A DNA stretch of 64,000 nucleotides from Corynebacterium coyleae (lineage in GTDB: Bacteria; Actinomycetota; Actinomycetes; Mycobacteriales; Mycobacteriaceae): NCBI RefSeq assembly GCF_030408635.1, contig NZ_CP047198.1, positions 2,170,001 to 2,234,000 of the forward strand. The letters run 5' to 3'. Shown here in pieces: positions 1 through 64,000 of the stretch; positions within the stretch are counted from its first letter, which is position 1, and each line of letters begins with the position of its first letter. Under the pieces are notes generated by a model. It ran no database searches and was not told the DNA's origin. It worked only from the letters and a program-made list of their open reading frames with translations. A program made the position numbers and the translations under genes.

Positions 1-983
1 TCCGGGCCGAACATGCGCACTGTGGTCTCCTCCACCTCCATCGCGGCGGCGATAGCCCCCAACGAGGGGGTTACGCCCGGCAGGAAGCGCACGGCACCGG
101 GGCTGACCAGCGTCGAATCGATGGGCAACTCCTGCGTCGCACGCGCCTGCAGATCAAACTGATTGACGCGCTGCGTGGCAAGCGTGACCAACCCATCACG
201 GCTCGGGCGTGGGGTGACTTGGGAGAAGTAGACATCGTCGCCAGAGACAAACAGCTCAATGGAGTACACGCCGCAACTTGCAAGCCCACCCATGATGCGC
301 GCGGCAATCGAGCGCGCGTTGTCCATCGCGGCCTCCGGCATCGGCGCAGGCTGCCACGCCTCCACCAGTTTGCCCTCGCGGTGGCGGGTGCCAATCGGCT
401 CGCAGAACCACGTAGCCAACTCGCCCGTGTTCGGGTCGATGGAGCGCGCCGCGAGGATCGTGGCCTCGAAATCAAAGTCGATGTAGCGCTCCACCACCAC
501 ACCGTCGCCCTCGCCTTCCGAGGCGATACTCCAGGCCTCCGCAAGGTCGGCGTTGCTGTGCACCGTGGAAAATCCCTGCCCGTCGCGGGATGTCGGCGAC
601 TTCACCACACACGGAAACCCGAGGCGCTCCACCGCGTCCTGCATTTCCTGCGGCGTGGTCACAAACTCACAATCCAGCGTGGGCAAACCCAGTTCCTCGC
701 TCGCCTGGGTGCGCACCGCCATGCGGTCCGCAGTACGGCGGCATGCGCTTGTCGACGGCGCCACCGCCGCCCCGGCAGCCTCCGCCGCCACCTCAACCTC
801 TTCGAGCGTGTCCGGCGAATCCCCCGTGGTCACAATGATGTCCGGGTGGAACTGATCAGCCAGCGACACAGCACCAATCTGAGTCTCAAACCCGAGGCGC
901 TGGTAAGCCTGCTCAAGCTCGCGGGCCATCGGCGACGTGCCAAGGATCAGCGCGCGACGCTGTGCAGAAGATGGAACAGTCAT
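1..983 (-). CDS. purT: Formate-dependent phosphoribosylglycinamide formyltransferase PurT (3' end outside window)
   Basis: ATP-grasp enzyme that uses formate and ATP to formylate GAR in purine synthesis. The minus-strand frame is open from ATG at 983 to the window edge (about 327 codons). Visible signatures are an N-terminal Rossmann-like start (RALILGTSPMARELEQAYQR), the ATP-grasp lysine loop VVKSPTSRDGQGFS, and a metal/ATP-binding region GVYSIELFVSGDDVYFSQV followed by TPRPSRDGLVTLATQ, which matches the PurT family closely. A TATAAG -10-like box lies about 30 bp upstream of the start. The C-terminal part is missing only because the window ends. The identification is firm; the start is supported by the N-terminal motif position rather than by a strong ribosome site. 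Confidence 0.93.
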   Translation of the reverse strand, partial: MTVPSSAQRRALILGTSPMARELEQAYQRLGFETQIGAVSLADQFHPDIIVTTGDSPDTLEEVEVAAEAAGAAVAPSTSACRRTADRMAVRTQASEELGLPTLDCEFVTTPQEMQDAVERLGFPCVVKSPTSRDGQGFSTVHSNADLAEAWSIASEGEGDGVVVERYIDFDFEATILAARSIDPNTGELATWFCEPIGTRHREGKLVEAWQPAPMPEAAMDNARSIAARIMGGLASCGVYSIELFVSGDDVYFSQVTPRPSRDGLVTLATQRVNQFDLQARATQELPIDSTLVSPGAVRFLPGVTPSLGAIAAAMEVEETTVRMFGP

Positions 984-1055
984 AACGCCAGATTGTCCCA
1001 CACTTATATGTCGCGCAGGTAGCCGAGAAACGCGAGTGAAGAGCTGGCTGCAAAG

Positions 1056-1496
1056 TCAGTCGTCGACCGGTCCGAACTCTTGGAGTTCAAAAGATCGGAG
1101 TTTTTCCAAAGCATCATCCTGCTCCTTCACCAGGGCTCGCCTGAGAGCAAGAATGTCACCTCGGTTAAACCGAGTGTGCGTGCCGACTTTAAAACTGTCG
1201 ACCTTACCCTCCTTAGCCCACTTCATCAGAGTTGGCCGAGATACACCGAGGATTTCCGCTGCTGACGTACTAGTGAGCTCCGCAGGCATTCGCATGATTG
1301 CGACCTCACCGTTTTCAATTATGGATTGCAGCGCGGCAAGCACAGTCTTCTGGACATCCTTCGGCAGATCAACCTCGTCACCGTCCGGACCATGGATTGC
1401 AATGTCTGCCCCATCCGGGATCTGCAGCGCCCCGAAAGACGCCGTCTCCTCGGCAGTGAGAACTATGGAGTTCGACGGCGAAAGTGCGGTAGCCAT
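1056..1496 (-). CDS. Excisionase/MerR-type helix-turn-helix protein, orphan antitoxin-like
   Basis: 146-residue protein. The C-terminal half carries an excisionase-family helix-turn-helix (LTSTSAAEILGVSRPTLMKW, then the wing VGTHTRFNRGDILALRR). The N-terminal half is acidic with a DGADIAIHGPDGDEVDLP segment, typical of HTH antitoxins that pair with PIN-domain toxins. The start at 1496 is chosen because AAAGGAGG precedes that ATG; an upstream in-frame extension to 1652 runs through the next gene's terminator and is rejected. No PIN toxin follows: only 72 bp separate the stop from purT, so the toxin has been lost or never existed here. DNA binding is well supported; the antitoxin role is inference. 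Confidence 0.7.
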   Translation of the reverse strand: MATALSPSNSIVLTAEETASFGALQIPDGADIAIHGPDGDEVDLPKDVQKTVLAALQSIIENGEVAIMRMPAELTSTSAAEILGVSRPTLMKWAKEGKVDSFKVGTHTRFNRGDILALRRALVKEQDDALEKLRSFELQEFGPVDD

Positions 1497-1586
1497 TTGA
1501 GCCTCCTTTTGAGTATGCACTGCACAATATCGCCTTTCACTTATAAGTGCAATGCAGCTAGTTCGCTCCAGGCGAACTCGAGACAA

Positions 1587-1633
1587 AACGCCGTTGCCCC
1601 GCCCACCGGGTTGGTGAGCGGGGCAACGGCGTT
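1587..1633 (-). terminator. Rho-independent terminator of surface protein A
   Basis: Near-perfect inverted repeat with arms AACGCCGTTGCCCCGC...GCGGGGCAACGGCGTT, followed on the minus strand by TTTTG. It lies 40 bp after the stop of the large surface gene. The core GCCCCGCTCACC...GGGGC is reused in the terminators of the sister genes. Confidence 0.85.
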
Positions 1634-1673
1634 TCGAGGAAGGTGCCTTCAAAGAAGGCGTGTGGCTACCGAA

Positions 1674-4600
1674 TTAGTTCTTCGGTTCTGCCTTCTGCGT
1701 CGTAGCAGGTGCCTTCTCCTCCTTGGAAGAGCCGGCGTAGGTCTTGCCGGAAGAACCCTTCAGTTCCAGGTCCTTCACGGAAGAGCCACCACCTGGGGTG
1801 CAGTTGTCGTAGATGATCGTGCCGGCGAGGATGCCAGCGGCGATCAGTGCCAGACCACCTGCAACCGTTGCGAGGTCAGTGCCGTACTGGCCCAGCTTCG
1901 CGTTAATTGCGTCCACCTGGGTAGCCAGCTGCGGGTTGAAGATGCCCAGCTGCTGCTGGATCTGGGTGTTGGCGTTCTGGATCTGTGCGTTCGCCTGAGC
2001 AGCAAAGTCGGACAGACCCGGGATCTCCAACTGGGTAGCCAGACCGATCGGCAGGAGCGCGATCAGCGGCAGACCGAAGCCGACGGAGGTAGCGACACAC
2101 TTGGCGGTGTCGATACCGACGGTTGCGGTCGTATCGTTACCTGCCTCATCGATGACCGTGATCTTGTCACCCGGCTTCAGCTCGATACCAGCCGGAACGT
2201 CGACCTTCCAGTTGCCGTCCTTATCGGTGATCGCCTCCTCCTTGGTGCCATCCGGGAAGGTCACAGTGATCTTCGAGTTCGGACGATCGTCCTTACCAGT
2301 GATCTCGCGATCACCAGGCTTCACCGGATCCACAGTCGGCGCAGTGGTATCCGTGTTATCGCCCTTGTCGACGTCTGCTGGGTTGGTGCCCTTCTCGATC
2401 TCATTCTTGTTCGAGATGCCGTCACCGTCGAAGTCGCCGTTCGGATCCAGCAGGGACTTACCGTCCTTACCAACCAGATCGAAGCCAGCGGTTGCAGAGT
2501 TCGTCGAACCATCGTTGTAGGTGAAATCAACATCTACCGACGGAAGAACGTACGGAGTGAAGATCTCCTTGAACTTCTCCCAGCTGCTATCGATGTTCGG
2601 CAGCTCAGAGTTGATCTTCTCCTCGACCTCCTTGTAGTCAGGAGCCGTTGCCTCAACAACACCGTCGGTCTTGCCAGTCTTGAAGGTCCAACCCTCAGAA
2701 CCAGCAGACGGCTTACCCTTTGCTTCCTTCACAGGAACATCGGTCTTGCCCTCAAACGGATCAGACTTCTCAGTCTTGCCAGCCTCAACGTTCTTACGAT
2801 CGCCGTAGTTCGGGACGTTCTTCGCGGCGTCGGACTTCGGGTCAACAATGTTGATGTCGATCTCGCCAACCTTGTTGCCGTCCTTGTCCTTGACAACAAC
2901 GGTCGCATCCTGCGGCTTGGTGCCCTCCGGCACCGTCACCTTGATCTCACCAGTGTTCGGATCAACCTCAACCTTGGCATCCTTGATCGGGTTGCCATCC
3001 TTATCCAGGACGTCACCCGTCATATCCTCAGTCGGGTTCTTGACCTTGTCATCCAAAGTCTTCGGCTCACCATTAGCCGGAACCTCATCAACCTCGGTAC
3101 CAGTCTCAATCGACGGAGCCGGAGTCTCGTCCTTCGGCTCGGTGATCTTGATGTCGATCGGGTTATCAACCGGGTTGCCATCCTTGTCCTTGACAACAAC
3201 GGTCGCATCCTGCGGATCAGTACCCTTCGGCACCGTCACCTTGATCTCACCAGTATTCGGATCAATCTCAACCTTGGCATCCTTGATCGGGTTGCCATCC
3301 TTATCCAGGACGTCACCCGTCATATCCTCAGTCGGGTTCTTGACCTTGTCATCCAAAGTCTTCGGCTCACCATTAGCCGGAACCTCATCAACCTCGGTAC
3401 CAGTCTCAATCGACGGAGCCGGAGCATCCGGCTGTTCGACAGTCACCGGAACATCAACAGTGTCGGTGGTGCCATCCGGGTAGGTCACAACAACCGGGAC
3501 CGTGATCTTGTCACCCGGCTTGGCATCCTCAGGGATGGTTACCTTGATCTCACCGGTGTTCTCATCGATGGTCACACCGTCCGGGACGTTCTCACCCGGG
3601 GTGAACTTGGTGCCCTCAGGAGCCTTAGTGTCCTTGCCGTCCTTGTCTTTAAAGACAGGCTTGTCCACCGTGACGTCCTCACCAGGCTTGCCGGAGCCAT
3701 CCTGGTCGTACTTAGGCTCGTAGACGTATGCGTCGTTGCCGACCTCCGGATCACGCGGGTTCTTATCCTCAGAATCCGGGATACCGTCATTATCGTCATC
3801 CTCGTCGGTGACATCCGGCTCACCGTCACCGTCGGTGTCGAGCTGGAACTTCGCAGTCGCATCGTCAACAGTGCCGTCCGGGTAGGTCACCTTCACCGGA
3901 ACATCGAATTCCTCCGGAGCAACCGGCTTGCCGTCTTCGCCCAGCTCCTTGATCTTCTCCGGATCAGCCTTCACCGTAACGGCACCGGTTTCCGGATCAA
4001 CCGTCACGGTGTAGCCCTCAGGACCAGTCCAGTCGCTGCCATCTTCGTTCTTCAACTCGAACTTGGACTTAGCCGGAACGTTCTCGAACGGCTCACCGTT
4101 CTTAGTGAACTTCGGCTTCGACTCCGCATCCGTACCCGGAACAACCAACGTGGTGTCATAGGACGGCTCGAAGACATCGTTGTACTTCTTCGTCGGGTGG
4201 AACGTCACATCCGTAACATCAACCGAACCATGGGCATAGGTCACACGCACAGGAACAACAACCGGATCCTCGCCATCCTTCGGCAAGTAGTTCTCCGGAA
4301 TAGTCACCACACCGGTAGCCGGATCAATCGCAAACCCCTCCGGAACACCGATCTTCTGCTCCATCACCGGAATCGGATTACCCGCATCATCCAGCACCTG
4401 CTTTTCCTGCAGATTGCCTTCATCATCAAGCACCGGATCGCCGTTCTCATCGACTACCGGCTCAGTTGCGAACTGTGGGCTGCCATCTGCATTACGTGCC
4501 TGTTCCTCGATCGGATCACCGTTTTCATCCCTCAACGGCATACGGAACTTCGGCGCAAACTCGTACTTCTCGCCCTCAACCGAATCGGTGACATCGTTTT

Positions 4601-6404
4601 CCTTATCAACCTTGACGCCATCACGATCTTCCTTGAAGAACTTCGGCGGCAGAGACTGGTAACCATCGGTTTCCGGATCCTCATCCCAGTGCACATCACC
4701 GTAACGCGGATCAACCTCAGCAGCCTGATCAGCCGTCACAGAGAACGAATCAGCAGCAATCGGATTCGGGCCAGCATAGAACCATGCGGTAAACGTATCG
4801 CCGTCCTTAGCCGACTTCGGCACCGTCAAAGACGCATTCGCTTCATCACCGCACTGCTCAATCTGCGTGCCAACATCCGGATCACGCGGATCAACACCCT
4901 CGATCGGCTCGCCGGTTGCTGGGTCAACTACCTTGCCGGCAGCATTCGTCCACACAATACGGTTTGCCGTACCCGGCAACGCACCATCAATAGCCAACTT
5001 GGCTACATCCTCACGGTGCGCCAGGTTGTTCATATTGTCGAAATTCACTACATGCAGCGCGAGATTATTCGCCTCCGGCGAGCCCGTCACCGCAAAGTTC
5101 ATGCTCGCGACAGCGCCGGAAAGCCTGTTCGGCGTCGGGAATGCAACCCAGTTCGACGCCTGGCGCGAGAAGTTGAACTTAAACTCCATCGGCGCACCAA
5201 CCGAGTGCGTCTGGACTACGGTGCCAGAAGCATCCTCAACCCACGCATAGTAACCACGGTTCTTCGCGACCTCATCATAGTCGCCCTTCAGGTCGAGGGC
5301 GTACTGGCCAGTCTCATCCGTGGTCGCAACCCAGGTCTTGCGCAGCCACTCAGGGTGCTCCTTAACCAAATCCGCAACAGCACCAGGACGAACGAACATG
5401 TCCTGCTCATGCGCATTTGCCAAACCGGTAATGCCCTCTTCAGTCAACGTGGTGAAGTACACCTTGTAACCGACGGCAGGCGTATCCTTCGAAGTCGAAG
5501 CGGGAGTCTTGAAGGCAGGACCGGTCACGATGTTGGCTTGATCTGCGCCAAGGCCAGTCTCATGCCACACACGGCCAACGATGACCTCATCACCGGTTAC
5601 GGTGCCAAGATCACGGCCTTCAGCGTTGCGGCCGACGAGCGGGTTCTCCGAGACTTCCTCAGCCATCATGAAGTTCTTGCCAGTCTCAGGATCAATCGGC
5701 AAGTACCCCATCCAAATGTGGGCACGCTGGTAGTTCGTGCCCACAAGCGGGAACGTACCGTGCTTTGCTGGGAACGCCGATTGCCACTGACCGGTCGTCA
5801 AACCCGGTGCCGTACGCATCGGGTACATCAACAGACCAGAACGCTTTTCAACCTGTGGCTCCGCCCAGATGCGAATCAGCTGACTGGACACAGCACGGAA
5901 CTGGTGGAAGTTACCATTCGAATCGGTAAACCCATCACGCAGATCAAAGGCAAAACGTCCCTGACGAGTACCTACCTTGTGGGTTTGGGTCTCATACACC
6001 GGAGACACGGTGCCGTCTTCATCCATCCACTGCATGAACACACGGGTGCCGTCCTCAACGAAGCGACCTGTGCCAGGAGTAATCGTGCCGTAGCCACCGA
6101 CACCAACGAAGCCAGACACAGTGTGCTTCGCATTGGTGAAGTCAGTCACCGAGGTGGTGTAGCCATTTGCAATCGCGTCAACAACCTCAGCACCTTCAGT
6201 GTTAACCAGCTGGGTGTTGTAGCGCGCCATCGGATCATTTGGATCCAGACCACACTTCGCTGTGTGTCCATCAACCGTATTCACCTCAGATCCAGTTTCA
6301 GCAGCAAACGCGACCGGCTGAGCGAACGGAGCGACGAGCGCAAACGAAAGCGCTGCTGCAGCCACAGACGTGCCGCGACGGCGACCAATGTGACGTTTAT
6401 TCAT
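1674..6404 (-). CDS. Giant Rib/YPDG-repeat surface protein A (1576 aa)
   Basis: Secreted, cell-envelope protein of unknown binding partner. ATG at 6404 has GGAGGG 8 nt upstream; a longer frame to 6521 has no start context. Residues 1-34 are a signal peptide (RRRG, hydrophobic core, AFA|AE). About 36-620 is a private region with SpaA/prealbumin-like stretches. About 620-855 has repeat segments; 855-891 is a TSP3-like Asp-rich calcium-binding run (DTDGDGEPDVTDEDDDNDG). About 892-990 is a YPDG/Rib-like domain, 991-1190 two nearly identical 100-residue repeats, 1190-1310 a module shared with C, D and E, 1358-1431 a Big_6/Ig-like domain. C1436-C1535 is the conserved hydrophobic C-terminal module, followed by a 41-residue polar tail. 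No LPXTG is present. Monocistronic, with its own terminator. An adhesin or S-layer-like role is inference. Confidence 0.85.
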   Translation of the reverse strand: MNKRHIGRRRGTSVAAAALSFALVAPFAQPVAFAAETGSEVNTVDGHTAKCGLDPNDPMARYNTQLVNTEGAEVVDAIANGYTTSVTDFTNAKHTVSGFVGVGGYGTITPGTGRFVEDGTRVFMQWMDEDGTVSPVYETQTHKVGTRQGRFAFDLRDGFTDSNGNFHQFRAVSSQLIRIWAEPQVEKRSGLLMYPMRTAPGLTTGQWQSAFPAKHGTFPLVGTNYQRAHIWMGYLPIDPETGKNFMMAEEVSENPLVGRNAEGRDLGTVTGDEVIVGRVWHETGLGADQANIVTGPAFKTPASTSKDTPAVGYKVYFTTLTEEGITGLANAHEQDMFVRPGAVADLVKEHPEWLRKTWVATTDETGQYALDLKGDYDEVAKNRGYYAWVEDASGTVVQTHSVGAPMEFKFNFSRQASNWVAFPTPNRLSGAVASMNFAVTGSPEANNLALHVVNFDNMNNLAHREDVAKLAIDGALPGTANRIVWTNAAGKVVDPATGEPIEGVDPRDPDVGTQIEQCGDEANASLTVPKSAKDGDTFTAWFYAGPNPIAADSFSVTADQAAEVDPRYGDVHWDEDPETDGYQSLPPKFFKEDRDGVKVDKENDVTDSVEGEKYEFAPKFRMPLRDENGDPIEEQARNADGSPQFATEPVVDENGDPVLDDEGNLQEKQVLDDAGNPIPVMEQKIGVPEGFAIDPATGVVTIPENYLPKDGEDPVVVPVRVTYAHGSVDVTDVTFHPTKKYNDVFEPSYDTTLVVPGTDAESKPKFTKNGEPFENVPAKSKFELKNEDGSDWTGPEGYTVTVDPETGAVTVKADPEKIKELGEDGKPVAPEEFDVPVKVTYPDGTVDDATAKFQLDTDGDGEPDVTDEDDDNDGIPDSEDKNPRDPEVGNDAYVYEPKYDQDGSGKPGEDVTVDKPVFKDKDGKDTKAPEGTKFTPGENVPDGVTIDENTGEIKVTIPEDAKPGDKITVPVVVTYPDGTTDTVDVPVTVEQPDAPAPSIETGTEVDEVPANGEPKTLDDKVKNPTEDMTGDVLDKDGNPIKDAKVEIDPNTGEIKVTVPKGTDPQDATVVVKDKDGNPVDNPIDIKITEPKDETPAPSIETGTEVDEVPANGEPKTLDDKVKNPTEDMTGDVLDKDGNPIKDAKVEVDPNTGEIKVTVPEGTKPQDATVVVKDKDGNKVGEIDINIVDPKSDAAKNVPNYGDRKNVEAGKTEKSDPFEGKTDVPVKEAKGKPSAGSEGWTFKTGKTDGVVEATAPDYKEVEEKINSELPNIDSSWEKFKEIFTPYVLPSVDVDFTYNDGSTNSATAGFDLVGKDGKSLLDPNGDFDGDGISNKNEIEKGTNPADVDKGDNTDTTAPTVDPVKPGDREITGKDDRPNSKITVTFPDGTKEEAITDKDGNWKVDVPAGIELKPGDKITVIDEAGNDTTATVGIDTAKCVATSVGFGLPLIALLPIGLATQLEIPGLSDFAAQANAQIQNANTQIQQQLGIFNPQLATQVDAINAKLGQYGTDLATVAGGLALIAAGILAGTIIYDNCTPGGGSSVKDLELKGSSGKTYAGSSKEEKAPATTQKAEPKN

Positions 6405-6837
6405 TAACTTCCCTCCAAAAAGGATTAGCGTCAAAGGTTCACGACCCTGACGAGCAAACAAAACGCACCTACTAACAGGGCCTACGAACACCACCGTAGA
6501 GAACCTGACAGGAGGCGGCAATACTCCCCCAAGTTTCCCAGCAGCTGTTCACACCCTGAGGGAAGTTATTGACATTCGCCATTAAAAGCGCTGGCCAGTA
6601 CTGTTATACCACCGTAAAACACAGTCTGTGAAATAGCTAAGTCGCCGCCCAAAACGCGAGCCGTAGGTCAATATGCACCTGTCCAGCACAATCACTAATA
6701 GTGCAGACCACTTACGAAGAAGGGCCAATTCACGCACGCTTCACCTGAATAACGGTTATGAATTTTATTGCCACCCCATAGCGGGGGTAATGAGTGACGT
6801 TTTAATGGTCACGTGTAAAGACGGCGAAAACGTAAAA
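6405..6837. other. Non-coding stretch upstream of surface gene A
   Basis: Upstream region of A. It lacks the conserved leader hairpin found before C, D and F. On the minus strand a TATAAC box near 6605 could be a -10, but no good -35 is seen. An 83-codon plus-strand frame (6673-6924) has no ribosome site and runs through a terminator, so it is not called. Confidence 0.4.
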
Positions 6838-6870
6838 ACGCCTGTGATGGGAAGAATCCACCACAGGCGT
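6838..6870 (-). terminator. Terminator of truncated surface gene B
   Basis: Inverted repeat ACGCCTGTG...CACAGGCGT followed on the minus strand by TTTTTACGTTTT, 38 bp downstream of the stop of the gene at 6908-7975. Confidence 0.8.
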
Positions 6871-6907
6871 CGAGCCGGAGAGACAGCCGGCCCCCGAAGC
6901 CGTGAGT

Positions 6908-7975
6908 CTAGAACGGCAACTTGAACTGCTCGCCGTTCTTGAACCACCAGCCGAACAGAGCGGTGAGGGCGCCAAGGATTACCAAGGCGGCGCCGGCGAT
7001 CGCGCCGCCGTTCGCGGAGGAGCCATCAGACGGCTCCCCTGCCGAATCCGAAGGGTTCGCGGTCTCCACCGGACCGCGGGTCTGGGTCACCGGGGCGGGC
7101 GCCGGCTTCGGCGTCGGCGTGACCGTGACGGTCTCCTTCGGGGTAGGCGCAGGCGACGGCGCCGAGGTGGTCGGGGCCGGCGGCTGCACGACCGGGCGCA
7201 GCACCTGCTCGACCTTCTTCTGCTCCTCCTTGTTCACCTTCGCGGACGGGAGGTCCTTAAGCACCGTTTCGGCTTCCTGCTTGGTCAGGTCGAGGACGGG
7301 GACGCGGAAGGTCTCGTCGAACACGGTCTCGCCGTTCTGGTTCTTCACCGACAGCTCGACAGGCGTGTTCGGGCCCTTCACCCCGGCGAGGTCCTGCATC
7401 GGGATGGCGAGGTCGCCAGCGTAGTTGTCCTTATCCGCGATGCCAGCCAGGGCAATGTCCTTGCGTGCGGACTTGCCGTTGCCCCAACGGGCTTCCACGG
7501 TGAAGGCGTGGGCATCGATGCCCTTGTTTTCCACGCGGACGTTCACGGCGTTGTTGGGGTGGTGGAGAACGATGCCGTTGTGGGCGTCGTCGATAAGCAA
7601 TGCCCCTGCTTTGAGATTGTTATCGGCAGCAGCAAGCACCGCGAGCTCGTAGACAGTCAGGTCCTCCTCCGCCAACTGATCGTGCTCATGCGTGACGCCA
7701 ATGATGCCGTCAGCCTTGCCGATGTAGTTGGAACGCAACACCAGATTCTTCCAGTCCGCGGGGATGGTGGACTGGCCAACGAAGCAGAACTGATCCTTCA
7801 GGCCCTCCGGGCACTTGTCGTAGAAATTCTTGCCCGAGTTCAGCGCGTAGCCGTCCGCCTTCGTCTCCTCGGTGGAAATGCTGCCATGGTCAAGCCAGCA
7901 GACCCAGGCCCGTGGTGTTGCGGTAATCGCGCCCCACCACAACACCTGCTTTGCAAAGCTGATCACCCCGCCCAC
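6908..7975 (-). pseudogene. Surface protein B, N-terminally truncated (355 codons remain)
   Basis: Envelope protein fragment of a family different from the giants. It has an extracellular domain (about residues 20-240, with CWLDH, a Cys pair near 55-65, and an Ig-like segment with VRVENKGIDAHAFTVEARW), a Pro/Thr/Ala stalk (about 265-320), one C-terminal membrane helix (AIAGAALVILGALTALFGWW) and a short basic tail. No signal peptide is visible. The only upstream start is a GTG at 7975 that lies inside the terminator stem of the preceding gene C, without a ribosome site, and there is no ATG upstream. The simplest reading is that the 5' end was lost when the neighbouring giant gene arrived. It may still be read from C by read-through. 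The thioester-domain idea (CWLDH region) is speculative. Confidence 0.65.
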
Positions 7976-7996
7976 CGATTGGTGAGCGGGGCGATC
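7964..7996 (-). terminator. Terminator of surface gene C
   Basis: Inverted repeat ATCGCCCCGCTCACC / GGTGGGCGGGGTGAT with a 4-nt loop, 38 bp after the stop of C. It overlaps the apparent 5' end of gene B. Confidence 0.75.
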
Positions 7997-8033
7997 GTTA
8001 GCGCTTATCTTCAGCCTACGAGAGGCTCAAGAC

Positions 8034-11000
8034 TTAAGGCTTTGCCGGAGTAGTCGTCGGCTTCTCCTCCTTGGAGGAACCAGCGTAGGTCTTGCCGGAA
8101 GAACCCTTGAGTTCGAGGTCCTTCACGGAAGAGCCACCACCGTTCGGGGAGCAGTTGTCGTAGATGATCGTGCCGGCGAGGATGCCAGCGGCGATCAGAG
8201 CCAGACCACCTGCAACCGTTGCGAGGTCAGTGCCGTACTGGCCCAGCTTCGCGTTAATTGCGTCCACCTGGGTAGCCAGCTGCGGGTTGAAGATGCCCAG
8301 CTGCTGCTGGATCTGGGTGTTGGCGTTCTGGATCTGTGCGTTCGCCTGAGCAGCAAAGTCGGACAGACCCGGGATCTCCAACTGGGTAGCCAGACCGATC
8401 GGCAGGAGCGCGATCAGCGGCAGACCGAAGCCGACGGAGGTAGCGACACACTTGGCGGTGTCGATACCGACGGTTGCCTCAGTGCTGTTCTTGTCGCCGT
8501 CTTCAACGATGACCTTCTGACCAGGCTTCAGGTCGACGTCAGACGGAACCTCGATCTTCCACTTGCCGTCCTTATCGGTCGTGGTCTCAACGACCTTACC
8601 GTTCGGGAGCGTGACCTTAATGTCCTCGCCCGGACGGTCGCCGGTGCCGGTGATGGTCTTATCGCCCGGCTTGATCGGGTTGACCTTCGGCGCGGTCTCG
8701 TCCTTGGTCTTGTCGCCCTCGTCGACGCCAGCCGGGTTGGTGCCACCCTCGATCTCTTCACGGTTCGTCTTACCGTCACCGTCGAAGTCGCCTTCCGGAA
8801 GCAGCAGGGACTTGCCGTCCTTACCAACCAGATCGAAGCCAGCGGTTGCAGAGTTCATCGAACCATCGTTGTAGGTGAAGTCAACCTCTACCGACGGAAG
8901 AACGTACGGAGTGAAGATCTCCTTGAACTTCTCCCAGCTGCTATCGATGTTCGGCAGCTCAGACTCGATCTTCTTTTCGACCTCGTCGTAGCCAGGAGCC
9001 GTTGCCTTAACAACACCGGTATTCGGGACGGTGATGAAGTCCCAATCGCCGGAGCCAACAGACGGCTTACCCTTTGCTTCCTTCACAGGAACATCGGTCT
9101 TACCCTCAAACGGATCAGACTTCTCAGTCTTGCCAGCCTCGACGTTCTTACGATCACCGTAGTTCGGGACGTTCTTCGCAGCGTCCTTCTTCGGCTCGGT
9201 GATCTTGATGTCGATCGGGTTATCAACCGGGTTGCCATCCTTGTCCTTGACGACAACCTTGCCATCCTGCGGCTCGGTACCCTTCGGCACCGTCACCTTG
9301 ATCTCACCAGTGTTCGGATCAATCTCAACCTTGGCATCCTTGATCGGGTTGCCGTCCTTATCCAGGACGTCACCCGTCATATCCTCAGTCGGGTTCTTGA
9401 CCTTGTCATCCAAAGTCTTCGGCTCACCATTAGCCGGAACCTCATCAACCTCGGTACCAGTCTCAATCGACGGAGCCGGAGTCTCATCCTTCGGCTGCTT
9501 AACAGTAACCGGAACATCAACCGGGTCCTTCGAACCATCCGGGTAGGTCACAACAACCGGGACGGTGATCTTGTCGCCCGGCTTCGCGTCCTCTGGAACC
9601 TTGACGGTGATCTCACCAGTGTTCGGATCAACGGTTACAGCATCCTCTGGAAGCGGCTTCTCGTTGCCATCCTTATCGGTGTACTTCGGAGTCTCCCCCG
9701 GAGCAAACGTCGTACCCTCAGGCTTCTCGGCGTCCTTACCGTCCTTGTCATTAAACGTCGGAGCCTCAACCTTGACGTTCTCGCCAGGAGTACCCGACGC
9801 ATCCTCATACTTCGGCTCAAGCGTCTTGGACTGATCCGGAACATTCGGGTTCTTGTCTTCCGTGTCCGGAATGCCGTCGTTGTCGTCGTCCTCATCGTCG
9901 ATATCCGGGATACCATCATTATCGGTATCGAGGTAGACAACAGCCTCAGCGATATCCTCGAGCGCACCGTCCGTGTAGGTTACCTTCACCGGAATCGTCA
10001 ACGACTCAGCCGGCACGTTCACCTGGTTGCCGTCCTTATCCAGGGTCGGCTTCTTCGGGGTTACCTTCACATCACCCGTGGCCGAATCAACGTCAACGGT
10101 GTAGCCTGCTTCTTCAGCTGCCTTCCTCGCTGCATCGTCGATCGAGAACTTCGCAACGTCCTTAGCCGGTGCCTGTTCCTTCTTCTCGGTGGCCGGGTCG
10201 TCGAAGTCAACCTTGATGGTGGTCTCTTCACCAGCCGGGGTGACATAACCCTTCGGCTTCTTCTCATCCTTCGGCTGGTACTCACCCGGGTAGTTCGGGG
10301 TGTACTCAGGGACTACCTTAACCTTGGCGTAGACGGTCTCAGCGGAACCATCCGGGTAGTGCACAACAACCGGAATCTCATAGTCACCAACCGGAGCATC
10401 CGCCTTCGGCTTCACCATGATCTCACCAGTATTCGGATCAATCTGGTAGGTGCCAGGGAAACCAGCCGGATCACCATTGGCATCGACAACCGGCTTGCCA
10501 TCCTTGAGCACCGGGAAGTTCGGATCCTTATTCGGACCAAACGTCGAACCCTCAGGAAGATCCTTATCATCCTCATTCTTCGGCGCCGGAACCTTTACCT
10601 CGCTACCCTGCGGGGCAACCGAATCCTCATACTTCGGAGCGTTTTCATTAGCATCCAACTCCGGATCATTCTTACGCACCGCAAACGAATCGGCAGCAAT
10701 CTCATTGCGACCATCGCCCTCACCGGTGACCAACACCGCACGAACGATATCGCCATCCTTGAGCCCATATGCCTCATCGTTGAAATCAAGCGTCTGGCAA
10801 TCACCCAAATTCGACAGGTTATCAACCGGGCACTCCTTGAGCACACGATTGCCCTGACGCCACTCCAACTTCGTCGGCAACAACGTCAAACGACCCTTAG
10901 CCTCAAGACGAGCAGGCTCAGTATCCGTACCCTTCGTCGCCGGCATATCCGTCACATTGTAGTTGACAATGTCAAACTGATCAATGTCATACTGCGGCAA

Positions 11001-12410
11001 AATACCGAACGAGTAATTACGGTGATTACGCGGAACAGCGTTCATCGTCGGATCCGACGCAGCATGACGCGGCGCCATCTGACCCGTCGAATCAGCATTC
11101 ATAAACTGCGGCAACAGCCACGGCGAATACGCCACAACCTCATTGCCATCCTCATCCAACACCGTCATCCAAATGTTATCGGTGGTAGCAACATTGTTCG
11201 TCAACGCATTCTTCGGCAACTGCATCGAGTAGTTACCAAACTCATCCACCGTGGTGTAATACGTCGCATCAATCGCGTCCGGATTCGCCTTAATCCACTC
11301 AATGGACTTCTCGTTACGCTGATCCTCCGGAACCTTACCCACCGCATCCTGGTAGTCGCGGTAGCCTTCCTGCGTCAGCTGCGACAACACAACCTGGTAC
11401 CCCTTCGCCGGGTAATCCGCACCATCAACATTGCGGTGCACACCAGTTTGCGTATTGCCACGATCACCAGCACCGGTCTCATACCACACAGAACCAGAAA
11501 TCGTATCCGTTACACCCACATACACAGACGGATCGTATATACCACCACGCGACTCAAGCACCGTCGGAGTATCTTCACCATCAATGTAGACATCCGCTTG
11601 CTTCCACTCATCACGCGGACGCGTAAACGCCTCAGTCAACCCCGCATGCTTCGGCGCCATAAAGAAAGCCGTGTAGTGCATATTCTTGCCCAGCAAAGCA
11701 AACGCACCATTTTGACGGGTCTCACCGGTCGACCAGAACGAACCTGGGAACAACCCACCAGCCTGACGGAACGGCGAATACGTCACACCATTGCGCTCAT
11801 ACTCATCGATCCACAAACGGTAGTACTGTGAAGCGCTCGCACCCCACGCACGGAACTCATGCTTCGTACCATTGGCATCAAACCACGGCTCACGCAGATC
11901 AAACGCATAAAAACCAGGACCGCCAGAATCATCACCGGTGCTAAAACCATCAGTAGTCTCAGTGACATACACCGGCGAAACAGCACCATCGCTATCGATC
12001 CACTGCATGTAGACCTTCGTGCCCGTCGGCACCGGCTGCTGGCTGTTCTGGAACGGGGCATAGGTGCCCTTATTGGTCACCTCAAGCGCACGGCCAGTCA
12101 ACACAGACTCGGCATTCGTGGTATCAACCGTCGTTTTGATGTACCCATTCGCTACAGCATCAGCCTCAATGACCTGCTGGCCGTCACGCGACGGGAATAG
12201 ATCCTCAACAACCTCACCCTTATCCTGTTCTTCAACAGGCTGATCACCCGGCTGTTCAGCAGGATTCGGATCAGCAGGTGCTGCATCAGCAGCAGGCTTA
12301 TCCTCCTGCGCAAACGCTACCGGCTGCGCCAACGGCGCAACCAACGCAAACGACAACGCAGCCGCAGCAACCGACGTGCCACGACGACGAGCAATGTAAT
12401 TCTTCTTCAC
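8034..12410 (-). CDS. Giant Rib/YPDG-repeat surface protein C (1458 aa)
   Basis: Sister of A. GTG at 12410 is chosen because AGGAAGGA lies 8 nt upstream and the signal peptide (KKNYIARRRGTSVAAAALSF, ending AFA|QE) starts there. Residues about 35-620 are private to this protein and include Ig/SpaA-like pieces. About 620-830 carries YPDG-type segments, 827-857 a TSP3-like run (DTDNDGIPDIDDEDDDNDG), about 860-970 a YPDG domain, 973-1073 one copy of the 100-residue repeat found twice in A, then the NYGDRKNVEAGKTEKSDPFEG module, a Big_6-like domain and the Cys-to-Cys C-terminal module (about 1320-1420). Over about 320 bp the C-terminal coding region is almost identical to that of A, which points to recent duplication or gene conversion. 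Confidence 0.85.
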   Translation of the reverse strand: MKKNYIARRRGTSVAAAALSFALVAPLAQPVAFAQEDKPAADAAPADPNPAEQPGDQPVEEQDKGEVVEDLFPSRDGQQVIEADAVANGYIKTTVDTTNAESVLTGRALEVTNKGTYAPFQNSQQPVPTGTKVYMQWIDSDGAVSPVYVTETTDGFSTGDDSGGPGFYAFDLREPWFDANGTKHEFRAWGASASQYYRLWIDEYERNGVTYSPFRQAGGLFPGSFWSTGETRQNGAFALLGKNMHYTAFFMAPKHAGLTEAFTRPRDEWKQADVYIDGEDTPTVLESRGGIYDPSVYVGVTDTISGSVWYETGAGDRGNTQTGVHRNVDGADYPAKGYQVVLSQLTQEGYRDYQDAVGKVPEDQRNEKSIEWIKANPDAIDATYYTTVDEFGNYSMQLPKNALTNNVATTDNIWMTVLDEDGNEVVAYSPWLLPQFMNADSTGQMAPRHAASDPTMNAVPRNHRNYSFGILPQYDIDQFDIVNYNVTDMPATKGTDTEPARLEAKGRLTLLPTKLEWRQGNRVLKECPVDNLSNLGDCQTLDFNDEAYGLKDGDIVRAVLVTGEGDGRNEIAADSFAVRKNDPELDANENAPKYEDSVAPQGSEVKVPAPKNEDDKDLPEGSTFGPNKDPNFPVLKDGKPVVDANGDPAGFPGTYQIDPNTGEIMVKPKADAPVGDYEIPVVVHYPDGSAETVYAKVKVVPEYTPNYPGEYQPKDEKKPKGYVTPAGEETTIKVDFDDPATEKKEQAPAKDVAKFSIDDAARKAAEEAGYTVDVDSATGDVKVTPKKPTLDKDGNQVNVPAESLTIPVKVTYTDGALEDIAEAVVYLDTDNDGIPDIDDEDDDNDGIPDTEDKNPNVPDQSKTLEPKYEDASGTPGENVKVEAPTFNDKDGKDAEKPEGTTFAPGETPKYTDKDGNEKPLPEDAVTVDPNTGEITVKVPEDAKPGDKITVPVVVTYPDGSKDPVDVPVTVKQPKDETPAPSIETGTEVDEVPANGEPKTLDDKVKNPTEDMTGDVLDKDGNPIKDAKVEIDPNTGEIKVTVPKGTEPQDGKVVVKDKDGNPVDNPIDIKITEPKKDAAKNVPNYGDRKNVEAGKTEKSDPFEGKTDVPVKEAKGKPSVGSGDWDFITVPNTGVVKATAPGYDEVEKKIESELPNIDSSWEKFKEIFTPYVLPSVEVDFTYNDGSMNSATAGFDLVGKDGKSLLLPEGDFDGDGKTNREEIEGGTNPAGVDEGDKTKDETAPKVNPIKPGDKTITGTGDRPGEDIKVTLPNGKVVETTTDKDGKWKIEVPSDVDLKPGQKVIVEDGDKNSTEATVGIDTAKCVATSVGFGLPLIALLPIGLATQLEIPGLSDFAAQANAQIQNANTQIQQQLGIFNPQLATQVDAINAKLGQYGTDLATVAGGLALIAAGILAGTIIYDNCSPNGGGSSVKDLELKGSSGKTYAGSSKEEKPTTTPAKP

Positions 12411-12444
12411 CGAAAATTCCTTCCTCGAAAATGACAATTTCGGT
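12409..12444 (-). promoter_or_regulatory. Leader hairpin enclosing the ribosome site and start codon of gene C
   Basis: On the minus strand ACCGAAATT is followed after 17 nt by AATTTTCGGT, whose last bases are the start of the GTG codon. The ribosome site GAGGAAGGA lies in the loop. The arms are conserved before D and, in a shorter form, before F. Confidence 0.5.
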
Positions 12445-12496
12445 TAGACAAGCCCTGCCTGTTGTGACGCTTTTCGGACACATGCCATACAGGGCC

Positions 12497-12525
12497 GACA
12501 TAGGCAAGGGTAAAGAAGTTGACAA
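12497..12525 (-). promoter_or_regulatory. Promoter of gene C
   Basis: Minus-strand TTGTCA, 17-bp spacer, TATGTC. The same arrangement occurs before D (ATGTCA-17-TATGTG) and F (TTGTCT-17-TATGTC), at about 90 bp from each start codon, inside an otherwise conserved block (TTACSCTNGNCTATGT). Confidence 0.6.
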
Positions 12526-12907
12526 CAGCCCGCAATGATCATTACGTCTGCCCACAACCGCGTAGAAGATTTCTCAGGTTCTTCCAACCCGGCAGTGTCT
12601 TTTTTCATTTTTCACTGGACCGCGTTTCTCCACGTCAGCAGAAATAGTTAATATGTCAAAATAGATACATCTTGAAAACTTGCACTTTCGAGATTCACCT
12701 CCAACCGCTGCAAATGTCTATCTGCCCTGCGTTTTTGGGTGACGATTTCCGCCCAGGCACGGTACTTGGCCTCCCAATCCTCTAACACCGAGAAGATCCG
12801 TGAAAAACGGGGTGAAGGTGAGATTTTCTTAGAAAAGCAGAAGTGCCTACTTTAGGGGGTGATTCGGGGTGGTGGGGTCGTCGATAAGCAAAATGCCCCA
12901 ACGACAA
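12526..12907. other. Non-coding stretch between genes C and D
   Basis: No supported gene. It is AT-rich near 12600-12720. At 12851-12891 there is a G-rich repeat ending in GTCGTCGATAAGCAA, shared with the stretches downstream of E and F. Confidence 0.5.
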
Positions 12908-12942
12908 TTGCCCCGTATCCCAACAACGGGGATACGGGGCAA
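12908..12942 (-). terminator. Terminator of surface gene D
   Basis: Perfect inverted repeat TTGCCCCGTATCCC / GGGGATACGGGGCAA around a short loop, 26 bp after the stop of D. Confidence 0.85.
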
Positions 12943-12967
12943 CGACGCGCTAACTAGTAGCTAGAAC

Positions 12968-15900
12968 CTACTTCTTCTCCGGAGCCTTGGTCTCCTTGGA
13001 AGAACCTGCGTAGGTGTTACCGGAAGAACCCTTCAACTCCAGATCCTTCACGGACGAACCACCCTTCGGCGAGCAGTTGTCGTAAATGATCGTGCCGGCC
13101 AGAATGCCAGCCGCGATCAGCGCCAGACCAGCCGCAACCGTAGCGAGGTCAGTGCCATACTGCGCCAGCTGACCGTTGATGGCCTCAACCTGAGCAGCCA
13201 ACTGCGGGTTGAAGATACCCAACTGCTGCTGGATCTGGGTGTTGGCGTTCTGGATCTGAGCATTCGCCTGAGCGACGAACTCAGACAGGCCCGGGATCTG
13301 GATCTGGGTAGCCAGACCGATCGGCAGAAGCGCGATCAGCGGCAGACCGAAACCGACAGAGGTTGCGACACACTTCGGAACGTCGATCTCAGGGGTCTTG
13401 CCCTTGTCCGACTTCGCCGGGTTGGTGCCACCCTCGATCTCGTCCTTGTTCGAGATGCCGTCACCGTCGAAGTCACCGGTCGGATCCAACAAGGACTTAC
13501 CGTCCTTGCCAACCAGGTCGAAGCCAGCGGTTGCATTGTCCTTCGAACCACCTGGGTAGGTGAACTCAACATCCACAGAAGGCTTCGCAAACGGGGTGAA
13601 GATCTTCACGAACTCATCCCAACGCTTACCCTTCTTCTGCTTCTGGATCTCCGGCAGCTTCTCAGCGATCTTCTCGCCAACCTTCTCGTAAGAAGGAGCC
13701 TTCGCCGTGACGACGCCCGAATCCTTATCGGTGTCGAACGTCCAGTCCTGGGATCCCTCGGACTTGGTACCCGTAGCCTCGGTACCTGCCGGAACCTTGG
13801 CGTTACCGAACGGGTTCTTCGAAGTCTCGGTCTTACCAGCCTCAACCTTCGTCGGCTCACCGTAGTCCGGGCTCACGATCTTGACGCCAAAATCGCCGAT
13901 CTCCTTGCCGTCCTTGTCGGTGATGATGACCCTGGCATCCTGCGGATCAGTACCCTCCGGCACCGTGACCTTGATGTTGCCATCCTCATCGATCTCGACC
14001 TTGGAGCCCGGGATCTCATTGCCGTCCTTATCGACAAGCTTGCCGGACTCATCACCAGTCGGGTTCTCGACCTTGCCGACGGTGTGCTCGCCACCGTTAT
14101 TCGGAACCGTGGTGTTCTTCTCCGTGACCGACGGGGCCGGCGCCGGAGCATCCGGATCCTTCTCACCGACGGTGACGGTGACATCAACGTTGTCCTTGGA
14201 ACCATCCGGGTAGGTCACAACAACCGGGACCGTGATCTTGTCACCAGGCTTGGCATTCTCCGGAACCTTAACGGTGATCTCACCGGTGTTCGGATCGACG
14301 GTCACACCGTCCGGGGTGTTCTCACCCGGGGTGAACTTCGTACCCTCCGGGGCCGTGGTGTCCTTGCCGTCCTTGTCCGTGAACTTAGGAGCAGGAACCT
14401 TGACGTCCTCACCAGGCTTACCCGAACCGTCCTCGTAGCCAGGCTCGAACGTCTCGTTGTCCTTGGCCTCCGGATCCGTAACCGTGACGGTGACATCAAC
14501 GGTGTCAGTGGAGTTGTCCGGGTAGGCCACAACAACCGGAACCGTAATCTTGTCACCAGGCTTCGCATTCTCCGGAATGGTCACCGTGATCTCACCGGTG
14601 TTCTCATCGATGGTCACGCCATCCGGAACATTCTCACCCGGAGTGAACTTCGCGTCCGGCACCTCAATCGGGTTGCCGTCCTTGTCCTTGAACTCAGGCT
14701 CCTCAACCTTGACGTCCGTACCAGGCTTACCGCTGCCACCCTTGTACTCAGGATCGTACTTCTCGTTGTCCTTGACATCCGGCTGCTCAGGAGCATCCGG
14801 CTGCTCAACAGTGACGGTGACATCAACGTTGTCCTTGGAACCATCCGGGTAGGTCACAACAACCGGGACCGTGATCTTGTCACCCGGCTTGGCATCCTCC
14901 GGAACCTTAACGGTGATCGAACCATCCTCGTTCACCGTCACACCTTCAGGAGCACCCTCACCCTTCTCGAACTTGGTATCTGCCGGCGGCGTGACCTTAT
15001 TGCCGTCCTTGTCCTTGAACTCAGGCTCCTCAACCTTGACGTCCGTACCAGGCTTACCGCTGCCACCCTTGTACTCAGGATCGTACTTCTCGTTGTCCTT
15101 GACATCCGGCTGCTCAGGAGCATCCGGCTGCTCAACAGTGACGGTGACATCAACGTTGTCCTTGGAACCATCCGGGTAGGTCACAACAACCGGGACCGTG
15201 ATCTTGTCACCAGGCTTGGCATTCTCCGGAACCTTAACGGTGATCTCACCGGTGTTCGGATCGACGGTCACACCGTCCGGGGTGTTCTCACCCGGGGTGA
15301 ACTTCGTACCCTCCGGGGCCGTGGTGTCCTTGCCGTCCTTGTCCGTGAACTTAGGAGCAGGAACCTTGACGTCCTCACCAGGCTTACCCGAACCGTCCTC
15401 GTAGCCAGGCTCGAAGTGATCGTTGGCGTTCGGAACCTTCGGGTTGCTGTCCTCGTCATCGTTGATGCCGTCGCCATCATCATCCGGATCCGTGATGTCA
15501 GGATCGCCATCACCATCGGTATCCAGCTTAAAGTTGGCCTTCGTGCTGTCGGTGGACTTGTCCGGGTAGGTCACCGTGACAGGAACATCGAACTCCTCTG
15601 CGGTGTCCTTGTTCAGCTTGGACTCATCCGGGAAGGTCACCGTGATCTCGCCGGTGTTCTCGTCGATCTTGACGACGTAGCCCTCAGGCGCAGTAAAGCC
15701 ATCGGTGATCTTGAACTTCGAGCCCTCAGGAGCGGTTGCGTCCTTGCCATCTTTGTCGGTGAAGGACGGCGACGACTTCGTCTCCTTACCCGGAACAACA
15801 AGCTTGCCCTCGTAGGACGGCTCGACCGTGTCAGCAACAGGCGTCGCAGCAACCTTAAACGGGGCCTCACCACGAGCAACAATACGAGGCTGAGTCTTCT

Positions 15901-17971
15901 GGTTGCCCTGATCATCGAGTACCGGCGCACCGTTTTCGTCGTAGACCGGCACCTGCAGATCCTCATCACGCATCACAACCGGGAACGTGAAAGTCTTACC
16001 CGCCTGCTCAGCAGTCGGAGTAAACGTCACAACACCAGTCTTCGGATCAACCTTGACCTGATCTCCAGTCACATCTGCAGGCAACTTGCCTAGCTCGAAA
16101 GTGGCATTCTCAGGCTTCGTCTCCTCACCCTCGGTAGCCGGGTTGTCGAAGATCGGCTCAGAGGTAGCCTTTGTCTCCTTCGTCGCGTCAACCTCGTCGT
16201 ACGCCAGGTAGTCACGACTTACAGCGAAGGCATCCATAGCCAGAACAAGATCGCCAGCAGCAGGTTGCCCCTCAGTGACCTTCAGACGAGCAGTGAACGT
16301 ATCACCCGTCTGTGCATCCGCCGGAACATCGAACTCACAGCTCGGGATCTTGGTAGCTTCATCCACCTTGGCGGTTGGGCACTGCTTTACAGAGTTGCCG
16401 TCCTTGTCATACCACTCAATGTAGTAGTTCAGGTTCTGGGCAAACGGCAGACCAGAAGTATCCGTCTGTACCTTGTCACCAATCGTTGCCCAGTTATCAG
16501 TGGTGTTCTTATCCACCACATCAAACTTCAGCGCCTGCGGCGCAAGCGCGATGTTCCAACCGGTGTAGCTGTCGATAGTGTTACCGATCAGGGCACCGTC
16601 ACCACCGAAGAGCTGCGCGTTAGCACCAGCATTCAAATCAGTACCGAAGCCTGGGCCAGCCCACTGGCCAAGCGCCCACGGGTACAACACACCAACATTA
16701 TCCGGCAGTGGGTTGCCGGCCTTGTCATAAATGCTGACGTAGCTCCAGTGCATGTTCACGTGCTTGGAGTTCAGGTTACCGTCAGCCCAAGACCCCTCGT
16801 CATGCGAACCAGCCAGGGTGCCAAACTTGTCCTGTGGAACAATTCCGCGGCTGTCGTGGGAGTTGCCGTAGATACCCTTCCAGCGCAGCTCGAACTTACC
16901 ATCAGCACCAGTGGTGGTAGTCAGGGTCTCTGCGATCCACTCTTCAGGGTTCTTGGCAATCTGCTCATTAATCCACTTCTGCAGCCCTTGCTCATCAGTA
17001 GGAGTCCAGTCTTTGCCACGCAGCGCCTTGCCCGCAAAGTTATCCTCCGCATACTGCTCAATCTTGCGTACTGCGTCATCGGTGAGGTAGGAGCCAACCA
17101 CCTTCAACCCAGCGGCAGGAATATCCCCACTATCAACTTCACTCACGGAGTTGTGGTTCAAACGCCCCAGCAACACATGCAGGTTCCAAAACGCCTGACC
17201 AGCGTAGGTGCCACCGTTACCACCCGAACCAGTACTTTCTTGCCACTTGTTCTCCGGAAGGTGCTGCGGCAGCTTATCCTTCTGCGCGTACTGGATGGTC
17301 ATACCCGTGACCTTGTTATTACCCCACGGACCGTCCCCCTGAGTCGTCGGCGTTGCAACATCACCAATGGCAGGGAAGATACCAGCAGCCGGCTGGTGCA
17401 CCAGACGATACTTATCCGTCATGTTCTCCGGAAGCTCCGTCCACACGCGGATCTTCTCGCGCTTGTGATCACGCTGACCCCGATCAGGGCCAGTGGTCAG
17501 ACCAACAGATGCATCCGCATCAAAGAAACGGGTCGCACCAACGGCATCGGTGTACGGCGCCATCTTGATCGTGAAGTTACCGTTCGCATCCGACTCGGTG
17601 TAGTACACCGGAGACGAGTGCTGAGTGTTCTCACCCTCGTACCACTGTGCGTAGATCTTGACACCCTTGAGCGGGGTACCAGAGGCCTGCACGTTACCGA
17701 AACCAACGGCAGCCTCAACAATCTCCTTAACAGAACCAGAGATCGTGCCCTCTTGGTCTGCCTTGCCTGGAGAATAAATGGCCTTCTCGTCACCGCCAAC
17801 GGCTGGTGCATCAGCAGGCGTCGGCGTATTGGCATTCTGATCAGACTCAGAAGCAGGCGGAGTTTCCTGCGCAAACGCAACCGGCTGCGCGAACGGCGCA
17901 ACCAACGCAAACGACAACGCAGCCGCAGCCACCGACGTGCCGCGACGACGAGCGATGTAATTCTTCTTCAC
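12968..17971 (-). CDS. Giant Rib/YPDG-repeat surface protein D (1667 aa)
   Basis: Largest of the five. GTG at 17971 follows GAGGAAGGA and opens the same signal peptide as C. Residues about 35-580 are private and rich in Trp and aromatic residues. About 600-800 contains repeat segments, then a TSP3-like run DTDGDGDPDITDPDDDGDG (about 815-835). About 850-1260 holds four tandem YPDG/Rib-like repeats of about 108 residues (each ending near PVVVTYPDGSKDNVDVTVTV); repeats 2 and 3 share more than 200 bp of identical DNA 324-326 bp apart. A NGGEHTVGKVENPTGDESG repeat and the PxYGEPTKVEAGKTETSKNPF module follow, then the Cys-to-Cys C-terminal module (about 1533-1634). It lacks the Big_6 domain before that module. 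Secretion is well supported; ligand unknown. Confidence 0.85.
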   Translation of the reverse strand: MKKNYIARRRGTSVAAAALSFALVAPFAQPVAFAQETPPASESDQNANTPTPADAPAVGGDEKAIYSPGKADQEGTISGSVKEIVEAAVGFGNVQASGTPLKGVKIYAQWYEGENTQHSSPVYYTESDANGNFTIKMAPYTDAVGATRFFDADASVGLTTGPDRGQRDHKREKIRVWTELPENMTDKYRLVHQPAAGIFPAIGDVATPTTQGDGPWGNNKVTGMTIQYAQKDKLPQHLPENKWQESTGSGGNGGTYAGQAFWNLHVLLGRLNHNSVSEVDSGDIPAAGLKVVGSYLTDDAVRKIEQYAEDNFAGKALRGKDWTPTDEQGLQKWINEQIAKNPEEWIAETLTTTTGADGKFELRWKGIYGNSHDSRGIVPQDKFGTLAGSHDEGSWADGNLNSKHVNMHWSYVSIYDKAGNPLPDNVGVLYPWALGQWAGPGFGTDLNAGANAQLFGGDGALIGNTIDSYTGWNIALAPQALKFDVVDKNTTDNWATIGDKVQTDTSGLPFAQNLNYYIEWYDKDGNSVKQCPTAKVDEATKIPSCEFDVPADAQTGDTFTARLKVTEGQPAAGDLVLAMDAFAVSRDYLAYDEVDATKETKATSEPIFDNPATEGEETKPENATFELGKLPADVTGDQVKVDPKTGVVTFTPTAEQAGKTFTFPVVMRDEDLQVPVYDENGAPVLDDQGNQKTQPRIVARGEAPFKVAATPVADTVEPSYEGKLVVPGKETKSSPSFTDKDGKDATAPEGSKFKITDGFTAPEGYVVKIDENTGEITVTFPDESKLNKDTAEEFDVPVTVTYPDKSTDSTKANFKLDTDGDGDPDITDPDDDGDGINDDEDSNPKVPNANDHFEPGYEDGSGKPGEDVKVPAPKFTDKDGKDTTAPEGTKFTPGENTPDGVTVDPNTGEITVKVPENAKPGDKITVPVVVTYPDGSKDNVDVTVTVEQPDAPEQPDVKDNEKYDPEYKGGSGKPGTDVKVEEPEFKDKDGNKVTPPADTKFEKGEGAPEGVTVNEDGSITVKVPEDAKPGDKITVPVVVTYPDGSKDNVDVTVTVEQPDAPEQPDVKDNEKYDPEYKGGSGKPGTDVKVEEPEFKDKDGNPIEVPDAKFTPGENVPDGVTIDENTGEITVTIPENAKPGDKITVPVVVAYPDNSTDTVDVTVTVTDPEAKDNETFEPGYEDGSGKPGEDVKVPAPKFTDKDGKDTTAPEGTKFTPGENTPDGVTVDPNTGEITVKVPENAKPGDKITVPVVVTYPDGSKDNVDVTVTVGEKDPDAPAPAPSVTEKNTTVPNNGGEHTVGKVENPTGDESGKLVDKDGNEIPGSKVEIDEDGNIKVTVPEGTDPQDARVIITDKDGKEIGDFGVKIVSPDYGEPTKVEAGKTETSKNPFGNAKVPAGTEATGTKSEGSQDWTFDTDKDSGVVTAKAPSYEKVGEKIAEKLPEIQKQKKGKRWDEFVKIFTPFAKPSVDVEFTYPGGSKDNATAGFDLVGKDGKSLLDPTGDFDGDGISNKDEIEGGTNPAKSDKGKTPEIDVPKCVATSVGFGLPLIALLPIGLATQIQIPGLSEFVAQANAQIQNANTQIQQQLGIFNPQLAAQVEAINGQLAQYGTDLATVAAGLALIAAGILAGTIIYDNCSPKGGSSVKDLELKGSSGNTYAGSSKETKAPEKK

Positions 17972-18005
17972 CGAAAATTCCTTCCTCGAAAATGACAATT
18001 TCGGT
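17970..18005 (-). promoter_or_regulatory. Leader hairpin enclosing the start codon of gene D
   Basis: Same arms and loop as before gene C (ACCGAAATT / AATTTTCGGT on the minus strand), with the GTG start in the 3' arm. Confidence 0.5.
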
Positions 18006-18056
18006 TAGATAAGCCCTGCTGTCTGCAGCAATTTCGGACACTCGCCACGCAGAGCC

Positions 18057-18085
18057 CACATAGACAAGCGTAAGGAAGGTGACAT
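18057..18085 (-). promoter_or_regulatory. Promoter of gene D
   Basis: Minus-strand ATGTCA, 17-bp spacer, TATGTG, aligned with the promoters of C and F. Confidence 0.55.
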
Positions 18086-18471
18086 ATGTCAGCAATAGAT
18101 ATGACAGGTGTTCATGATGTTACGTTTATGCGTTTTAAGGCTTTACACACAATGCCAAGGCGGACAAAACCGCACTGCCACTGTCGCTTTACACCAACAC
18201 ATGGCACGCGTCACCTGTGGCGATTTACAAGACACTAGGCCACACCCAGGGCCATTTTCCCTGTTCAGAGATAAGGATTGGCCGCCACAGGGCAATTGAT
18301 AGCCCCCCCCCCCCGACGATTGGACATCCGTTCGCCACAGCACCAACCCATAAATCAGACCATTACCAGCAGTTTTCCAAACCTAAGGTTTTTTCAGTTA
18401 TAGCTACGCCCCTCCTTTAGGGGGTGGTTGGGGGACGTGGGGTCGTCGATAGGCAATGTGCGCAAAAGGCC
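18086..18471. other. Non-coding stretch between genes D and E
   Basis: Holds a run of 12 C (18303-18314) and, at 18414-18456, the G-rich repeat with a one-base variant of GTCGTCGATAAGCAA. No supported gene. Confidence 0.5.
18303..18314. repeat. Homopolymeric C12 tract upstream of gene D
   Basis: Twelve consecutive C residues on the plus strand (G on the strand of the surface genes), about 330 bp upstream of the D start and 220 bp beyond its proposed -35 box. It is the only such tract noticed in the window. Confidence 0.95.
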
Positions 18472-18506
18472 GTCGCCCCGGTCATCGGAGTGATGAGCGG
18501 GGCGAC
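18472..18506 (-). terminator. Terminator of surface gene E
   Basis: Inverted repeat GTCGCCCCGCTCATC / GTGATGAGCGGGGCGAC type, 45 bp downstream of the stop of E, same core as for A, C and F. Confidence 0.8.
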
Positions 18507-18550
18507 AGCTTCGAGGAAGGTGCCTTCAATAGAGGCGTTTGGCTACGGAG

Positions 18551-21500
18551 TTACTTCTTTTCCGGAGCCGTGGTCTCCTTGGAGGAGCCAGCGTAGGTGT
18601 TGCCGGAAGATCCTTTGAGTTCGAGGTTCTTCACGGACGAGCCGCCGTTGGGCGAGCAGTTGTCGTAAATGATCGTGCCGGCGAGGATGCCCGCGGCGAT
18701 CAGCGCGAGGCCGCCAACAACGGTTGCGATGTCAGTACCGTACTGGGCCAACTTCGCGTTCACGGCGTCCGCTTGAGCGGCGATCTGCGGGTTGAACACA
18801 CCCAACTGCTGCTGGAGGCGCGTGTTCGCGGTCTGGATCTGTGCGTTCGCCTGGGCGGCGAACTCGGTGAGGCCCGGGATCTGGATCTGGGTAGCCAGAC
18901 CGATCGGCAGCAGCGCGATCAGCGGCAGACCGAAGCCAACCGAGGTGGCGATGCACTTGCCGGTGTCGATGCCGACCTTCTTGGTGGCCTCGTTGCCGGC
19001 GCCGTCGACAACCTGGATCTCGTCACCGGTCTTTAGGTTGACGTCCGCCGGGACGTTGACCTTCCACTTGCCGTCCTTGCCGGTCGTGGTCGTGATGGTC
19101 TTGCCGTTTGGCCAGGTCACGATGATGGTCTCGCCAGGACGGTCGCCCTTGCCGGTGATGGTCTTGGCGCCGGGGATGATGTCGTCGATAGTCGGTGCCG
19201 TGGTGTCTGGCTTGGACTGATCGTCAGCCGGGTTGGCACCGTTCTCCACCTCCTCGCGGTTGGTATGGCCATCACCATCAAAGTCACCATTCGGATCCAG
19301 CAAGGACTTGCCATCCTTGCCGACCAGGTCGAAGTTGGCGGTCGCGGTGTTGGTCGAGTCGTCCTCGTAGGTGAAGCCGACAGCAACGGACGGGCGGGCG
19401 AACGGCTTGAAGGTTTCGAAGAACTTATCCCAACGCTTCTTCGCATCGGTGCTCTTGATCTCCGGCAGGTGCGCCTCGACCTTCTCCGCGACGTCCTTCA
19501 TCGAAGGAGCCTTCGCGTTGATCACACCGTTGTCCTGCGGGGTGAACTCCCACTTGTCGGCGTCCGAATCCGCGGTCGGCTTTGCCTCCGTATTCTTCAC
19601 CGGTGCCTTGGTGCCGAACGGATCATTGGTGTTCTTCTCACCATCAACCGGCACGCTCGTGAGGTCGTCGTACTCCGGCACGAAACGGTCCGCATCAGTA
19701 CCAACGGTGATGGTCGTCTGCACCTCGTCGGTGGAACCGTCCGGGTAAGTCACGACAACAGTGACATCGTAGACGCCCGGCTTCGAGGTATCCGGGGTCT
19801 CCTTGTACTCGAACTTCGTGCCCTTCGGCAGCTTGTCAGCATCCTTGATGTTGCCCATCGGATCCGGAGTGCCGCCAGTCTTGACCTTCTGGTCCTGGCC
19901 TTGCGGATCGTTCTTGTCGGCGTCCGTCGCGTTCTTCTGCACCTTGACGTTGGCGTTGACCTTGTCGGTGGTGCCATCCGGGTAGGTGGCAACGATGGTC
20001 ACCGGCTTGTCACCCTCGGTGGAGGTGTCCGGCGCCTGCTCGTACTCGAAGGTCGTTCCCTCCGGAAGCTCGTCGATGTTGGTGACGTGGTCCTTCGCCT
20101 CCGGGACCTCGTTGGGCTCGACGGTCTTGTCCTGGACCTGCGGCTCGTAGATGTCAGCGTCGGACTGCTTCGGGTCCTCGGTCTGGGGCTGCTCGGGCTG
20201 CGGCTGCTCCGGCTTCGGGGTCGGCTCGGGTTGCGGCTGCTCGGGTTGCGGCTGTTCCGGGGTCGGGTCCTCTGCAGGCTTCGGGTCCTCCACCTTCACG
20301 GTGGCCTGCACCTCGTCGGTGGAACCATCCGGGTAGGTGACAACGACCGTGACCGGCTTATCCCCAGCAGTAGAGGTATCCGGATCTTCCTTGTACTTGA
20401 AGGTCGTGCCCTCAGGAAGCTTGTCAGCGTCCTTGACGTTGTCCTTCGGATCCGGCTTCTTGCCAGTCTCAACCGTCTGATCCTTGCCTTGCGGGTCGTG
20501 CTGCTCGGCCTGATCCTTGGCAACCTTCACCGTCACCGGCACCTCATCAGTGGTGCCATCCGGGTAGGTCACAACAACGACAGCCTCCTTGTCACCAGAG
20601 GTGTCAGTCTTCGGCGCATCCTTCCAGGCGTACTTGGTGCCCTCCGGAAGATCTTCCTTGTTCGCGATCGAATCCTCAGCCTTCGGCTCAGCGTTCTTCG
20701 CAACCTCCTGGTCCTTGCCCTGGGGGTCGTACTTGCTGGCTTGGTCGGTGACCTTCAGCGGGACAAGGTCGGTGTGCTCGGTCTCTTTGCCGTCCTGATC
20801 CACCAACGTGTAGGTAACGGAGACGTTCGGCTTCTCTTCAGAAGCGTCAACCGTCTTCTTCGGCGTACCGGTGATTGTGCCGTCCTTGAACTCCAGGCCT
20901 TCCGGGAGGCCCTCAACCTTGATGGAGTCCTTCTTCAGCTCGAAGCCCTGCGGCAGCTTGTCAAAACCTTCCGGCTTCACGTCCTGCTTATACGGCTCGC
21001 CGACGACGCCGTCGGCCAGCTTGGTATCCGTCACCGTGATCTTGGTGACCACCTGCTCCTTACGCTTCTGCGCGACGGGCTTCTTCTCGGTCTTCTCAAT
21101 ACGCTTGTCAGGATCTTGCTCGTCTGGGTTTTCGTAGACCGGGTTGCCGTCGTCGTCAAGCACCGGCACATCCTGCTCGACCATGACCTCGATCTCGCGA
21201 GTCACGATGACCTCAGTGGTGCCCAGGGTGGTCGGCTTGCCGGTGATCTTGCCGGTCTTCGGGTCGATCTTCAGACCTGCAGGCAGGTCCTTGGCCGAGT
21301 AGATCGGCTCCGTGCCCTCCTTCATGTTGTCCGGCAGATCCTTGAACAGCGGCGTGACGTCGTTGTCCGAGAACTCAGTGCCAACCGAGCCCAACGGCAG
21401 CGGCTCAGGAACAACAGCGGTGAAGGAGTCTGCGATCTCCCAACGATCAGACGGCTTGCCGGAAGCCGGGTCAACAGAAACCAGCGCGGCGGTGTAGACC

Positions 21501-23131
21501 GTGGTCTCCTTCAGATCTTCAGGAGCCTGGAAGTTGCAGGACTCGAGCGCACCCTTGTCGTCGCTCTTGATCTTGCACATCGCGTCCTTGATCTCAGTCT
21601 GGGTACCATCCGGAGCGGTTGCGTACCAACGGATTGCGTACTCCGTGTTCGGCAGCAAGCCCGCGGTCTTCGTAGTCACCTTGGAGCCCGGACGACCCTT
21701 GTTGTCGTAGGAGTTGTACTCCGGAATGTCGAAGGTCGGCTGTGCAGTCATCAACGGGAACTGCAGACCGTTCATGTTCGCGCCGGCGGCAATCGCGCCC
21801 TGGTCGCGGTAGTTCATGAACATATTGGCGACGAACGCAGAGTTCTTCACGTCGCGGCCCTCAATGTTCGGGTAAATGTACATGTAGTCGGTGTTGATGT
21901 GGCGCACGTCGTACAACGAAGCGCCGGTAAACACGTTGACCCACTGGTTCTGGTAGTCCTCTGCAACCTTGCCCCAGTCTTCTTCGCTGACCACATTGTT
22001 CACACCGAGGTTGGCCTTGTCGCGCGAGTAGCCCAGCGTGCCCTTGAACGGCAGGTAAATCATGCCGTCAGCGCTGGTCGGGGCAACCACGGTCTCTGCA
22101 ATGTGGGAGCCCTCGCCGTGCTCGTCCTGGTACGCCTTGATGATGCGCTCCTGGTTCGCACGCTCCTGCTCGACCGTGTAACCCGGGTTCTCGTTCTTCC
22201 AGGCGTCGATCTGGCGCGCGACTTCGTCGTTAAGATACGACGCAACAATCTCGATGCCGCCCGCTGCACGATCACCACGCGCAGGCTGGTACTTGTAGTA
22301 GCCCGGCAAGGTACCGGCAGACTCACCAGTCTCCCACCACACCATGGACTCATTCGGGTGAGCGATGCTCTTAATCGCGCCAAAATCCCCGTAGTACGGG
22401 AACTGACCATCAGCCGTCGGCTCACCGGTCTCGCCGTCGAGCGCACGGGTCCAATCCTTTTCCGGCTTGGCCAACCAACCAACGTGATTCGGCTTCTCTT
22501 CAAGCACGAAACGACCGTTGGTAATGCGGGAACCAGCAGGACCAGCAGTGAAGTTCCAAGACTCCTGCACCCGGTCCGTGATGGAGGTGTAACGGCCCGA
22601 GTTGAAGTCACCCGCGGCAACCACCGAGTACTTGCTCGGATCCGGGTTCTCGCCCCAAACGCGGACGCGAACGCCACCGGCGGCCAGCCAGAACGGCGGC
22701 GCGTCAACCTCGTTGGTTACCTTCTCGGACAGGTCGAAGGAGAAGCGACCCTCGGAGTCAGTCGTGGTGTAGAACGTCGGCGAAACTTCACCGTTCTTGG
22801 TCACGTACTGCAAGTAGATGACGTTGCCCTTGAGCGGCTCATTGTTCGACGACAAGTCATCGTGGCGGCCATCCTTATTGATGTACGCCCAGCCGTGGTA
22901 GCCGTAGAAATCACGCCAGCCACCCTTGGTAAAGATGGCGTTTGGCACCTGCTTGTTCTTGCCCTGATCCGCGGCAGGGGTTGGGGCTGGGGCTGGGGTT
23001 GGGGTTGGGGCAGCCTGCGGGTTGTCTTGCGCAAACGCCGTCGGCTGCGCGAGCGGCGCAACCAACGCGAGCGACAACGCGGCTGCGGCAACCGAGGTGC
23101 CACGGCGGCGTGCAACGTAGTTTTTCTTCAC
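18551..23131 (-). CDS. Giant repeat surface protein E (1526 aa)
   Basis: GTG at 23131 follows GGAAGG and opens KKNYVARRRGTSVAAAALSL, the family signal peptide. A Pro-Thr-Ala linker coded by hexanucleotide repeats comes directly after the cleavage site. The N-terminal half (about 60-580) is private. Then come putative Ig domains (KITGKPTTLGTTEVIV and EPYKQDVKPEGFDKLPQGF, cadherin-like), several short YPDG repeats of about 70 residues (PQGKDQ...EGTTF...VVTYPDGSTDEV) interrupted by a Pro/Gln/Glu-rich stalk at about 949-993 (PQPEQPQPEPTPKPEQPQPE), a VPEYDDLTSVPVDGEKNTND module, a Big_6-like domain and the conserved C-terminal module (about 1391-1492). It has no TSP3-like run. It is the most divergent of the five and lacks the shared promoter and leader. 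Confidence 0.83.
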   Translation of the reverse strand: MKKNYVARRRGTSVAAAALSLALVAPLAQPTAFAQDNPQAAPTPTPAPAPTPAADQGKNKQVPNAIFTKGGWRDFYGYHGWAYINKDGRHDDLSSNNEPLKGNVIYLQYVTKNGEVSPTFYTTTDSEGRFSFDLSEKVTNEVDAPPFWLAAGGVRVRVWGENPDPSKYSVVAAGDFNSGRYTSITDRVQESWNFTAGPAGSRITNGRFVLEEKPNHVGWLAKPEKDWTRALDGETGEPTADGQFPYYGDFGAIKSIAHPNESMVWWETGESAGTLPGYYKYQPARGDRAAGGIEIVASYLNDEVARQIDAWKNENPGYTVEQERANQERIIKAYQDEHGEGSHIAETVVAPTSADGMIYLPFKGTLGYSRDKANLGVNNVVSEEDWGKVAEDYQNQWVNVFTGASLYDVRHINTDYMYIYPNIEGRDVKNSAFVANMFMNYRDQGAIAAGANMNGLQFPLMTAQPTFDIPEYNSYDNKGRPGSKVTTKTAGLLPNTEYAIRWYATAPDGTQTEIKDAMCKIKSDDKGALESCNFQAPEDLKETTVYTAALVSVDPASGKPSDRWEIADSFTAVVPEPLPLGSVGTEFSDNDVTPLFKDLPDNMKEGTEPIYSAKDLPAGLKIDPKTGKITGKPTTLGTTEVIVTREIEVMVEQDVPVLDDDGNPVYENPDEQDPDKRIEKTEKKPVAQKRKEQVVTKITVTDTKLADGVVGEPYKQDVKPEGFDKLPQGFELKKDSIKVEGLPEGLEFKDGTITGTPKKTVDASEEKPNVSVTYTLVDQDGKETEHTDLVPLKVTDQASKYDPQGKDQEVAKNAEPKAEDSIANKEDLPEGTKYAWKDAPKTDTSGDKEAVVVVTYPDGTTDEVPVTVKVAKDQAEQHDPQGKDQTVETGKKPDPKDNVKDADKLPEGTTFKYKEDPDTSTAGDKPVTVVVTYPDGSTDEVQATVKVEDPKPAEDPTPEQPQPEQPQPEPTPKPEQPQPEQPQTEDPKQSDADIYEPQVQDKTVEPNEVPEAKDHVTNIDELPEGTTFEYEQAPDTSTEGDKPVTIVATYPDGTTDKVNANVKVQKNATDADKNDPQGQDQKVKTGGTPDPMGNIKDADKLPKGTKFEYKETPDTSKPGVYDVTVVVTYPDGSTDEVQTTITVGTDADRFVPEYDDLTSVPVDGEKNTNDPFGTKAPVKNTEAKPTADSDADKWEFTPQDNGVINAKAPSMKDVAEKVEAHLPEIKSTDAKKRWDKFFETFKPFARPSVAVGFTYEDDSTNTATANFDLVGKDGKSLLDPNGDFDGDGHTNREEVENGANPADDQSKPDTTAPTIDDIIPGAKTITGKGDRPGETIIVTWPNGKTITTTTGKDGKWKVNVPADVNLKTGDEIQVVDGAGNEATKKVGIDTGKCIATSVGFGLPLIALLPIGLATQIQIPGLTEFAAQANAQIQTANTRLQQQLGVFNPQIAAQADAVNAKLAQYGTDIATVVGGLALIAAGILAGTIIYDNCSPNGGSSVKNLELKGSSGNTYAGSSKETTAPEKK
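22977..23010. repeat. GGGG(T/C)T hexanucleotide array in the 5' end of gene E
   Basis: Six GGGG runs separated by TT or CT on the plus strand. In gene E they code for a Pro-Thr/Pro-Ala linker just after the signal peptide. The unit is six bases, so copy changes keep the frame. Confidence 0.95.
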
Positions 23132-23406
23132 AAAGAACCTTCCAGAAACATAGTGATGTGTGTAAACGCGATATCCAATTAATGGACACCCGTTAAGGAC
23201 TTTGGGAACGCTACGCCTGGTGGACACCTGTCTACAATCTGCCCTTTTGGCCCTACCCCCACTCATGTGATTATTTAGCTTCCCCTCAGGAATTGATTTA
23301 AAAACTGCCTGGTTCCGTACTGCTTCATGAATGTTTACTGTGAGTTCCCTGCCTTTGGGCGGGGGTGGCTCGGGGAGGTGGGGTCGTCGATAAGCAATGC
23401 GCAAAA

Positions 23407-23443
23407 CGTCGCCCCGCTCACCGGAATGATGAGCGGGGCGACG
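23407..23443 (-). terminator. Terminator of surface gene F
   Basis: Inverted repeat CGTCGCCCCGCTCATC / GTGAGCGGGGCGACG type, 44 bp after the stop of F. The adjacent 23357-23397 carries the G-rich repeat ending in GTCGTCGATAAGCAA. Confidence 0.85.
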
Positions 23444-23486
23444 GTTTCGAGGAAGACGCCTTTAGTAAAGGCGCTGGTCTACTGCA

Positions 23487-26400
23487 TTACTTCTCCTTCC
23501 CCTCCTTCGACGAACCTGCGTAGGTGTTGCCGGAAGAACCCCTCAACTCGAGGTTCTTGATGGACGAGCCACCGTTCGGCGAGCAGTTGTCGTAAATGAT
23601 CGTGCCGGCCAAGATGCCAGCGGCGATCAGGGCCAGGCCGCCGAGCACGGTTCCGATATCGGTGCCGTAGCGAGCGAGTTGCGAGTTAATCGCATCCACC
23701 TGGGACGCCATCTGCGGGTTGAACACGCCCAGCTGACGCTGCATCTGGGTGTTGAAGTTCTGGATCTGCGCGTTCGCCTGAGCAGCGATGTCAGACAGAC
23801 CGGGGATCTCCAACTGGGTAGCCAGACCAATCGGCAGCAGCGCGATAAGCGGCAGACCGAAGCCGACCGAGGTGGCGATGCACTTGCCGGTGTCGATGCC
23901 GACCTTCTCCTTGGACTCGTTGCCCACACCGTCCCGAGCCTTGACATCGTCGCCCGGCTTCAAGGTGGTGCCGTCAGGAACCTTGACCGTCCATTTGCCG
24001 TTCTCATCGGTCTTGGTCGGCACTTCCTTGCCATCCGGGAAGGTGACGATGATGTCCTCGCCCGGACGGTCGCCGGTACCGGTAATGGTCTTATCGTCCG
24101 GCTTGATCGGGTTGATCTTCGGCGGCGTGGTGTCCGCACCCTCATCTACCGGCTTATCCGGGTTGTCAACGGTGACGGTGACCGTGGTGTTGTCCTTGGA
24201 ACCATCCGGGTAGGTGACCTCGACCGGAACGGTGATCTTGTCGCCCGGCTTGGCGTCCTTCGGAATAGTCACGGTGATCTCGCCGGTGTTCTCATCGATG
24301 GTCACACCGTCCGGGGTGTTCTCACCCGGAGTGAAGGTGGTGCCATCCGGCGGCGTGGTCGGGTTGCCGTCCTTGTCCTTGAACTCAGGCTTTTCGACCT
24401 TGACGTCCTCACCAGGCTTGCCCGAACCGTCCTTGTACTCCGGCTCGATCTCATCCGCAGTCTTCGCATCCGGGTTGTCAACGGTGACGGTGACATCAAC
24501 GTTGTCCTTGGAGCCATCCGGGTAAGTCACAACAACCGGAACCGTGATCTTGTCACCCGGCTTCGCATTCTCCGGAATGGTCACCGTGATCTCACCAGTG
24601 TTCTCATCAATGGTCACGCCATCCGGAACATTCTCACCCGGAGTGAACGTGGTGCCCTCCGGCGGCGTGGTCGGGTTGCCATCCTTGTCCTTGAACTCCG
24701 GAGCAGGAACGGTCACGTCCTCACCAGGCTTACCCGAACCATCCTTGTACTCCGGCTCGTAGTCCAGGTTCTGGTTCGGAACCTTCGGGTTGGTCTTGTC
24801 TTCCTTCTCCTTCTCATCCGGGATGCCGTCACCATCATCGTCCGGATCCTCGGTATCAGGTGTACCGTCACCGTCAGTGTCCAACTTGAAGTTGGCCGTC
24901 GTGCTGTCGGTGGACTTGTCCGGGTAGGTCACCGTGACCGGAACATCGAACTCCTCAACGGTGTCCGCGTTGAGCTTCGACTTATCCGGGAACGTCACGG
25001 TGATCTCACCGGTGTTCTCGTCGATAGTGACCACGTAGCCCTCGGGAGCCGTGAAACCATCAGTGATCTTGAACGTCGAGCCCTCAGGAGCAGTTGCCTC
25101 CTTGCCATCCTTGTCGGTGAAGGACGGCGACGACTTCGTCTCCTTGCCCGGGACAACAAGCTTGTCCTCGTAGGACGGCTCGTAAAGGTCAGCGTCCTTA
25201 TCGACAGGAGCCGGAACGTCCTTGTCGGTCACCGTGACAGTGACGTCAACGGTGTCCTTGGAGCCATCCGGGTAGGTCACAACAACCGGAACCGTGATCT
25301 TGTCACCCGGCTTCGCATCCTCCGGAATGGTCACGGTGATCTCACCGGTGTTCTCATCGATGGTCACGCCGTCCGGAACATTCTCACCCGGAGTGAACGT
25401 GGTGCCCTCCGGCGGTGTGGTCGGGTTGCCGTCCTTGTCCTTGAACTCAGGAGCAGGAACGGTCACGTCCTCGCCAGGCTTGCCGGAACCATCCTCGTAT
25501 ACCGGCTCGTAGTCCAGGTTCTGGTTCGGAACCTTCGGGTTGGTCTTGTCTTCCTTCTCCTTCTCATCCGGGATGCCGTCACCATCATCGTCCGGATCTT
25601 CGGTATCAGGTGTGCCATCACCGTCAGTGTCCAGCTTGAAGTTGGCGGTCGCGTCGTCGGTGGACTTGTCCGGGTAGGTCACGGTGACCGGAACATCGAA
25701 CTCCTCAACGGTATCCGCGTTGAGCTTCGACTTATCCGGGAAGGTCACCGTGATCTCACCGGTGTTCTCGTCGATCTCGACGACGTAGCCTTCGGGCGCC
25801 GTGAAACCATCAGTGATCTTGAACGTCGAGCCCTCAGGAGCAGTTGCCTCCTTGCCATCCTTGTCAGTGAAGGTCGGGGACGACTTCGTCTCCTTGCCCG
25901 GGACAACAAGCTTGTCCTCGTAGGACGGCTCGTAGACGTCTGCGTCCTTGTCGGTCACTGTGACGGTGACGTCAACGTTGTCCTTCGTGCCATCCGGGTA
26001 GGTCACAACCACCGGAACGGTGATCTTGTCACCCGGCTTGGCGTCCTCCGGGATGGTCACCGTGATCTCACCGGTGTTCTCATCGATGGTCACGCCATCC
26101 GGGGTGTTCTCACCCGGGGTGAACTTCGTGCCCTCCGGCGGCGTGGTCGGGTTGCCATCCTTGTCCTTGAAGGTTGGCTTGTCCACCTTGACGTCCTCAC
26201 CAGGCTTACCGGTGACGTCGGTGTACTCCGGCTCGTAGTCCAGGTTCTGGTTCGGAACCTTCGGGTTGGTGTCGTCGTCAATCTCCTTATCATCCGGGAT
26301 GCCATCACCGTCATCGTCTGGATCCTCGGTATCAGGTGTGCCGTCGCCATCGGTGTCCAGCTTGAACTTCGCAGTCGCGTCGTCGGTGGAACCATCCGGG

Positions 26401-28343
26401 TAGGTCACAACAACCGGAACGTCGAATTCCTCAACGGTGTCCTTGTTCAACTTGGACTTGTCCGGGAAGGTCACGGTGATCTCGCCGGTGTTCTCGTCGA
26501 TAGTGACCACGTAGCCCTCAGGAGCCTTGAAGTCCCCTGGAATTGCGAACTTGGAGCCCTCCGGAGCGTCGACCTTCTCCTCGGTCTCGTTGCCATCCTC
26601 GTCGACCTTGGTAAAGGTCGGAGCAGACTTCGTCTCCTCGCCCGGGACAACGAGCTTGTCCTCATAGGACGGGGTGTACTCGTCCGCGTCGCGGGTGACC
26701 AGCACGGTCCATGCGGAAACATCATTGCCGCCAGAGACCAGGACCACGTTGAAGAAGTCGCCCTTCTTCGCATCATCCGGGATGTCGAAGGTGCACGCTG
26801 CAACCTGGGCCTTGATACCCTTGGACTGGTCGAGGTCGCACGTCTTGAGGACCTTGCCCTTAGCGTCGCGCCACTCCACCTTCGACGGCAGCGTGGACAG
26901 GTTGCCGTGGAATTCCGGCGTCACCGTGACGCCAGGTGCAGCCGGCTTATCCGTCGCGTTGTAATCAGCCGTGATCGACACCGGGGTGTACGGCATGACC
27001 GCGTAGTTGACGTTGTACAGCGAGTTCAGTTCCTGGTACGGAAGACCGTTGAAGTTAATCGGCAGCTGGTTCTCGCCCGGGGAAGCCGCCGCCTTGAAGT
27101 TTCCACCGCCGTTAAAGCGCTGGAAGATCGGGGTGTGGAAGCCCGTGTAGCCGTTCTGAACCACACCGTCCTTGTTCTCCACCCACACGAACATGTGGTT
27201 CGGGTTGAGGATATCCTCGCGGACCTGGCCCTTCTCGTAGTTGCCAAAGCGCAGGGTGTAGCGGCCTTCGTTATCGGTCTTGCCGTAGACGGTCTTGAGG
27301 ATGTACTCCGGATTGTCCTCGAGCATCTGCTTGGTCGCCTCGGCCAACTTCGCCGGGTCGTTCTTGTACTGCTCGTGCAGCACCTGGTTTGCCGCGGCAC
27401 CATCCTTGGTCAGGGTGGATGCGTAAACGGTGTAGCCGTCCGCGGGTTCGTCGATACCGTTGTACGACGGGCCGGTGGCCACGATGCCCTTGTCCGGACC
27501 GCCGGTCTCCAGCCACACGCGACCGGAAACGGTATTCGGTACGTCAGTCTGGGTTGACGCCAGACCGATCGGGCCCTCGGGGTCCTCGACCAGCCTGTCG
27601 CCCTTGGCAGCCATCCAGCTTTCCTTGTGGCTTGGCGGGACTTCCTGGTAGAACGCAGCCATGAGCTGAATGTTCGCGTCAGCAACGCCAAAGGATCCCA
27701 GCGGCCCTTCAACCAGCCCGTTGAACGAGCCGGGAACGAAACCGTTGGCCTGGCGGAACATGACAACGTTGTTGCCACGCTCGTTGGTAAACGGCTCAAC
27801 CCAGATGCGGTGCTTCTGGTCCGTACGGGCAGACCACGTGTGCTCACGGCCAAGCTTGTCCGTCCAGGTAATGCCTTTATCGCCAGTACCGAACGCGAAC
27901 GTACCCTGACCACCGTTACCGCCGACTACGTCAGGCAGCGTGTGCGTCTGCGCCTTGAAGATCGGCGAGTACGAACCATCCTTGTCACGGAACTGCGCAT
28001 AGACGGTGATGCCGTCCAGCTTCACGTTGCCGTTGTCATACGCGGCACCCGGGTTACCGCCAGGAGTGGCCATGTAGACGTGGCCCGAGATCAAGCCCTT
28101 ACCAACACCGTGTGCATCAGTCAGGTTCGCGGCCTTGGTGACACGACCGCTGGCGATCATGTCCGCATCAATGATTCCGTTCTCATCAACCACCGGAGCA
28201 GGCGAATTCTGCTCAGACTCAGCAGCAGGCGCTTCCTCCCGAGCGAACGCAACTGGCTGTGCGAACGGCGCAACCAACGCAAACGACAGCGCGGCTGCGG
28301 CAATGGAAGTGCCGCGGCGGCGGGAAATGTAGTTCTTCTTCAC
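23487..28343 (-). CDS. Giant Rib/YPDG-repeat surface protein F (1618 aa)
   Basis: GTG at 28343 follows GAGGGAAGGA and opens KKNYISRRRGTSIAAAALSF (signal peptide, AFA|RE). Residues about 35-550 are private. Three long blocks follow (about 555-1190). Each combines a segment EDKLVVPGKETKSSP...FTAPEGYVV, a YPD segment and a TSP3-like Asp-rich run (DTDGDGTPDTEDPDDDGDG), and each is followed by a YPDG/Rib domain (DYEPxYxDGSGKPGEDV...). A fourth YPDG domain, a Big_6-like domain (DDKTITGTGDRPGEDI) and the Cys-to-Cys C-terminal module (about 1486-1587) close the protein. Blocks 2 and 3 are nearly identical at the DNA level over about 700 bp (24700-25200 against 25440-25930). This is the upstream end of the array; calcium-stiffened stalk function is inferred from the TSP3 runs. 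Confidence 0.85.
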   Translation of the reverse strand: MKKNYISRRRGTSIAAAALSFALVAPFAQPVAFAREEAPAAESEQNSPAPVVDENGIIDADMIASGRVTKAANLTDAHGVGKGLISGHVYMATPGGNPGAAYDNGNVKLDGITVYAQFRDKDGSYSPIFKAQTHTLPDVVGGNGGQGTFAFGTGDKGITWTDKLGREHTWSARTDQKHRIWVEPFTNERGNNVVMFRQANGFVPGSFNGLVEGPLGSFGVADANIQLMAAFYQEVPPSHKESWMAAKGDRLVEDPEGPIGLASTQTDVPNTVSGRVWLETGGPDKGIVATGPSYNGIDEPADGYTVYASTLTKDGAAANQVLHEQYKNDPAKLAEATKQMLEDNPEYILKTVYGKTDNEGRYTLRFGNYEKGQVREDILNPNHMFVWVENKDGVVQNGYTGFHTPIFQRFNGGGNFKAAASPGENQLPINFNGLPYQELNSLYNVNYAVMPYTPVSITADYNATDKPAAPGVTVTPEFHGNLSTLPSKVEWRDAKGKVLKTCDLDQSKGIKAQVAACTFDIPDDAKKGDFFNVVLVSGGNDVSAWTVLVTRDADEYTPSYEDKLVVPGEETKSAPTFTKVDEDGNETEEKVDAPEGSKFAIPGDFKAPEGYVVTIDENTGEITVTFPDKSKLNKDTVEEFDVPVVVTYPDGSTDDATAKFKLDTDGDGTPDTEDPDDDGDGIPDDKEIDDDTNPKVPNQNLDYEPEYTDVTGKPGEDVKVDKPTFKDKDGNPTTPPEGTKFTPGENTPDGVTIDENTGEITVTIPEDAKPGDKITVPVVVTYPDGTKDNVDVTVTVTDKDADVYEPSYEDKLVVPGKETKSSPTFTDKDGKEATAPEGSTFKITDGFTAPEGYVVEIDENTGEITVTFPDKSKLNADTVEEFDVPVTVTYPDKSTDDATANFKLDTDGDGTPDTEDPDDDGDGIPDEKEKEDKTNPKVPNQNLDYEPVYEDGSGKPGEDVTVPAPEFKDKDGNPTTPPEGTTFTPGENVPDGVTIDENTGEITVTIPEDAKPGDKITVPVVVTYPDGSKDTVDVTVTVTDKDVPAPVDKDADLYEPSYEDKLVVPGKETKSSPSFTDKDGKEATAPEGSTFKITDGFTAPEGYVVTIDENTGEITVTFPDKSKLNADTVEEFDVPVTVTYPDKSTDSTTANFKLDTDGDGTPDTEDPDDDGDGIPDEKEKEDKTNPKVPNQNLDYEPEYKDGSGKPGEDVTVPAPEFKDKDGNPTTPPEGTTFTPGENVPDGVTIDENTGEITVTIPENAKPGDKITVPVVVTYPDGSKDNVDVTVTVDNPDAKTADEIEPEYKDGSGKPGEDVKVEKPEFKDKDGNPTTPPDGTTFTPGENTPDGVTIDENTGEITVTIPKDAKPGDKITVPVEVTYPDGSKDNTTVTVTVDNPDKPVDEGADTTPPKINPIKPDDKTITGTGDRPGEDIIVTFPDGKEVPTKTDENGKWTVKVPDGTTLKPGDDVKARDGVGNESKEKVGIDTGKCIATSVGFGLPLIALLPIGLATQLEIPGLSDIAAQANAQIQNFNTQMQRQLGVFNPQMASQVDAINSQLARYGTDIGTVLGGLALIAAGILAGTIIYDNCSPNGGSSIKNLELRGSSGNTYAGSSKEGKEK

Positions 28344-28376
28344 CGAAATTCCTTCCCTCGAAAATGATCCTTCGGT
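28342..28376 (-). promoter_or_regulatory. Leader hairpin enclosing the start codon of gene F
   Basis: Shorter form of the C and D hairpin: ACCGAA and TTCGGT arms with the ribosome site GAGGGAAGGA in the loop and the GTG in the 3' arm. Confidence 0.4.
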
Positions 28377-28407
28377 TAGATACGTGCATCTCTTTGTGCG
28401 CTGTATT

Positions 28408-28419
28408 TGACACGTGTCA
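28408..28419. promoter_or_regulatory. 12-bp perfect palindrome near the F transcription start
   Basis: TGACACGTGTCA lies 9 bp downstream of the proposed -10 box of F. C and D have degenerate versions (TGGCATGTGTCC, TGGCGAGTGTCC) at the equivalent place. It could be an operator; no regulator is suggested by the window. Confidence 0.4.
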
Positions 28420-28428
28420 CACAGAGAC

Positions 28429-28457
28429 GACATAGCCGAGCGTAAGGAGTTAGACAA
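28429..28457 (-). promoter_or_regulatory. Promoter of gene F
   Basis: Minus-strand TTGTCT, 17-bp spacer, TATGTC, aligned with C and D. Confidence 0.6.
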
Positions 28458-28754
28458 GTGTCCGCAATATTTTGTCTCTTTCACTTGATGATGCTTTTAA
28501 TTCTTCAAGCTTCTTCAAAGCGTTCGCACCGCTCCACATGGCAAAACCCACACCGCAATCCCCCTTTTCTTAGGTTGTGAAATTTTGCATAGGGTCGCTT
28601 GCTGACGGTGGGGTTGGTGACGATCACATAGTGCCATCAACGCACGTTCTCACCCCTCAACTTGAGGCGCGAGGCAGCTTGGCGTACATTGTGCACACAG
28701 GTTCTACACGTTGCTTGAAGACCTCACCACACAAAAGTAAGGACAGTGGTCCCT
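28458..28754. other. Divergent intergenic region between gene F and the TA pair
   Basis: AT-rich spacer before the plus-strand toxin-antitoxin pair. No clear operator or promoter identified; small frames here lack ribosome sites. Confidence 0.4.
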
Positions 28755-29039
28755 ATGACTCAGCCAAAAGTTAAGCGACTTCACCTCAGGACAACAGAGG
28801 TCCAGGACGAGACGCTACGAAGTGCCGCCGAAGCCCAGGATGTTCCGGTGTCCGATTTCGTGCTCGGCAGCGCAATGATCGAAGCGGAAAAGATTCTTGC
28901 CGATCGCCGTTGGTTCGAATTGAGCGACGAAGACTTCGCCAAATTCGAGAAAGCCCTCGATACCCCCGTCGACGGCACGAAACTAGCGCGCCTTCTCGCA
29001 TCCGACTCCGTCTTCGGAAAGGAGTTCCACCTTGACTAG
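28755..29039 (+). CDS. TacA-like DUF1778 antitoxin
   Basis: 94-residue protein with an N-terminal ribbon-helix-helix segment (VKRLHLRTTEVQDETLRSAA) followed by the DUF1778 hallmark VSDFVLGSAMIEAEKIL and an acidic C-terminal arm (FELSDEDFAKFEKALDTP) of the kind that wraps the toxin. ATG at 28755 has AAGGA about 11 nt upstream; a GTG 9 nt earlier sits too close to it. The stop overlaps the start of the downstream GNAT gene by 8 nt, which indicates one operon with coupled translation. In characterised TacAT systems the antitoxin neutralises the acetyltransferase and represses the operon; that is assumed here by family. Confidence 0.88.
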   Translation: MTQPKVKRLHLRTTEVQDETLRSAAEAQDVPVSDFVLGSAMIEAEKILADRRWFELSDEDFAKFEKALDTPVDGTKLARLLASDSVFGKEFHLD

Positions 29040-29544
29040 GGACATCATCCAACCTCCGCGAACGATCGAAAAGGAAGATGATGTTGCAGGTTTCTCCTGC
29101 GGGGTGGAAAGCCTAGACAAGTGGCTCAAAGAAAACGCTTGGAAAAACCAACGCGCCAACAATTCTGTCACCTACGTGACAACGCTTAACGACAAGGTAG
29201 TTGGTTACTACGCTCTCGCATCGGGCGGAGTCAGCCGAGATGCCCTGCCCAAGCGATTCCGCAACAACCGTCCCAAGGATGTTCCGATCATCCTTCTGGG
29301 GCGGTTCGCTGTCGATTCGCGCGCTCAAGGCAGACAACTAGGCAAATCCCTATTACAGGACATGTTTAGACGCGCGATCGCCGCAGCGGAGATAATCGGT
29401 GCGGCAGCGATCCTCATCCACGCACACGATGAAAGCGCAAAACAGTTCTACCTCCATAACGCTAACTTTCATGAAATGCCAGGAGAACCGCTCCATCTCC
29501 TCCTGCCGGTGGAATCACTGATCCAACAAGCCCAGAACTCTTAG
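29032..29544 (+). CDS. TacT-like GNAT toxin
   Basis: 170-residue GCN5-family N-acetyltransferase. TTG at 29032 is preceded by GGAAAGGAG at proper spacing. The fold signatures are FSCGVESLDKWLKENAW near the N terminus (the family 'F.CG...LD.wL' box), the acetyl-CoA loop VDSRAQGRQLGKSLL, and a C-terminal AKQFYLHNANFHEMP with the conserved YxxxxF pattern. Toxins of this type acetylate the amino group of aminoacyl-tRNA and stop translation. It is paired with the DUF1778 antitoxin immediately upstream. Its 3' end overlaps the convergent TPR gene by 30 nt. Confidence 0.88.
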   Translation: MTRDIIQPPRTIEKEDDVAGFSCGVESLDKWLKENAWKNQRANNSVTYVTTLNDKVVGYYALASGGVSRDALPKRFRNNRPKDVPIILLGRFAVDSRAQGRQLGKSLLQDMFRRAIAAAEIIGAAAILIHAHDESAKQFYLHNANFHEMPGEPLHLLLPVESLIQQAQNS

Positions 29545-30840
29545 CATGCGGCGCCTCCACGCTTCCAACTCAATCGGCACAACGGTAGGCGTATCCCTCA
29601 GGGTTTCAGGCTCCCACAACCACATCGATCCCGTCGGCATACCGGCGGGCAAAGCATCAATCAGAAACTGGATACTCTCTAGTGGCGCATCCCTATTGCA
29701 GCGGTATGAAGCGGCGACGAGATTGAAATGATTGAGCGTGCTGACCAGCGACCCCTCCTCTACCGGTTGGTAGAGCTTCAACGTCTCCAAGGCGCGCTCC
29801 GGGTTTTCTCCAATAATGCAGAACCCGAAGTTTCTCTTCACCTCTGGCTCATTAGGAAACAGGTTTATGTTTTCACTTGCCAGGTTGACCGCCTGGTCCA
29901 CGTCACCTTTGTCTAATGCGGCAATTACGGATTTCTGTGCTTTCTCCAGCTCAGCCAATGGCCCCCGCTGATAGGGCGCAATTTGTGAAGTCGCGCGCCT
30001 AGCGAGCTCTTGGGTTACATCAAACAAAGAGACTCTGCGTTCCTCCAGAAGACCAACGTCAAATTGGGCTAATCCCTGAACCGCACCGGGCTTCGTTATG
30101 AAAGTCAGCTCCCACAGCAGGGACTCACTAGCCCACTCGTCTAGATACGTTTTTGTAAACCGCTCACATACCCAAACCGTTGCGTCACGGCCATTGAGCA
30201 AAAACAGATCCTCATCATCGGCAAGAGACTGGTCTGTTGAGTAACGCCACCCAACGAGATGCGCAATAGGCGCCTCTTGAAGCCAACGTTGCACCTCCCG
30301 AACAAAAGACCCATTCATCGCCCTAGCTCGGGCCAAGCTCCGGTCTCCTGCTGCTACGCCTTGAAGCTCTGGACTTGCAATAAGAAGATCAGCCCATTCT
30401 CCCAGAAGCAGTTCATCACTCCCGCGTTCTTTTTCCAGCACGAGCTGCCGGCACGCTAACGCTCCTTCAAGGACAAAATCGATCAACATCGGCCCGAATC
30501 CAGTTCGGATGATCGCATCGGCGGACAGACCGCGATCGGCCAACTTGCCAAGTGCGGACGTGATTTGAGTATCACGACGCAACCTGTCTGGGACGTTCAA
30601 TCGCCGCAGATTGTCCGAGACAAGCCGAAGGAGCTGCGCAGTCGTCCAGCAGCTCGTTGGCTCACCCGGGAGGTGCACATAATCTGCCCCTACGCCCTCT
30701 GAGTGATCAGCCGAGGAAACGAGTAACTCACTTAGTGTTTCACAAGTCCGTAGCCCGTTGCACAACCGATGGTCAGTGACGCTACATTCTTGGCTGGCAG
30801 CGGCAACATAATCGGCCAGATCACGTCCGCCCTGTGCCAC
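29515..30840 (-). CDS. TPR-like hypothetical protein downstream of purA
   Basis: About 441 codons. I do not recognise a named family. The C-terminal third looks like tetratricopeptide-type helices (VIAALDKGDVDQAVNLASENINLFPNEPEVKRNFGFCIIGENPERALETL). The middle has Trp-rich, Asp-rich stretches (LADDEDLFLLNGRDATVWVCERFTKTYLDEWASESLLWELTF). The frame opens with a GTG 6 nt after the purA stop, with GGGAAA too close to be a good ribosome site, so the start may lie further in or the gene may have lost its 5' end. Its 3' end overlaps the TacT gene, so one of the two probably arrived by insertion. Function unknown. Confidence 0.6.
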   Translation of the reverse strand: MAQGGRDLADYVAAASQECSVTDHRLCNGLRTCETLSELLVSSADHSEGVGADYVHLPGEPTSCWTTAQLLRLVSDNLRRLNVPDRLRRDTQITSALGKLADRGLSADAIIRTGFGPMLIDFVLEGALACRQLVLEKERGSDELLLGEWADLLIASPELQGVAAGDRSLARARAMNGSFVREVQRWLQEAPIAHLVGWRYSTDQSLADDEDLFLLNGRDATVWVCERFTKTYLDEWASESLLWELTFITKPGAVQGLAQFDVGLLEERRVSLFDVTQELARRATSQIAPYQRGPLAELEKAQKSVIAALDKGDVDQAVNLASENINLFPNEPEVKRNFGFCIIGENPERALETLKLYQPVEEGSLVSTLNHFNLVAASYRCNRDAPLESIQFLIDALPAGMPTGSMWLWEPETLRDTPTVVPIELEAWRRRMLRVLGLLDQ

Positions 30841-30845
30841 TTTCC

Positions 30846-32135
30846 CTACCGCTCCATGATGTCGTGGCGCACGATGGTCTGATCGCGGCCCGGGCCGACG
30901 CCGATGTAGGAGATCGGCGCACCGGAGAGCTCCTCGAGGCGCAGCACATAATCCTGGGCCTTCTGCGGCAGCTCCTCAAAGGTGCGGCAGCCGGTGATGT
31001 CCTCGTCCCAGGCGGGCATCGTCTCGTAGATCGGCGTTGCGTGGTGGAAGTCGGTCTGGGTCATCGGCATTTCGTCGAAACGCTTGCCGTCCACGTCGTA
31101 GGCCACACAAATCGGGATCTCGCCGATGCCGGTGAGCACGTCGAGCTTGGTCAGGAACAGGTCCGTAAAGCCGTTGACGCGGGAGGCGTAGCGCGCGATC
31201 ACGCTGTCGTACCAGCCGGTGCGGCGCACGCGGCCGGTGTTCACGCCGACCTCACCGCCGGTGACCTGCAGGAACTCGCCCCACTTGTCAAACAGTTCCG
31301 TCGGGAACGGACCCGCCCCAACGCGGGTGGTGTACGCCTTGATAATGCCCAGCACGCCCGTGATGCGAGTCGGGCCGATACCCGCACCCACGCACGCGCC
31401 GCCGGCGGTCGGGTTCGAGGACGTCACGAACGGGTAGGTGCCGTGGTCCACGTCCAACATGGTGGCCTGACCACCCTCCATGAGGACGTGCTTGCCGGCG
31501 GAGAGGGCGTCGTTAAGCATGCGCTCCGCATCAATCACCATCGGCTCGAGGCGCTCCGCGTAACGGCCGAAGTAATCCATCGTCTCCTCGACCGAAATCG
31601 CGCGACGGTTATACATCTTGACCAGCATCTGGTTCTTCACATCGAGCGCAGACTCGATCTTCTGGCGCAGGATGGACTCGTCGAAAACGTCCTGCACGCG
31701 CAGGCCCACGCGAGCGACCTTGTCGGCGTAGGTCGGGCCGATGCCGCGACCCGTCGTGCCAATCGCGCGCTTGCCCAAGAAACGCTCCTGCACACGATCC
31801 AACTGCTGGTGATACGGCGCCACCAAATGCGCATTCGCGCTGATCTTCAACCGCGACGCATTCGCACCGCGCGCCTCAAGGCCGTCAATCTCCTCGAACA
31901 ACGCCTCAAGGTTCACCACCACACCGTTGCCCAGAATCGGGGTAGCGTTTTCGGACAGGACGCCGGCGGGCAACAACTTCAGCTCGTACTTCTCCCCACC
32001 GACAACCACCGTGTGCCCAGCGTTATTACCGCCGTTGGGCTTAACCACGTAGTCGACCCGACCGCCGAGAATGTCAGTTGCTTTGCCTTTGCCCTCGTCG
32101 CCCCACTGGGCGCCCACGATGATGATGGCGGACAT
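30846..32135 (-). CDS. purA: Adenylosuccinate synthetase PurA
   Basis: Cytosolic enzyme joining IMP and aspartate with GTP, the first committed step to AMP. 429 residues, the normal length. Signatures: the GTP loop [19 protein letters not shown] at the N terminus, the catalytic-His box [24 protein letters not shown], the [12 protein letters not shown] segment and the C-terminal [24 protein letters not shown] at 32135 is preceded by AAGGAG; a longer frame runs into the divergent gene and is rejected. It is divergent from the Rv0358-like gene, an arrangement I recall from Mycobacterium and Corynebacterium. Confidence 0.97.
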
Positions 32136-32187
32136 CACGCACTCCTTAAATATGGCGTATGAACGGGCATATTGTACCGTGAGCGCC

Positions 32188-32991
32188 ATGCGGCTCATCC
32201 ACTGCGCATGCGGCGCGTCCCCCGAACCCTCAATTCCGGGCGCAGAAACGTTCCAACTCCCCGCGCACCCCACCCAGCGCGACCTCAAGTTTCTCGACGC
32301 CATCGCGCGCGAAGTGCTCCCCTCAGATCCCACCCCGTCGCTTGACGAGATCCAGAAAAACCCCGCCGTCGACCACCTCGGCGCACCCACGTTTGCGCCG
32401 CAGCAACCCTCTGAGCCGTTGCGTGTTGTGGTGTCCGGCAGCGACCGTGCCCTCGGGCTGGTGCTCACCCGCCTGATGCGCGCGGATTGCATGTGGGCGG
32501 AAGTCGGATATGTGCCCGCGGATCCGCAATCGCCCGCGGCGGTGCTCTGGGGCGCGGAGTCTGCGGATCTTGCTGCAGGCGGGCCCGTGCGGCCCATCCC
32601 CTGCATCCGCACCGACTTCGGCGAGGTCGTTGCAGGATCCGCGGAGCTCTTTACTGACGACGGCGCCACGCCCTACTACGGCGAAGTCGTCGTCGACTCG
32701 GACGTGCTGGTCCACCCCGGCGTCGAATACGGCGCACGCCTCGTGCCCACCGTCGACGCGCCCGGCATCGCCGCCGCCCCCTTCACCAGCCCACTCGTAC
32801 CCACCCGCCGCTTCCTACGCCGCCAGCCCGTCGCACGCCTCGACGGCACCCGCACCCTCACCGGGCGCGCCCTGCAATCCGGTGGCAATGAGATCACAGT
32901 GCGTATCGACGACCACCTGCGCCCCCGACCCGTCTCCCGCGTCACCTTCTACCGACACCTGCGCGACATCCAAGCGGTCCGTTCGGCATAG
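32188..32991 (+). CDS. Conserved actinobacterial protein (Rv0358-like position)
   Basis: 267 residues with no recognisable catalytic motif. It is divergent from purA with about 50 bp between starts. A GTG three codons earlier (32179) is an alternative start and CATATTGT just upstream could be a -10, which would give an almost leaderless mRNA. Visible features are a Cys pair near the N terminus (HCACG), a segment with [21 protein letters not shown] resembling a nucleotide-binding or sugar-phosphate fold, and a long basic C-terminal part ([20 protein letters not shown]). From gene order it is the counterpart of the uncharacterised Mycobacterium protein next to purA; that is memory of synteny, not a search. 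Confidence 0.75.
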
Positions 32992-33292
32992 TTTCAGGAA
33001 TTATATTCACGCTCTGGCGGACTTCACATTTCGCGTTTTCTCTATGCGATTGGTAGCTCGCTGTTACCTAACTGACACATTGCGTTCATTTCGCTGAACG
33101 TTTTGCCACCTTTCAGATTTTCGTTTCCGCTGGCTGTTGGCGGTTTCCATGGGACTACCTGAACTTGTCGTGTTTGTCGCTCGAACACCCGTTCTACTTT
33201 TCGAGGCTCAGGTTGGGTCCGCTGCCAGAATGGTTGATCGTCGTTACGGTCGGAATCGTTCTCGCAACAACAAATCAAAAGGAGAAACAACA
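32992..33292. other. Non-coding stretch upstream of the PRC-barrel gene
   Basis: AT-richer region of 301 bp carrying the promoter and leader of the following gene; AAAGGAGAAAC immediately precedes its ATG. I see no ORF, clear terminator or structured RNA in it. Confidence 0.5.
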
Positions 33293-34141
33293 ATGACTAA
33301 CCTCAACCGCATCGAGGATCTTGCAAACGCAACCGCATACGACGTCAACGGCGACAAAGTCGGCGGCGTCAAGGACGTCTACGTCAACGACTCCACCGGC
33401 CAGCCGGACTTCGTATCCGTTAGCCACGGCCTCTTCGGTGGCGGCGACTCCATCGTCCCGCTGCGTGGCCACACGCTTCGCGACGGCGACCTGCACCTCG
33501 CATTCTCCAAGGACCGCATCGAGGACGCACCGGATCTCGACGAAAACGGCCACCTGACCACCCAGGACCAGGACGCCTTCTACCGCCACTACGGCCTGGA
33601 GACCACCGAGGACGTGACCACCTACGAGACCGGTAAGCACGCCGCTGCTGGTGCCGGTGTCGGTGCTGCTGGTGCTGCGGGTGCTGGTGCCGCGGGTGCT
33701 GGTGCTGGTGCCGGTGAGCGTGGTGTCGTCGATAATGAGCGCGCCGCTGCCGCAGACCGCACCACCGACGTCGACGGCGAACTGATCCGCTCCGAGGAGC
33801 AGCTCAACGTCTCCAAGGACCGCGTCGAATCCGGCCAGGTCAGCCTGCGTAAGTACGTCGTCGAGGAGACCGAAACCGTCGAGGTCCCGGTCGAGCGCGA
33901 GGAAGTCCGCATCGTACGCGAGCCGATCACCGACGCAGACCGCGCAAACTACGACGGCAACATCGGCGAGCAGGAAGCATCCGTCACGCTTCACGAGGAC
34001 CGCGTCACCGTATCCAAGGAATCCGTCCCGGTAGAGAAGGTTTCCCTGGAGAAGGACACCGTCCGCGACACCGAGCGCGTCTCTGAAGAGGTACGCAAGG
34101 AGCGCTTCGAGACCGACGGCGTCGTCGAAGACAACAAGTAA
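33293..34141 (+). CDS. PRC-barrel / DUF2382 (YsnF/AvaK-type) stress protein
   Basis: 282 residues. Residues 1-90 are a PRC-barrel (LANATAYDVNGDKVGGVKDVYV ... DFVSVSHG ... RIEDAPDLDENGHLT). Then comes a low-complexity Ala/Gly linker (about 115-145), and a DUF2382 domain (EEQLNVSKDRVESGQVSLRKYVVEET ... VPVEREEVRIVREPI ... VSKESVPVEKVSLEKDTV). AAAGGAGAAAC gives a strong ribosome site for the ATG at 33293. Family members are soluble proteins induced by stress or dormancy; the molecular role is not known. Monocistronic with a strong terminator. The linker DNA is a short GCTGGTGCC-type repeat and may vary in length. Confidence 0.85.
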   Translation: MTNLNRIEDLANATAYDVNGDKVGGVKDVYVNDSTGQPDFVSVSHGLFGGGDSIVPLRGHTLRDGDLHLAFSKDRIEDAPDLDENGHLTTQDQDAFYRHYGLETTEDVTTYETGKHAAAGAGVGAAGAAGAGAAGAGAGAGERGVVDNERAAAADRTTDVDGELIRSEEQLNVSKDRVESGQVSLRKYVVEETETVEVPVEREEVRIVREPITDADRANYDGNIGEQEASVTLHEDRVTVSKESVPVEKVSLEKDTVRDTERVSEEVRKERFETDGVVEDNK

Positions 34142-34197
34142 AACATGTATAGGGGTTTAGCCCCTGGCTTTCGCCCCTGGCGTTCGCCCCTGGCTTT

Positions 34198-34234
34198 CGC
34201 CCCGGTTGGGAATGTTCCTAACCGGGGCTTTTTG
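34198..34234 (+). terminator. Rho-independent terminator of the PRC-barrel gene
   Basis: GCCCCGGTTGGG / CCTAACCGGGGC stem followed by TTTTTG. It is preceded (34160-34200) by about three copies of a 13-14 bp repeat CCCCTGGCTTTCG. Confidence 0.9.
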
Positions 34235-34245
34235 CTGTTCGTTTT

Positions 34246-34288
34246 GCTGATCGTCTAGCTCGGCTAGGCTCCCTACTAGACGATCAGC
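34246..34288. repeat. REP-like palindromic repeat (GCTGATCGTCTAG...CTAGACGATCAGC)
   Basis: Perfect 13-bp arms around a 17-bp centre. Related units: 34344-34360 with 40421-40437 (one unit split by IS insertion), 38745-38772, 53144-53186, 57804-57815 (half), 59095-59137 and 59193-59230. This unit and the split one form a pair joined by a ~55-bp spacer containing CCCAGGTGAT, matched by the pair at 59095-59230. Confidence 0.85.
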
Positions 34289-35497
34289 ATTCGGGTTCGA
34301 AGTTTTCCCAGGTGATATTGCACATGATGTTCGGTAGCGGCGAGATCGTCTAGTTGTGCCGTGTCATGTCTCGTGACTTATTGGACAAGGAGTCCAGTCA
34401 CTTATTGGACACGATGTCCACACACTTTTTGGACAGCGTGCGGGTGGAATGGGCGGATGGCTATTTCATCGCACAAGCGCAGAAAGATCGCGGATTTTGA
34501 TCCGGTCCGCGACGGCAAGACCATCACGCAGTTTTGTAAAGAAGAACAGATCTCACGCCAGACGTTTCACAACGTGAAAAACCGCATCACCGAACGTGGA
34601 CGGTCCGGCATTCTGCCGGATAGCACTGCTCCGAAAAACCCTGCCCGCAAATACACAGACGCTGACTACCAGGCTGTCATTAACGCACGGTTCGATCTGC
34701 AAGAGCAGGGATTGGACTGCGGCCCGTTGTCGATCTACTACCGCTTGTACGACGCAGTTGGCCCAGAGTGCACTCCATCGCGCACAACAATTGCGACCTG
34801 GCTGCACAACGCTGGTTTGGTCGATGTCAACGCGCGTAAGCGTCCACGCAGTTCTTATAAGCGTTTCGCCCGCGATTTTGTCTGCGAGTTGTGGCAGATC
34901 GACGCTTTGGTCTACCGCCTGTTCGATGTTGACCACACCCAGGCCACGATCTATCAGGTCATCGATGACGCCAGCAGATTCGACGTAGGAACGAAAGCGT
35001 TTATGCGTCCTGAAAACGGCGAAGACGCTCGCACCACGTTGGCGGCAGCCTTTGATAACTACCGCAAACCACAAGAACTCTTATCGGACAACAGTGAAGC
35101 ATTTGCCACCTACCACCGTGGGCGTTTGTCAGCAACGGAAATATGGCTGGCTGAACAAGGCGTCGTCGCGATCGCTGGGTTTGCTCCCACAACGCAAGGC
35201 AAAGACGAACGCTCCCATCGCACCTTGGTGCAGTTTCTTGATGCGCGCACACCAACAACGTTTAACGAGTTGCAAGCAGCGATCGTGGCCTACCGTGAGG
35301 TGTACAACACTCACCGGAGGCATCAAAGCCTGCTTGTCGGCAAAATGCACATCACACCGCAACAGGCTTGGGAGACGTTCCCGCAGGCTGAATCACCAAC
35401 AGATCCGCTGGATCCTGAAGTGATATGGCAACGCGTTGTTGACTACAACCTTGCCAACAACCCGCATGCACAGCCGAAGCCTGCGGATGTAAAAGAT

Positions 35498-36883
35498 GGG
35501 TTAAGCGACAAAATGTGTGTCCGGAATCGTTGATTTTCATGCTCTGAACTCCGCGTTTGCGGAAAATATATGCTCCAAAAGCATATATTGGCCCTCTCTT
35601 GCGAAAATCCCCGGTGTGGCTGCCATGGTGTGCTACGCGGCGGTGGTTCGGTTGCCCAATGCCAAAGAACCGACCACGCTGCCATTGTGGCGGCGATATG
35701 AAACGAAACGGCACCACCAGCAACGGGACGACCCGGTGGCGGTGCAAAATCTGCGGTGCTTCACTGACCAAGCAGCGCAGCGATATCACCAACGCAGCCC
35801 TATTTCGTGCGTTCATCCAGCACCTGACCACCGGGACCAGTCTTGCGGCGATCGCCGGCAACATGAGCTGCTCGACACGTACGCTGCAGCGCAAATTCGA
35901 TGCCTTTTGGCTGGTTGACGTGCCTGACCCGACCATCGGCCATACAGGCAGGGTCTACGACCAGATCTTCATCGACGGCACCTACACCGCAGGTGGCTGT
36001 CTGATCGTGGCGGCAACGCTCGACCACGTCATCGCCTGGCACTGGTGCAAACAAGAAACCACACACGACTACAAGCGCCTGCTCGAGCGCATCGAAGCAC
36101 CGTTGATCGCTGTGATCGACGGTGGCCGAGGAGCCACAAGCGCAATTAAAACGTGCTGGCCAAACACCAAAATCCAACGCTGCCTCGTGCACGCCCAACG
36201 CAGAGTACGCCGCTACACCACCTCACGACCACGCACTGATGCTGGCCGCACCATCTACCGACTCGCGCTGAAACTCACCCGCATCACCACCCTGGACGAG
36301 GCTGCACAATGGGGTGCACAACTGCAAGAGTTTCACACGCTCTACAAGGATTGGCTCAACGAAAAGACACAGGTCAAAGACCCGAAAACAGGCAAAGACA
36401 CACTCGTGTGGACCCATGTCAACGTGCGCAAGGCCTACAACAGCCTCAACCACCTGTGGCGCAATGACCTGCTGTTTGTCTACCTCAAGCCCCCGAAAGG
36501 CGTGCTTAAGCCGCACCGGATCAAATCCACCACCAACAGTCTTGAAGGCGGCATCAACGCCCAGCTGAAGCTCCTTGCAAGAACTCATCGCGGCAGACGC
36601 GGTGAGCACCAACGCAAAATGCTGGATTGGTGGCTGTATCTGAAAACGGAACTGCCTGGCGATCCAATAGAAATCGCCAGACAGTCCAACTGGGGCCAGA
36701 ACCAACTCGCCAAAGTTACAACCCTGACCCGAAACGAGAACCAAGCCGACTATGAAACAGGACGACCAGCCCTCTACGACAACGGTATCGATACCGAGTA
36801 CACACACTCAATCGGCATCCAAAAAGGCCACATCTAACCCCCGCGACACGCCGATAGCAGACACACATTTTGTCGCTTAACCC
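35498..36883 (+). mobile_element. IS1249-like element (IS256 family)
   Basis: 1386 bp with 24-bp inverted ends (GGGTTAAGCGACAAAATGTG...) at 35498-35521 and 36860-36883, and a perfect 8-bp target duplication TAAAAGAT (35490-35497, 36884-36891). It interrupts the transposase gene of the surrounding element. Confidence 0.92.
35659..36837 (+). CDS. IS1249-like transposase
   Basis: 392 residues from the ATG that starts MPKNRPRCHCGGDMKRNG, the usual IS1249 opening with a zinc-ribbon (CHCGG ... WRCKICG). Upstream in-frame codons to 35557 lie next to the left end and are probably not translated. Catalytic pattern of IS256-type enzymes: D in IFIDGTYTAGG, D in AVIDGGRGATS followed by the C..H box QRCLVHAQRR, and E in NSLEGGINAQL. 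The gene appears intact. The ribosome site is weak. Confidence 0.88.
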   Translation: MPKNRPRCHCGGDMKRNGTTSNGTTRWRCKICGASLTKQRSDITNAALFRAFIQHLTTGTSLAAIAGNMSCSTRTLQRKFDAFWLVDVPDPTIGHTGRVYDQIFIDGTYTAGGCLIVAATLDHVIAWHWCKQETTHDYKRLLERIEAPLIAVIDGGRGATSAIKTCWPNTKIQRCLVHAQRRVRRYTTSRPRTDAGRTIYRLALKLTRITTLDEAAQWGAQLQEFHTLYKDWLNEKTQVKDPKTGKDTLVWTHVNVRKAYNSLNHLWRNDLLFVYLKPPKGVLKPHRIKSTTNSLEGGINAQLKLLARTHRGRRGEHQRKMLDWWLYLKTELPGDPIEIARQSNWGQNQLAKVTTLTRNENQADYETGRPALYDNGIDTEYTHSIGIQKGHI

Positions 36884-36946
36884 TAAAAGATCTGGGCTGT
36901 GTCAAATTTTGTGGACGGGTAAACCCGTTGTGTTTGGTTGTGGGGG

Positions 36947-37810
36947 TTAGGCTGCGGCGGCGTGTGTGTCGGCGCAGCGGGTTTTGAATTGGCGCATTGC
37001 TTCGGCGGGGATCAGCCCGGTGGTGGAGTGGATGCGGCGGCGGTTGTAGTACGCCTCGATCCAGTGTCCGACTTCGTAGCGGGCGTCGAACTTCGACGCG
37101 AACTGCTTCTTTTCGTACAGCAGATGCAGCTTCAACGTGGAAAACATCGACTCCGCAACCGCGTTGTCCCAGCACACACCGACCGCGCCGGTGCTTAAAC
37201 GCACATCGAGTTTCTTGGCTGTTTGCGCGAACTGCTTCGAAGTGTACTGCGAGCCGCGGTCGGAGTGAAACACCGCGTTGCCCGCGACGAAACCGGCCGC
37301 GTGCGCCATGGTCAGCGCGTCGACGACAAGTTGCGCACTCATCCGGTCTGCGATCTGCCACCCGACAACCATCCGTGTGCTCAGATCGATCACGACGGCC
37401 AGATACATCCACCCCTGCGCGGTGCGCAGGTAGGTGATGTCGCCGCACAGATAGGTTGTCGGCATCGCGGGGTAGAAACGGCGCCGAAGCAGATCAGCAC
37501 GTGCGCTCGCCTGCGGGTCTTGGATCGTGGTGCGTTTAAACGCGCGACGGTACTTGGTGTGCAGCGTGTTGTCAGCCATGATCTTTCGCACCGCATACAG
37601 CGTGGTTGCAACGTTTTGGGCCTGAAGCTGCCGGTAGATAGTGCGCGCCCCGGCAAAACCGTTGTGCTCGTTGAAGATCTCGATAACCAGATCGGTAATC
37701 GCCGCGCGTTTCGCCCGCGGTGTGCCACCGGCCGGCGGAGTATCTCTACGCTTGCGCCAGGCGTAATAGCCGGAGCTGGATACTTCCAACACACGGCACA
37801 TCATTGACAC
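36947..37810 (-). CDS. IS3 transposase OrfB (copy 1)
   Basis: 287-residue rve/DDE catalytic subunit. An HTH_21-like part (TDLVIEIFNEHNGFAGARTIYRQLQ) is followed by the core with D in YLCGDITYLRT, D in FHSDRGSQYTS and E in CWDNAVAESMFSTLK. Read as a -1 frameshift fusion with OrfA: the frame is open upstream of the ATG back to the A7 slip site, so the ATG is probably not the functional start. Confidence 0.9.
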   Translation of the reverse strand: MSMMCRVLEVSSSGYYAWRKRRDTPPAGGTPRAKRAAITDLVIEIFNEHNGFAGARTIYRQLQAQNVATTLYAVRKIMADNTLHTKYRRAFKRTTIQDPQASARADLLRRRFYPAMPTTYLCGDITYLRTAQGWMYLAVVIDLSTRMVVGWQIADRMSAQLVVDALTMAHAAGFVAGNAVFHSDRGSQYTSKQFAQTAKKLDVRLSTGAVGVCWDNAVAESMFSTLKLHLLYEKKQFASKFDARYEVGHWIEAYYNRRRIHSTTGLIPAEAMRQFKTRCADTHAAAA

Positions 37811-37854
37811 TGGGTAGCGGGGGCAGGGGTTGCCTTCTTCGTGGAAGTGGGCAA

Positions 37855-38163
37855 TTACCGCGAAGAGGTCCTCGTGGTGTGCTCCGTGGCGAAGAAGGCG
37901 GCCGCTTTTTTTAAAAACTCGTTTTCACGCTCGAGCTCTTTGATCCGCTTTGCCATCTCTGCCGGGTCCTGCGACGCGGCATCAGCAGCGCGCATGTGGC
38001 TGCCGGAACCAGTGCCCAAGGTGCCTTCGGCTTTGGCCACCCAGCGTCCCAACGACGAGGACGACACCCCGTACTCCTGGGCCACGGCACCACGAGTCTT
38101 GCCGAACATCAACACCTCATCAATGCACTGCTGACGAAACTGATCCGAATACTTACGTGGCAT
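37855..38163 (-). CDS. IS3 transposase OrfA (copy 1)
   Basis: 102-residue HTH protein (MPRKYSDQFRQQCIDEVL, VAQEYGVSSSSLGRWV) with a leucine-zipper-like end (RIKELERENEFLKKAA). The slip site TTTTTAAAAAAAG at the end of the zipper would move ribosomes into the OrfB frame. Confidence 0.9.
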   Translation of the reverse strand: MPRKYSDQFRQQCIDEVLMFGKTRGAVAQEYGVSSSSLGRWVAKAEGTLGTGSGSHMRAADAASQDPAEMAKRIKELERENEFLKKAAAFFATEHTTRTSSR

Positions 38164-38772
38164 GATTTAATCCTTCCAGATCGGTGGGTTTCACCGTCCA
38201 CCGGAATCATGACACCCCAATCCTGGGGAAGCTGCCACTTCGCCCAGGTTCAAAACCGTTCCTGTAATCACCACACCAGGTGCATCACACACGGATATAA
38301 CCAGCATAGACGAGTTGGAGAAACTCGAATACGAATACATCGATGTGCCACTGGAGCTTCGCATCAACCGTCACGGTGTCGTTGCCGTTTGCGGCTACTC
38401 GCTCTATGTCGGTCTTCGCTTTGCAGACAGAGATATCTTTAGTCACGTCACCGTCGATAATGTCGCCGAGTTCTACACCGCTCACGACGGAGAATTCCTG
38501 TTTAGTTTTCCGTTGCCGATCAAGCTCAAACACCGCCCCACCGGTGGACAGATCAACATCAACCACGTCGAAGGTATGACGCACCGTCGTCCACCGAAGC
38601 TACGTCATGACCTATCCAAACCCAGACCAAAGCGAGCCAAACCCACCCGGAAAAACTACGGCTAGGACGTGTCCAGAAAGTGACCGGACTCCTTGTCCAA
38701 TAAGTGACTGGACTCCTTGTCCAAAAACTCTATGGACATAACACGTCTAGTTGTGCCGCGAGGGAGCTAGAC

Positions 38773-40420
38773 GTGTTATGTCCATGAACATTTTGGACAT
38801 GGAGTCCAGCCACTTATTGGACACGGAGTCCAGGAGCTTTTTGGACTTTGGCTAGTGTTTCGGTTTGCGTCTTTTTGGCCGGGGTTTGGATAGGTTGGGG
38901 CGCAGCTGGGGTGGTTGGCGGTGTTTCATGCCTTCGACGTGGTTGATGTTGATCTGTCCACCGGTGGGGCGGTGTTTGAGCTTGATCGGTAGCGGCACAC
39001 TGAAGAGGAATTCTCCGTCGTGTGCGGTGAAGAATTCAGCGACGTTATCGGCAGTAACGTGGCTGAGCAGTTTGCGGCTTTTGAATCTCAATCCGACATA
39101 CAGCGGGTATCCGAGGATGTGAACTGCCCCGTGGCGGCTGATGGTCAGTTCCAAGGGGATATCAAAGCGCTGCTTTTTGACTGCTTCATACGGGTCTATG
39201 CTGGTCGTATCCGTATGCGATGCACCTGGCGTGGTGATTGCACGATCGGTGTTGACCCTGGGTGAAGTGGCAGCTTCCCCGGGGTCGTTTGTGTATGCAG
39301 GCTTCGGCTTTGCATGGGGGTTGTTGGCGAGGTTGTAGTCGACAACGCGCTGCCAGACCGCTTCAGGATCAAGCGGAGTTGTAGGTGATTCAGCCTGCGG
39401 GAACGTTTCCCAGGCTTGTTCGGGAGTGATGTGCATCTTGCCGACGAGCAGGCTTTGATGTCGCCGATGTTTGTTGTAGACCTCGCGGTAGGCCGCAAGC
39501 GCTTTTTGCAGTTCGTCGAATGTTTCCGGTGTGCGTGCGTCGAGAAACTGCACCAACGTGCGGTGGGAGCGTTCGTCTTTGCCTTGCGTAGTTGGGGCGA
39601 AGCCAGCAATTGCCAGCACACCTTGCTTCGCCAACCAAACTTCTGTGGCTGATAGACGACCGCGATGGTAGGTGGCAAACGCTTCACTGTTGTCCGACAA
39701 GATTTCCTGCGGTTTGCGGTATCGGTCGAATGCTTCTTTCAAGGTGATGCGAGCATCCTCGCCGTTTTCAGGCCGGGGAAACGCTTTTGTGCCAACATCG
39801 AATCTGCTGGCGTCATCAATAACTTGATAGATCGTGACCTGGGTATGTTCGACGTCGAATAGCCGGTAGACCACAGCATCGATCTGCCACAGTTCACACA
39901 CAAAGTCGCGGGCAAACCGCTTATACGAACTGCGTGGGCGCTTGCGGGCATTCGCGTCAACTACTCCAGCGTCGTGCAGCCAATTCGCGATGGTCGACCG
40001 AGATGGAGTGCGCTCCGGGCCGATTGTGTCAAACAGGTGGTAGAAGATCGACAACGGGCCGTAGTCTAGCCCCTGCTCTTGCAACGTGAATCGGGCATCG
40101 ATGACTGCTTGGCGATCCGCTTCGGTGTATTTGCGGGCGGGATTTGTCGGCGCGGTACTGTCCGGCAAAATACCCGCCCGCCCACGGCGAGCAATACGAT
40201 CCCTGACGTTATGAAACGTCTGTCGTGAGATCTGCTCATCCTTGCAAAACTGCTTGATGGTTTTTCCGTCGCGGACCGGATCGAAATCCGCGATCTTTCT
40301 GCGTGTGTGCGATGAAATAGCCATCCGACCATTTCACCGGTTCAGTGTCCAAAAAGTCTCTAGACATCGTGTCCAATAAGTGACTGGACTCCATGTCCAA
40401 AAAGTCATGAGACATGACAC
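38773..40420 (-). mobile_element. DDE insertion sequence with 13-bp target duplication, copy 2 (intact)
   Basis: 1648 bp, inverted relative to copy 1. The ends are GTGTTATGTCCATG on the left and, inward from the right, GTGTCATGTCTCATG, with internal TTGGACA boxes. The target duplication is GAGGGAGCTAGAC (38760-38772, 40421-40433), which is the mirror half of the palindrome used by copy 1. Confidence 0.85.
38852..40324 (-). CDS. DDE transposase (IS1202-like), intact
   Basis: 490 residues. Order of features: HTH (IKQFCKDEQISRQTFHNVRDR), rve core with D in LWQIDAVVYRLFDVE, D in ILSDNSEAF and E in GKDERSHRTLVQF, then a C-terminal region with LYVGLRFKSRKLLSHV and a very basic tail. ATG at 40324 begins MAISSHTRRK; the ribosome site is weak (GGTCGG). 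It is the only complete transposase of this type in the window. Confidence 0.88.
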   Translation of the reverse strand: MAISSHTRRKIADFDPVRDGKTIKQFCKDEQISRQTFHNVRDRIARRGRAGILPDSTAPTNPARKYTEADRQAVIDARFTLQEQGLDYGPLSIFYHLFDTIGPERTPSRSTIANWLHDAGVVDANARKRPRSSYKRFARDFVCELWQIDAVVYRLFDVEHTQVTIYQVIDDASRFDVGTKAFPRPENGEDARITLKEAFDRYRKPQEILSDNSEAFATYHRGRLSATEVWLAKQGVLAIAGFAPTTQGKDERSHRTLVQFLDARTPETFDELQKALAAYREVYNKHRRHQSLLVGKMHITPEQAWETFPQAESPTTPLDPEAVWQRVVDYNLANNPHAKPKPAYTNDPGEAATSPRVNTDRAITTPGASHTDTTSIDPYEAVKKQRFDIPLELTISRHGAVHILGYPLYVGLRFKSRKLLSHVTADNVAEFFTAHDGEFLFSVPLPIKLKHRPTGGQININHVEGMKHRQPPQLRPNLSKPRPKRRKPKH

Positions 40421-40525
40421 GAGGGAGCTAGACGATCAGGGAGCAGGGCGGGCAACAGGGCGGCGCGGGGCAGGGCCGCGCGGGGCGAGCAGCGGGGCGA
40501 GGGCAGACCGCCGACGCAGGACGGG

Positions 40526-41698
40526 CTAGTCGAAGTCGAAGGTTTCGGGCTCGTACTTCGGCGTCGTGGAAGTAGGCACCAGGGCGGCGAGGGCGGACTC
40601 GCGGGACATGCCGCACACCATCAGCAGGTCCACGATCAGGGAGCGGGTCTGCGCGAGGATGGCGTAGGCGGACAGGACGGCATCCTTGGGGACGATATCC
40701 ATGCCGGCGGCCTGGCCCGCAGCACGCAACTCGTTGACGCATTCCGGGATGACGGTGGCCTGGGCGACGCGGGAGTTCACGTCGTAGACCTCGGAAAGTT
40801 CGAGGCAGACGCGGGACAAGGTGTCCAAGAGCTCGATTTGTTGTTCGGTGATGGTGTCGCTGTCCTCGACAAGAACGTGAGCCCGGCGCGCGAGCACACG
40901 GGAGGTACGCACCGCGTTGTCCACCGGCGGGATCACGCGCGCCAGGGAGTTGATGTAGCGGCGAGTGCCCCACAAAAACGGGGAGACACGGCTGGCTTCT
41001 TCGCCGGACTTGATCGCGGCGGCTAAGTCATCGATACCCGTTTGGGTGCCACGGATCTGCTCGAGGGCCTCGTCGATGATGTTGGGGTTGCGTTCGCGGA
41101 GGCCGGTGGCCACGTCGTCGAGAACCGAAGAGACGATGCCCATCACTTTGGACACTTCCGCGCGGGCCTCCGACATCGGAGCCTGAGGCACCAGGGCGAT
41201 GACTGCCATTGCGATCAGGCAGCCGATGATGGCGTCGATAGTGCGGTCCACGCCGGTGAACTCGCTACCAGGCGGCATGATTGTCGCGATCAGGATCGAA
41301 CCGATCGCAGCCTGGTTATTCACCAGAACCGACTTGCTCAAAAACGACGCGATCAACAACGACCCAGCGACAATCACCGCGATCTGCCAGCCGCCGGCGC
41401 CGAGCCGGTAGAAAATCAGGTCGCCCACCAGCACGCCGAGCACGCAGCCCATGGCCATCTCCACCGACTTCGACACACGGTCGCCGCCCGTCATGCCAAT
41501 GATGATCACCGTGGCAATCGGGGCGAAAAACGGCCGGGCGTGACCCATCACGTCGTGCGCAATGTAGTACGCGAACCCGGCGGCCAAGGCGATCTGCAAA
41601 ATTGGCAACAACCGCTTCCGCACACGCTTCACCCGCGACTGCAGCGACTTATCAACCAACTGCAGACGCGCGCGCGTGCCCATCCTCTGCTTAGCCAT
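40526..41698 (-). CDS. FUSC/aromatic-acid-exporter-like membrane protein
   Basis: 390 residues. Six hydrophobic segments lie in the first 175 residues (LLPILQIALAAGFAYYIA, PFFAPIATVIIIGMTG, MGCVLGVLVGDLIFY, IAVIVAGSLLIASFLS, AAIGSILIATIM, IGCLIAMAVIALV), followed by a cytoplasmic alpha-helical region (EVSKVMGIVSSVLDDVATGL...). This is the FUSC_2/ArAE layout of putative efflux proteins; the substrate is unknown. The start is uncertain: ATG at 41698 or five codons later, neither with a strong ribosome site. It stands alone between the IS cluster and fda, which is where I recall an uncharacterised membrane protein in C. glutamicum. Confidence 0.75.
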   Translation of the reverse strand: MAKQRMGTRARLQLVDKSLQSRVKRVRKRLLPILQIALAAGFAYYIAHDVMGHARPFFAPIATVIIIGMTGGDRVSKSVEMAMGCVLGVLVGDLIFYRLGAGGWQIAVIVAGSLLIASFLSKSVLVNNQAAIGSILIATIMPPGSEFTGVDRTIDAIIGCLIAMAVIALVPQAPMSEARAEVSKVMGIVSSVLDDVATGLRERNPNIIDEALEQIRGTQTGIDDLAAAIKSGEEASRVSPFLWGTRRYINSLARVIPPVDNAVRTSRVLARRAHVLVEDSDTITEQQIELLDTLSRVCLELSEVYDVNSRVAQATVIPECVNELRAAGQAAGMDIVPKDAVLSAYAILAQTRSLIVDLLMVCGMSRESALAALVPTSTTPKYEPETFDFD

Positions 41699-41727
41699 GG
41701 TTAAACAGCTTAGGCCCGAAAGGGAAA

Positions 41728-41757
41728 ACCTCCCTGGGCTGTGGGCCCGGGGAGGTG
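41728..41757 (-). terminator. Terminator of fda
   Basis: ACCTCCCTGGGC / GCCCGGGGAGGT stem (one mismatch), followed on the minus strand by TTTTCCCTTT. GTGTCGTCGATAAGCA is directly adjacent at 41759. Confidence 0.7.
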
Positions 41758-41778
41758 GTGTCGTCGATAAGCAGTGGC

Positions 41779-42813
41779 TTACTTGGAAACCGACTTGCCC
41801 ACCGAGTGGAGGTCCTGGCACGCCTCGATGACGCGCGCAGCCATAGCGTTCTCGGCCTTCTTCAGGTAGGAACGCGGGTCGTACATCTTCTTGTTGCCCA
41901 CCTCGCCATCAATCTTGAGCACACCGTCGTAGTTCTCAAACATGTGCGACACAACCGGGCGAGTGAACGCGTACTGAGTATCCGTGTCCACGTTCATCTT
42001 GATCACGCCGTAACGCAAGGACTCCTCGATCTTCTCCTTCTCCGAGCCGGAACCGCCGTGGAAGACGAAGTCGAACGGGTTCGTGCCCGCAGCCAGACCG
42101 AGCTTCTTCTCCGCAACCTTCTGGCCCATGTCCAGGACCTCGGGGCGCAGCTTCACGTTGCCCGGCTTGTACACGCCGTGGACGTTGCCAAAGGTGGCGG
42201 CCAGCAGGTAGCGGCCATTCTCGCCGGTACCCAGGGCATCAACGGTCTTGGCGAAGTCCTCCTCCGAGGTGTACAGGTTCGCGCCGGCCTTCGCCTCAAC
42301 GCCGTCCTCTTCGCCACCGACGACACCAATCTCCACCTCGAGAATGATGTTCGCAGCGCGAGCCTTAGCAAGGAGTTCCTGGGCGATCTCCAGGTTCTCG
42401 TCGATAGGAACCGCGGAACCATCCCACATGTGAGACTGGAACAGCGGCAGCTCGCCGGCATTCACGCGTTCCTGGGAGTATGCGATCAGCGGACGCACAT
42501 AGTCGTCGAGCACTTCCTTCTGGCAGTGGTCGGTGTGCAGTGCAATGTTGACGTCGTAATGCTTCGCCACCTCATGCGCAAACGCAGCCAACGCCTTCGC
42601 GCCCGTCACCTTGTTCTTCACAGCCTGACCAGACGCAAACTCCGCACCACCGATGGAGAACTGAATGATGCCGTCCGACTCCGCCTCCGCGAACCCCTTG
42701 ATGGCCGCGTTGATCGTCTCCGAAGACGTGCAGTTAATCGCCGGAAACGCGTAGCCGCCCTTCTTGGCGGAATCCAGCATCTGGTTATAGACCTCGGGGG
42801 TTGCGATAGGCAT
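41779..42813 (-). CDS. fda: Class II fructose-bisphosphate aldolase
   Basis: 344 residues, the usual corynebacterial length. Zinc enzyme of glycolysis and gluconeogenesis cleaving fructose 1,6-bisphosphate. Metal and phosphate sites are visible: the HTDHCQK box, EVEIGVVGGEEDGVEA, FGNVHGVYKPGNVKL and FVFHGGSGSEKEKI, with NMDTDTQ-type (KMNVDTDTQYAF) near the C terminus. ATG at 42813 has CAGGAGG 7 nt upstream. Probably monocistronic; own terminator downstream. Confidence 0.97.
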   Translation of the reverse strand: MPIATPEVYNQMLDSAKKGGYAFPAINCTSSETINAAIKGFAEAESDGIIQFSIGGAEFASGQAVKNKVTGAKALAAFAHEVAKHYDVNIALHTDHCQKEVLDDYVRPLIAYSQERVNAGELPLFQSHMWDGSAVPIDENLEIAQELLAKARAANIILEVEIGVVGGEEDGVEAKAGANLYTSEEDFAKTVDALGTGENGRYLLAATFGNVHGVYKPGNVKLRPEVLDMGQKVAEKKLGLAAGTNPFDFVFHGGSGSEKEKIEESLRYGVIKMNVDTDTQYAFTRPVVSHMFENYDGVLKIDGEVGNKKMYDPRSYLKKAENAMAARVIEACQDLHSVGKSVSK

Positions 42814-42862
42814 GAAAATCCTCCTGGGATTGGGACCGTTTACGCACACCAGTATGCCCGTT

Positions 42863-44077
42863 TTACGCCATTGCTGCAGACACCTTCGCCGCTGCTTCAA
42901 GCAGCATCCAGCCGGAGAGTTGGACGGAGAGGTCGCGTTCGTCGATACGCACGAGCCCCACGGCCTCGCTAATCGACGCCGGCCCCAACCCATAGTTATG
43001 CGGCAGCCGCGCATCCTCGGTCCACTCCGCGGCGAAAACCGGCAGGCCGTCGACCTCCAGGCGGTGCGACCACAGCGACTCGGCGGACTGCATGACCAGA
43101 CGCGCCGCGATCTTCTTCGTGGCGATGTTCTCCTTCGAATCCTCCGGCAGACGCGTGGCCACGTCGGCGAGGTAGCGCGCGAGGATGCCCTTGAACAGGC
43201 CGCCGTCGCCCTCGCCGGACTCCTCCGGTGGGCTCAGCAGCACGCCGTGCGGGGTGGCCATCTCCAGGGCGATGGCCTGCACGATCGCGCGGATGTGGGT
43301 GATGTAGAACATGGAAGCATCGGCGCGCTCGGAGTTTTCGAACGAGTCGATGGGTTCGTCGTGGGCCAGGCCGACATCCTCGCGCAGCGCGAGCGCGATC
43401 TCCAGGCTCGCGCCGAGCACCGTGCCCTGGTTGTAGGTGTAAATCTTATCGACGACCTCAGGCCCCGACATGCGCATCCGAACACCGTCGCTGAGCAGAC
43501 CGTCCTCGCGCACCAGGTTGTCAAAGATCCAGTCGACGATCTCGCGCGCCTTATCCAACCGGCCCGTGCGCGCGAACACCATCGCGGCGGTCGCGTTCGA
43601 CGGAATGTTGTAGAACGTCTCCCCCGTACGCCACGGCAGCACGCCCACCACCGGGTCGATGCCCGAGAGCAGGTCAAACTCCAGATCCTCGAGCACCTTC
43701 GAGCGTTTCGACGACACCTTGCCGTTATTCTTCGGCAACTGTCCCGCACGCGCCCAGGCAAGCGCGAGCCACGCCTTGTCGTCGTAGTAAATGTTGCGGG
43801 TCAAGCGGCCGCGGCTACGCCCCTGGATCGTGCGCATCGTCTGGAGGATCCGGCGCCGACGCGTCTTCGTCGGACGTCGCATCGCCGCATCCACCTGGCA
43901 ATCCAGGTACTGCGCCTGCCACCAGTAGTGCCAGTGCCAAAACAGCTTGTCTTTCAGCCCCGGCGGCCAGGCGACGACCGCCATGTTGGTTTTCGGCAAC
44001 ATCCAGAGCTTCTGGGCGTGACGTTCAGTAATTGCCGATTCCGCCAAATCAGCACGATGCGCCCAGGTTTCAGGCAC
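42863..44077 (-). CDS. GH76 family alpha-1,6-mannanase-like protein (Rv0365c-like)
   Basis: 404 residues from a GTG at 44077 preceded by AGAGGAG. The GH76 signature is the adjacent Asp pair D99-D100 in NIYYDDKAWLALAWARAGQ, the catalytic dyad of this family, followed by (alpha/alpha)6 helices (GVLPWRTGETFYNIPSNATAAMVFARTGRLDKAREIVDW, IYTYNQGTVLGASL). There is no signal peptide, so it is likely cytoplasmic or non-classically located. The counterpart in Mycobacterium lies near fba as well. The substrate may be a mannan-type glycan of the envelope; this is inferred from the family. Confidence 0.85.
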   Translation of the reverse strand: MPETWAHRADLAESAITERHAQKLWMLPKTNMAVVAWPPGLKDKLFWHWHYWWQAQYLDCQVDAAMRRPTKTRRRRILQTMRTIQGRSRGRLTRNIYYDDKAWLALAWARAGQLPKNNGKVSSKRSKVLEDLEFDLLSGIDPVVGVLPWRTGETFYNIPSNATAAMVFARTGRLDKAREIVDWIFDNLVREDGLLSDGVRMRMSGPEVVDKIYTYNQGTVLGASLEIALALREDVGLAHDEPIDSFENSERADASMFYITHIRAIVQAIALEMATPHGVLLSPPEESGEGDGGLFKGILARYLADVATRLPEDSKENIATKKIAARLVMQSAESLWSHRLEVDGLPVFAAEWTEDARLPHNYGLGPASISEAVGLVRIDERDLSVQLSGWMLLEAAAKVSAAMA

Positions 44078-44158
44078 TGATGTCTCCTCTAAGTAGTGAC
44101 GTTTCCACGTGTGTTGCCAGTTATTTTGCCTGTTATATTGCCAGACCGCGCCGTTTTG

Positions 44159-44815
44159 CTACCACGCGTGAGACAGGTCTGCATGCTGGCGGATCCAGGC
44201 ATGCATGGCGATCCCCGCCGCCACGCCCGCGTTAATCGAGCGCGTCGAGCCGAATTGGGCGATTGAGCAGGTCATCACCGCCGCCTCCTGGGCGGCCTCG
44301 GTCACGCCGGGGCCTTCCTGCCCGAAGAGGAGCACGCACTCGCGGGGCAGCTCGGCTGTTTCCAGGGGTACGCATCCGGGGGTGTTATCGATGGCCACGA
44401 CAGCGATGCCCTCGCCGTTCGCCCACTCGATGAGATCCGCGACCGTTTCGTGGTGACGAATATGTTGGTAGCGGTCCGTCACCATCGCGCCGCGCCGGTT
44501 CCAACGCTTCCGGCCCACGATGTGGACCTCCTTGGCCAGAAACGCGTTCGCGGTGCGCACGACGGTGCCGATGTTCATGTCGTTTTCAAAGTTCTCAATA
44601 GCGACATGGAACGGGTGCCGGCGCGTATCCAGATCTGCGACGACCGCGTCCAGCGACCAGTAACGGTAGGCGTCGACGACGTTTCGGGTGTCGCCGTGTT
44701 CGAGGTACTCCGGGTCGTAGCGCGGATCATCCGGCCACTCGCCCTCCCAGGGGCCCACACCGTGTCGGCCCTCCATCCACTCGGTCGGGCCCTTCCCGTT
44801 ATCTAACTCAGGCAA
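44159..44815 (-). CDS. SpoU/TrmH-family RNA methyltransferase
   Basis: About 218 residues. SPOUT motifs in order: ENFENDMNIGTVVRTANAFL (motif 1), CVLLFGQEGPGVTEAA (motif 2), STRSINAGVAAGIAMHAW (motif 3, with Ile for the usual Leu). It transfers methyl from SAM to a ribose 2'-OH of tRNA or rRNA; the target is unknown. The start chosen is TTG at 44815, which has GGAGG 9 nt upstream inside the end of pyrE; a frame extending to 44869 is possible. It overlaps pyrE by 8 nt, so it is translationally coupled to it. Confidence 0.85.
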   Translation of the reverse strand: MPELDNGKGPTEWMEGRHGVGPWEGEWPDDPRYDPEYLEHGDTRNVVDAYRYWSLDAVVADLDTRRHPFHVAIENFENDMNIGTVVRTANAFLAKEVHIVGRKRWNRRGAMVTDRYQHIRHHETVADLIEWANGEGIAVVAIDNTPGCVPLETAELPRECVLLFGQEGPGVTEAAQEAAVMTCSIAQFGSTRSINAGVAAGIAMHAWIRQHADLSHAW

Positions 44816-45338
44816 GCCCGAGATCCTCCAGGCCCAGCAGGTAGCGGTACTCCAGGCCGGCGTCCGCAATCACCTTGTCCGCACCCGTCGCACGATCGAC
44901 CACCGTGGCCACCGCAACCACCTCGGCGCCCTCCGCACGGCAGGCCTCCACGGCGGTCAGCGGGGAGTTGCCGGTCGTGGTGGTGTCCTCCACAACCAGC
45001 ACGCGCTTGCCCTTGATGGACGGGCCCTCGATGCGGCGCTGCATACCGTGCTTCTTCGCTTCCTTGCGCACCACAAACGCGTCGATCGGGCGCCCCTCCG
45101 CATGCATCACGGCAGTAGCCACTGGGTCCGCGCCCAGGGTCAGGCCGCCAACAGCGTCGAAGTCCAGATCAGCGGTCAGTTCACGCAGCAGTTTGCCGAT
45201 CAGCGGGCTGGCCTCGTGGTGCAGCGTCGCGCGACGCAGATCCACGTAGTAATCAGCCTCCTTGCCCGACGACAGCGTTACCTTCCCGTGCACCACGGCA
45301 AGCTCTTTGACCAGTTCAGCAAGTTGTTCTTTCATCAT
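44808..45338 (-). CDS. pyrE: Orotate phosphoribosyltransferase PyrE
   Basis: 176 residues. Makes OMP from orotate and PRPP in pyrimidine synthesis. The PRPP-binding motif VLVVEDTTTTGNS is clear, with DAFVVRKEAKKHGMQRRIEG for the flexible loop lysines and SGKEADYYVDLRRATLH at the N terminus. There are two adjacent ATGs (45338, 45335); the second overlaps the stop of the upstream gene as ATGA and has the better spacing from GAGGAG. Middle gene of a tight operon: rhodanese - membrane protein - pyrE - methylase. Confidence 0.95.
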   Translation of the reverse strand: MMKEQLAELVKELAVVHGKVTLSSGKEADYYVDLRRATLHHEASPLIGKLLRELTADLDFDAVGGLTLGADPVATAVMHAEGRPIDAFVVRKEAKKHGMQRRIEGPSIKGKRVLVVEDTTTTGNSPLTAVEACRAEGAEVVAVATVVDRATGADKVIADAGLEYRYLLGLEDLGLA

Positions 45339-46207
45339 TTCTCCTCAGAATCAAAAATCGACGACGGCCCCTGCACACGCTTTACCCGTGTCAGGTCGGT
45401 GCCGGTGCGCTCGTCGCCAGCAATCGCGGCAACATCGTCGCCACCAAGATCGCGCTCCTCGACCTCACCGCGCTCCCCACCCGTGACCCGCGTGGGCAGC
45501 TCCACCGGATCCTCCGGCCGCTCAGGGCCCGCTTGCTTCTCGACGACCCCCTGCACCTTCTCCTCCCCCACCCACAACGGAGCATCCTCGACCGGCGGGA
45601 GTGTGCGCGCAGCATCCGCCAGAAGCGCCACCGCGGCCAACGACGCATCCCAATCCTGCGCCGTAGACCCCGGCGCGAACTGGGCAATCACCCACGCGCC
45701 CTCGAACCACACCGCGTTGACTGCGGGCGGGAGGGTGGATAGGGCGGTGCGCACGCGGTCGTCGATAAGCCTGCGCGCAGGGCCAACACTCGTGGCATGG
45801 ACCGTGAACGCGCCCTCGCGGGTGGCCTCCACCAGGTCATCGTCGCGCTGTGTCGGCTCGAACCCGTCGCGGCGCATATCCACCACAACGTCCGCCTCGC
45901 AGCCCGTGGGCACTGCAAGCACCGTCGTCTCCCCCAAATCCGCCAAGTGCAGATCATGGCCGAACGCGGAGCCCGACACGACCTCGCGCGCCGTCGCCCC
46001 CGCAGACGCCGCACCACGACGCCACTCCGCCGCCAACAGATCGTCTACCTTGGCAAACGTAAACCCGTGCTGCCGCGCCCACGCACGCCGTGGGCTTCGT
46101 TCACGCGCATCAGCGACAAACAGCGCAACACCAGCGGCGAGCGCCACAAACGCGAGAACTAACAGCACAGCAATCATCAGCGACGATGTTACAGCGCCCG
46201 CCGACAC
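45335..46207 (-). CDS. Membrane-anchored conserved protein (Rv0383c-like)
   Basis: 290 residues. One N-terminal transmembrane helix (MIAVLLVLAFVALAAGVALFV, about 11-31), then a soluble domain of mixed alpha/beta character (RQHGFTFAKVDDLLAAEW, AVNAVWFEGAWVIAQFAPG) and a charged, acidic C-terminal third. The N-terminal start is a GTG 6 nt after the stop of the upstream gene; the ATG ten codons later, just before the membrane helix, is equally possible. No enzyme motif is seen. The position between rhodanese and pyrE matches Rv0383c. Function unknown. Confidence 0.75.
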   Translation of the reverse strand: MSAGAVTSSLMIAVLLVLAFVALAAGVALFVADARERSPRRAWARQHGFTFAKVDDLLAAEWRRGAASAGATAREVVSGSAFGHDLHLADLGETTVLAVPTGCEADVVVDMRRDGFEPTQRDDDLVEATREGAFTVHATSVGPARRLIDDRVRTALSTLPPAVNAVWFEGAWVIAQFAPGSTAQDWDASLAAVALLADAARTLPPVEDAPLWVGEEKVQGVVEKQAGPERPEDPVELPTRVTGGERGEVEERDLGGDDVAAIAGDERTGTDLTRVKRVQGPSSIFDSEEK

Positions 46208-46213
46208 GACACG

Positions 46214-47059
46214 CTAAACACGCGTAACCACGCGATTCTCCTTATTCGCACTCCACTGCGACCAACCGCCCACATAGTGCGTCAACACAGGCAGGCCAGC
46301 GTGCTCCATCGCCGCCAACAACTTCGCTGAGTGGTTGCCCGAACCCGAATACGTAATCACGCTCTGCGGGTCCGTGTTCTGGGTAATGCCGACCTCCGCC
46401 AGGCGGCCTCGGATGGTGTTGGTGTCCTTGATCAGGTGCGTGGTGTCGTCGAAAAGATCTGTCACCGGCAGATTCACCGCACCCGGAATGTGACCCGCGC
46501 GCAGGTCCAGGATCTCGCGGCGACCCGCGAAACGGCGCGCGCTCCTCGCGTCCAGGATCATGCCCTCAAACTCGCGGACATCCTCCATCGACGCCGTCGG
46601 CATACTCCCCGGCTCCAGGCGCTCCGGCTCGCGCGGCACCACAATGCCACCCGGACCCGCCACCGTGGGGAGCTTCTCGCGCTTCCACGCCGCAAACCCA
46701 CCATCCACGATGTGCACATCAGTCACGCCCACCCAACGCAGAATCCACCACGTGCGCGCCGCGAACAGCCCGTTGCCACCGTCGTAGATGTACACCGGGC
46801 GATCCTCCTCGATCCCCCAATTCGCAACCGCCTTCTTCACCACACCAAACGCCGGCAACGGGTTACGCCCCGCCTTGCGACCCGGCAGCCCCGCCAACTG
46901 CGACGACGGATCACAAAACAACGCCGTCGGCACATGCTCGGACTGAAACTTCGACCACGCCTTACCGGCCTCCGGCTCCCACAGCGAAGCAATAACGGTC
47001 TGCTTCAGGCCAGCCTGAATACGTTCATTGAGATCCGCGGCAGAAACGAAAACGCTCAT
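46214..47059 (-). CDS. Two-domain rhodanese-like protein lacking the catalytic cysteine
   Basis: 281 residues, tandem rhodanese domains like thiosulfate/3-mercaptopyruvate sulfurtransferases. The first (inactive-type) domain has VYIYDGGNGLFAARTWWILRW and HIVDGGFAAWK. The second has ILDARSARRFAG, GHIPGAVNLP and the active-site loop VITYSGSGNHSA. In active enzymes this loop reads YCGSG; here residue 238 is Ser, so no persulfide can form at the usual site. ATG at 47059 has no ribosome site, and TTACACT at -10 distance suggests a leaderless transcript. First gene of the pyrE operon. Annotated as sseA-like by fold; sulfur transfer is doubtful. Confidence 0.85.
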   Translation of the reverse strand: MSVFVSAADLNERIQAGLKQTVIASLWEPEAGKAWSKFQSEHVPTALFCDPSSQLAGLPGRKAGRNPLPAFGVVKKAVANWGIEEDRPVYIYDGGNGLFAARTWWILRWVGVTDVHIVDGGFAAWKREKLPTVAGPGGIVVPREPERLEPGSMPTASMEDVREFEGMILDARSARRFAGRREILDLRAGHIPGAVNLPVTDLFDDTTHLIKDTNTIRGRLAEVGITQNTDPQSVITYSGSGNHSAKLLAAMEHAGLPVLTHYVGGWSQWSANKENRVVTRV

Positions 47060-47135
47060 GCGCGCAAGTGTAACGAGGTTTTAGAGCCGAGGCTGGGTGC
47101 GCGCCGGCTGGTGGCGCCGGTCGGTGGTAGCGCGG

Positions 47136-47549
47136 CTAAGCCATGTAGCCCGGAGCAAGCTGAATCGCACCCTGCTCCGCCAAACCGCCAAGCCACTCCG
47201 CGATCCCCTCGCGCGGACAATCCGCACCAATGCTCGCCGCCAACATTCCGCCAGGGCCCAACTCCACGCGACACCCAAACGCCAGCAGCGTCGCCGCAAT
47301 CTCGTGCGGGCTCTCATCCTCCGGCAACACACGCACCGTCGACGCGCCCCCACGCACCACCACACGATCCACATGGAACGCACCCCCGACCAGCACGCAC
47401 TCCACAATGTCCCCCAGCGCGAGCGTCGTATCGACGAACGGCACACTCGCCACCACAAACAAATTCGACCCAATCTGCTGAGCCCGAAGCTGCTCACTCT
47501 CCACACCAGGAATGACAACACGGGTGAGAATCGTCGTAGTCGGCTGCAT
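47136..47549 (-). CDS. Small conserved protein, possibly DUF4265-like
   Basis: 137 residues. Two beta-rich halves: FVVASVPFVDTTLALGDIVECVLVGGAFHVDRVVVRGG, which resembles DUF4265 proteins (the 'slGD.v' element), and an alpha/beta half HEIAATLLAFGCRVELGPGGMLAASIG. No catalytic residues stand out. ATG at 47549 has no ribosome site; TACACT lies about 10 nt upstream, again suggesting a leaderless mRNA. It is divergent from the Abi gene across a 248-bp region. Family assignment is a weak resemblance. Confidence 0.6.
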   Translation of the reverse strand: MQPTTTILTRVVIPGVESEQLRAQQIGSNLFVVASVPFVDTTLALGDIVECVLVGGAFHVDRVVVRGGASTVRVLPEDESPHEIAATLLAFGCRVELGPGGMLAASIGADCPREGIAEWLGGLAEQGAIQLAPGYMA

Positions 47550-47674
47550 AAGGGGCAGTGTATCGCGGAGTGGCCGGATTGTTGGAAGGGTTGGTGGAAG
47601 GGTTGTTGGTTTGTGGGCTTTCGGTGGCTGTGCGCCGTCGCCCCCTTCGACGAAGTCACAGTGCTAAACGAAAC

Positions 47675-47771
47675 GAGGGCCTTGCAAGCAACAAATGCTT
47701 CAACAAGACCCTCACCGCCGAAGACAAGGTCTATCAAGACGGTCTGTCGGCTAGTGTACAGAAAAACACTA
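47675..47771 (+). ncRNA. Candidate structured RNA upstream of the Abi gene (three hairpins)
   Basis: Hairpin 1: GAGGGCCTTG (47675-47684) pairs with CAAGACCCTC (47704-47713) with one mismatch, and inside it AAGCA pairs with TGCTT around ACAAA. Hairpin region 2 (about 47718-47750) has two copies of AAGAC..GGTCTNTC, each itself AGAC/GGTCT self-complementary, framed by CCG and CGG. Hairpin 3: TAGTGT (47752-47757) with ACACTA (47766-47771). They end 26 nt before the ATG of the HEPN gene on the same strand. Coding of a protein is not supported here. Whether it is a separate RNA or a 5' leader cannot be decided by eye. Confidence 0.5.
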
Positions 47772-47797
47772 AATACGGAATCCAAACGGGGGTTGGA

Positions 47798-48967
47798 ATG
47801 AAAAGAAAAATCGAATGGGTTTCCCAAAAACGGCTGCAACCGTATCTTGAACAAACCGCTAACAAAGAAGAATCCGCTTGGGCTCTGTACGAGTGGAACG
47901 CAGCCGTGTCAGCAGCACTGTCCGAAGTAATTCACCACGTGGAAGTACTCCTAAGGAACTCCATGATGCAAAAGCTGGAGACCATCCACCCTCTTGCTTT
48001 CCCATGGAACGTTCACACCGACAACACAGTAGGCAAAGTTGCAGCGCGGTTGACTAACAAAACTCACCAAACCGCACCAGATGAAAACGACATAATCTCG
48101 CAGTTAAATCTCGGTTTCTGGGTCCAGCTCATTCATTCAAAAGATTTTCAAGTGGCTGAGCTTTGGAACACTCACCTGAACTCCGTGTTTCCAGGCAAGA
48201 GCGATAGGAAAGTAGTTGGGCGTGCACTCGAGGACCTTCGAGAGCTGCGCAATAGAGTCTCCCACCAGGACTCACTGCTCCACGTCGACCCCATCGTTGA
48301 ACTCCGAAAGATCCTCAGACTCGCAAAATGGATTGATCCAGACGCGGCAACTTGGATCGAATCAATCTCAAAGGTTGATGAGGTCTTGCAAGACCGCCCT
48401 GGAAACGTTTACGAACCTGACACCGTTCTCTTCGCTTCTACGAGAAACACCACAGTTCAGCGTAGTGCGAATAAATCATTCCGATACCCACTGTTCGACA
48501 CTTATCACCATCAATCGGCAATAATTCTTGAGGACTCAGTTCGAGTGAGCCGAGAGGTCAAACACCTAGGTTTCTACCTGCCGAAAGACGATCCTAAGAA
48601 CAACCCTCAACCATCATCTTTTCTTCCTGATACCCCTGAAGCACACATCGCAAAAGTATTTCCCCTTATTCAAGAACGATTCGTCCCCCAAGACTGGTCT
48701 CACAACGAAGTCAAGCGGCTAAAGAATGGGGACCAGCGCGATCAAAGGATTGCAGCAGTCATGGGGTTCGGCCTAAGCAAGGGGTACCGCGCCGACCGGA
48801 GCTACATCATCTACCTGTTATCGGGACCTACAGACCCAGATACTGCTAGAACCTCAGCAGTGATCATCCACGATCAATCCGGTAAGGGTTCTGCTTTTGT
48901 GAAACTCAACCGGTATCTGAGACTCGACTCCCTCAAAGGAGCGCACCAAACCTCAGATCTCATTTAA
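47798..48967 (+). CDS. Abi_2/AbiD-F-like HEPN protein, putative phage-defence toxin
   Basis: 389 residues. The N-terminal 160 residues are helical and carry EWNAAVSAALSEVIHHVEVLLRNSM, the opening helix pattern of Abi-like HEPN proteins, and the RNase motif R151-N-x-x-x-H156 in LRELRNRVSHQDSLL. The C-terminal half (about 195-389) is unrelated to anything I recognise (SFRYPLFDTYHHQSAII..., RIAAVMGFGLSKGYRADRSYIIYLLSG). ATG at 47798 has GGGGGTTGGA just upstream; the frame extends to 47558 through the hairpins but without a start context. Lower GC and many AT-rich codons relative to neighbours suggest horizontal origin. It stands alone between the pyrE block and adhA. RNase-based abortive infection is inference from the family. 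Confidence 0.75.
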   Translation: MKRKIEWVSQKRLQPYLEQTANKEESAWALYEWNAAVSAALSEVIHHVEVLLRNSMMQKLETIHPLAFPWNVHTDNTVGKVAARLTNKTHQTAPDENDIISQLNLGFWVQLIHSKDFQVAELWNTHLNSVFPGKSDRKVVGRALEDLRELRNRVSHQDSLLHVDPIVELRKILRLAKWIDPDAATWIESISKVDEVLQDRPGNVYEPDTVLFASTRNTTVQRSANKSFRYPLFDTYHHQSAIILEDSVRVSREVKHLGFYLPKDDPKNNPQPSSFLPDTPEAHIAKVFPLIQERFVPQDWSHNEVKRLKNGDQRDQRIAAVMGFGLSKGYRADRSYIIYLLSGPTDPDTARTSAVIIHDQSGKGSAFVKLNRYLRLDSLKGAHQTSDLI

Positions 48968-49136
48968 CTCACACAACGTGGAATCTTCGTTCCTCGCTCA
49001 CTGCCTAACCGGCCTCCCTCACGTTTCTCCTGCAACGACGGTGAAGCCGAAGAACACCGAGAATAGGAAGCTAATCTTTACTCGACGATGTGTCTAGAAC
49101 AGAGCGGGCATGTCAAGGTGCGGACCCGAACACGAC

Positions 49137-49180
49137 AAAGCCCGGAGCCAGCCGGAAAAACCGTACTGACTGCGGGCTTT
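49137..49180 (-). terminator. Probable terminator of adhA
   Basis: AAAGCCCG / CGGGCTTT arms with a 28-nt loop that contains a smaller CGGTTTTTCCG hairpin. No long T-run follows, so it is less certain. Confidence 0.5.
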
Positions 49181-49219
49181 GGGCTGCAGGCTGCAGGCTA
49201 AACCACAGACGCCAAACGC

Positions 49220-50251
49220 CTAGTACTTGATGGACATACGGCCAGCGATCTTGCCGTTGCGCATGTCCTCAAACACCTTGTTCACGTCGTCGAGCTCGCA
49301 CGCCGTGACATGCGGCTTCACCTCGCCGCGGGCGTAGAAGTCGAGCGCCTCCGCCATGTCCTGACGGGTGCCGACCAGCGAGCCGCGGATGGTGATGCCA
49401 CGCAGCACGATGTCGAAGATCGGTGCCGGGAACTCCCCCGGAGGCAGACCGTTGAAGACGATCGTGCCGTTGGAGCGGCACATCGCGATGGCCTGGCCGA
49501 AAGCAGCCGGGTGCACCGCCGTGACCAGCACGCCGTGCGCGCCGCCGTCGGTGAACTCCTGCACAGCCTCACCCGGGTCGGTGTTAGCAGCGTTAACGGT
49601 GAACTCAGCGCCGAGTTCCTTGGCGAGTTCGAGCTTGTCGTCGGCAATGTCCACCGCGATCACGCGCATGCCCATGGCCACGCCGTACTGCACCGCGAGG
49701 TGGCCGAGGCCACCGATGCCGGAGATGACCATGAACTGGCCCGGCTTGGTCTGTGCTTCCTTCAGGCCCTTGTACACGGTGACGCCAGCGCAGAGGATCG
49801 GTGCGACCTCGACCGGGTCGGCGCCTTCCGGGATGCGCGGGGCGTAGCGCGTATCCACGAGCATGTACTCGCCGAAGGAACCATTCACCGTGTAGCCGCC
49901 GTATTCTGCCTGCTTGCAGTACGTCTCACGGCCGGTGCGGCAGAACTCGCACTCACCACATGCGGACCAGAGCCAAGCGTTGCCGACCATGTCGCCAACC
50001 TTGACCGAATGCCCACCCGGACCCAACTCGATGACCTCACCGACGCCCTCGTGACCAGGCACGAACGGCGGAGCCGGCTTCACCGGCCAGTCACCTTCCA
50101 CTGCGTGGAGGTCGGTGTGGCAGATGCCGCTGGCGGAGAGCTTCACCAGTGCCTGGAACGGGCCCGGCTTGGGAAGGTCGATTTCCTTGACATTGACGGT
50201 TGGACCGAACTGTTCGGCAACTGCTGCGCGCATAGAAGTTGGGGTGGACAT
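49220..50251 (-). CDS. adhA: Zinc-dependent alcohol dehydrogenase AdhA
   Basis: 343 residues, medium-chain dehydrogenase oxidising ethanol with NAD+. Catalytic zinc ligands in GICHTDLHAVEGDW and GHEGVGEV, structural zinc in CGECEFCRTGRETYC, NAD-binding GIGGLGHLAVQYG. ATG at 50251 has AAAGGAG 6 nt upstream; the in-frame extension to 50401 crosses the promoter. The amino acid sequence matches the corynebacterial AdhA type. Regulated in C. glutamicum by RamA and GlxR as I recall; one GlxR-like site is visible here. Confidence 0.95.
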   Translation of the reverse strand: MSTPTSMRAAVAEQFGPTVNVKEIDLPKPGPFQALVKLSASGICHTDLHAVEGDWPVKPAPPFVPGHEGVGEVIELGPGGHSVKVGDMVGNAWLWSACGECEFCRTGRETYCKQAEYGGYTVNGSFGEYMLVDTRYAPRIPEGADPVEVAPILCAGVTVYKGLKEAQTKPGQFMVISGIGGLGHLAVQYGVAMGMRVIAVDIADDKLELAKELGAEFTVNAANTDPGEAVQEFTDGGAHGVLVTAVHPAAFGQAIAMCRSNGTIVFNGLPPGEFPAPIFDIVLRGITIRGSLVGTRQDMAEALDFYARGEVKPHVTACELDDVNKVFEDMRNGKIAGRMSIKY

Positions 50252-50286
50252 GTGGTGCTCCTTTCCTAAAGGGGACGGTCGCCATG

Positions 50287-50302
50287 AATGATACGGATCA
50301 CA
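50287..50302 (-). promoter_or_regulatory. Possible GlxR (CRP-type) site upstream of adhA
   Basis: Minus strand TGTGATCCGTATCATT: first half-site TGTGA is perfect, the second (TCATT for TCACA) is degenerate; six-base spacing is right. Confidence 0.35.
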
Positions 50303-50379
50303 CCGGAGTACGTCGAGTGAAGTGAAACACGTTTTCATTAAGCGACAAATGTTTAGGAAAATGGGGCCGGTAGAAGAAA

Positions 50380-50408
50380 AGGCCGGGCGGATTTTCTCCA
50401 CCCGACCT
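50380..50408 (-). terminator. Terminator of clpB
   Basis: AGGTCGGGTGGA / TCCGCCCGGCCT stem (with G-U pairs) followed on the minus strand by TTTTCTTCT. Confidence 0.75.
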
Positions 50409-50431
50409 GGGCTTACAGCGACAGCACCGAA

Positions 50432-52990
50432 CTAAGCGGCGCTGACGCCAGCAGTGACGTCGAGGAACTCGCCGCCGTCGGCAACATCGACATGGACGGT
50501 GTCACCGTCGCGGATGTCACCGGCCAACAACTTCTTCGCCAGACGGTCACCGATGGCCTGCTGGATCAGGCGACGCAGCGGACGAGCGCCGTAGGCCGGG
50601 TCGTAGCCGCGATCTGCGAGCCAGGACTTCGCCGAATCCGACACCTCCAGCACCAGGCGACGGGCGGCGAGACGCTCGGCCAGGCCCTCCAGCTGGATGT
50701 CGACGATGCCGACCAACTGGTCCTTGCTCAGCGGATCGAACACCACAACATCGTCGAGACGGTTGATGAACTCCGGCTTGAAGTGGCGCTTCACAGCCTC
50801 CATGATCTGGTCGCGGTCGCCACCGGCGCCCAGGTTGGAGGTCAGGATCACCACCGTGTTGCGGAAGTCGACCGTGCGGCCCTGGCCGTCGGTGAGGCGC
50901 CCCTCGTCCAGCACTTGGAGAAGCACGTCGAAGACGTCGGGATGGGCCTTCTCTACCTCGTCGAAAAGCACGAGCGAGTACGGACGACGACGAACAGCCT
51001 CAGTGAGCTGGCCGCCAGCGTCGTAGCCGACGTATCCCGGAGGGGCACCGACCAGGCGCGCAACCGAGTGCTTCTCACCGTATTCGGACATGTCGATGCG
51101 GATCATTGCGGTTTCGTCGTCGAAAAGGAACTCCGAGAGCGACTTCGCCAACTCCGTCTTACCCACACCAGTCGGGCCGAGGAAGAGGAACGAACCGATC
51201 GGACGGTTCGGATCCGCCACACCCGCACGGGAGCGACGCACCGCGTCCGACACCGCGACGACAGCTTCCTTCTGACCGACGACACGCTCGCCCAGCACAG
51301 ACTCCATGTTGAGCAGCTTCTCGGTCTCACCCTGCATCATCTTGCCGGCCGGAATGCCCGTCCAGGAAGAGACGACATCGGCGATGATGTCCGGCGTGAC
51401 TTCCTCCTCCAGCATCGTCTTGTTGCTGGCCTCGGACTCCGCCTTGGCCACCTCCGCTTCCAGTTCAGGGATGCGCCCGTAGCGCAGCTCGGAGACCTTG
51501 GCGTAGTCGCCGTCACGCTCCGCGATCTCAGACTCGTTGCGCAGGCGCTCGAGCTCCTCCTTCGCAGACTGGACCTTGTTCACCTCAGCCTTCTCGTTCT
51601 CCCAACGAGCCTTCATCTCACCGAGACGTTCACGCTGGTCAGCGAGTTCCTCGCGCAAGTGCTCGAGGCGCTGCTTCGACGCCGCGTCAGACTCCTTCTG
51701 CAGCGCGATCTCCTCGATTTCTAGACGACGAACAATACGCTCCAGTTCATCAATCTCCTGCGGCGAAGAATCGATTTGCATACGGAGGCGGGAGCCGGCT
51801 TCGTCGACAAGATCGATCGCCTTATCCGGCAAGAACCGGTTCGTGATGTAGCGGTTGGAAAGCTCCGCCGCCGACACCAGCGCCGAGTCCTGGATGCGCA
51901 CACCGTGGTGCACCTCGTAGCGCTCCTTCAGGCCACGCAGAATACCGATCGTGTCCTCGACCGTCGGCTCCCCAACGTAAACCTGCTGGAAGCGACGCTC
52001 CAGGGCGGCGTCCTTCTCGATGTACTGGCGGTACTCGTCGAGCGTCGTCGCACCGACCAGACGCAGCTCACCGCGAGCCAGCAACGGCTTAATCATGTTG
52101 CCGGCATCCATCGCGGAATCACCGGTGGCGCCGGCGCCGACGATGGTGTGCAGCTCGTCGATAAACGTAATGATCTGACCGTTCGACTCCTTAATCTCAT
52201 CGAGCACAGCCTTCAGACGCTCCTCGAACTCACCGCGGTACTTCGCGCCCGCAACCATCGAGCCAAGGTCCAACGAAATCAGGGTCTTGCCCTTCAGGCT
52301 CTCCGGGACGTCGCCCGCCACAATGCGGCGCGCAAGCCCCTCAACGATCGCAGTCTTACCGACGCCCGGCTCACCGATCAGCACCGGATTATTCTTCGTA
52401 CGACGGGAAAGCACCTGAACCACACGGCGGATCTCCGAATCGCGGCCGATCACCGGATCAATCTTGCCCTCACGCGCACGAGCAGTCAGGTCCGTCGAGT
52501 ACTTCTGCAGCGCCTGGAACTGATCTTCCGGATTCTCCGAGGTGACCTTCTTGCCACCACGAACCGACGGGAACGCCTCCTTGAGCGCCTCAAACGTCGC
52601 GCCACGCTTCTGCAGCAACTCGGCCGCATCGTCCTTGCCCTTTGCAATCGCGGCGAGGAGAACATCGGCGGAAACGTATTCGTCGCCAAGTTCACCTGCA
52701 AGATCCTGCGCAACACTCAGCGCCGTCTGCAGATCCCTATTAATCCCCGGGTTGGCCATGCCCTGGCCCTCCGCGCTCGGGTAACCACTAATCAGCTCGC
52801 CAGCCTCGCGCGCCACCGTCTCCGGATCCACACCCGTGGCCTTGAGCACCGGGGCAGCAATGCCGCCGTCCTGCTTCAGCAACGCCTCAAGCACATGAGC
52901 CGGGCGCATATCCGGGTTCCCCGCAGCCGACGCACGCATCTGCGCTTGCTGCAAAGCCTCCTGCGTCTTCTGTGTGTACTTCGATGCCAT
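50432..52990 (-). CDS. clpB: ATP-dependent disaggregase ClpB
   Basis: 852 residues, full length. Clp_N repeats (1-145), AAA-1 with Walker A GEPGVGKT (206-213), the coiled middle domain (about 400-520, [26 protein letters not shown]), AAA-2 with GPTGVGKT (about 605), and the C-terminal D2-small domain. It resolves protein aggregates with DnaK. ATG at 52990 is preceded by AAAGGAT. A SigH-type promoter lies about 50 bp upstream, fitting heat and thiol-stress control in this genus. A 48-bp fragment resembling its 5' part recurs at 57757-57804. Confidence 0.97.
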
Positions 52991-53035
52991 ATCGCATCAT
53001 CCTTTCGTGCCTAAATTTTGTTTCGCACTATGTGT

Positions 53036-53061
53036 AACGCACGAGAAGTTGAGTCTGTTCC
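53036..53061 (-). promoter_or_regulatory. SigH-type promoter of clpB
   Basis: Minus strand GGAA (53061-53058), 18-bp spacer, CGTT (53039-53036), the consensus layout for corynebacterial SigH. It would start transcription about 38 nt before the clpB ATG. Confidence 0.6.
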
Positions 53062-53143
53062 TGTCAACGCGAAAAAAGTTGCGCGAGAGTGGCTCAAGGT
53101 GGGTTTGGTGGGGAGTTTGGCGGGACGTTCCCGGGCAGTTCGT

Positions 53144-53186
53144 GCTGGTCGTCTAGTTACGCTTCAATGCGAGCTAGACGATCAGC
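53144..53186. repeat. REP-like palindromic repeat
   Basis: GCTGGTCGTCTAGTTACGC ... GCGAGCTAGACGATCAGC, the same family as at 34246 and 59095. It is followed by GGCAGGGAGGCCAGCTCCCC, also present after the half copy at 57804. Confidence 0.85.
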
Positions 53187-53241
53187 TTTCGGCAGGGAGG
53201 CCAGCTCCCCTGAAAGGCCGAAGTACACAGTTTCCCGACCG

Positions 53242-53379
53242 GCAAATAAATACTGTGCAAGCCAACATGCACAAGTAGCATTACGGCCATTACGCCACCC
53301 TGAGACCGGCAACGAGATCCGAATCATTGTCAACAAGTCGAACGGAAACGTGATTACTGTTACGAAAGTCAAGAAATGA
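53242..53379 (+). pseudogene. C-terminal remnant of a DUF4258-like protein
   Basis: In-frame tail RPLRHPETGNEIRIIVNKSNGNVITVTKVKK resembles the end of DUF4258 proteins. No start codon or N-terminal half is present; the frame leads straight back into the REP repeat. Its TGA overlaps the ATG of the DUF2283 gene (ATGA), the layout of DUF4258-DUF2283 pairs. A diverged copy of the first 60 bp lies at 57909-57975. Confidence 0.6.
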
Positions 53380-54381
53380 ATTTTGATTATGACCCAGAAG
53401 CTGACGCAGCCTATCTAGACATAGCAAGGTCAGACATCCTTCCGGAAAAACAGATATCAGCAATAACTACAGAAGGAATGGAAGGGTGTTAGGACCACGG
53501 ATTTAGTAACGCTGTGGTGAGTATCCAGTAACGCGCGGGTGAGTATCGAGTAACACCCGGGCGTTTTGGGGTTTCGGTGGGGTTATTGGGTCAGTCGCAT
53601 GTTGGTGCCTTCGAGTGTGATGATTTCGGCGCCGGCGACGAGTCGGTTGAGGATTGATTCGGCGATGACGGCGTCGGGGATGGATTTGTACCACTCGTCG
53701 GGTGTGAATTGGGATGTCACGATGGTTGATCCGCGGGGTTCGCGTTCTGCGAGGATGTTGAGTAGTTGGTGTGCGGTGGCGGCATCGATTGGGGTGGTGA
53801 GGAAGTCGTCGAGGACTAACACGTCGGTGTGGTGGAGGTCTTCGAGGAATGTGATGCGGGCTGGGTCGTCGTGTTTGAGCACGGCGAGGTGGTTGGCGAG
53901 TGTGTCGGTGCGGAAGAAGCGTGCGGAGTAGTCGTTTCGGCACGCCGCGGTGAGCAGTGCTTGGGCGAGGTAGGTTTTGCCGACGGAGGATTTGCCCAGG
54001 ATGACAATGTTTTGTGCGCTTTGGCACCATTGGCAGTGAGCGAGTCGGGTGATTTGCTCTTTGTTGATGGTGCGGTCGGGCGTGTAGGTGATGTCTTCGA
54101 TGCAAGCATCGGGATTTGGCGATCGGGATGCTTTGAGTAGTTTGTTGACTCGTCTCTCACGCTTGGCCGCTACCTCTTTGTCGAGTGCGTAGAGCACTTT
54201 GTCAGAGAAACTCCAGTCGTCGAATGCAGGATCGGCGGCGATGTCGATGACGCTTTGTCCGAAGGCGGTCATGCGCAGGTCGGTAAAGATCGGCAGGACT
54301 GATTCGTCGAGGAAGCGGGCGGATGTGGGGTGTCATGATTCCGGTGGACGGTGAAACCCACCGATCTGGAAGGATTAAATC

Positions 54382-54690
54382 ATGCCACGTAAGTATTCGG
54401 ATCAGTTTCGTCAGCAGTGCATTGATGAGGTGTTGATGTTCGGCAAGACTCGTGGTGCCGTGGCCCAGGAGTACGGGGTGTCGTCCTCGTCGTTGGGACG
54501 CTGGGTGGCCAAAGCCGAAGGCACCTTGGGCACTGGTTCCGGCAGCCACATGCGCGCTGCTGATGCCGCGTCGCAGGACCCGGCAGAGATGGCAAAGCGG
54601 ATCAAAGAGCTCGAGCGTGAAAACGAGTTTTTAAAAAAAGCGGCCGCCTTCTTCGCCACGGAGCACACCACGAGGACCTCTTCGCGGTAA
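54382..54690 (+). CDS. IS3 transposase OrfA (copy 2)
   Basis: 102 residues, identical in protein to copy 1. The A7 slip site is at 54633-54639; the -1 frame is open from there through 54735 (HEDLFAVIAHFHEEGNPCPR), which supports a frameshift OrfAB fusion. Confidence 0.92.
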   Translation: MPRKYSDQFRQQCIDEVLMFGKTRGAVAQEYGVSSSSLGRWVAKAEGTLGTGSGSHMRAADAASQDPAEMAKRIKELERENEFLKKAAAFFATEHTTRTSSR

Positions 54691-54734
54691 TTGCCCACTT
54701 CCACGAAGAAGGCAACCCCTGCCCCCGCTACCCA

Positions 54735-55598
54735 GTGTCAATGATGTGCCGTGTGTTGGAAGTATCCAGCTCCGGCTATTACGCCTGGCGCAAGCGTAGA
54801 GATACTCCGCCGACCGGTGGCACACCGCGGGCGAAACGCGCGGCGATTACCGATCTGGTTATCGAGATCTTCAACGAGCACAACGGTTTTGCCGGGGCGC
54901 GCACTATCTACCGGCAGCTTCAGGCCCAAAACGTTGCAACCACGCTGTATGCGGTGCGAAAGATCATGGCTGACAACACGCTGCACACCAAGTACCGTCG
55001 CGCGTTTAAACGCACCACGATCCAAGACCCGCAGGCGAGCGCACGAGCTGATCTGCTTCGGCGCCGTTTCTACCCCGCGATGCCGACAACCTATCTGTGC
55101 GGCGACATCACCTACCTGCGCACCGCGCAGGGATGGATGTATCTGGCCGTCGTGATCGATCTGAGCACACGGATGGTTGTCGGGTGGCAGATCGCAGACC
55201 GGATGAGTGCGCAACTTGTCGTCGACGCGCTGACCATGGCGCACGCGGCCGGTTTCGTCGCGGGCAACGCGGTGTTTCACTCCGACCGCGGCTCGCAGTA
55301 CACCTCGAAGCAGTTCGCGCAAACAGCCAAGAAACTCGATGTGCGTTTAAGCACCGGCGCGGTCGGTGTGTGCTGGGACAACGCGGTTGCGGAGTCGATG
55401 TTTTCCACGTTGAAGCTGCATCTGCTGTACGAAAAGAAGCAGTTCGCGTCGAAGTTCGACGCCCGCTACGAAGTCGGACACTGGATCGAGGCGTACTACA
55501 ACCGCCGCCGCATCCACTCCACCACCGGGCTGATCCCCGCCGAAGCAATGCGCCAATTCAAAACCCGCTGCGCCGACACACACGCCGCCGCAGCCTAA
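54735..55598 (+). CDS. IS3 transposase OrfB (copy 2)
   Basis: 287-residue DDE subunit, differing from copy 1 by a single noticed substitution (Ala to Thr in PPTGGTPR). Same D, D, E residues. Intact. Confidence 0.92.
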   Translation: MSMMCRVLEVSSSGYYAWRKRRDTPPTGGTPRAKRAAITDLVIEIFNEHNGFAGARTIYRQLQAQNVATTLYAVRKIMADNTLHTKYRRAFKRTTIQDPQASARADLLRRRFYPAMPTTYLCGDITYLRTAQGWMYLAVVIDLSTRMVVGWQIADRMSAQLVVDALTMAHAAGFVAGNAVFHSDRGSQYTSKQFAQTAKKLDVRLSTGAVGVCWDNAVAESMFSTLKLHLLYEKKQFASKFDARYEVGHWIEAYYNRRRIHSTTGLIPAEAMRQFKTRCADTHAAAA

Positions 55599-55683
55599 CC
55601 CCCACAACCAAACACAACGGGTTTACCCGTCCACAAAATTTGACACAGCCCAATGCTGATGCTGGCTGTGGGTGGGGCATGGG

Positions 55684-57324
55684 TTATGCAGATCCCTTCT
55701 TGGTGAGGTTTTCGAGGCTGAACTGGGCAGCACCACCGAGGTAGGCGCCGCGTGTGTCACGGGTTGCGGGGGCAGGCACACCGTCAATGGGTCTGCCGGT
55801 TGATTGGTCGGTTGGTACATCGGTGCCTGTGGGGCGTGTGGAGGTGTCTTTGCGTACGGCGGCCATCATGTTTTTCACCGCGGTATACGACACAGAACGC
55901 CTGGCGCCGTCAGTGGACACCAAACGCCGGCAGGCTTCTTCGAGGATTGGCTTGTTGGCGTGTTTGCCCATGTTGAGTACGTTGCGGCACGCTTGGTACG
56001 CCTGGGCAGGGATCGCCTTGGCTTCGATGAGCTCGGAGATCACTTGGCGGGTGGCTGGCCCGATTTTGGCAGCTTCGCGCAGGAAGTACTCGCTTGTCCA
56101 CAACCCACGGGTGTCACCCAGGTTCGCCGGTATGTGGTCAGTGTCGGTGACATACACCCCGCGGGCACGCGCGAGTCGGTGGGTGGCCACACGCTGCCCG
56201 GCGTCGAAGACGGCAAGGCTGTCACCGGTGATACGCACATCCACGGTGTGGCCCACCAGTAGGTGGGGTACCGAGTAATGCGCGTTGTGCACTCTGATGT
56301 GGAAATTGGGTGCGACTTTGGCGCGTTTCCATTCGGTGCGCTGCCACGGTGTTGCCGGTAGTGCGGTGAGCACGTCGCGTTCGAACTGATCAAATAATGC
56401 GCGCCTGCTCGTCGCATTGCCGCGAAACGGTTCGGCAGCGTTGATCCCATCGACCAGGGTGGTGATTTTTGTGTTGAGCTCGTCTATCCCGACGCACTGG
56501 TGGCCGTCGAGTGCGTGGATGACGTTTTGGGTGACGATCTTGACTGCGGCTTCGACATTGGCTTTGTCTTTGGGCCGTTTTGCACGAGCCGGCAACGCGG
56601 CGGTGTTGTAGTGCTCCAAAAACTCCTCGTAGGTGGAGTTGACCCGGCGATTCCTGTCCGTAGCACTGATCGCGTTCGAGGCTGTCGAGGCGTTATCTGG
56701 CACGATGACCTCGGCGACCCCGCCGAAGTACTCGAACGCGCGGATATGGGCTGCAAGCCACGCGTCTTGGCGCTCATTAGCGCACGCGCAGGCGAATACC
56801 ATGCCCGAGTACGGCAGCGAGGCGACGAAGATACTGACCTTCGAGCCTTGCCCACCGGTGGGGTCAAACAGTCGCATCTTCGTGCCGGCCCAGTCCACCT
56901 GCATCGTATGGCCTGGGGCATGGGTGATCCTGGCGGTCAGCCCAGTTGTATCAACGTGTTGGGCTACAAGCTGGCGAAACCGCTCGTAGCTGTAATACCG
57001 CTGGCCCAGCCCCGCAGGCTGCGCGGTGTAGCGGCTCCACAGCACCTGCAAAGTCACCTTGTTGCGCCCGATACGCGCCTTGGCGACAGCGTCGAAATCG
57101 ATCGGAACGAAATCGCCCTGAGCATGGCTGCGCCCGTCGACGAACCAGTCCGCTAGCTCATGATCTGCAACCCCACGAAGTTGCTCACGCGTTGTGATGT
57201 TGTGTTCCGCTAGCGCATCGCGTGCTTTTTGCACCGTGGTGTGCGAGCACCGCAGACTCGAACAGATTTGGCGGACAGACCAGCCTTTGAGCACTTGATC
57301 CATTACCGCCCGGTAGTCAGTCAC
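55684..57324 (-). CDS. istA: IstA transposase of the IS21 element
   Basis: 546 residues from a GTG at 57324 that has AGAGGAG upstream. HTH at the N terminus (MDQVLKGWSVRQICSSLRCSHTTVQKA), DDE core with D in HTMQVDWAGTKMRLFD, D in EVIVPDNAST and E in KDKANVEAAVKIV, and a beta-barrel-like C-terminal part (APNFHIRVHNAHYSVPHLLVG). It is intact although its partner istB is broken. Confidence 0.92.
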   Translation of the reverse strand: MTDYRAVMDQVLKGWSVRQICSSLRCSHTTVQKARDALAEHNITTREQLRGVADHELADWFVDGRSHAQGDFVPIDFDAVAKARIGRNKVTLQVLWSRYTAQPAGLGQRYYSYERFRQLVAQHVDTTGLTARITHAPGHTMQVDWAGTKMRLFDPTGGQGSKVSIFVASLPYSGMVFACACANERQDAWLAAHIRAFEYFGGVAEVIVPDNASTASNAISATDRNRRVNSTYEEFLEHYNTAALPARAKRPKDKANVEAAVKIVTQNVIHALDGHQCVGIDELNTKITTLVDGINAAEPFRGNATSRRALFDQFERDVLTALPATPWQRTEWKRAKVAPNFHIRVHNAHYSVPHLLVGHTVDVRITGDSLAVFDAGQRVATHRLARARGVYVTDTDHIPANLGDTRGLWTSEYFLREAAKIGPATRQVISELIEAKAIPAQAYQACRNVLNMGKHANKPILEEACRRLVSTDGARRSVSYTAVKNMMAAVRKDTSTRPTGTDVPTDQSTGRPIDGVPAPATRDTRGAYLGGAAQFSLENLTKKGSA

Positions 57325-57630
57325 AATCAGACTCCTCTGGTAACGCCGCGTGCCCTGAAGTCACGCGGTCACCAGAATCCTCCCCCGGACTGTTACTGGA
57401 TGCTCACCAATGCGTTACTCGATACTCACCACGGTGTTACTAGATACGACCGCGCAACAGGAAGGGGAGATAGAGATAGACATTGACAAAAATGGCAAAG
57501 TTATTGGTATCGAGTTTGTCAATGCTTCCTCGATCCTCCCCCTAGATTTCCTTAAAAATCAAACTGGATCTAATAGCCCGAACTAAAGGGGCGTGTCACG
57601 GGTGAACTAGCCCCCGAAAGTTGGACTGGT

Positions 57631-57757
57631 TTAATTCTCGGTGGTTAGGGCTTCAAGGGTCTGATTCCGACACTGCATTGGGGTTAGTCCCTTGAGTCGT
57701 TGTTGGATGCGTTCGGTGTTGTACCACCCGATGCACTCATCGATCGCCTGGTTGAAC
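57631..57757 (-). pseudogene. 3' remnant of another IS3-family OrfB
   Basis: Minus-strand tail FNQAIDECIGWYNTERIQQRLKGLTPMQCRN...ALTTEN ends at TAA (57633-57631). Sequence 57605-57630 (CCCCCGAAAGTTGGACTGG) looks like the element's terminus. The rest of the element is gone. Confidence 0.8.
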
Positions 57758-57804
57758 TCAGCGCCGTCTGCAGATCCCTGTTAATGCCCGGGTTCGCTAT
57801 GCCC
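57757..57804. pseudogene. 48-bp fragment matching the 5' part of clpB
   Basis: CTCAGCGCCGTCTGCAGATC and what follows match clpB at 52717-52764 with about five differences, in the same orientation. The match stops where the REP half-palindrome begins. It is a scar of an older duplication. Confidence 0.75.
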
Positions 57805-57966
57805 TAGACGATCAGAGGCAGGGAGGCCAGCTCCCCTGAAAGGCTGAAGGGCTTTGGAGAAACGTTTTTCAACGTTTTTACCTCATGGTTTTTGCCCAAC
57901 CCTGCTCCCCGATAGGCAAATAGGTGTTGTGCAAGACAACATGTGCAATTAGCATTATGACTACAG

Positions 57967-58060
57967 CGCCAACCCGAGAAGGATAAAGCTGGGTTCCCGA
58001 ATGGGAGTAGGGCTTCGGCCTGAGAATTCCTTTGCTCCGAGGGTTGGCGTTTTTATTTTC
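57967..58060 (+). ncRNA. Candidate structured RNA with intrinsic terminator, convergent to the DUF3644 gene
   Basis: Plus-strand arms CGCCAACCC (57967-57975) and GGGTTGGCG (58041-58049) close a domain with further pairing (GAG/CTC, AAGGA/TCCTT) and two inner hairpins: TCCC-GAAT-GGGA and GGC-TTCG-GCC. TTTTTATTTT follows on the plus strand only, so the RNA is read left to right, against DUF3644, whose stop is at 58053. A plausible -10 (TTAGCATTATGA region) lies about 15 bp upstream. Confidence 0.5.
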
Positions 58061-59057
58061 CTGCTTTTCTCTTAAGTGCGTCGAGGCACCCTTCTGGGTC
58101 CTTCTGCAGATAACCAACTATAAACTCGACGGCCTGCTGGGAATATGTCCACATTGTCGCATTCTCTCCAGCTGTACTGCGGTCGTAGGCGTACCGTTCG
58201 TCGTCCCGGAGTTGAAAAACTTTGATGAAAAGATCGAAGTCATACTTGTTAAATCTGCGTTTTTCTCCACGGTGATAGATGGTTGTCTTCGACTTTGCGA
58301 GGCGCTTGAGCACCTCGTTAACCGCCAATTTTTTGGTGTATGGATAGTAACTAGCTGCATCGCGGACATCCTTGACAATGGCAATGCCCGCATCAGCATC
58401 GCTATCGATGTAGACATTGAGATCAGCATCCTTCGACTTCTTGACGATGCGGAGGTTCGTCTCATAAATCGCAGCAGCGGCTCCCCCTTCACCTGTACCA
58501 GCCGCGTCTGCTGCAAACTGTCTCATTTTTAGGAGCTTCTCCGCGACGTGTGGTTCATATTTTGCCCGGATTACGTCGGGATCAATAGCACCACGACGCA
58601 CAGCAAGCGTGAGGTGATTTTCCGGAATTAATTCACTTACAGACTCGCCATGCAGCTCGAGCAGTTTGTCTGCATAGTTCATCACTGACTTCTGCAGGAA
58701 TGGACCGATAAAGATCTCGTACTCGTCAGTAATGAAATGCGTATTGATGTTACGGAAACGGATGATCTCAGCCATGTTCACCCGTAATGGATCTTTGTCG
58801 TTCGTAAAAATTTTCTTCAGGCAATCCGCAAGCGCGATTGTCTTCCCCGGCTCATCGGGGTAGTAGATAGCCTCGACTCCTCGTTCTTTAACTAAGTACG
58901 CCTTGAGCATGAGCTCCCAAGCATTACAAAGAAATATCGAGCAGGACTCAGCGTGATATTTCAGAGTCGGGCGGTTGTAAAGCTCCAACGCAAGAATGAA
59001 GGCTTCTTTACTCTTCTCCAAAAGACGCTGGACGATTTCTTCATGCCCCATTTCCAT
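58053..59057 (-). CDS. DUF3644 HEPN-domain protein, putative defence gene
   Basis: 334 residues. The N-terminal 110 residues form the DUF3644 helical domain (EAFILALELYNRPTLKYHAESCSIFLCNAWELMLKAYLVKE) with an R102-N-x-x-x-H107 HEPN motif (IIRFRNINTHFITDEYE). The C-terminal half (about 190-334) is mixed and ends in TMWTYSQQAVEFIVGYLQKDP. There is no strong ribosome site at 59057; the ATG two codons later is an alternative. It is flanked by REP repeats upstream (59095-59230) and a structured RNA candidate at its 3' end. The family often occurs in defence islands; RNA cleavage is inferred from the HEPN motif. Lower GC than neighbours. Confidence 0.78.
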   Translation of the reverse strand: MEMGHEEIVQRLLEKSKEAFILALELYNRPTLKYHAESCSIFLCNAWELMLKAYLVKERGVEAIYYPDEPGKTIALADCLKKIFTNDKDPLRVNMAEIIRFRNINTHFITDEYEIFIGPFLQKSVMNYADKLLELHGESVSELIPENHLTLAVRRGAIDPDVIRAKYEPHVAEKLLKMRQFAADAAGTGEGGAAAAIYETNLRIVKKSKDADLNVYIDSDADAGIAIVKDVRDAASYYPYTKKLAVNEVLKRLAKSKTTIYHRGEKRRFNKYDFDLFIKVFQLRDDERYAYDRSTAGENATMWTYSQQAVEFIVGYLQKDPEGCLDALKRKAGK

Positions 59058-59094
59058 AACGAATCAGTCTAACGATCAACGCGACACCCTTAAT

Positions 59095-59137
59095 GCTGGT
59101 CGTCTAGTTGCGCGGCAATGCGAGCTATACGATCAGC
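59095..59137. repeat. REP-like palindromic repeat (left unit of a pair)
   Basis: GCTGGTCGTCTAGTTGCGC ... GCGAGCTATACGATCAGC, one base off a perfect palindrome. The next 55 bp contain CCCCAGGTGATGTTGGAAAT, as in the pair at 34246-34360. Confidence 0.85.
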
Positions 59138-59192
59138 TTTCGTCGAAAATGTTTCCCCAGGTGATGTTGGAAATGGTGGTCGATAAAAGAAA

Positions 59193-59230
59193 GATCGTCT
59201 AGTTGCGCAAAAACGCAGCTAGACGATCAG
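59193..59230. repeat. REP-like palindromic repeat (right unit of a pair)
   Basis: GATCGTCTAGTTGCGC ... GCAGCTAGACGATCAG, perfect outer arms. Confidence 0.85.
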
Positions 59231-59261
59231 GAGGGGGAGGCCAGAAAAAGAGCCCGTGTAG

Positions 59262-60614
59262 CTACTCCCTTGCCGGGGAGGCGCTGCGGTCGTCGTTACG
59301 CACGGGCACCCACTTGAGCACGTAGGCGAGCACGACCACGCCCACGGCGACGGCGAAGGACACCCAGCCGAAGCCGGTGGTGAAGCCGGCGATGACGGCG
59401 ATCGGTGCGAGGATGGTCATGCCGATCTCGAAGGGGGCGAAGCCGACGTAGGCCACGCCGTACTCGTTGAGGGTGCCGGACTTGAGTTTCGGGTCGACCA
59501 TCTTGAGCAGCGCGATGCCGGTGGCCACGGCGGCGGTGGCCCAGCCCCAGCCGAACAGGCCACGCTCGAGCCAGTTTTCGCCAAAGAAGGTCGGGCCGGC
59601 CCACAGCATCCAGACCACGCAGAACACGGTACCCAGGACGAACATGACAACCAGTGCCTGCCAGTAGCCGGCGAGTGCGGCGGGGACGATAGACGCGATG
59701 CCGAAGGCGATCATGTAGTCGGTGGCAGCGCCGGAGATGGAGTTGATGGTGGAGCCGTCGAGGTAGTTCGGGCGGCCGGCGAGTCGCAAGGCAAGACGGC
59801 CGACCAGACCGACCACGAACGACATGGCGAACAGCGGGATGGACACGTTTGGCCACTGCCCCTTGATCAGCGTGTTCAGCAGGTACGCGATGAGCACGGT
59901 GAACACGATGAAGCCGGCGTGCAGTGCGAGCGGTTCGATGGACGACGGGTTGGTGGTGGCTTTGCCGATGGAGGGGCGTTCTTCCTCGTTGCGGATGTAG
60001 CCGGTGCGCAGGTCGTCGGGAAGATCGCCCGCGAGCTGGGACGCCTTGCCTTTGCGGATGCCCCAGTTGGCCATGATCACGCCGCCGACAATCGCCACGA
60101 GGGTGCCCACGGTGGCGGAGGTGAAGCCGAGAGAGGATGCGCCTTCAACGCCGATCTCCTCAAGCGCGGAGCCGACGGCCGCTGCGGTGCCGAAGCCGCC
60201 GACGAAGCCGACGGGCAGCATCATGCCGAACCACGGCTCGGTGCCGAATACGGGTGCGAAGAGGTAGATGCCAAGCAGGATGAATAGGCCCCATTGCCCC
60301 ATGAACATTGCGGTGGAATAGCCCCACATGTTGCGCGCACCGGTGGCCACGGACCCGCCGAATTGCATCGAGTACGCCATCGACGCGAACACCACCGCGA
60401 TGAGCAGCGTGGTGTACGTGCCCACCTGGTCGGACCAGTTAATCAGGCCGAGGACTTCCGGCCCGAGGATGAGCCCGATAAGGCCCGCGGTGATCGGTGC
60501 AGGCAGCAGCAATGCTTGCAGTACGCGCAGTCGGTTGCGCAGGACGTTGCCGACAATGAGGAGGAGGGAGATCCATCCGATGTCGGTAAGCAGCGTGTAT
60601 GGGGTGAATTCCAT
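59262..60614 (-). CDS. gltS: Sodium/glutamate symporter GltS
   Basis: 450 residues, about twelve hydrophobic segments in two similar halves. The ESS/GltS family marks are visible: LLLPAPITAGLIGLILGPE near the N terminus, GFVGGFGTAAAVGSALEE, and the second-half INSISGAATDYMIAFGIASI and FGWGWATAAVATGIALL. Takes up L-glutamate with Na+. ATG at 60614 has AGGAAGG upstream. Slightly longer than the E. coli protein because of the cytoplasmic loop (RKGKASQLAGDLPDDLRTGYIRNEEER). Confidence 0.93.
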   Translation of the reverse strand: MEFTPYTLLTDIGWISLLLIVGNVLRNRLRVLQALLLPAPITAGLIGLILGPEVLGLINWSDQVGTYTTLLIAVVFASMAYSMQFGGSVATGARNMWGYSTAMFMGQWGLFILLGIYLFAPVFGTEPWFGMMLPVGFVGGFGTAAAVGSALEEIGVEGASSLGFTSATVGTLVAIVGGVIMANWGIRKGKASQLAGDLPDDLRTGYIRNEEERPSIGKATTNPSSIEPLALHAGFIVFTVLIAYLLNTLIKGQWPNVSIPLFAMSFVVGLVGRLALRLAGRPNYLDGSTINSISGAATDYMIAFGIASIVPAALAGYWQALVVMFVLGTVFCVVWMLWAGPTFFGENWLERGLFGWGWATAAVATGIALLKMVDPKLKSGTLNEYGVAYVGFAPFEIGMTILAPIAVIAGFTTGFGWVSFAVAVGVVVLAYVLKWVPVRNDDRSASPARE

Positions 60615-60683
60615 CGCAGCACCTTCCTTTATCCACTTATCGCATATAAAACAGTCTGTACTCTAACCCAGTACGCTGTTTTC

Positions 60684-61748
60684 ATGACTTTTCCGGAGTC
60701 CGTTGAGTTGTTGCGCACCCACGGATCGCGCGTGAGTGAGGTGTGGCGCGCGAGGTTCGTGGAGGCGTATCCACACGCGTCGATGATGCTTGCTCCTGGT
60801 GAGCACATGCCGCAGATGCTTATCGACGCCACCACGTTCCTCCTCAGCCACTCCCCCACCGAAACCACCGACCGCCTGCGCGCGATCGCGCTGGACCTGC
60901 GCCGCACCGGCTTCCCCGCCGAGGAGTACCCCAACGCGATGCAGTTGCTTGGCGACGCCATCCGCACCGTCGCCGAAGAAACCGGCGCCGAAGTCGGCAC
61001 CGGTGCTGGCGGTGGCACCGAGGACCCCACTCCGGCGCTCGTGGCGGCGGGCGAGGTCATGCGCGAGGCGGCGTCCCAGGCTGATCACGCGGGCGTGCCG
61101 GCGGCTTCAGCGGCGCAGGTCACCAGCGTGGAGGAGCGCGACGGGGTGCAGATCGTGCGCCTCGAGGCAGGCACGCGCATCATCTACGCCCCCGGTGAAA
61201 CGCTGCCCGTAATGTCGCCGGAGGCCCCCGGCATGTGGACCGGACTGATCCCGGCGCTGCCGTCGAACCCATTCGGACAAATGGAGTTTCACATCAGCAC
61301 CGGCACCGATCTTGCGGTTGCGCCCGGCGCGTGGTTGACATTGGGCGTGGCGCGCGGGGGTCTGCAGGGGTTCGTCGATAAGCAAGTGCTCTTGGTGGCC
61401 GCGGGGACGGGGTTGGCTGCGGCGAAGGCGCTGGTTTTTCACTGGTTGGAATGCGAGGAGCGCCCCGATGTGCACCTGGTTTCGGATGTGACGTACGACC
61501 GCGCGGCGCTGGACGCGTTGGCTGGCGCGCAGGACTGGCTGGACATGAGTTGGGTGGTGGAGTCGCGGCTGGGTGCGTCGCTGGAGCAGGTGGTGTCGGG
61601 CCCGGGAATGTGGTGGGGCCGCGACGTGATCGTGTGCGCGGACCAGGCACGCGCGGCCGCGATCACCGACGCGTTGGAAGAAGCTGGCGCCGAAGGCGTG
61701 CAGGTCATCGCCCACGACGCGACACCGGAGTGGTTTAGCGCATCGTAG
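60684..61748 (+). CDS. Flavohaemoglobin-like protein without haem and FAD ligands
   Basis: 354 residues with a globin-like first 115 residues, a linker rich in Gly/Ala/Glu, an FNR-like beta-barrel (150-235) and an NAD-binding domain (LLVAAGTGLAAAKALVFHWL). The C-terminal order matches flavohaemoglobins. Aligning TGFPAEEYPNAMQLLGDAI with the family segment after the proximal histidine puts a Leu where the haem-ligand His should be, and the FAD-binding RxYS box is absent (WTGLIPALP). It therefore probably binds neither haem nor FAD in the normal way. GTACTCTAACCCAGTAC lies just upstream of the ATG; no ribosome site is seen, so the mRNA may be leaderless. Overlaps the convergent nitrilase gene by 14 nt. 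Confidence 0.7.
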   Translation: MTFPESVELLRTHGSRVSEVWRARFVEAYPHASMMLAPGEHMPQMLIDATTFLLSHSPTETTDRLRAIALDLRRTGFPAEEYPNAMQLLGDAIRTVAEETGAEVGTGAGGGTEDPTPALVAAGEVMREAASQADHAGVPAASAAQVTSVEERDGVQIVRLEAGTRIIYAPGETLPVMSPEAPGMWTGLIPALPSNPFGQMEFHISTGTDLAVAPGAWLTLGVARGGLQGFVDKQVLLVAAGTGLAAAKALVFHWLECEERPDVHLVSDVTYDRAALDALAGAQDWLDMSWVVESRLGASLEQVVSGPGMWWGRDVIVCADQARAAAITDALEEAGAEGVQVIAHDATPEWFSAS

Positions 61749-62565
61749 TGTCCGCGCGGATCTGGCCGAGCGGGAGGCGTTTGCGCTGCTTGGAGGCCTC
61801 TTCGGGGTCGATGTCCACGACCAACGTTTCGGGTCCGTAGCCGGCTTCGGCGATGCGCACGCCGGAAGGGTCGACCACGGTTGAGTGGCCCGCGCCGGTG
61901 GGACCGGACGGCTCGCCCGCTTTGGTTTCGAAGTCGGGGCGCGACTGGCCGGCGGCCGCGATGAACACCCCGGCGTCGAGGGCGCGCGCGGCGGTTAAGA
62001 TGCGCCACTGCTCCACCTTGCCGGGTCCGTCGGCCCAGCTTGTGGGTACGACAATGACTTGGGCGCCGCGGTCCGCAAAGGCCTGGAACTGCTCGGGGAA
62101 GCGAATGTCGAAGCAGGTGGCCACGCCCACCGTCACGCCGTCGTGTTCGAAGGTGACCAGGCGTTCGCCGGGGCGCACGGTGTCGGACTCGCGGTAGTTG
62201 AACGCGTCGTACGTATGAATCTTGTCGTAGCCCTCATGCAGGCCATTTCCCGTGATCAGGGCGGTGTTGTAGACGCGGTTGATGGTTTTCTCGCCGCGCT
62301 GCACGGTATCGGCGGGCCGGAACATGCCAGCCACGATGGTCACGCCGAGCTCGCCTGCCAGGTCGCGCATGTTGGTGGCAAACGTGCCGTCGAGGTCCTC
62401 CGCCTGTGTGTCCAGTCTGCCCTGCTCAAAGGCCTGACTGGCACCCTCCGGCAGCACAATCAGGCTCGCGCCTTGGGCGGCGGCGTCGCGCACCAGCGGA
62501 GCAAGGTGGGCAAAGTTGTCCATTGTGTCACTGCCTGTGACCGTTTGCACCAACGCGATCTTCAT
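61735..62565 (-). CDS. Carbon-nitrogen hydrolase (nitrilase superfamily)
   Basis: 276 residues. Catalytic triad visible as E40 (LIVLPEGA), K115 (GYDKIHTYDAF) and C151 (VATCFDIRFPE), the amidase-type pattern. Family members hydrolyse amides such as omega-amides, deaminated glutathione or N-carbamoyl compounds; the substrate here is not clear, though the length and motifs resemble the Nit1/Nit2-type branch. ATG at 62565 has no ribosome site and overlaps a DnaA box; a leaderless mRNA is likely. Confidence 0.9.
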   Translation of the reverse strand: MKIALVQTVTGSDTMDNFAHLAPLVRDAAAQGASLIVLPEGASQAFEQGRLDTQAEDLDGTFATNMRDLAGELGVTIVAGMFRPADTVQRGEKTINRVYNTALITGNGLHEGYDKIHTYDAFNYRESDTVRPGERLVTFEHDGVTVGVATCFDIRFPEQFQAFADRGAQVIVVPTSWADGPGKVEQWRILTAARALDAGVFIAAAGQSRPDFETKAGEPSGPTGAGHSTVVDPSGVRIAEAGYGPETLVVDIDPEEASKQRKRLPLGQIRADTTMR

Positions 62566-62604
62566 GTGGATAACTTTAGGTGGAGTTCGGGGCAGTTATC
62601 CACA
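62565..62604. promoter_or_regulatory. Two inverted perfect DnaA boxes
   Basis: TGTGGATAA (62565-62573) and TTATCCACA (62596-62604) both match the 9-mer consensus exactly, point towards each other and are 22 bp apart, in the promoter region between two divergent genes. Confidence 0.7.
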
Positions 62605-62656
62605 GATTTTTCTTCGCCCCTTGTGGTTGTGTGCTGGTGCGCAGAGGATTCGGCCC

Positions 62657-62905
62657 ATGACTCTTGAAATCTCAACACGCACCGCACCCGTCGCCCGCGG
62701 CCTCAGCCGCACGTTCACGCCGTTACCGTTTGCGCAGGTGGGGGTGTCGCGGACGGCGGAAGCGTTGTCGTCGATACGCAATAGCACGCACATGCTTATC
62801 GACGACACCACCGCCCACCTCAACACCCACCTCAATTCCATCGCGCGCTTTGCCCGCGCGGTGGAGGGCGTGGACGCCGACCTGGAAGCGAGGCTTGCGC
62901 CATGA
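62657..62905 (+). CDS. Small helical protein coupled to a DUF1023 hydrolase
   Basis: 82 residues, helical and Ala/Arg/Thr-rich, no signal peptide. ATG at 62657 has AGAGGA about 8 nt upstream; an in-frame extension to 62516 runs through the DnaA boxes and the neighbouring gene's start. Its TGA overlaps the next ATG (ATGA), so the pair is co-translated. The size and position resemble WXG100-type partners found beside DUF1023 genes, but no WXG motif is present. Function unknown. Confidence 0.65.
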   Translation: MTLEISTRTAPVARGLSRTFTPLPFAQVGVSRTAEALSSIRNSTHMLIDDTTAHLNTHLNSIARFARAVEGVDADLEARLAP

Positions 62906-64000
62906 GTGTTGCCACGTACCGTCCGGCGCTGGACGCGGCGGAACTCTCGGCGGCAGCGGCCGCGTTGCGCCTCGCCTCTGATGCCGCCCGGGAGCGCGCC
63001 GAGCATGTGCCAACCTCACGCGAGGCGTTAGCGTCCACCGGGTTTCGGGGTGTGGCGGCGGATGCGGCGTACGCGCGGTTGGATGCGTTCGGGTCTGTGT
63101 TCGCGCGCGGTGCCGACGACTTGGCCACGGCGGCGTCGTTGGTCGCCGCTGCGGCGGGGCTGCAACGGCAGTTGGACGAGGCCGCCATGTTTGCCACCCG
63201 CTACCTGCACTCGCGCACCGTGTTGTGGCTCAACGCGATGTCGATGGCGCTGGACCTGGAACTCGCGCGGTCCTTGTTGCGCCTTGGCGGGCACGAGCAG
63301 GACTACGACCCGCTGTTCGCCCACCCGGATGAGTCGTTTCAGGACCTGCACGCGCGTCATGTGCCGACCTTGCCCGCCGCGACTCGTGCCGCCGTGGAGG
63401 CTGCGGGCGGGACCGTTCTCGAGGCCGGACCTGCTTCGACCACCGTTGTCGTCGGTGACGTTGTGGACCCGGCGCGGGTGATCACCATGGTGGCCGGCGC
63501 GACCACGGGCGCGCCCGCGAAGTTGGAGGGTGAGTTGGCAAAGGCGTCGCGGTTGGCGCAGCAGACCGGTGCTGCGGTGGTGGTGTGGCAGGGTTATGCA
63601 CCGCCACGCTCGGTGCCGCGGGCGGTCTCTCCCCTGCGCGCGTCTGCTGGTGCGGATGATCTGGCGATGTTCCAGGCGGCGCTTGAGGAGCGCTTCCCGG
63701 ACGCACAGAAGACCGTCGTCTCCCACAGTTACGGCACGCTGCTGGCCACCACGGCGGCGCGCGACCATGGACTTATAGCGGATGACTTATGGGTCCTCGG
63801 CAGCGCCGGCGTCGCAGGCCAGCACGTTTCCGAGCTCACACTTGCGGATGAGTACGCCACCGTTCACGTCGTCGATTCACCCCAGGACCCCATCCTGTTG
63901 CTGCGCTCTGGGCCGTCGGCGGTGCTCGGCGCGTCGCCGTCGTATGTAGGGTGGGGCGCACAGCGCGTGGAGGGCGTGCGCGGCGGGCACTCCGACTACT
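62902..64000 (+). CDS. DUF1023 alpha/beta hydrolase-like protein (3' end outside window)
   Basis: Open to the window edge (366 codons seen). Residues 1-180 are an Ala-rich helical region (ESX-secreted-like). The second part is the DUF1023 alpha/beta-hydrolase fold with the nucleophile elbow SHSYGTLLA, a preceding MFQAALEERFPDAQKTVV strand-helix, and HVVDSPQDPI which could hold the acid residue. Typical of actinobacterial envelope-associated proteins; no signal peptide is visible. Start at the ATG that overlaps the upstream stop. Confidence 0.85.
   Translation, partial: MSVATYRPALDAAELSAAAAALRLASDAARERAEHVPTSREALASTGFRGVAADAAYARLDAFGSVFARGADDLATAASLVAAAAGLQRQLDEAAMFATRYLHSRTVLWLNAMSMALDLELARSLLRLGGHEQDYDPLFAHPDESFQDLHARHVPTLPAATRAAVEAAGGTVLEAGPASTTVVVGDVVDPARVITMVAGATTGAPAKLEGELAKASRLAQQTGAAVVVWQGYAPPRSVPRAVSPLRASAGADDLAMFQAALEERFPDAQKTVVSHSYGTLLATTAARDHGLIADDLWVLGSAGVAGQHVSELTLADEYATVHVVDSPQDPILLLRSGPSAVLGASPSYVGWGAQRVEGVRGGHSDY

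Follow-up and report, generated by a model that had tools for sequence, protein, structure and literature searches.

RNA antitoxins of HEPN proteins have been recognised recently, in AbiF, and they bear on the origin of Cas13 (PMC12373285; PMC12737573, excerpts). As described in the excerpts of PMC12373285, C. difficile AbiF is neutralised through direct binding by RCd22, an RNA with two abiF hairpins, and a terminator is predicted between this RNA and its gene. For PbAbiF, whose structure is PDB 8vz6 (quoted from PMC12373285), bulge nucleotides inhibit the RNase, and the HEPN ribonuclease Cas13 is reported to descend from AbiF (PMC12737573, excerpts).

Here we compare with these systems a locus in a 64-kb window (the whole stretch of DNA that was analysed, whose positions are used throughout). 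We propose, with a probability of about 0.72, that two components at this locus form a toxin-antitoxin or abortive-infection unit of the AbiF type, in which an upstream RNA would be the antitoxin of a HEPN RNase toxin. Most likely it represents a branch of the HEPN Abi systems with RNA antitoxins that is both new and divergent and that was found here in Actinomycetota.

The HEPN/Abi_2-type protein and the RNA upstream of it

The features of the locus are the following.

47675..47713, + strand: hairpin 1 of the upstream RNA, with an outer stem of 5+4 bp, an inner stem of 5 bp (AAGC/GCUU) and a one-sided CAA bulge, from the fold, compensatory changes and the best match of covariance model R2
47714..47743, + strand: hairpin 2 of this RNA (ACCG...CGGU), which aligns across all 14 loci that have two hairpins
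47752..47771, + strand: third hairpin (TAGTGT/ACACTA), with a 6-bp stem, present and not conserved
47752..47757, + strand: TAGTGT, which may be the -10 element of a separate promoter for the toxin gene, from its position relative to TANCAY in relatives
47788..47792, + strand: GGGGG, probable ribosome-binding site before the start codon
47798..48967, + strand: HEPN/Abi_2-type protein of 389 aa, proposed RNase toxin, from the ATG at 47798 to the stop at 48967, with an Abi_2 match and the HEPN motif
48248..48265, + strand: RNxxxH HEPN motif (RNRVSH, R151-N-R-V-S-H156), from an alignment of 18 proteins
48410..48964, + strand: C-terminal domain of ~185 aa and of no known family by family searches, starting at about residue 205

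The initial annotation had described an RNxxxH HEPN protein with an Abi-like N terminus, and both parts of this description held. Residues R151, N152, R153 and H156 are invariant in 18/18 aligned proteins, and the window protein and its relatives therefore share the conserved RxxxxH by which the HEPN RNase superfamily is defined. The Pfam family Abi_2 (PF07751) matches residues 21-160 of the window protein with E 2.7e-4 and 21.7 bits, below its cut-off of 25.6, and matches 18/18 of the aligned relatives at E <=0.1 (best 1.5e-7). The closest full-length relative is from C. riegelii (56-57%), and the named organisms of all full-length relatives found belong to Actinomycetota. Five phage records match the protein, each in the N-terminal half and none over more than 50% of its length, and none of three candidate stretches in viral contigs is a relative. 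The window's own genome holds a second full-length paralogue outside the window (L031, G000:C1:57751-59025), which is 30% identical and has a one-hairpin RNA upstream. On the Arthrobacter plasmid p232 (L110), a homologue lies tail to tail with a gene annotated as a Swt1 family HEPN protein.

The C-terminal half of the protein gave no usable match in Pfam, NCBIfam, PHROGs or PDB sequences, which supports the earlier suggestion that it may represent a separate branch. Among the matches listed in 242 Corynebacterium genomes, the C-terminal domain was found in this protein or as fragments.

The fold of the 140 nt that precede the gene is better than that of 200/200 dinucleotide shuffles (z -3.5); the fold of a larger stretch of 250 nt is unremarkable (z -1.0), with 28/200 shuffles as good. 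Hairpin 1, with its outer stem of 5+4 bp and inner stem of 5 bp, corresponds to the 9-bp stem with a nested 5-bp stem that the initial annotation had pointed out. The ACCG/CGGU stem of hairpin 2 is the best fold of the isolated unit only, and in the minimum-energy fold of a longer stretch of the window its bases pair otherwise, which counts against the RNA structure proposed here. The doubled AAGAC..GGTCT unit and the 6-bp stem, to which attention had also been drawn, are both present upstream of the window gene, but neither is conserved in L002 and L040, which are the two closest relatives: both lack the third hairpin, and in both the second copy of the doubled unit is without its AAGAC half. 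We therefore rejected the doubled unit as an antitoxin repeat and the third hairpin as a part of the RNA. In place of the short tandem repeats that had been proposed, it is two tandem hairpins that are conserved. On the minus strand, two overlapping terminator-like sites lie within hairpins 1 and 2 (47698-47729) and could stop transcription that arrives from the convergent adh side.

Conservation of the RNA and its occurrence with and without the gene

Units of the RNA were extracted from 34 loci, with two hairpins in 14 and one in 20. Each unit is built on the same plan, in which an outer stem leads into a GC/GC step (or AGC/GCU or UGC/GCA) and, in most cases, a small inner hairpin; the bulge is one-sided, rich in purines and typically followed by GC, as in AGAGGC. 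Hairpin 1 has lost its inner arm in the subgroup formed by the window, L002 and L040, where the bulge is CAA. When the 14 two-hairpin loci are aligned without fitting to a model, 92.2% of cells form pairs, and 27 cells are changed on both sides, compared to 9.5 +/- 2.2 in shuffles (0/500 as high) and to 3 to 7 when the partners are slid. Two-sided changes occur in 7/15 pairs, a value that 41/500 shuffles reach. This covariation sits in hairpin 1; the three outer CCG/CGG pairs of hairpin 2 are invariant in 14/14 loci, so that none is seen there. Similarly, 34 matches of the one-hairpin set, including gene-less copies, contain 29 doubly changed cells compared to 7.4, in an alignment that is model-fitted. 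In a tree of 27 proteins, the two-hairpin form makes up one side of a 100/100 branch, so that RNA architecture follows protein descent.

Two covariance models were built, R2 from 11 two-hairpin RNAs with the window subgroup left out, and R1 trained on 19 one-hairpin units. The best match of R2 in the 64-kb window is 47673-47748 (E 0.013, 22 bits), and the next has E 0.91. This score is modest and counts against the reading of the RNA as an antitoxin; L002 and L040 score more weakly still (E 0.053 and 0.2). A scan of the loci with R1 gave 23 rows at E <0.001, which correspond to 22 places (L005 and L047 being one), and only L034, L036 and the near-copy L113 among them lie outside the training set. 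Loci that are the same place or near copies (L033, L067, L068, L074, L075, L092/L054, L109, L112, L114) were not counted as separate units; L067, L068, L074, L075, L092, L109, L112 and L114 each match a model. L069, a twin of L042, was checked for the RNA, and L113 was dropped from the promoter counts.

At gathering cut-offs, Rfam gave no match in the window or in the loci of 8 relatives, and lax E-values yielded only matches far below the families' own cut-offs. No report of this RNA was found in titles and the starts of abstracts of open-licence papers. We conclude from these searches that the RNA is a conserved family outside Rfam where searched. The Rfam search and homologue alignment that the initial annotation had called for thus ended with no Rfam cut-off reached and with compensatory changes found, and the lack of covariation or conservation that would have spoken against its proposal was not observed, both being present.

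We examined how closely the RNA is tied to the gene in 242 Corynebacterium genomes, 38 of which match the protein profile at E <=1e-30; by reading, 21 of these hold this branch or pieces of it, and 17 only short Abi_2 genes. By our own count from open frames, 14/14 full-length genes of the branch are accompanied by the RNA (G000 twice, G060, G024, G173, G143, G212, G199, G248, G130 twice, G045, G190 and G256). Together with the compensatory changes, this bears out the proposed link between a conserved structured RNA and the HEPN/Abi_2 gene. Further copies are held by Rhodococcus and Arthrobacter plasmids, where 8/8 fetched full-length copies have the RNA (8 of 9 full-length matches were fetched, H6 being left out). 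Upstream of short Abi_2 genes, RNA matches were obtained at L007 (G086; E 0.013) and L093 (E 0.35), and no RNA reached E <0.01 in the remaining short Abi_2 loci of the scan. Beyond Corynebacterium, 266 genomes of the class contain 4 RNA matches besides those of the window's own genome, one before a short HEPN gene (L196, G368) and three without a detectable gene. L007, L093 and L196 suggest that the RNA can precede short HEPN genes, those at L196 and L007 being without the C-terminal domain. L115 (Phaeobacter), taken as being without the C-terminal half, gave no RNA match. C-terminal fragments of the gene are present at L100 and L101 and in G196 and G211; L100 and L101 were checked for the RNA and have none, which counts against the reading as an antitoxin.

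Genome-wide searches of the same 242 genomes gave 23 RNA copies in 21 genomes with R1 and 14 copies in 14 genomes with R2, at 37 different places. Within ~1.5 kb downstream of these copies there are 10 intact genes, 14 broken, truncated or remnant genes, and 13 cases with no gene detectable (tblastn E <=0.01), where the classes are a reading of the tblastn table plus a 16-residue remnant for L142. The 37 copies are not exhaustive, as the strict filters missed known copies (the window, G060, G173 and G256). Decayed RNAs cannot be found by R1 and R2, a point against the reading as an antitoxin. For 12/13 gene-less copies, the genome has no match to the C-terminal domain at E <=1e-4. A syntenic series illustrates the loss, all of its members having the RNA: the gene is intact in G212, frameshifted in G012, truncated in G113, reduced to 70 C-terminal residues in G209, and absent in G138 and G160. 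Loss of a toxin with retention of the RNA (13/37 gene-less, 14/37 broken) is what an antitoxin predicts, and we read these copies as those of an RNA antitoxin that may outlive its HEPN toxin.

When gene-less copies were compared in pairs, similarity was higher in the RNA than in either flank in 4/4 cases: 88% compared to 51% upstream and 75% downstream for L149-L150, 98% (41/42) compared to 51% and 56% in the 80-nt flanks for L129-L131, 98% compared to 74% and 54% for L129-L130, and 100% compared to 55% upstream and 89% downstream for L130-L131, the three comparisons among L129, L130 and L131 being mutually dependent. The well-conserved downstream flanks of L130-L131 (89%) and L149-L150 (75%) count against retention of the RNA by selection. 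L149 differs from L146 by a two-sided change in the inner stem of hairpin 2 that keeps the pair, a change that may predate the loss of the gene. L145, L147, L148 and L150, which are without an intact gene, have one non-standard pair each in this stem, and L145 and L148 refold; both observations count against the reading as an antitoxin. In the C. riegelii-type genome G060, a second RNA copy (L192, at 322290) has lost part of hairpin 2 and lacks a toxin gene. Its site corresponds to that in the window, being flanked by the homologues of clpB and of the window's gene at 47136-47549, and this damaged copy implies that decay of the RNA also occurs. In addition, the RNA offers mutation a smaller target than the gene does; even without selection, intact RNAs would be expected next to some of the broken genes, which likewise counts against. 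Taken together, comparison of the loci indicates a conserved RNA structure that is present with every full-length gene examined and survives loss of the gene.

The surroundings of several copies were also inspected by eye. An NYN-like ORF lies near L192, and the neighbours of the gene-less RNAs L120, L126, L128, L129, L130 and L136 look defence- or mobile-related (AlbA_2-like, DUF3800-like, PIN/HsdR-like, ImmA-like, ExeA-like).

A possible promoter and the competing readings

A TANCAY element lies 5-20 nt past the last unit in 24/33 loci (shuffled mean 1.0, maximum 5); at that place the window, L002 and L040 have TAGTGT, TATAAT and TAGAGT instead. An in-frame start codon follows a TANNN(T/C) at 4-9 nt in 23/33 loci, a count made without a chance control, and we take this arrangement to be the leaderless promoter layout of actinobacteria. 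In the window and L002 the leader is longer and includes a probable Shine-Dalgarno sequence. These positions suggest a separate toxin promoter, located after the RNA and before the start codon; if so, the RNA would be a separate transcript, and the RNA and toxin are probably transcribed separately. A strict sigma-70 consensus scan of 47540-47810 found no promoter, which counts against this placement, and no terminator-like site was found on the plus strand of the same interval. TANCAY is kept in 8/14 copies without the gene (the 13 gene-less copies plus L138), where either the gene may have been lost recently or the element may also serve the RNA, an explanation that is incomplete.

The G+C content of 47550-49219 is 51%, compared to 59% for the window, and in 2/8 relatives' loci (L179 and L181) the neighbouring genes are 11 to ~75 nt apart where the window has 1.67 kb, the second neighbour lying outside the flank fetched in the other six. 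These values fit a gained insert. Elsewhere in the window (53583-54272, - strand), the translation of an ORF looks by eye like an IS21-type IstB helper ATPase.

Since the hairpins lie on the gene's strand and near its start codon, they could belong to the 5' UTR of the HEPN mRNA and act only in cis, as a leader that serves as attenuator, riboswitch or translational control element; the ~40 nt and probable Shine-Dalgarno that follow the possible -10 element of the window gene, and the lack of a consensus promoter between the window's hairpins and the gene, would agree with this. We retained such a leader among the alternatives and regard it as unlikely, because a promoter-like TANNNT follows the hairpins in 28/33 loci (shuffled mean 6.6) and would, together with the close start codons of 23/33 loci (again without chance control), leave the hairpins outside many of the mRNAs, and because thirteen gene-less copies persist. 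The conservation of gene-less copies weighs against an element that acts as DNA or as a protein-binding transcript to regulate its own locus (an operator, a terminator or an autoregulatory site of the HEPN protein). GC-rich inverted repeats do adjoin the gene, where the toxin could bind them and regulate itself, and the terminator-like sites are two on the minus strand and none on the plus strand; however, a palindromic operator would show neither the asymmetric AGAG bulge that is conserved in the unit nor its inner hairpin, and we consider this explanation very improbable.

The initial annotation had also raised an RNA-guided-like unit, that is, a HEPN nuclease with a targeting segment in its upstream RNA as in Cas13, in favour of which stands the description of AbiF as the Cas13 ancestor (PMC12737573, excerpts). 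By eye, the units of 34 loci are without an unpaired, variable, spacer-like stretch of guide length; there is no repeat array in 44000-53000 (no direct repeats >=20 nt within 200 nt of each other); and the copies in three genomes (L129, L130, L131) are identical at 41-42 of 42 positions. We judge this reading extremely improbable and rejected it, as there is no guide-like segment.

The best reading of the conserved upstream RNA is thus the RNA antitoxin that had been put forward. The HEPN protein would be an RNase toxin, to which the upstream RNA, with two tandem hairpins and their one-sided bulges, would bind directly, a bulge probably blocking the active site, and continued synthesis of the RNA would keep the cell from harm. 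When host transcription falls, as on phage infection, the short-lived RNA would become scarce and so free the toxin, whose own promoter, between RNA and start codon, would give a leaderless message in many relatives. By analogy with AbiF and type III systems, from which we infer them, the locus would be expected to show toxicity, RNase activity, direct binding, this release trigger and phage defence.

It is conceivable, though we find it rather doubtful, that the solitary chromosomal RNAs are kept by selection as immunity against plasmid-borne HEPN toxins (anti-addiction) and that the C-terminal domain makes the HEPN protein a distinct effector branch. If so, RNA-only genes would act against incoming HEPN toxins such as those that occur on Rhodococcus and Arthrobacter plasmids. 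The many solitary RNAs constitute a natural experiment, by which this anti-addiction idea becomes directly testable.

Comparison with known systems

The Cas13 family differs from this locus, where one RxxxxH motif was identified and there is neither a repeat array nearby nor a guide-like RNA. Type III systems (ToxIN, CptIN, TenpIN) resemble it in having an RNA antitoxin upstream of an RNase toxin, an arrangement that is here proposed. An apparent difference is the lack of a tandem sequence-repeat array here, the RNA having two unlike hairpins in 14 loci and one in 20. They also differ in that no plus-strand terminator-like site was found between the window RNA and the toxin (47540-47810), and in that the toxin is a HEPN protein and not ToxN-like (PMC12373285, excerpts). 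The PADLOC profiles PD-T4-5 and AbiD match 18/18 and 13/18 of the aligned proteins at E <=0.01, but the best stretches in the window protein cover only residues 5-60 and 25-64, respectively.

Compared to AbiF and its abiF RNA (RF03085), the locus has the same combination of a HEPN Abi_2 protein with RxxxxH and a structured RNA just upstream on the same strand. By eye, hairpin 1 also has the plan of the abiF RNA, in which an outer stem is followed by one nucleotide, a short inner stem and a one-sided 3' bulge, as in the RF03085 consensus on the phiC2 abiF region (CCCGCC-A-AGC...GCU-CAAAUC-GGCGGG), and RCd22 has two hairpins, as does the window RNA. The model RF03085 itself gave no match in the window at the gathering cut-off, in the upstream region at E <=5, or in L040 at E <=10, although it does find phiC2; it also gave no match in the window's own genome, in a search in which no control genome matched either. 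The window protein falls below the Abi_2 cut-off, whereas phiC2 AbiF scores 166 bits, and a profile comparison of the two is very weak (61 columns, probability 3, E 0.014). Model score thus places the window RNA outside RF03085, and the cut-off places the protein outside Abi_2. It further differs from AbiF in the extra C-terminal domain, in that full-length relatives with a named organism are here all Actinomycetota, and in the promoter-like element between RNA and gene, where RCd22 has its predicted terminator (PMC12373285, excerpts). Its RNA and its C-terminal domain both lie outside the listed families, and solitary RNAs are frequent. The locus most probably works like AbiF and its RNA, and would add to these systems a divergent Actinomycetota branch whose RNA is a different one, whose C-terminal domain is new, and in which the two RNA architectures track the protein tree.
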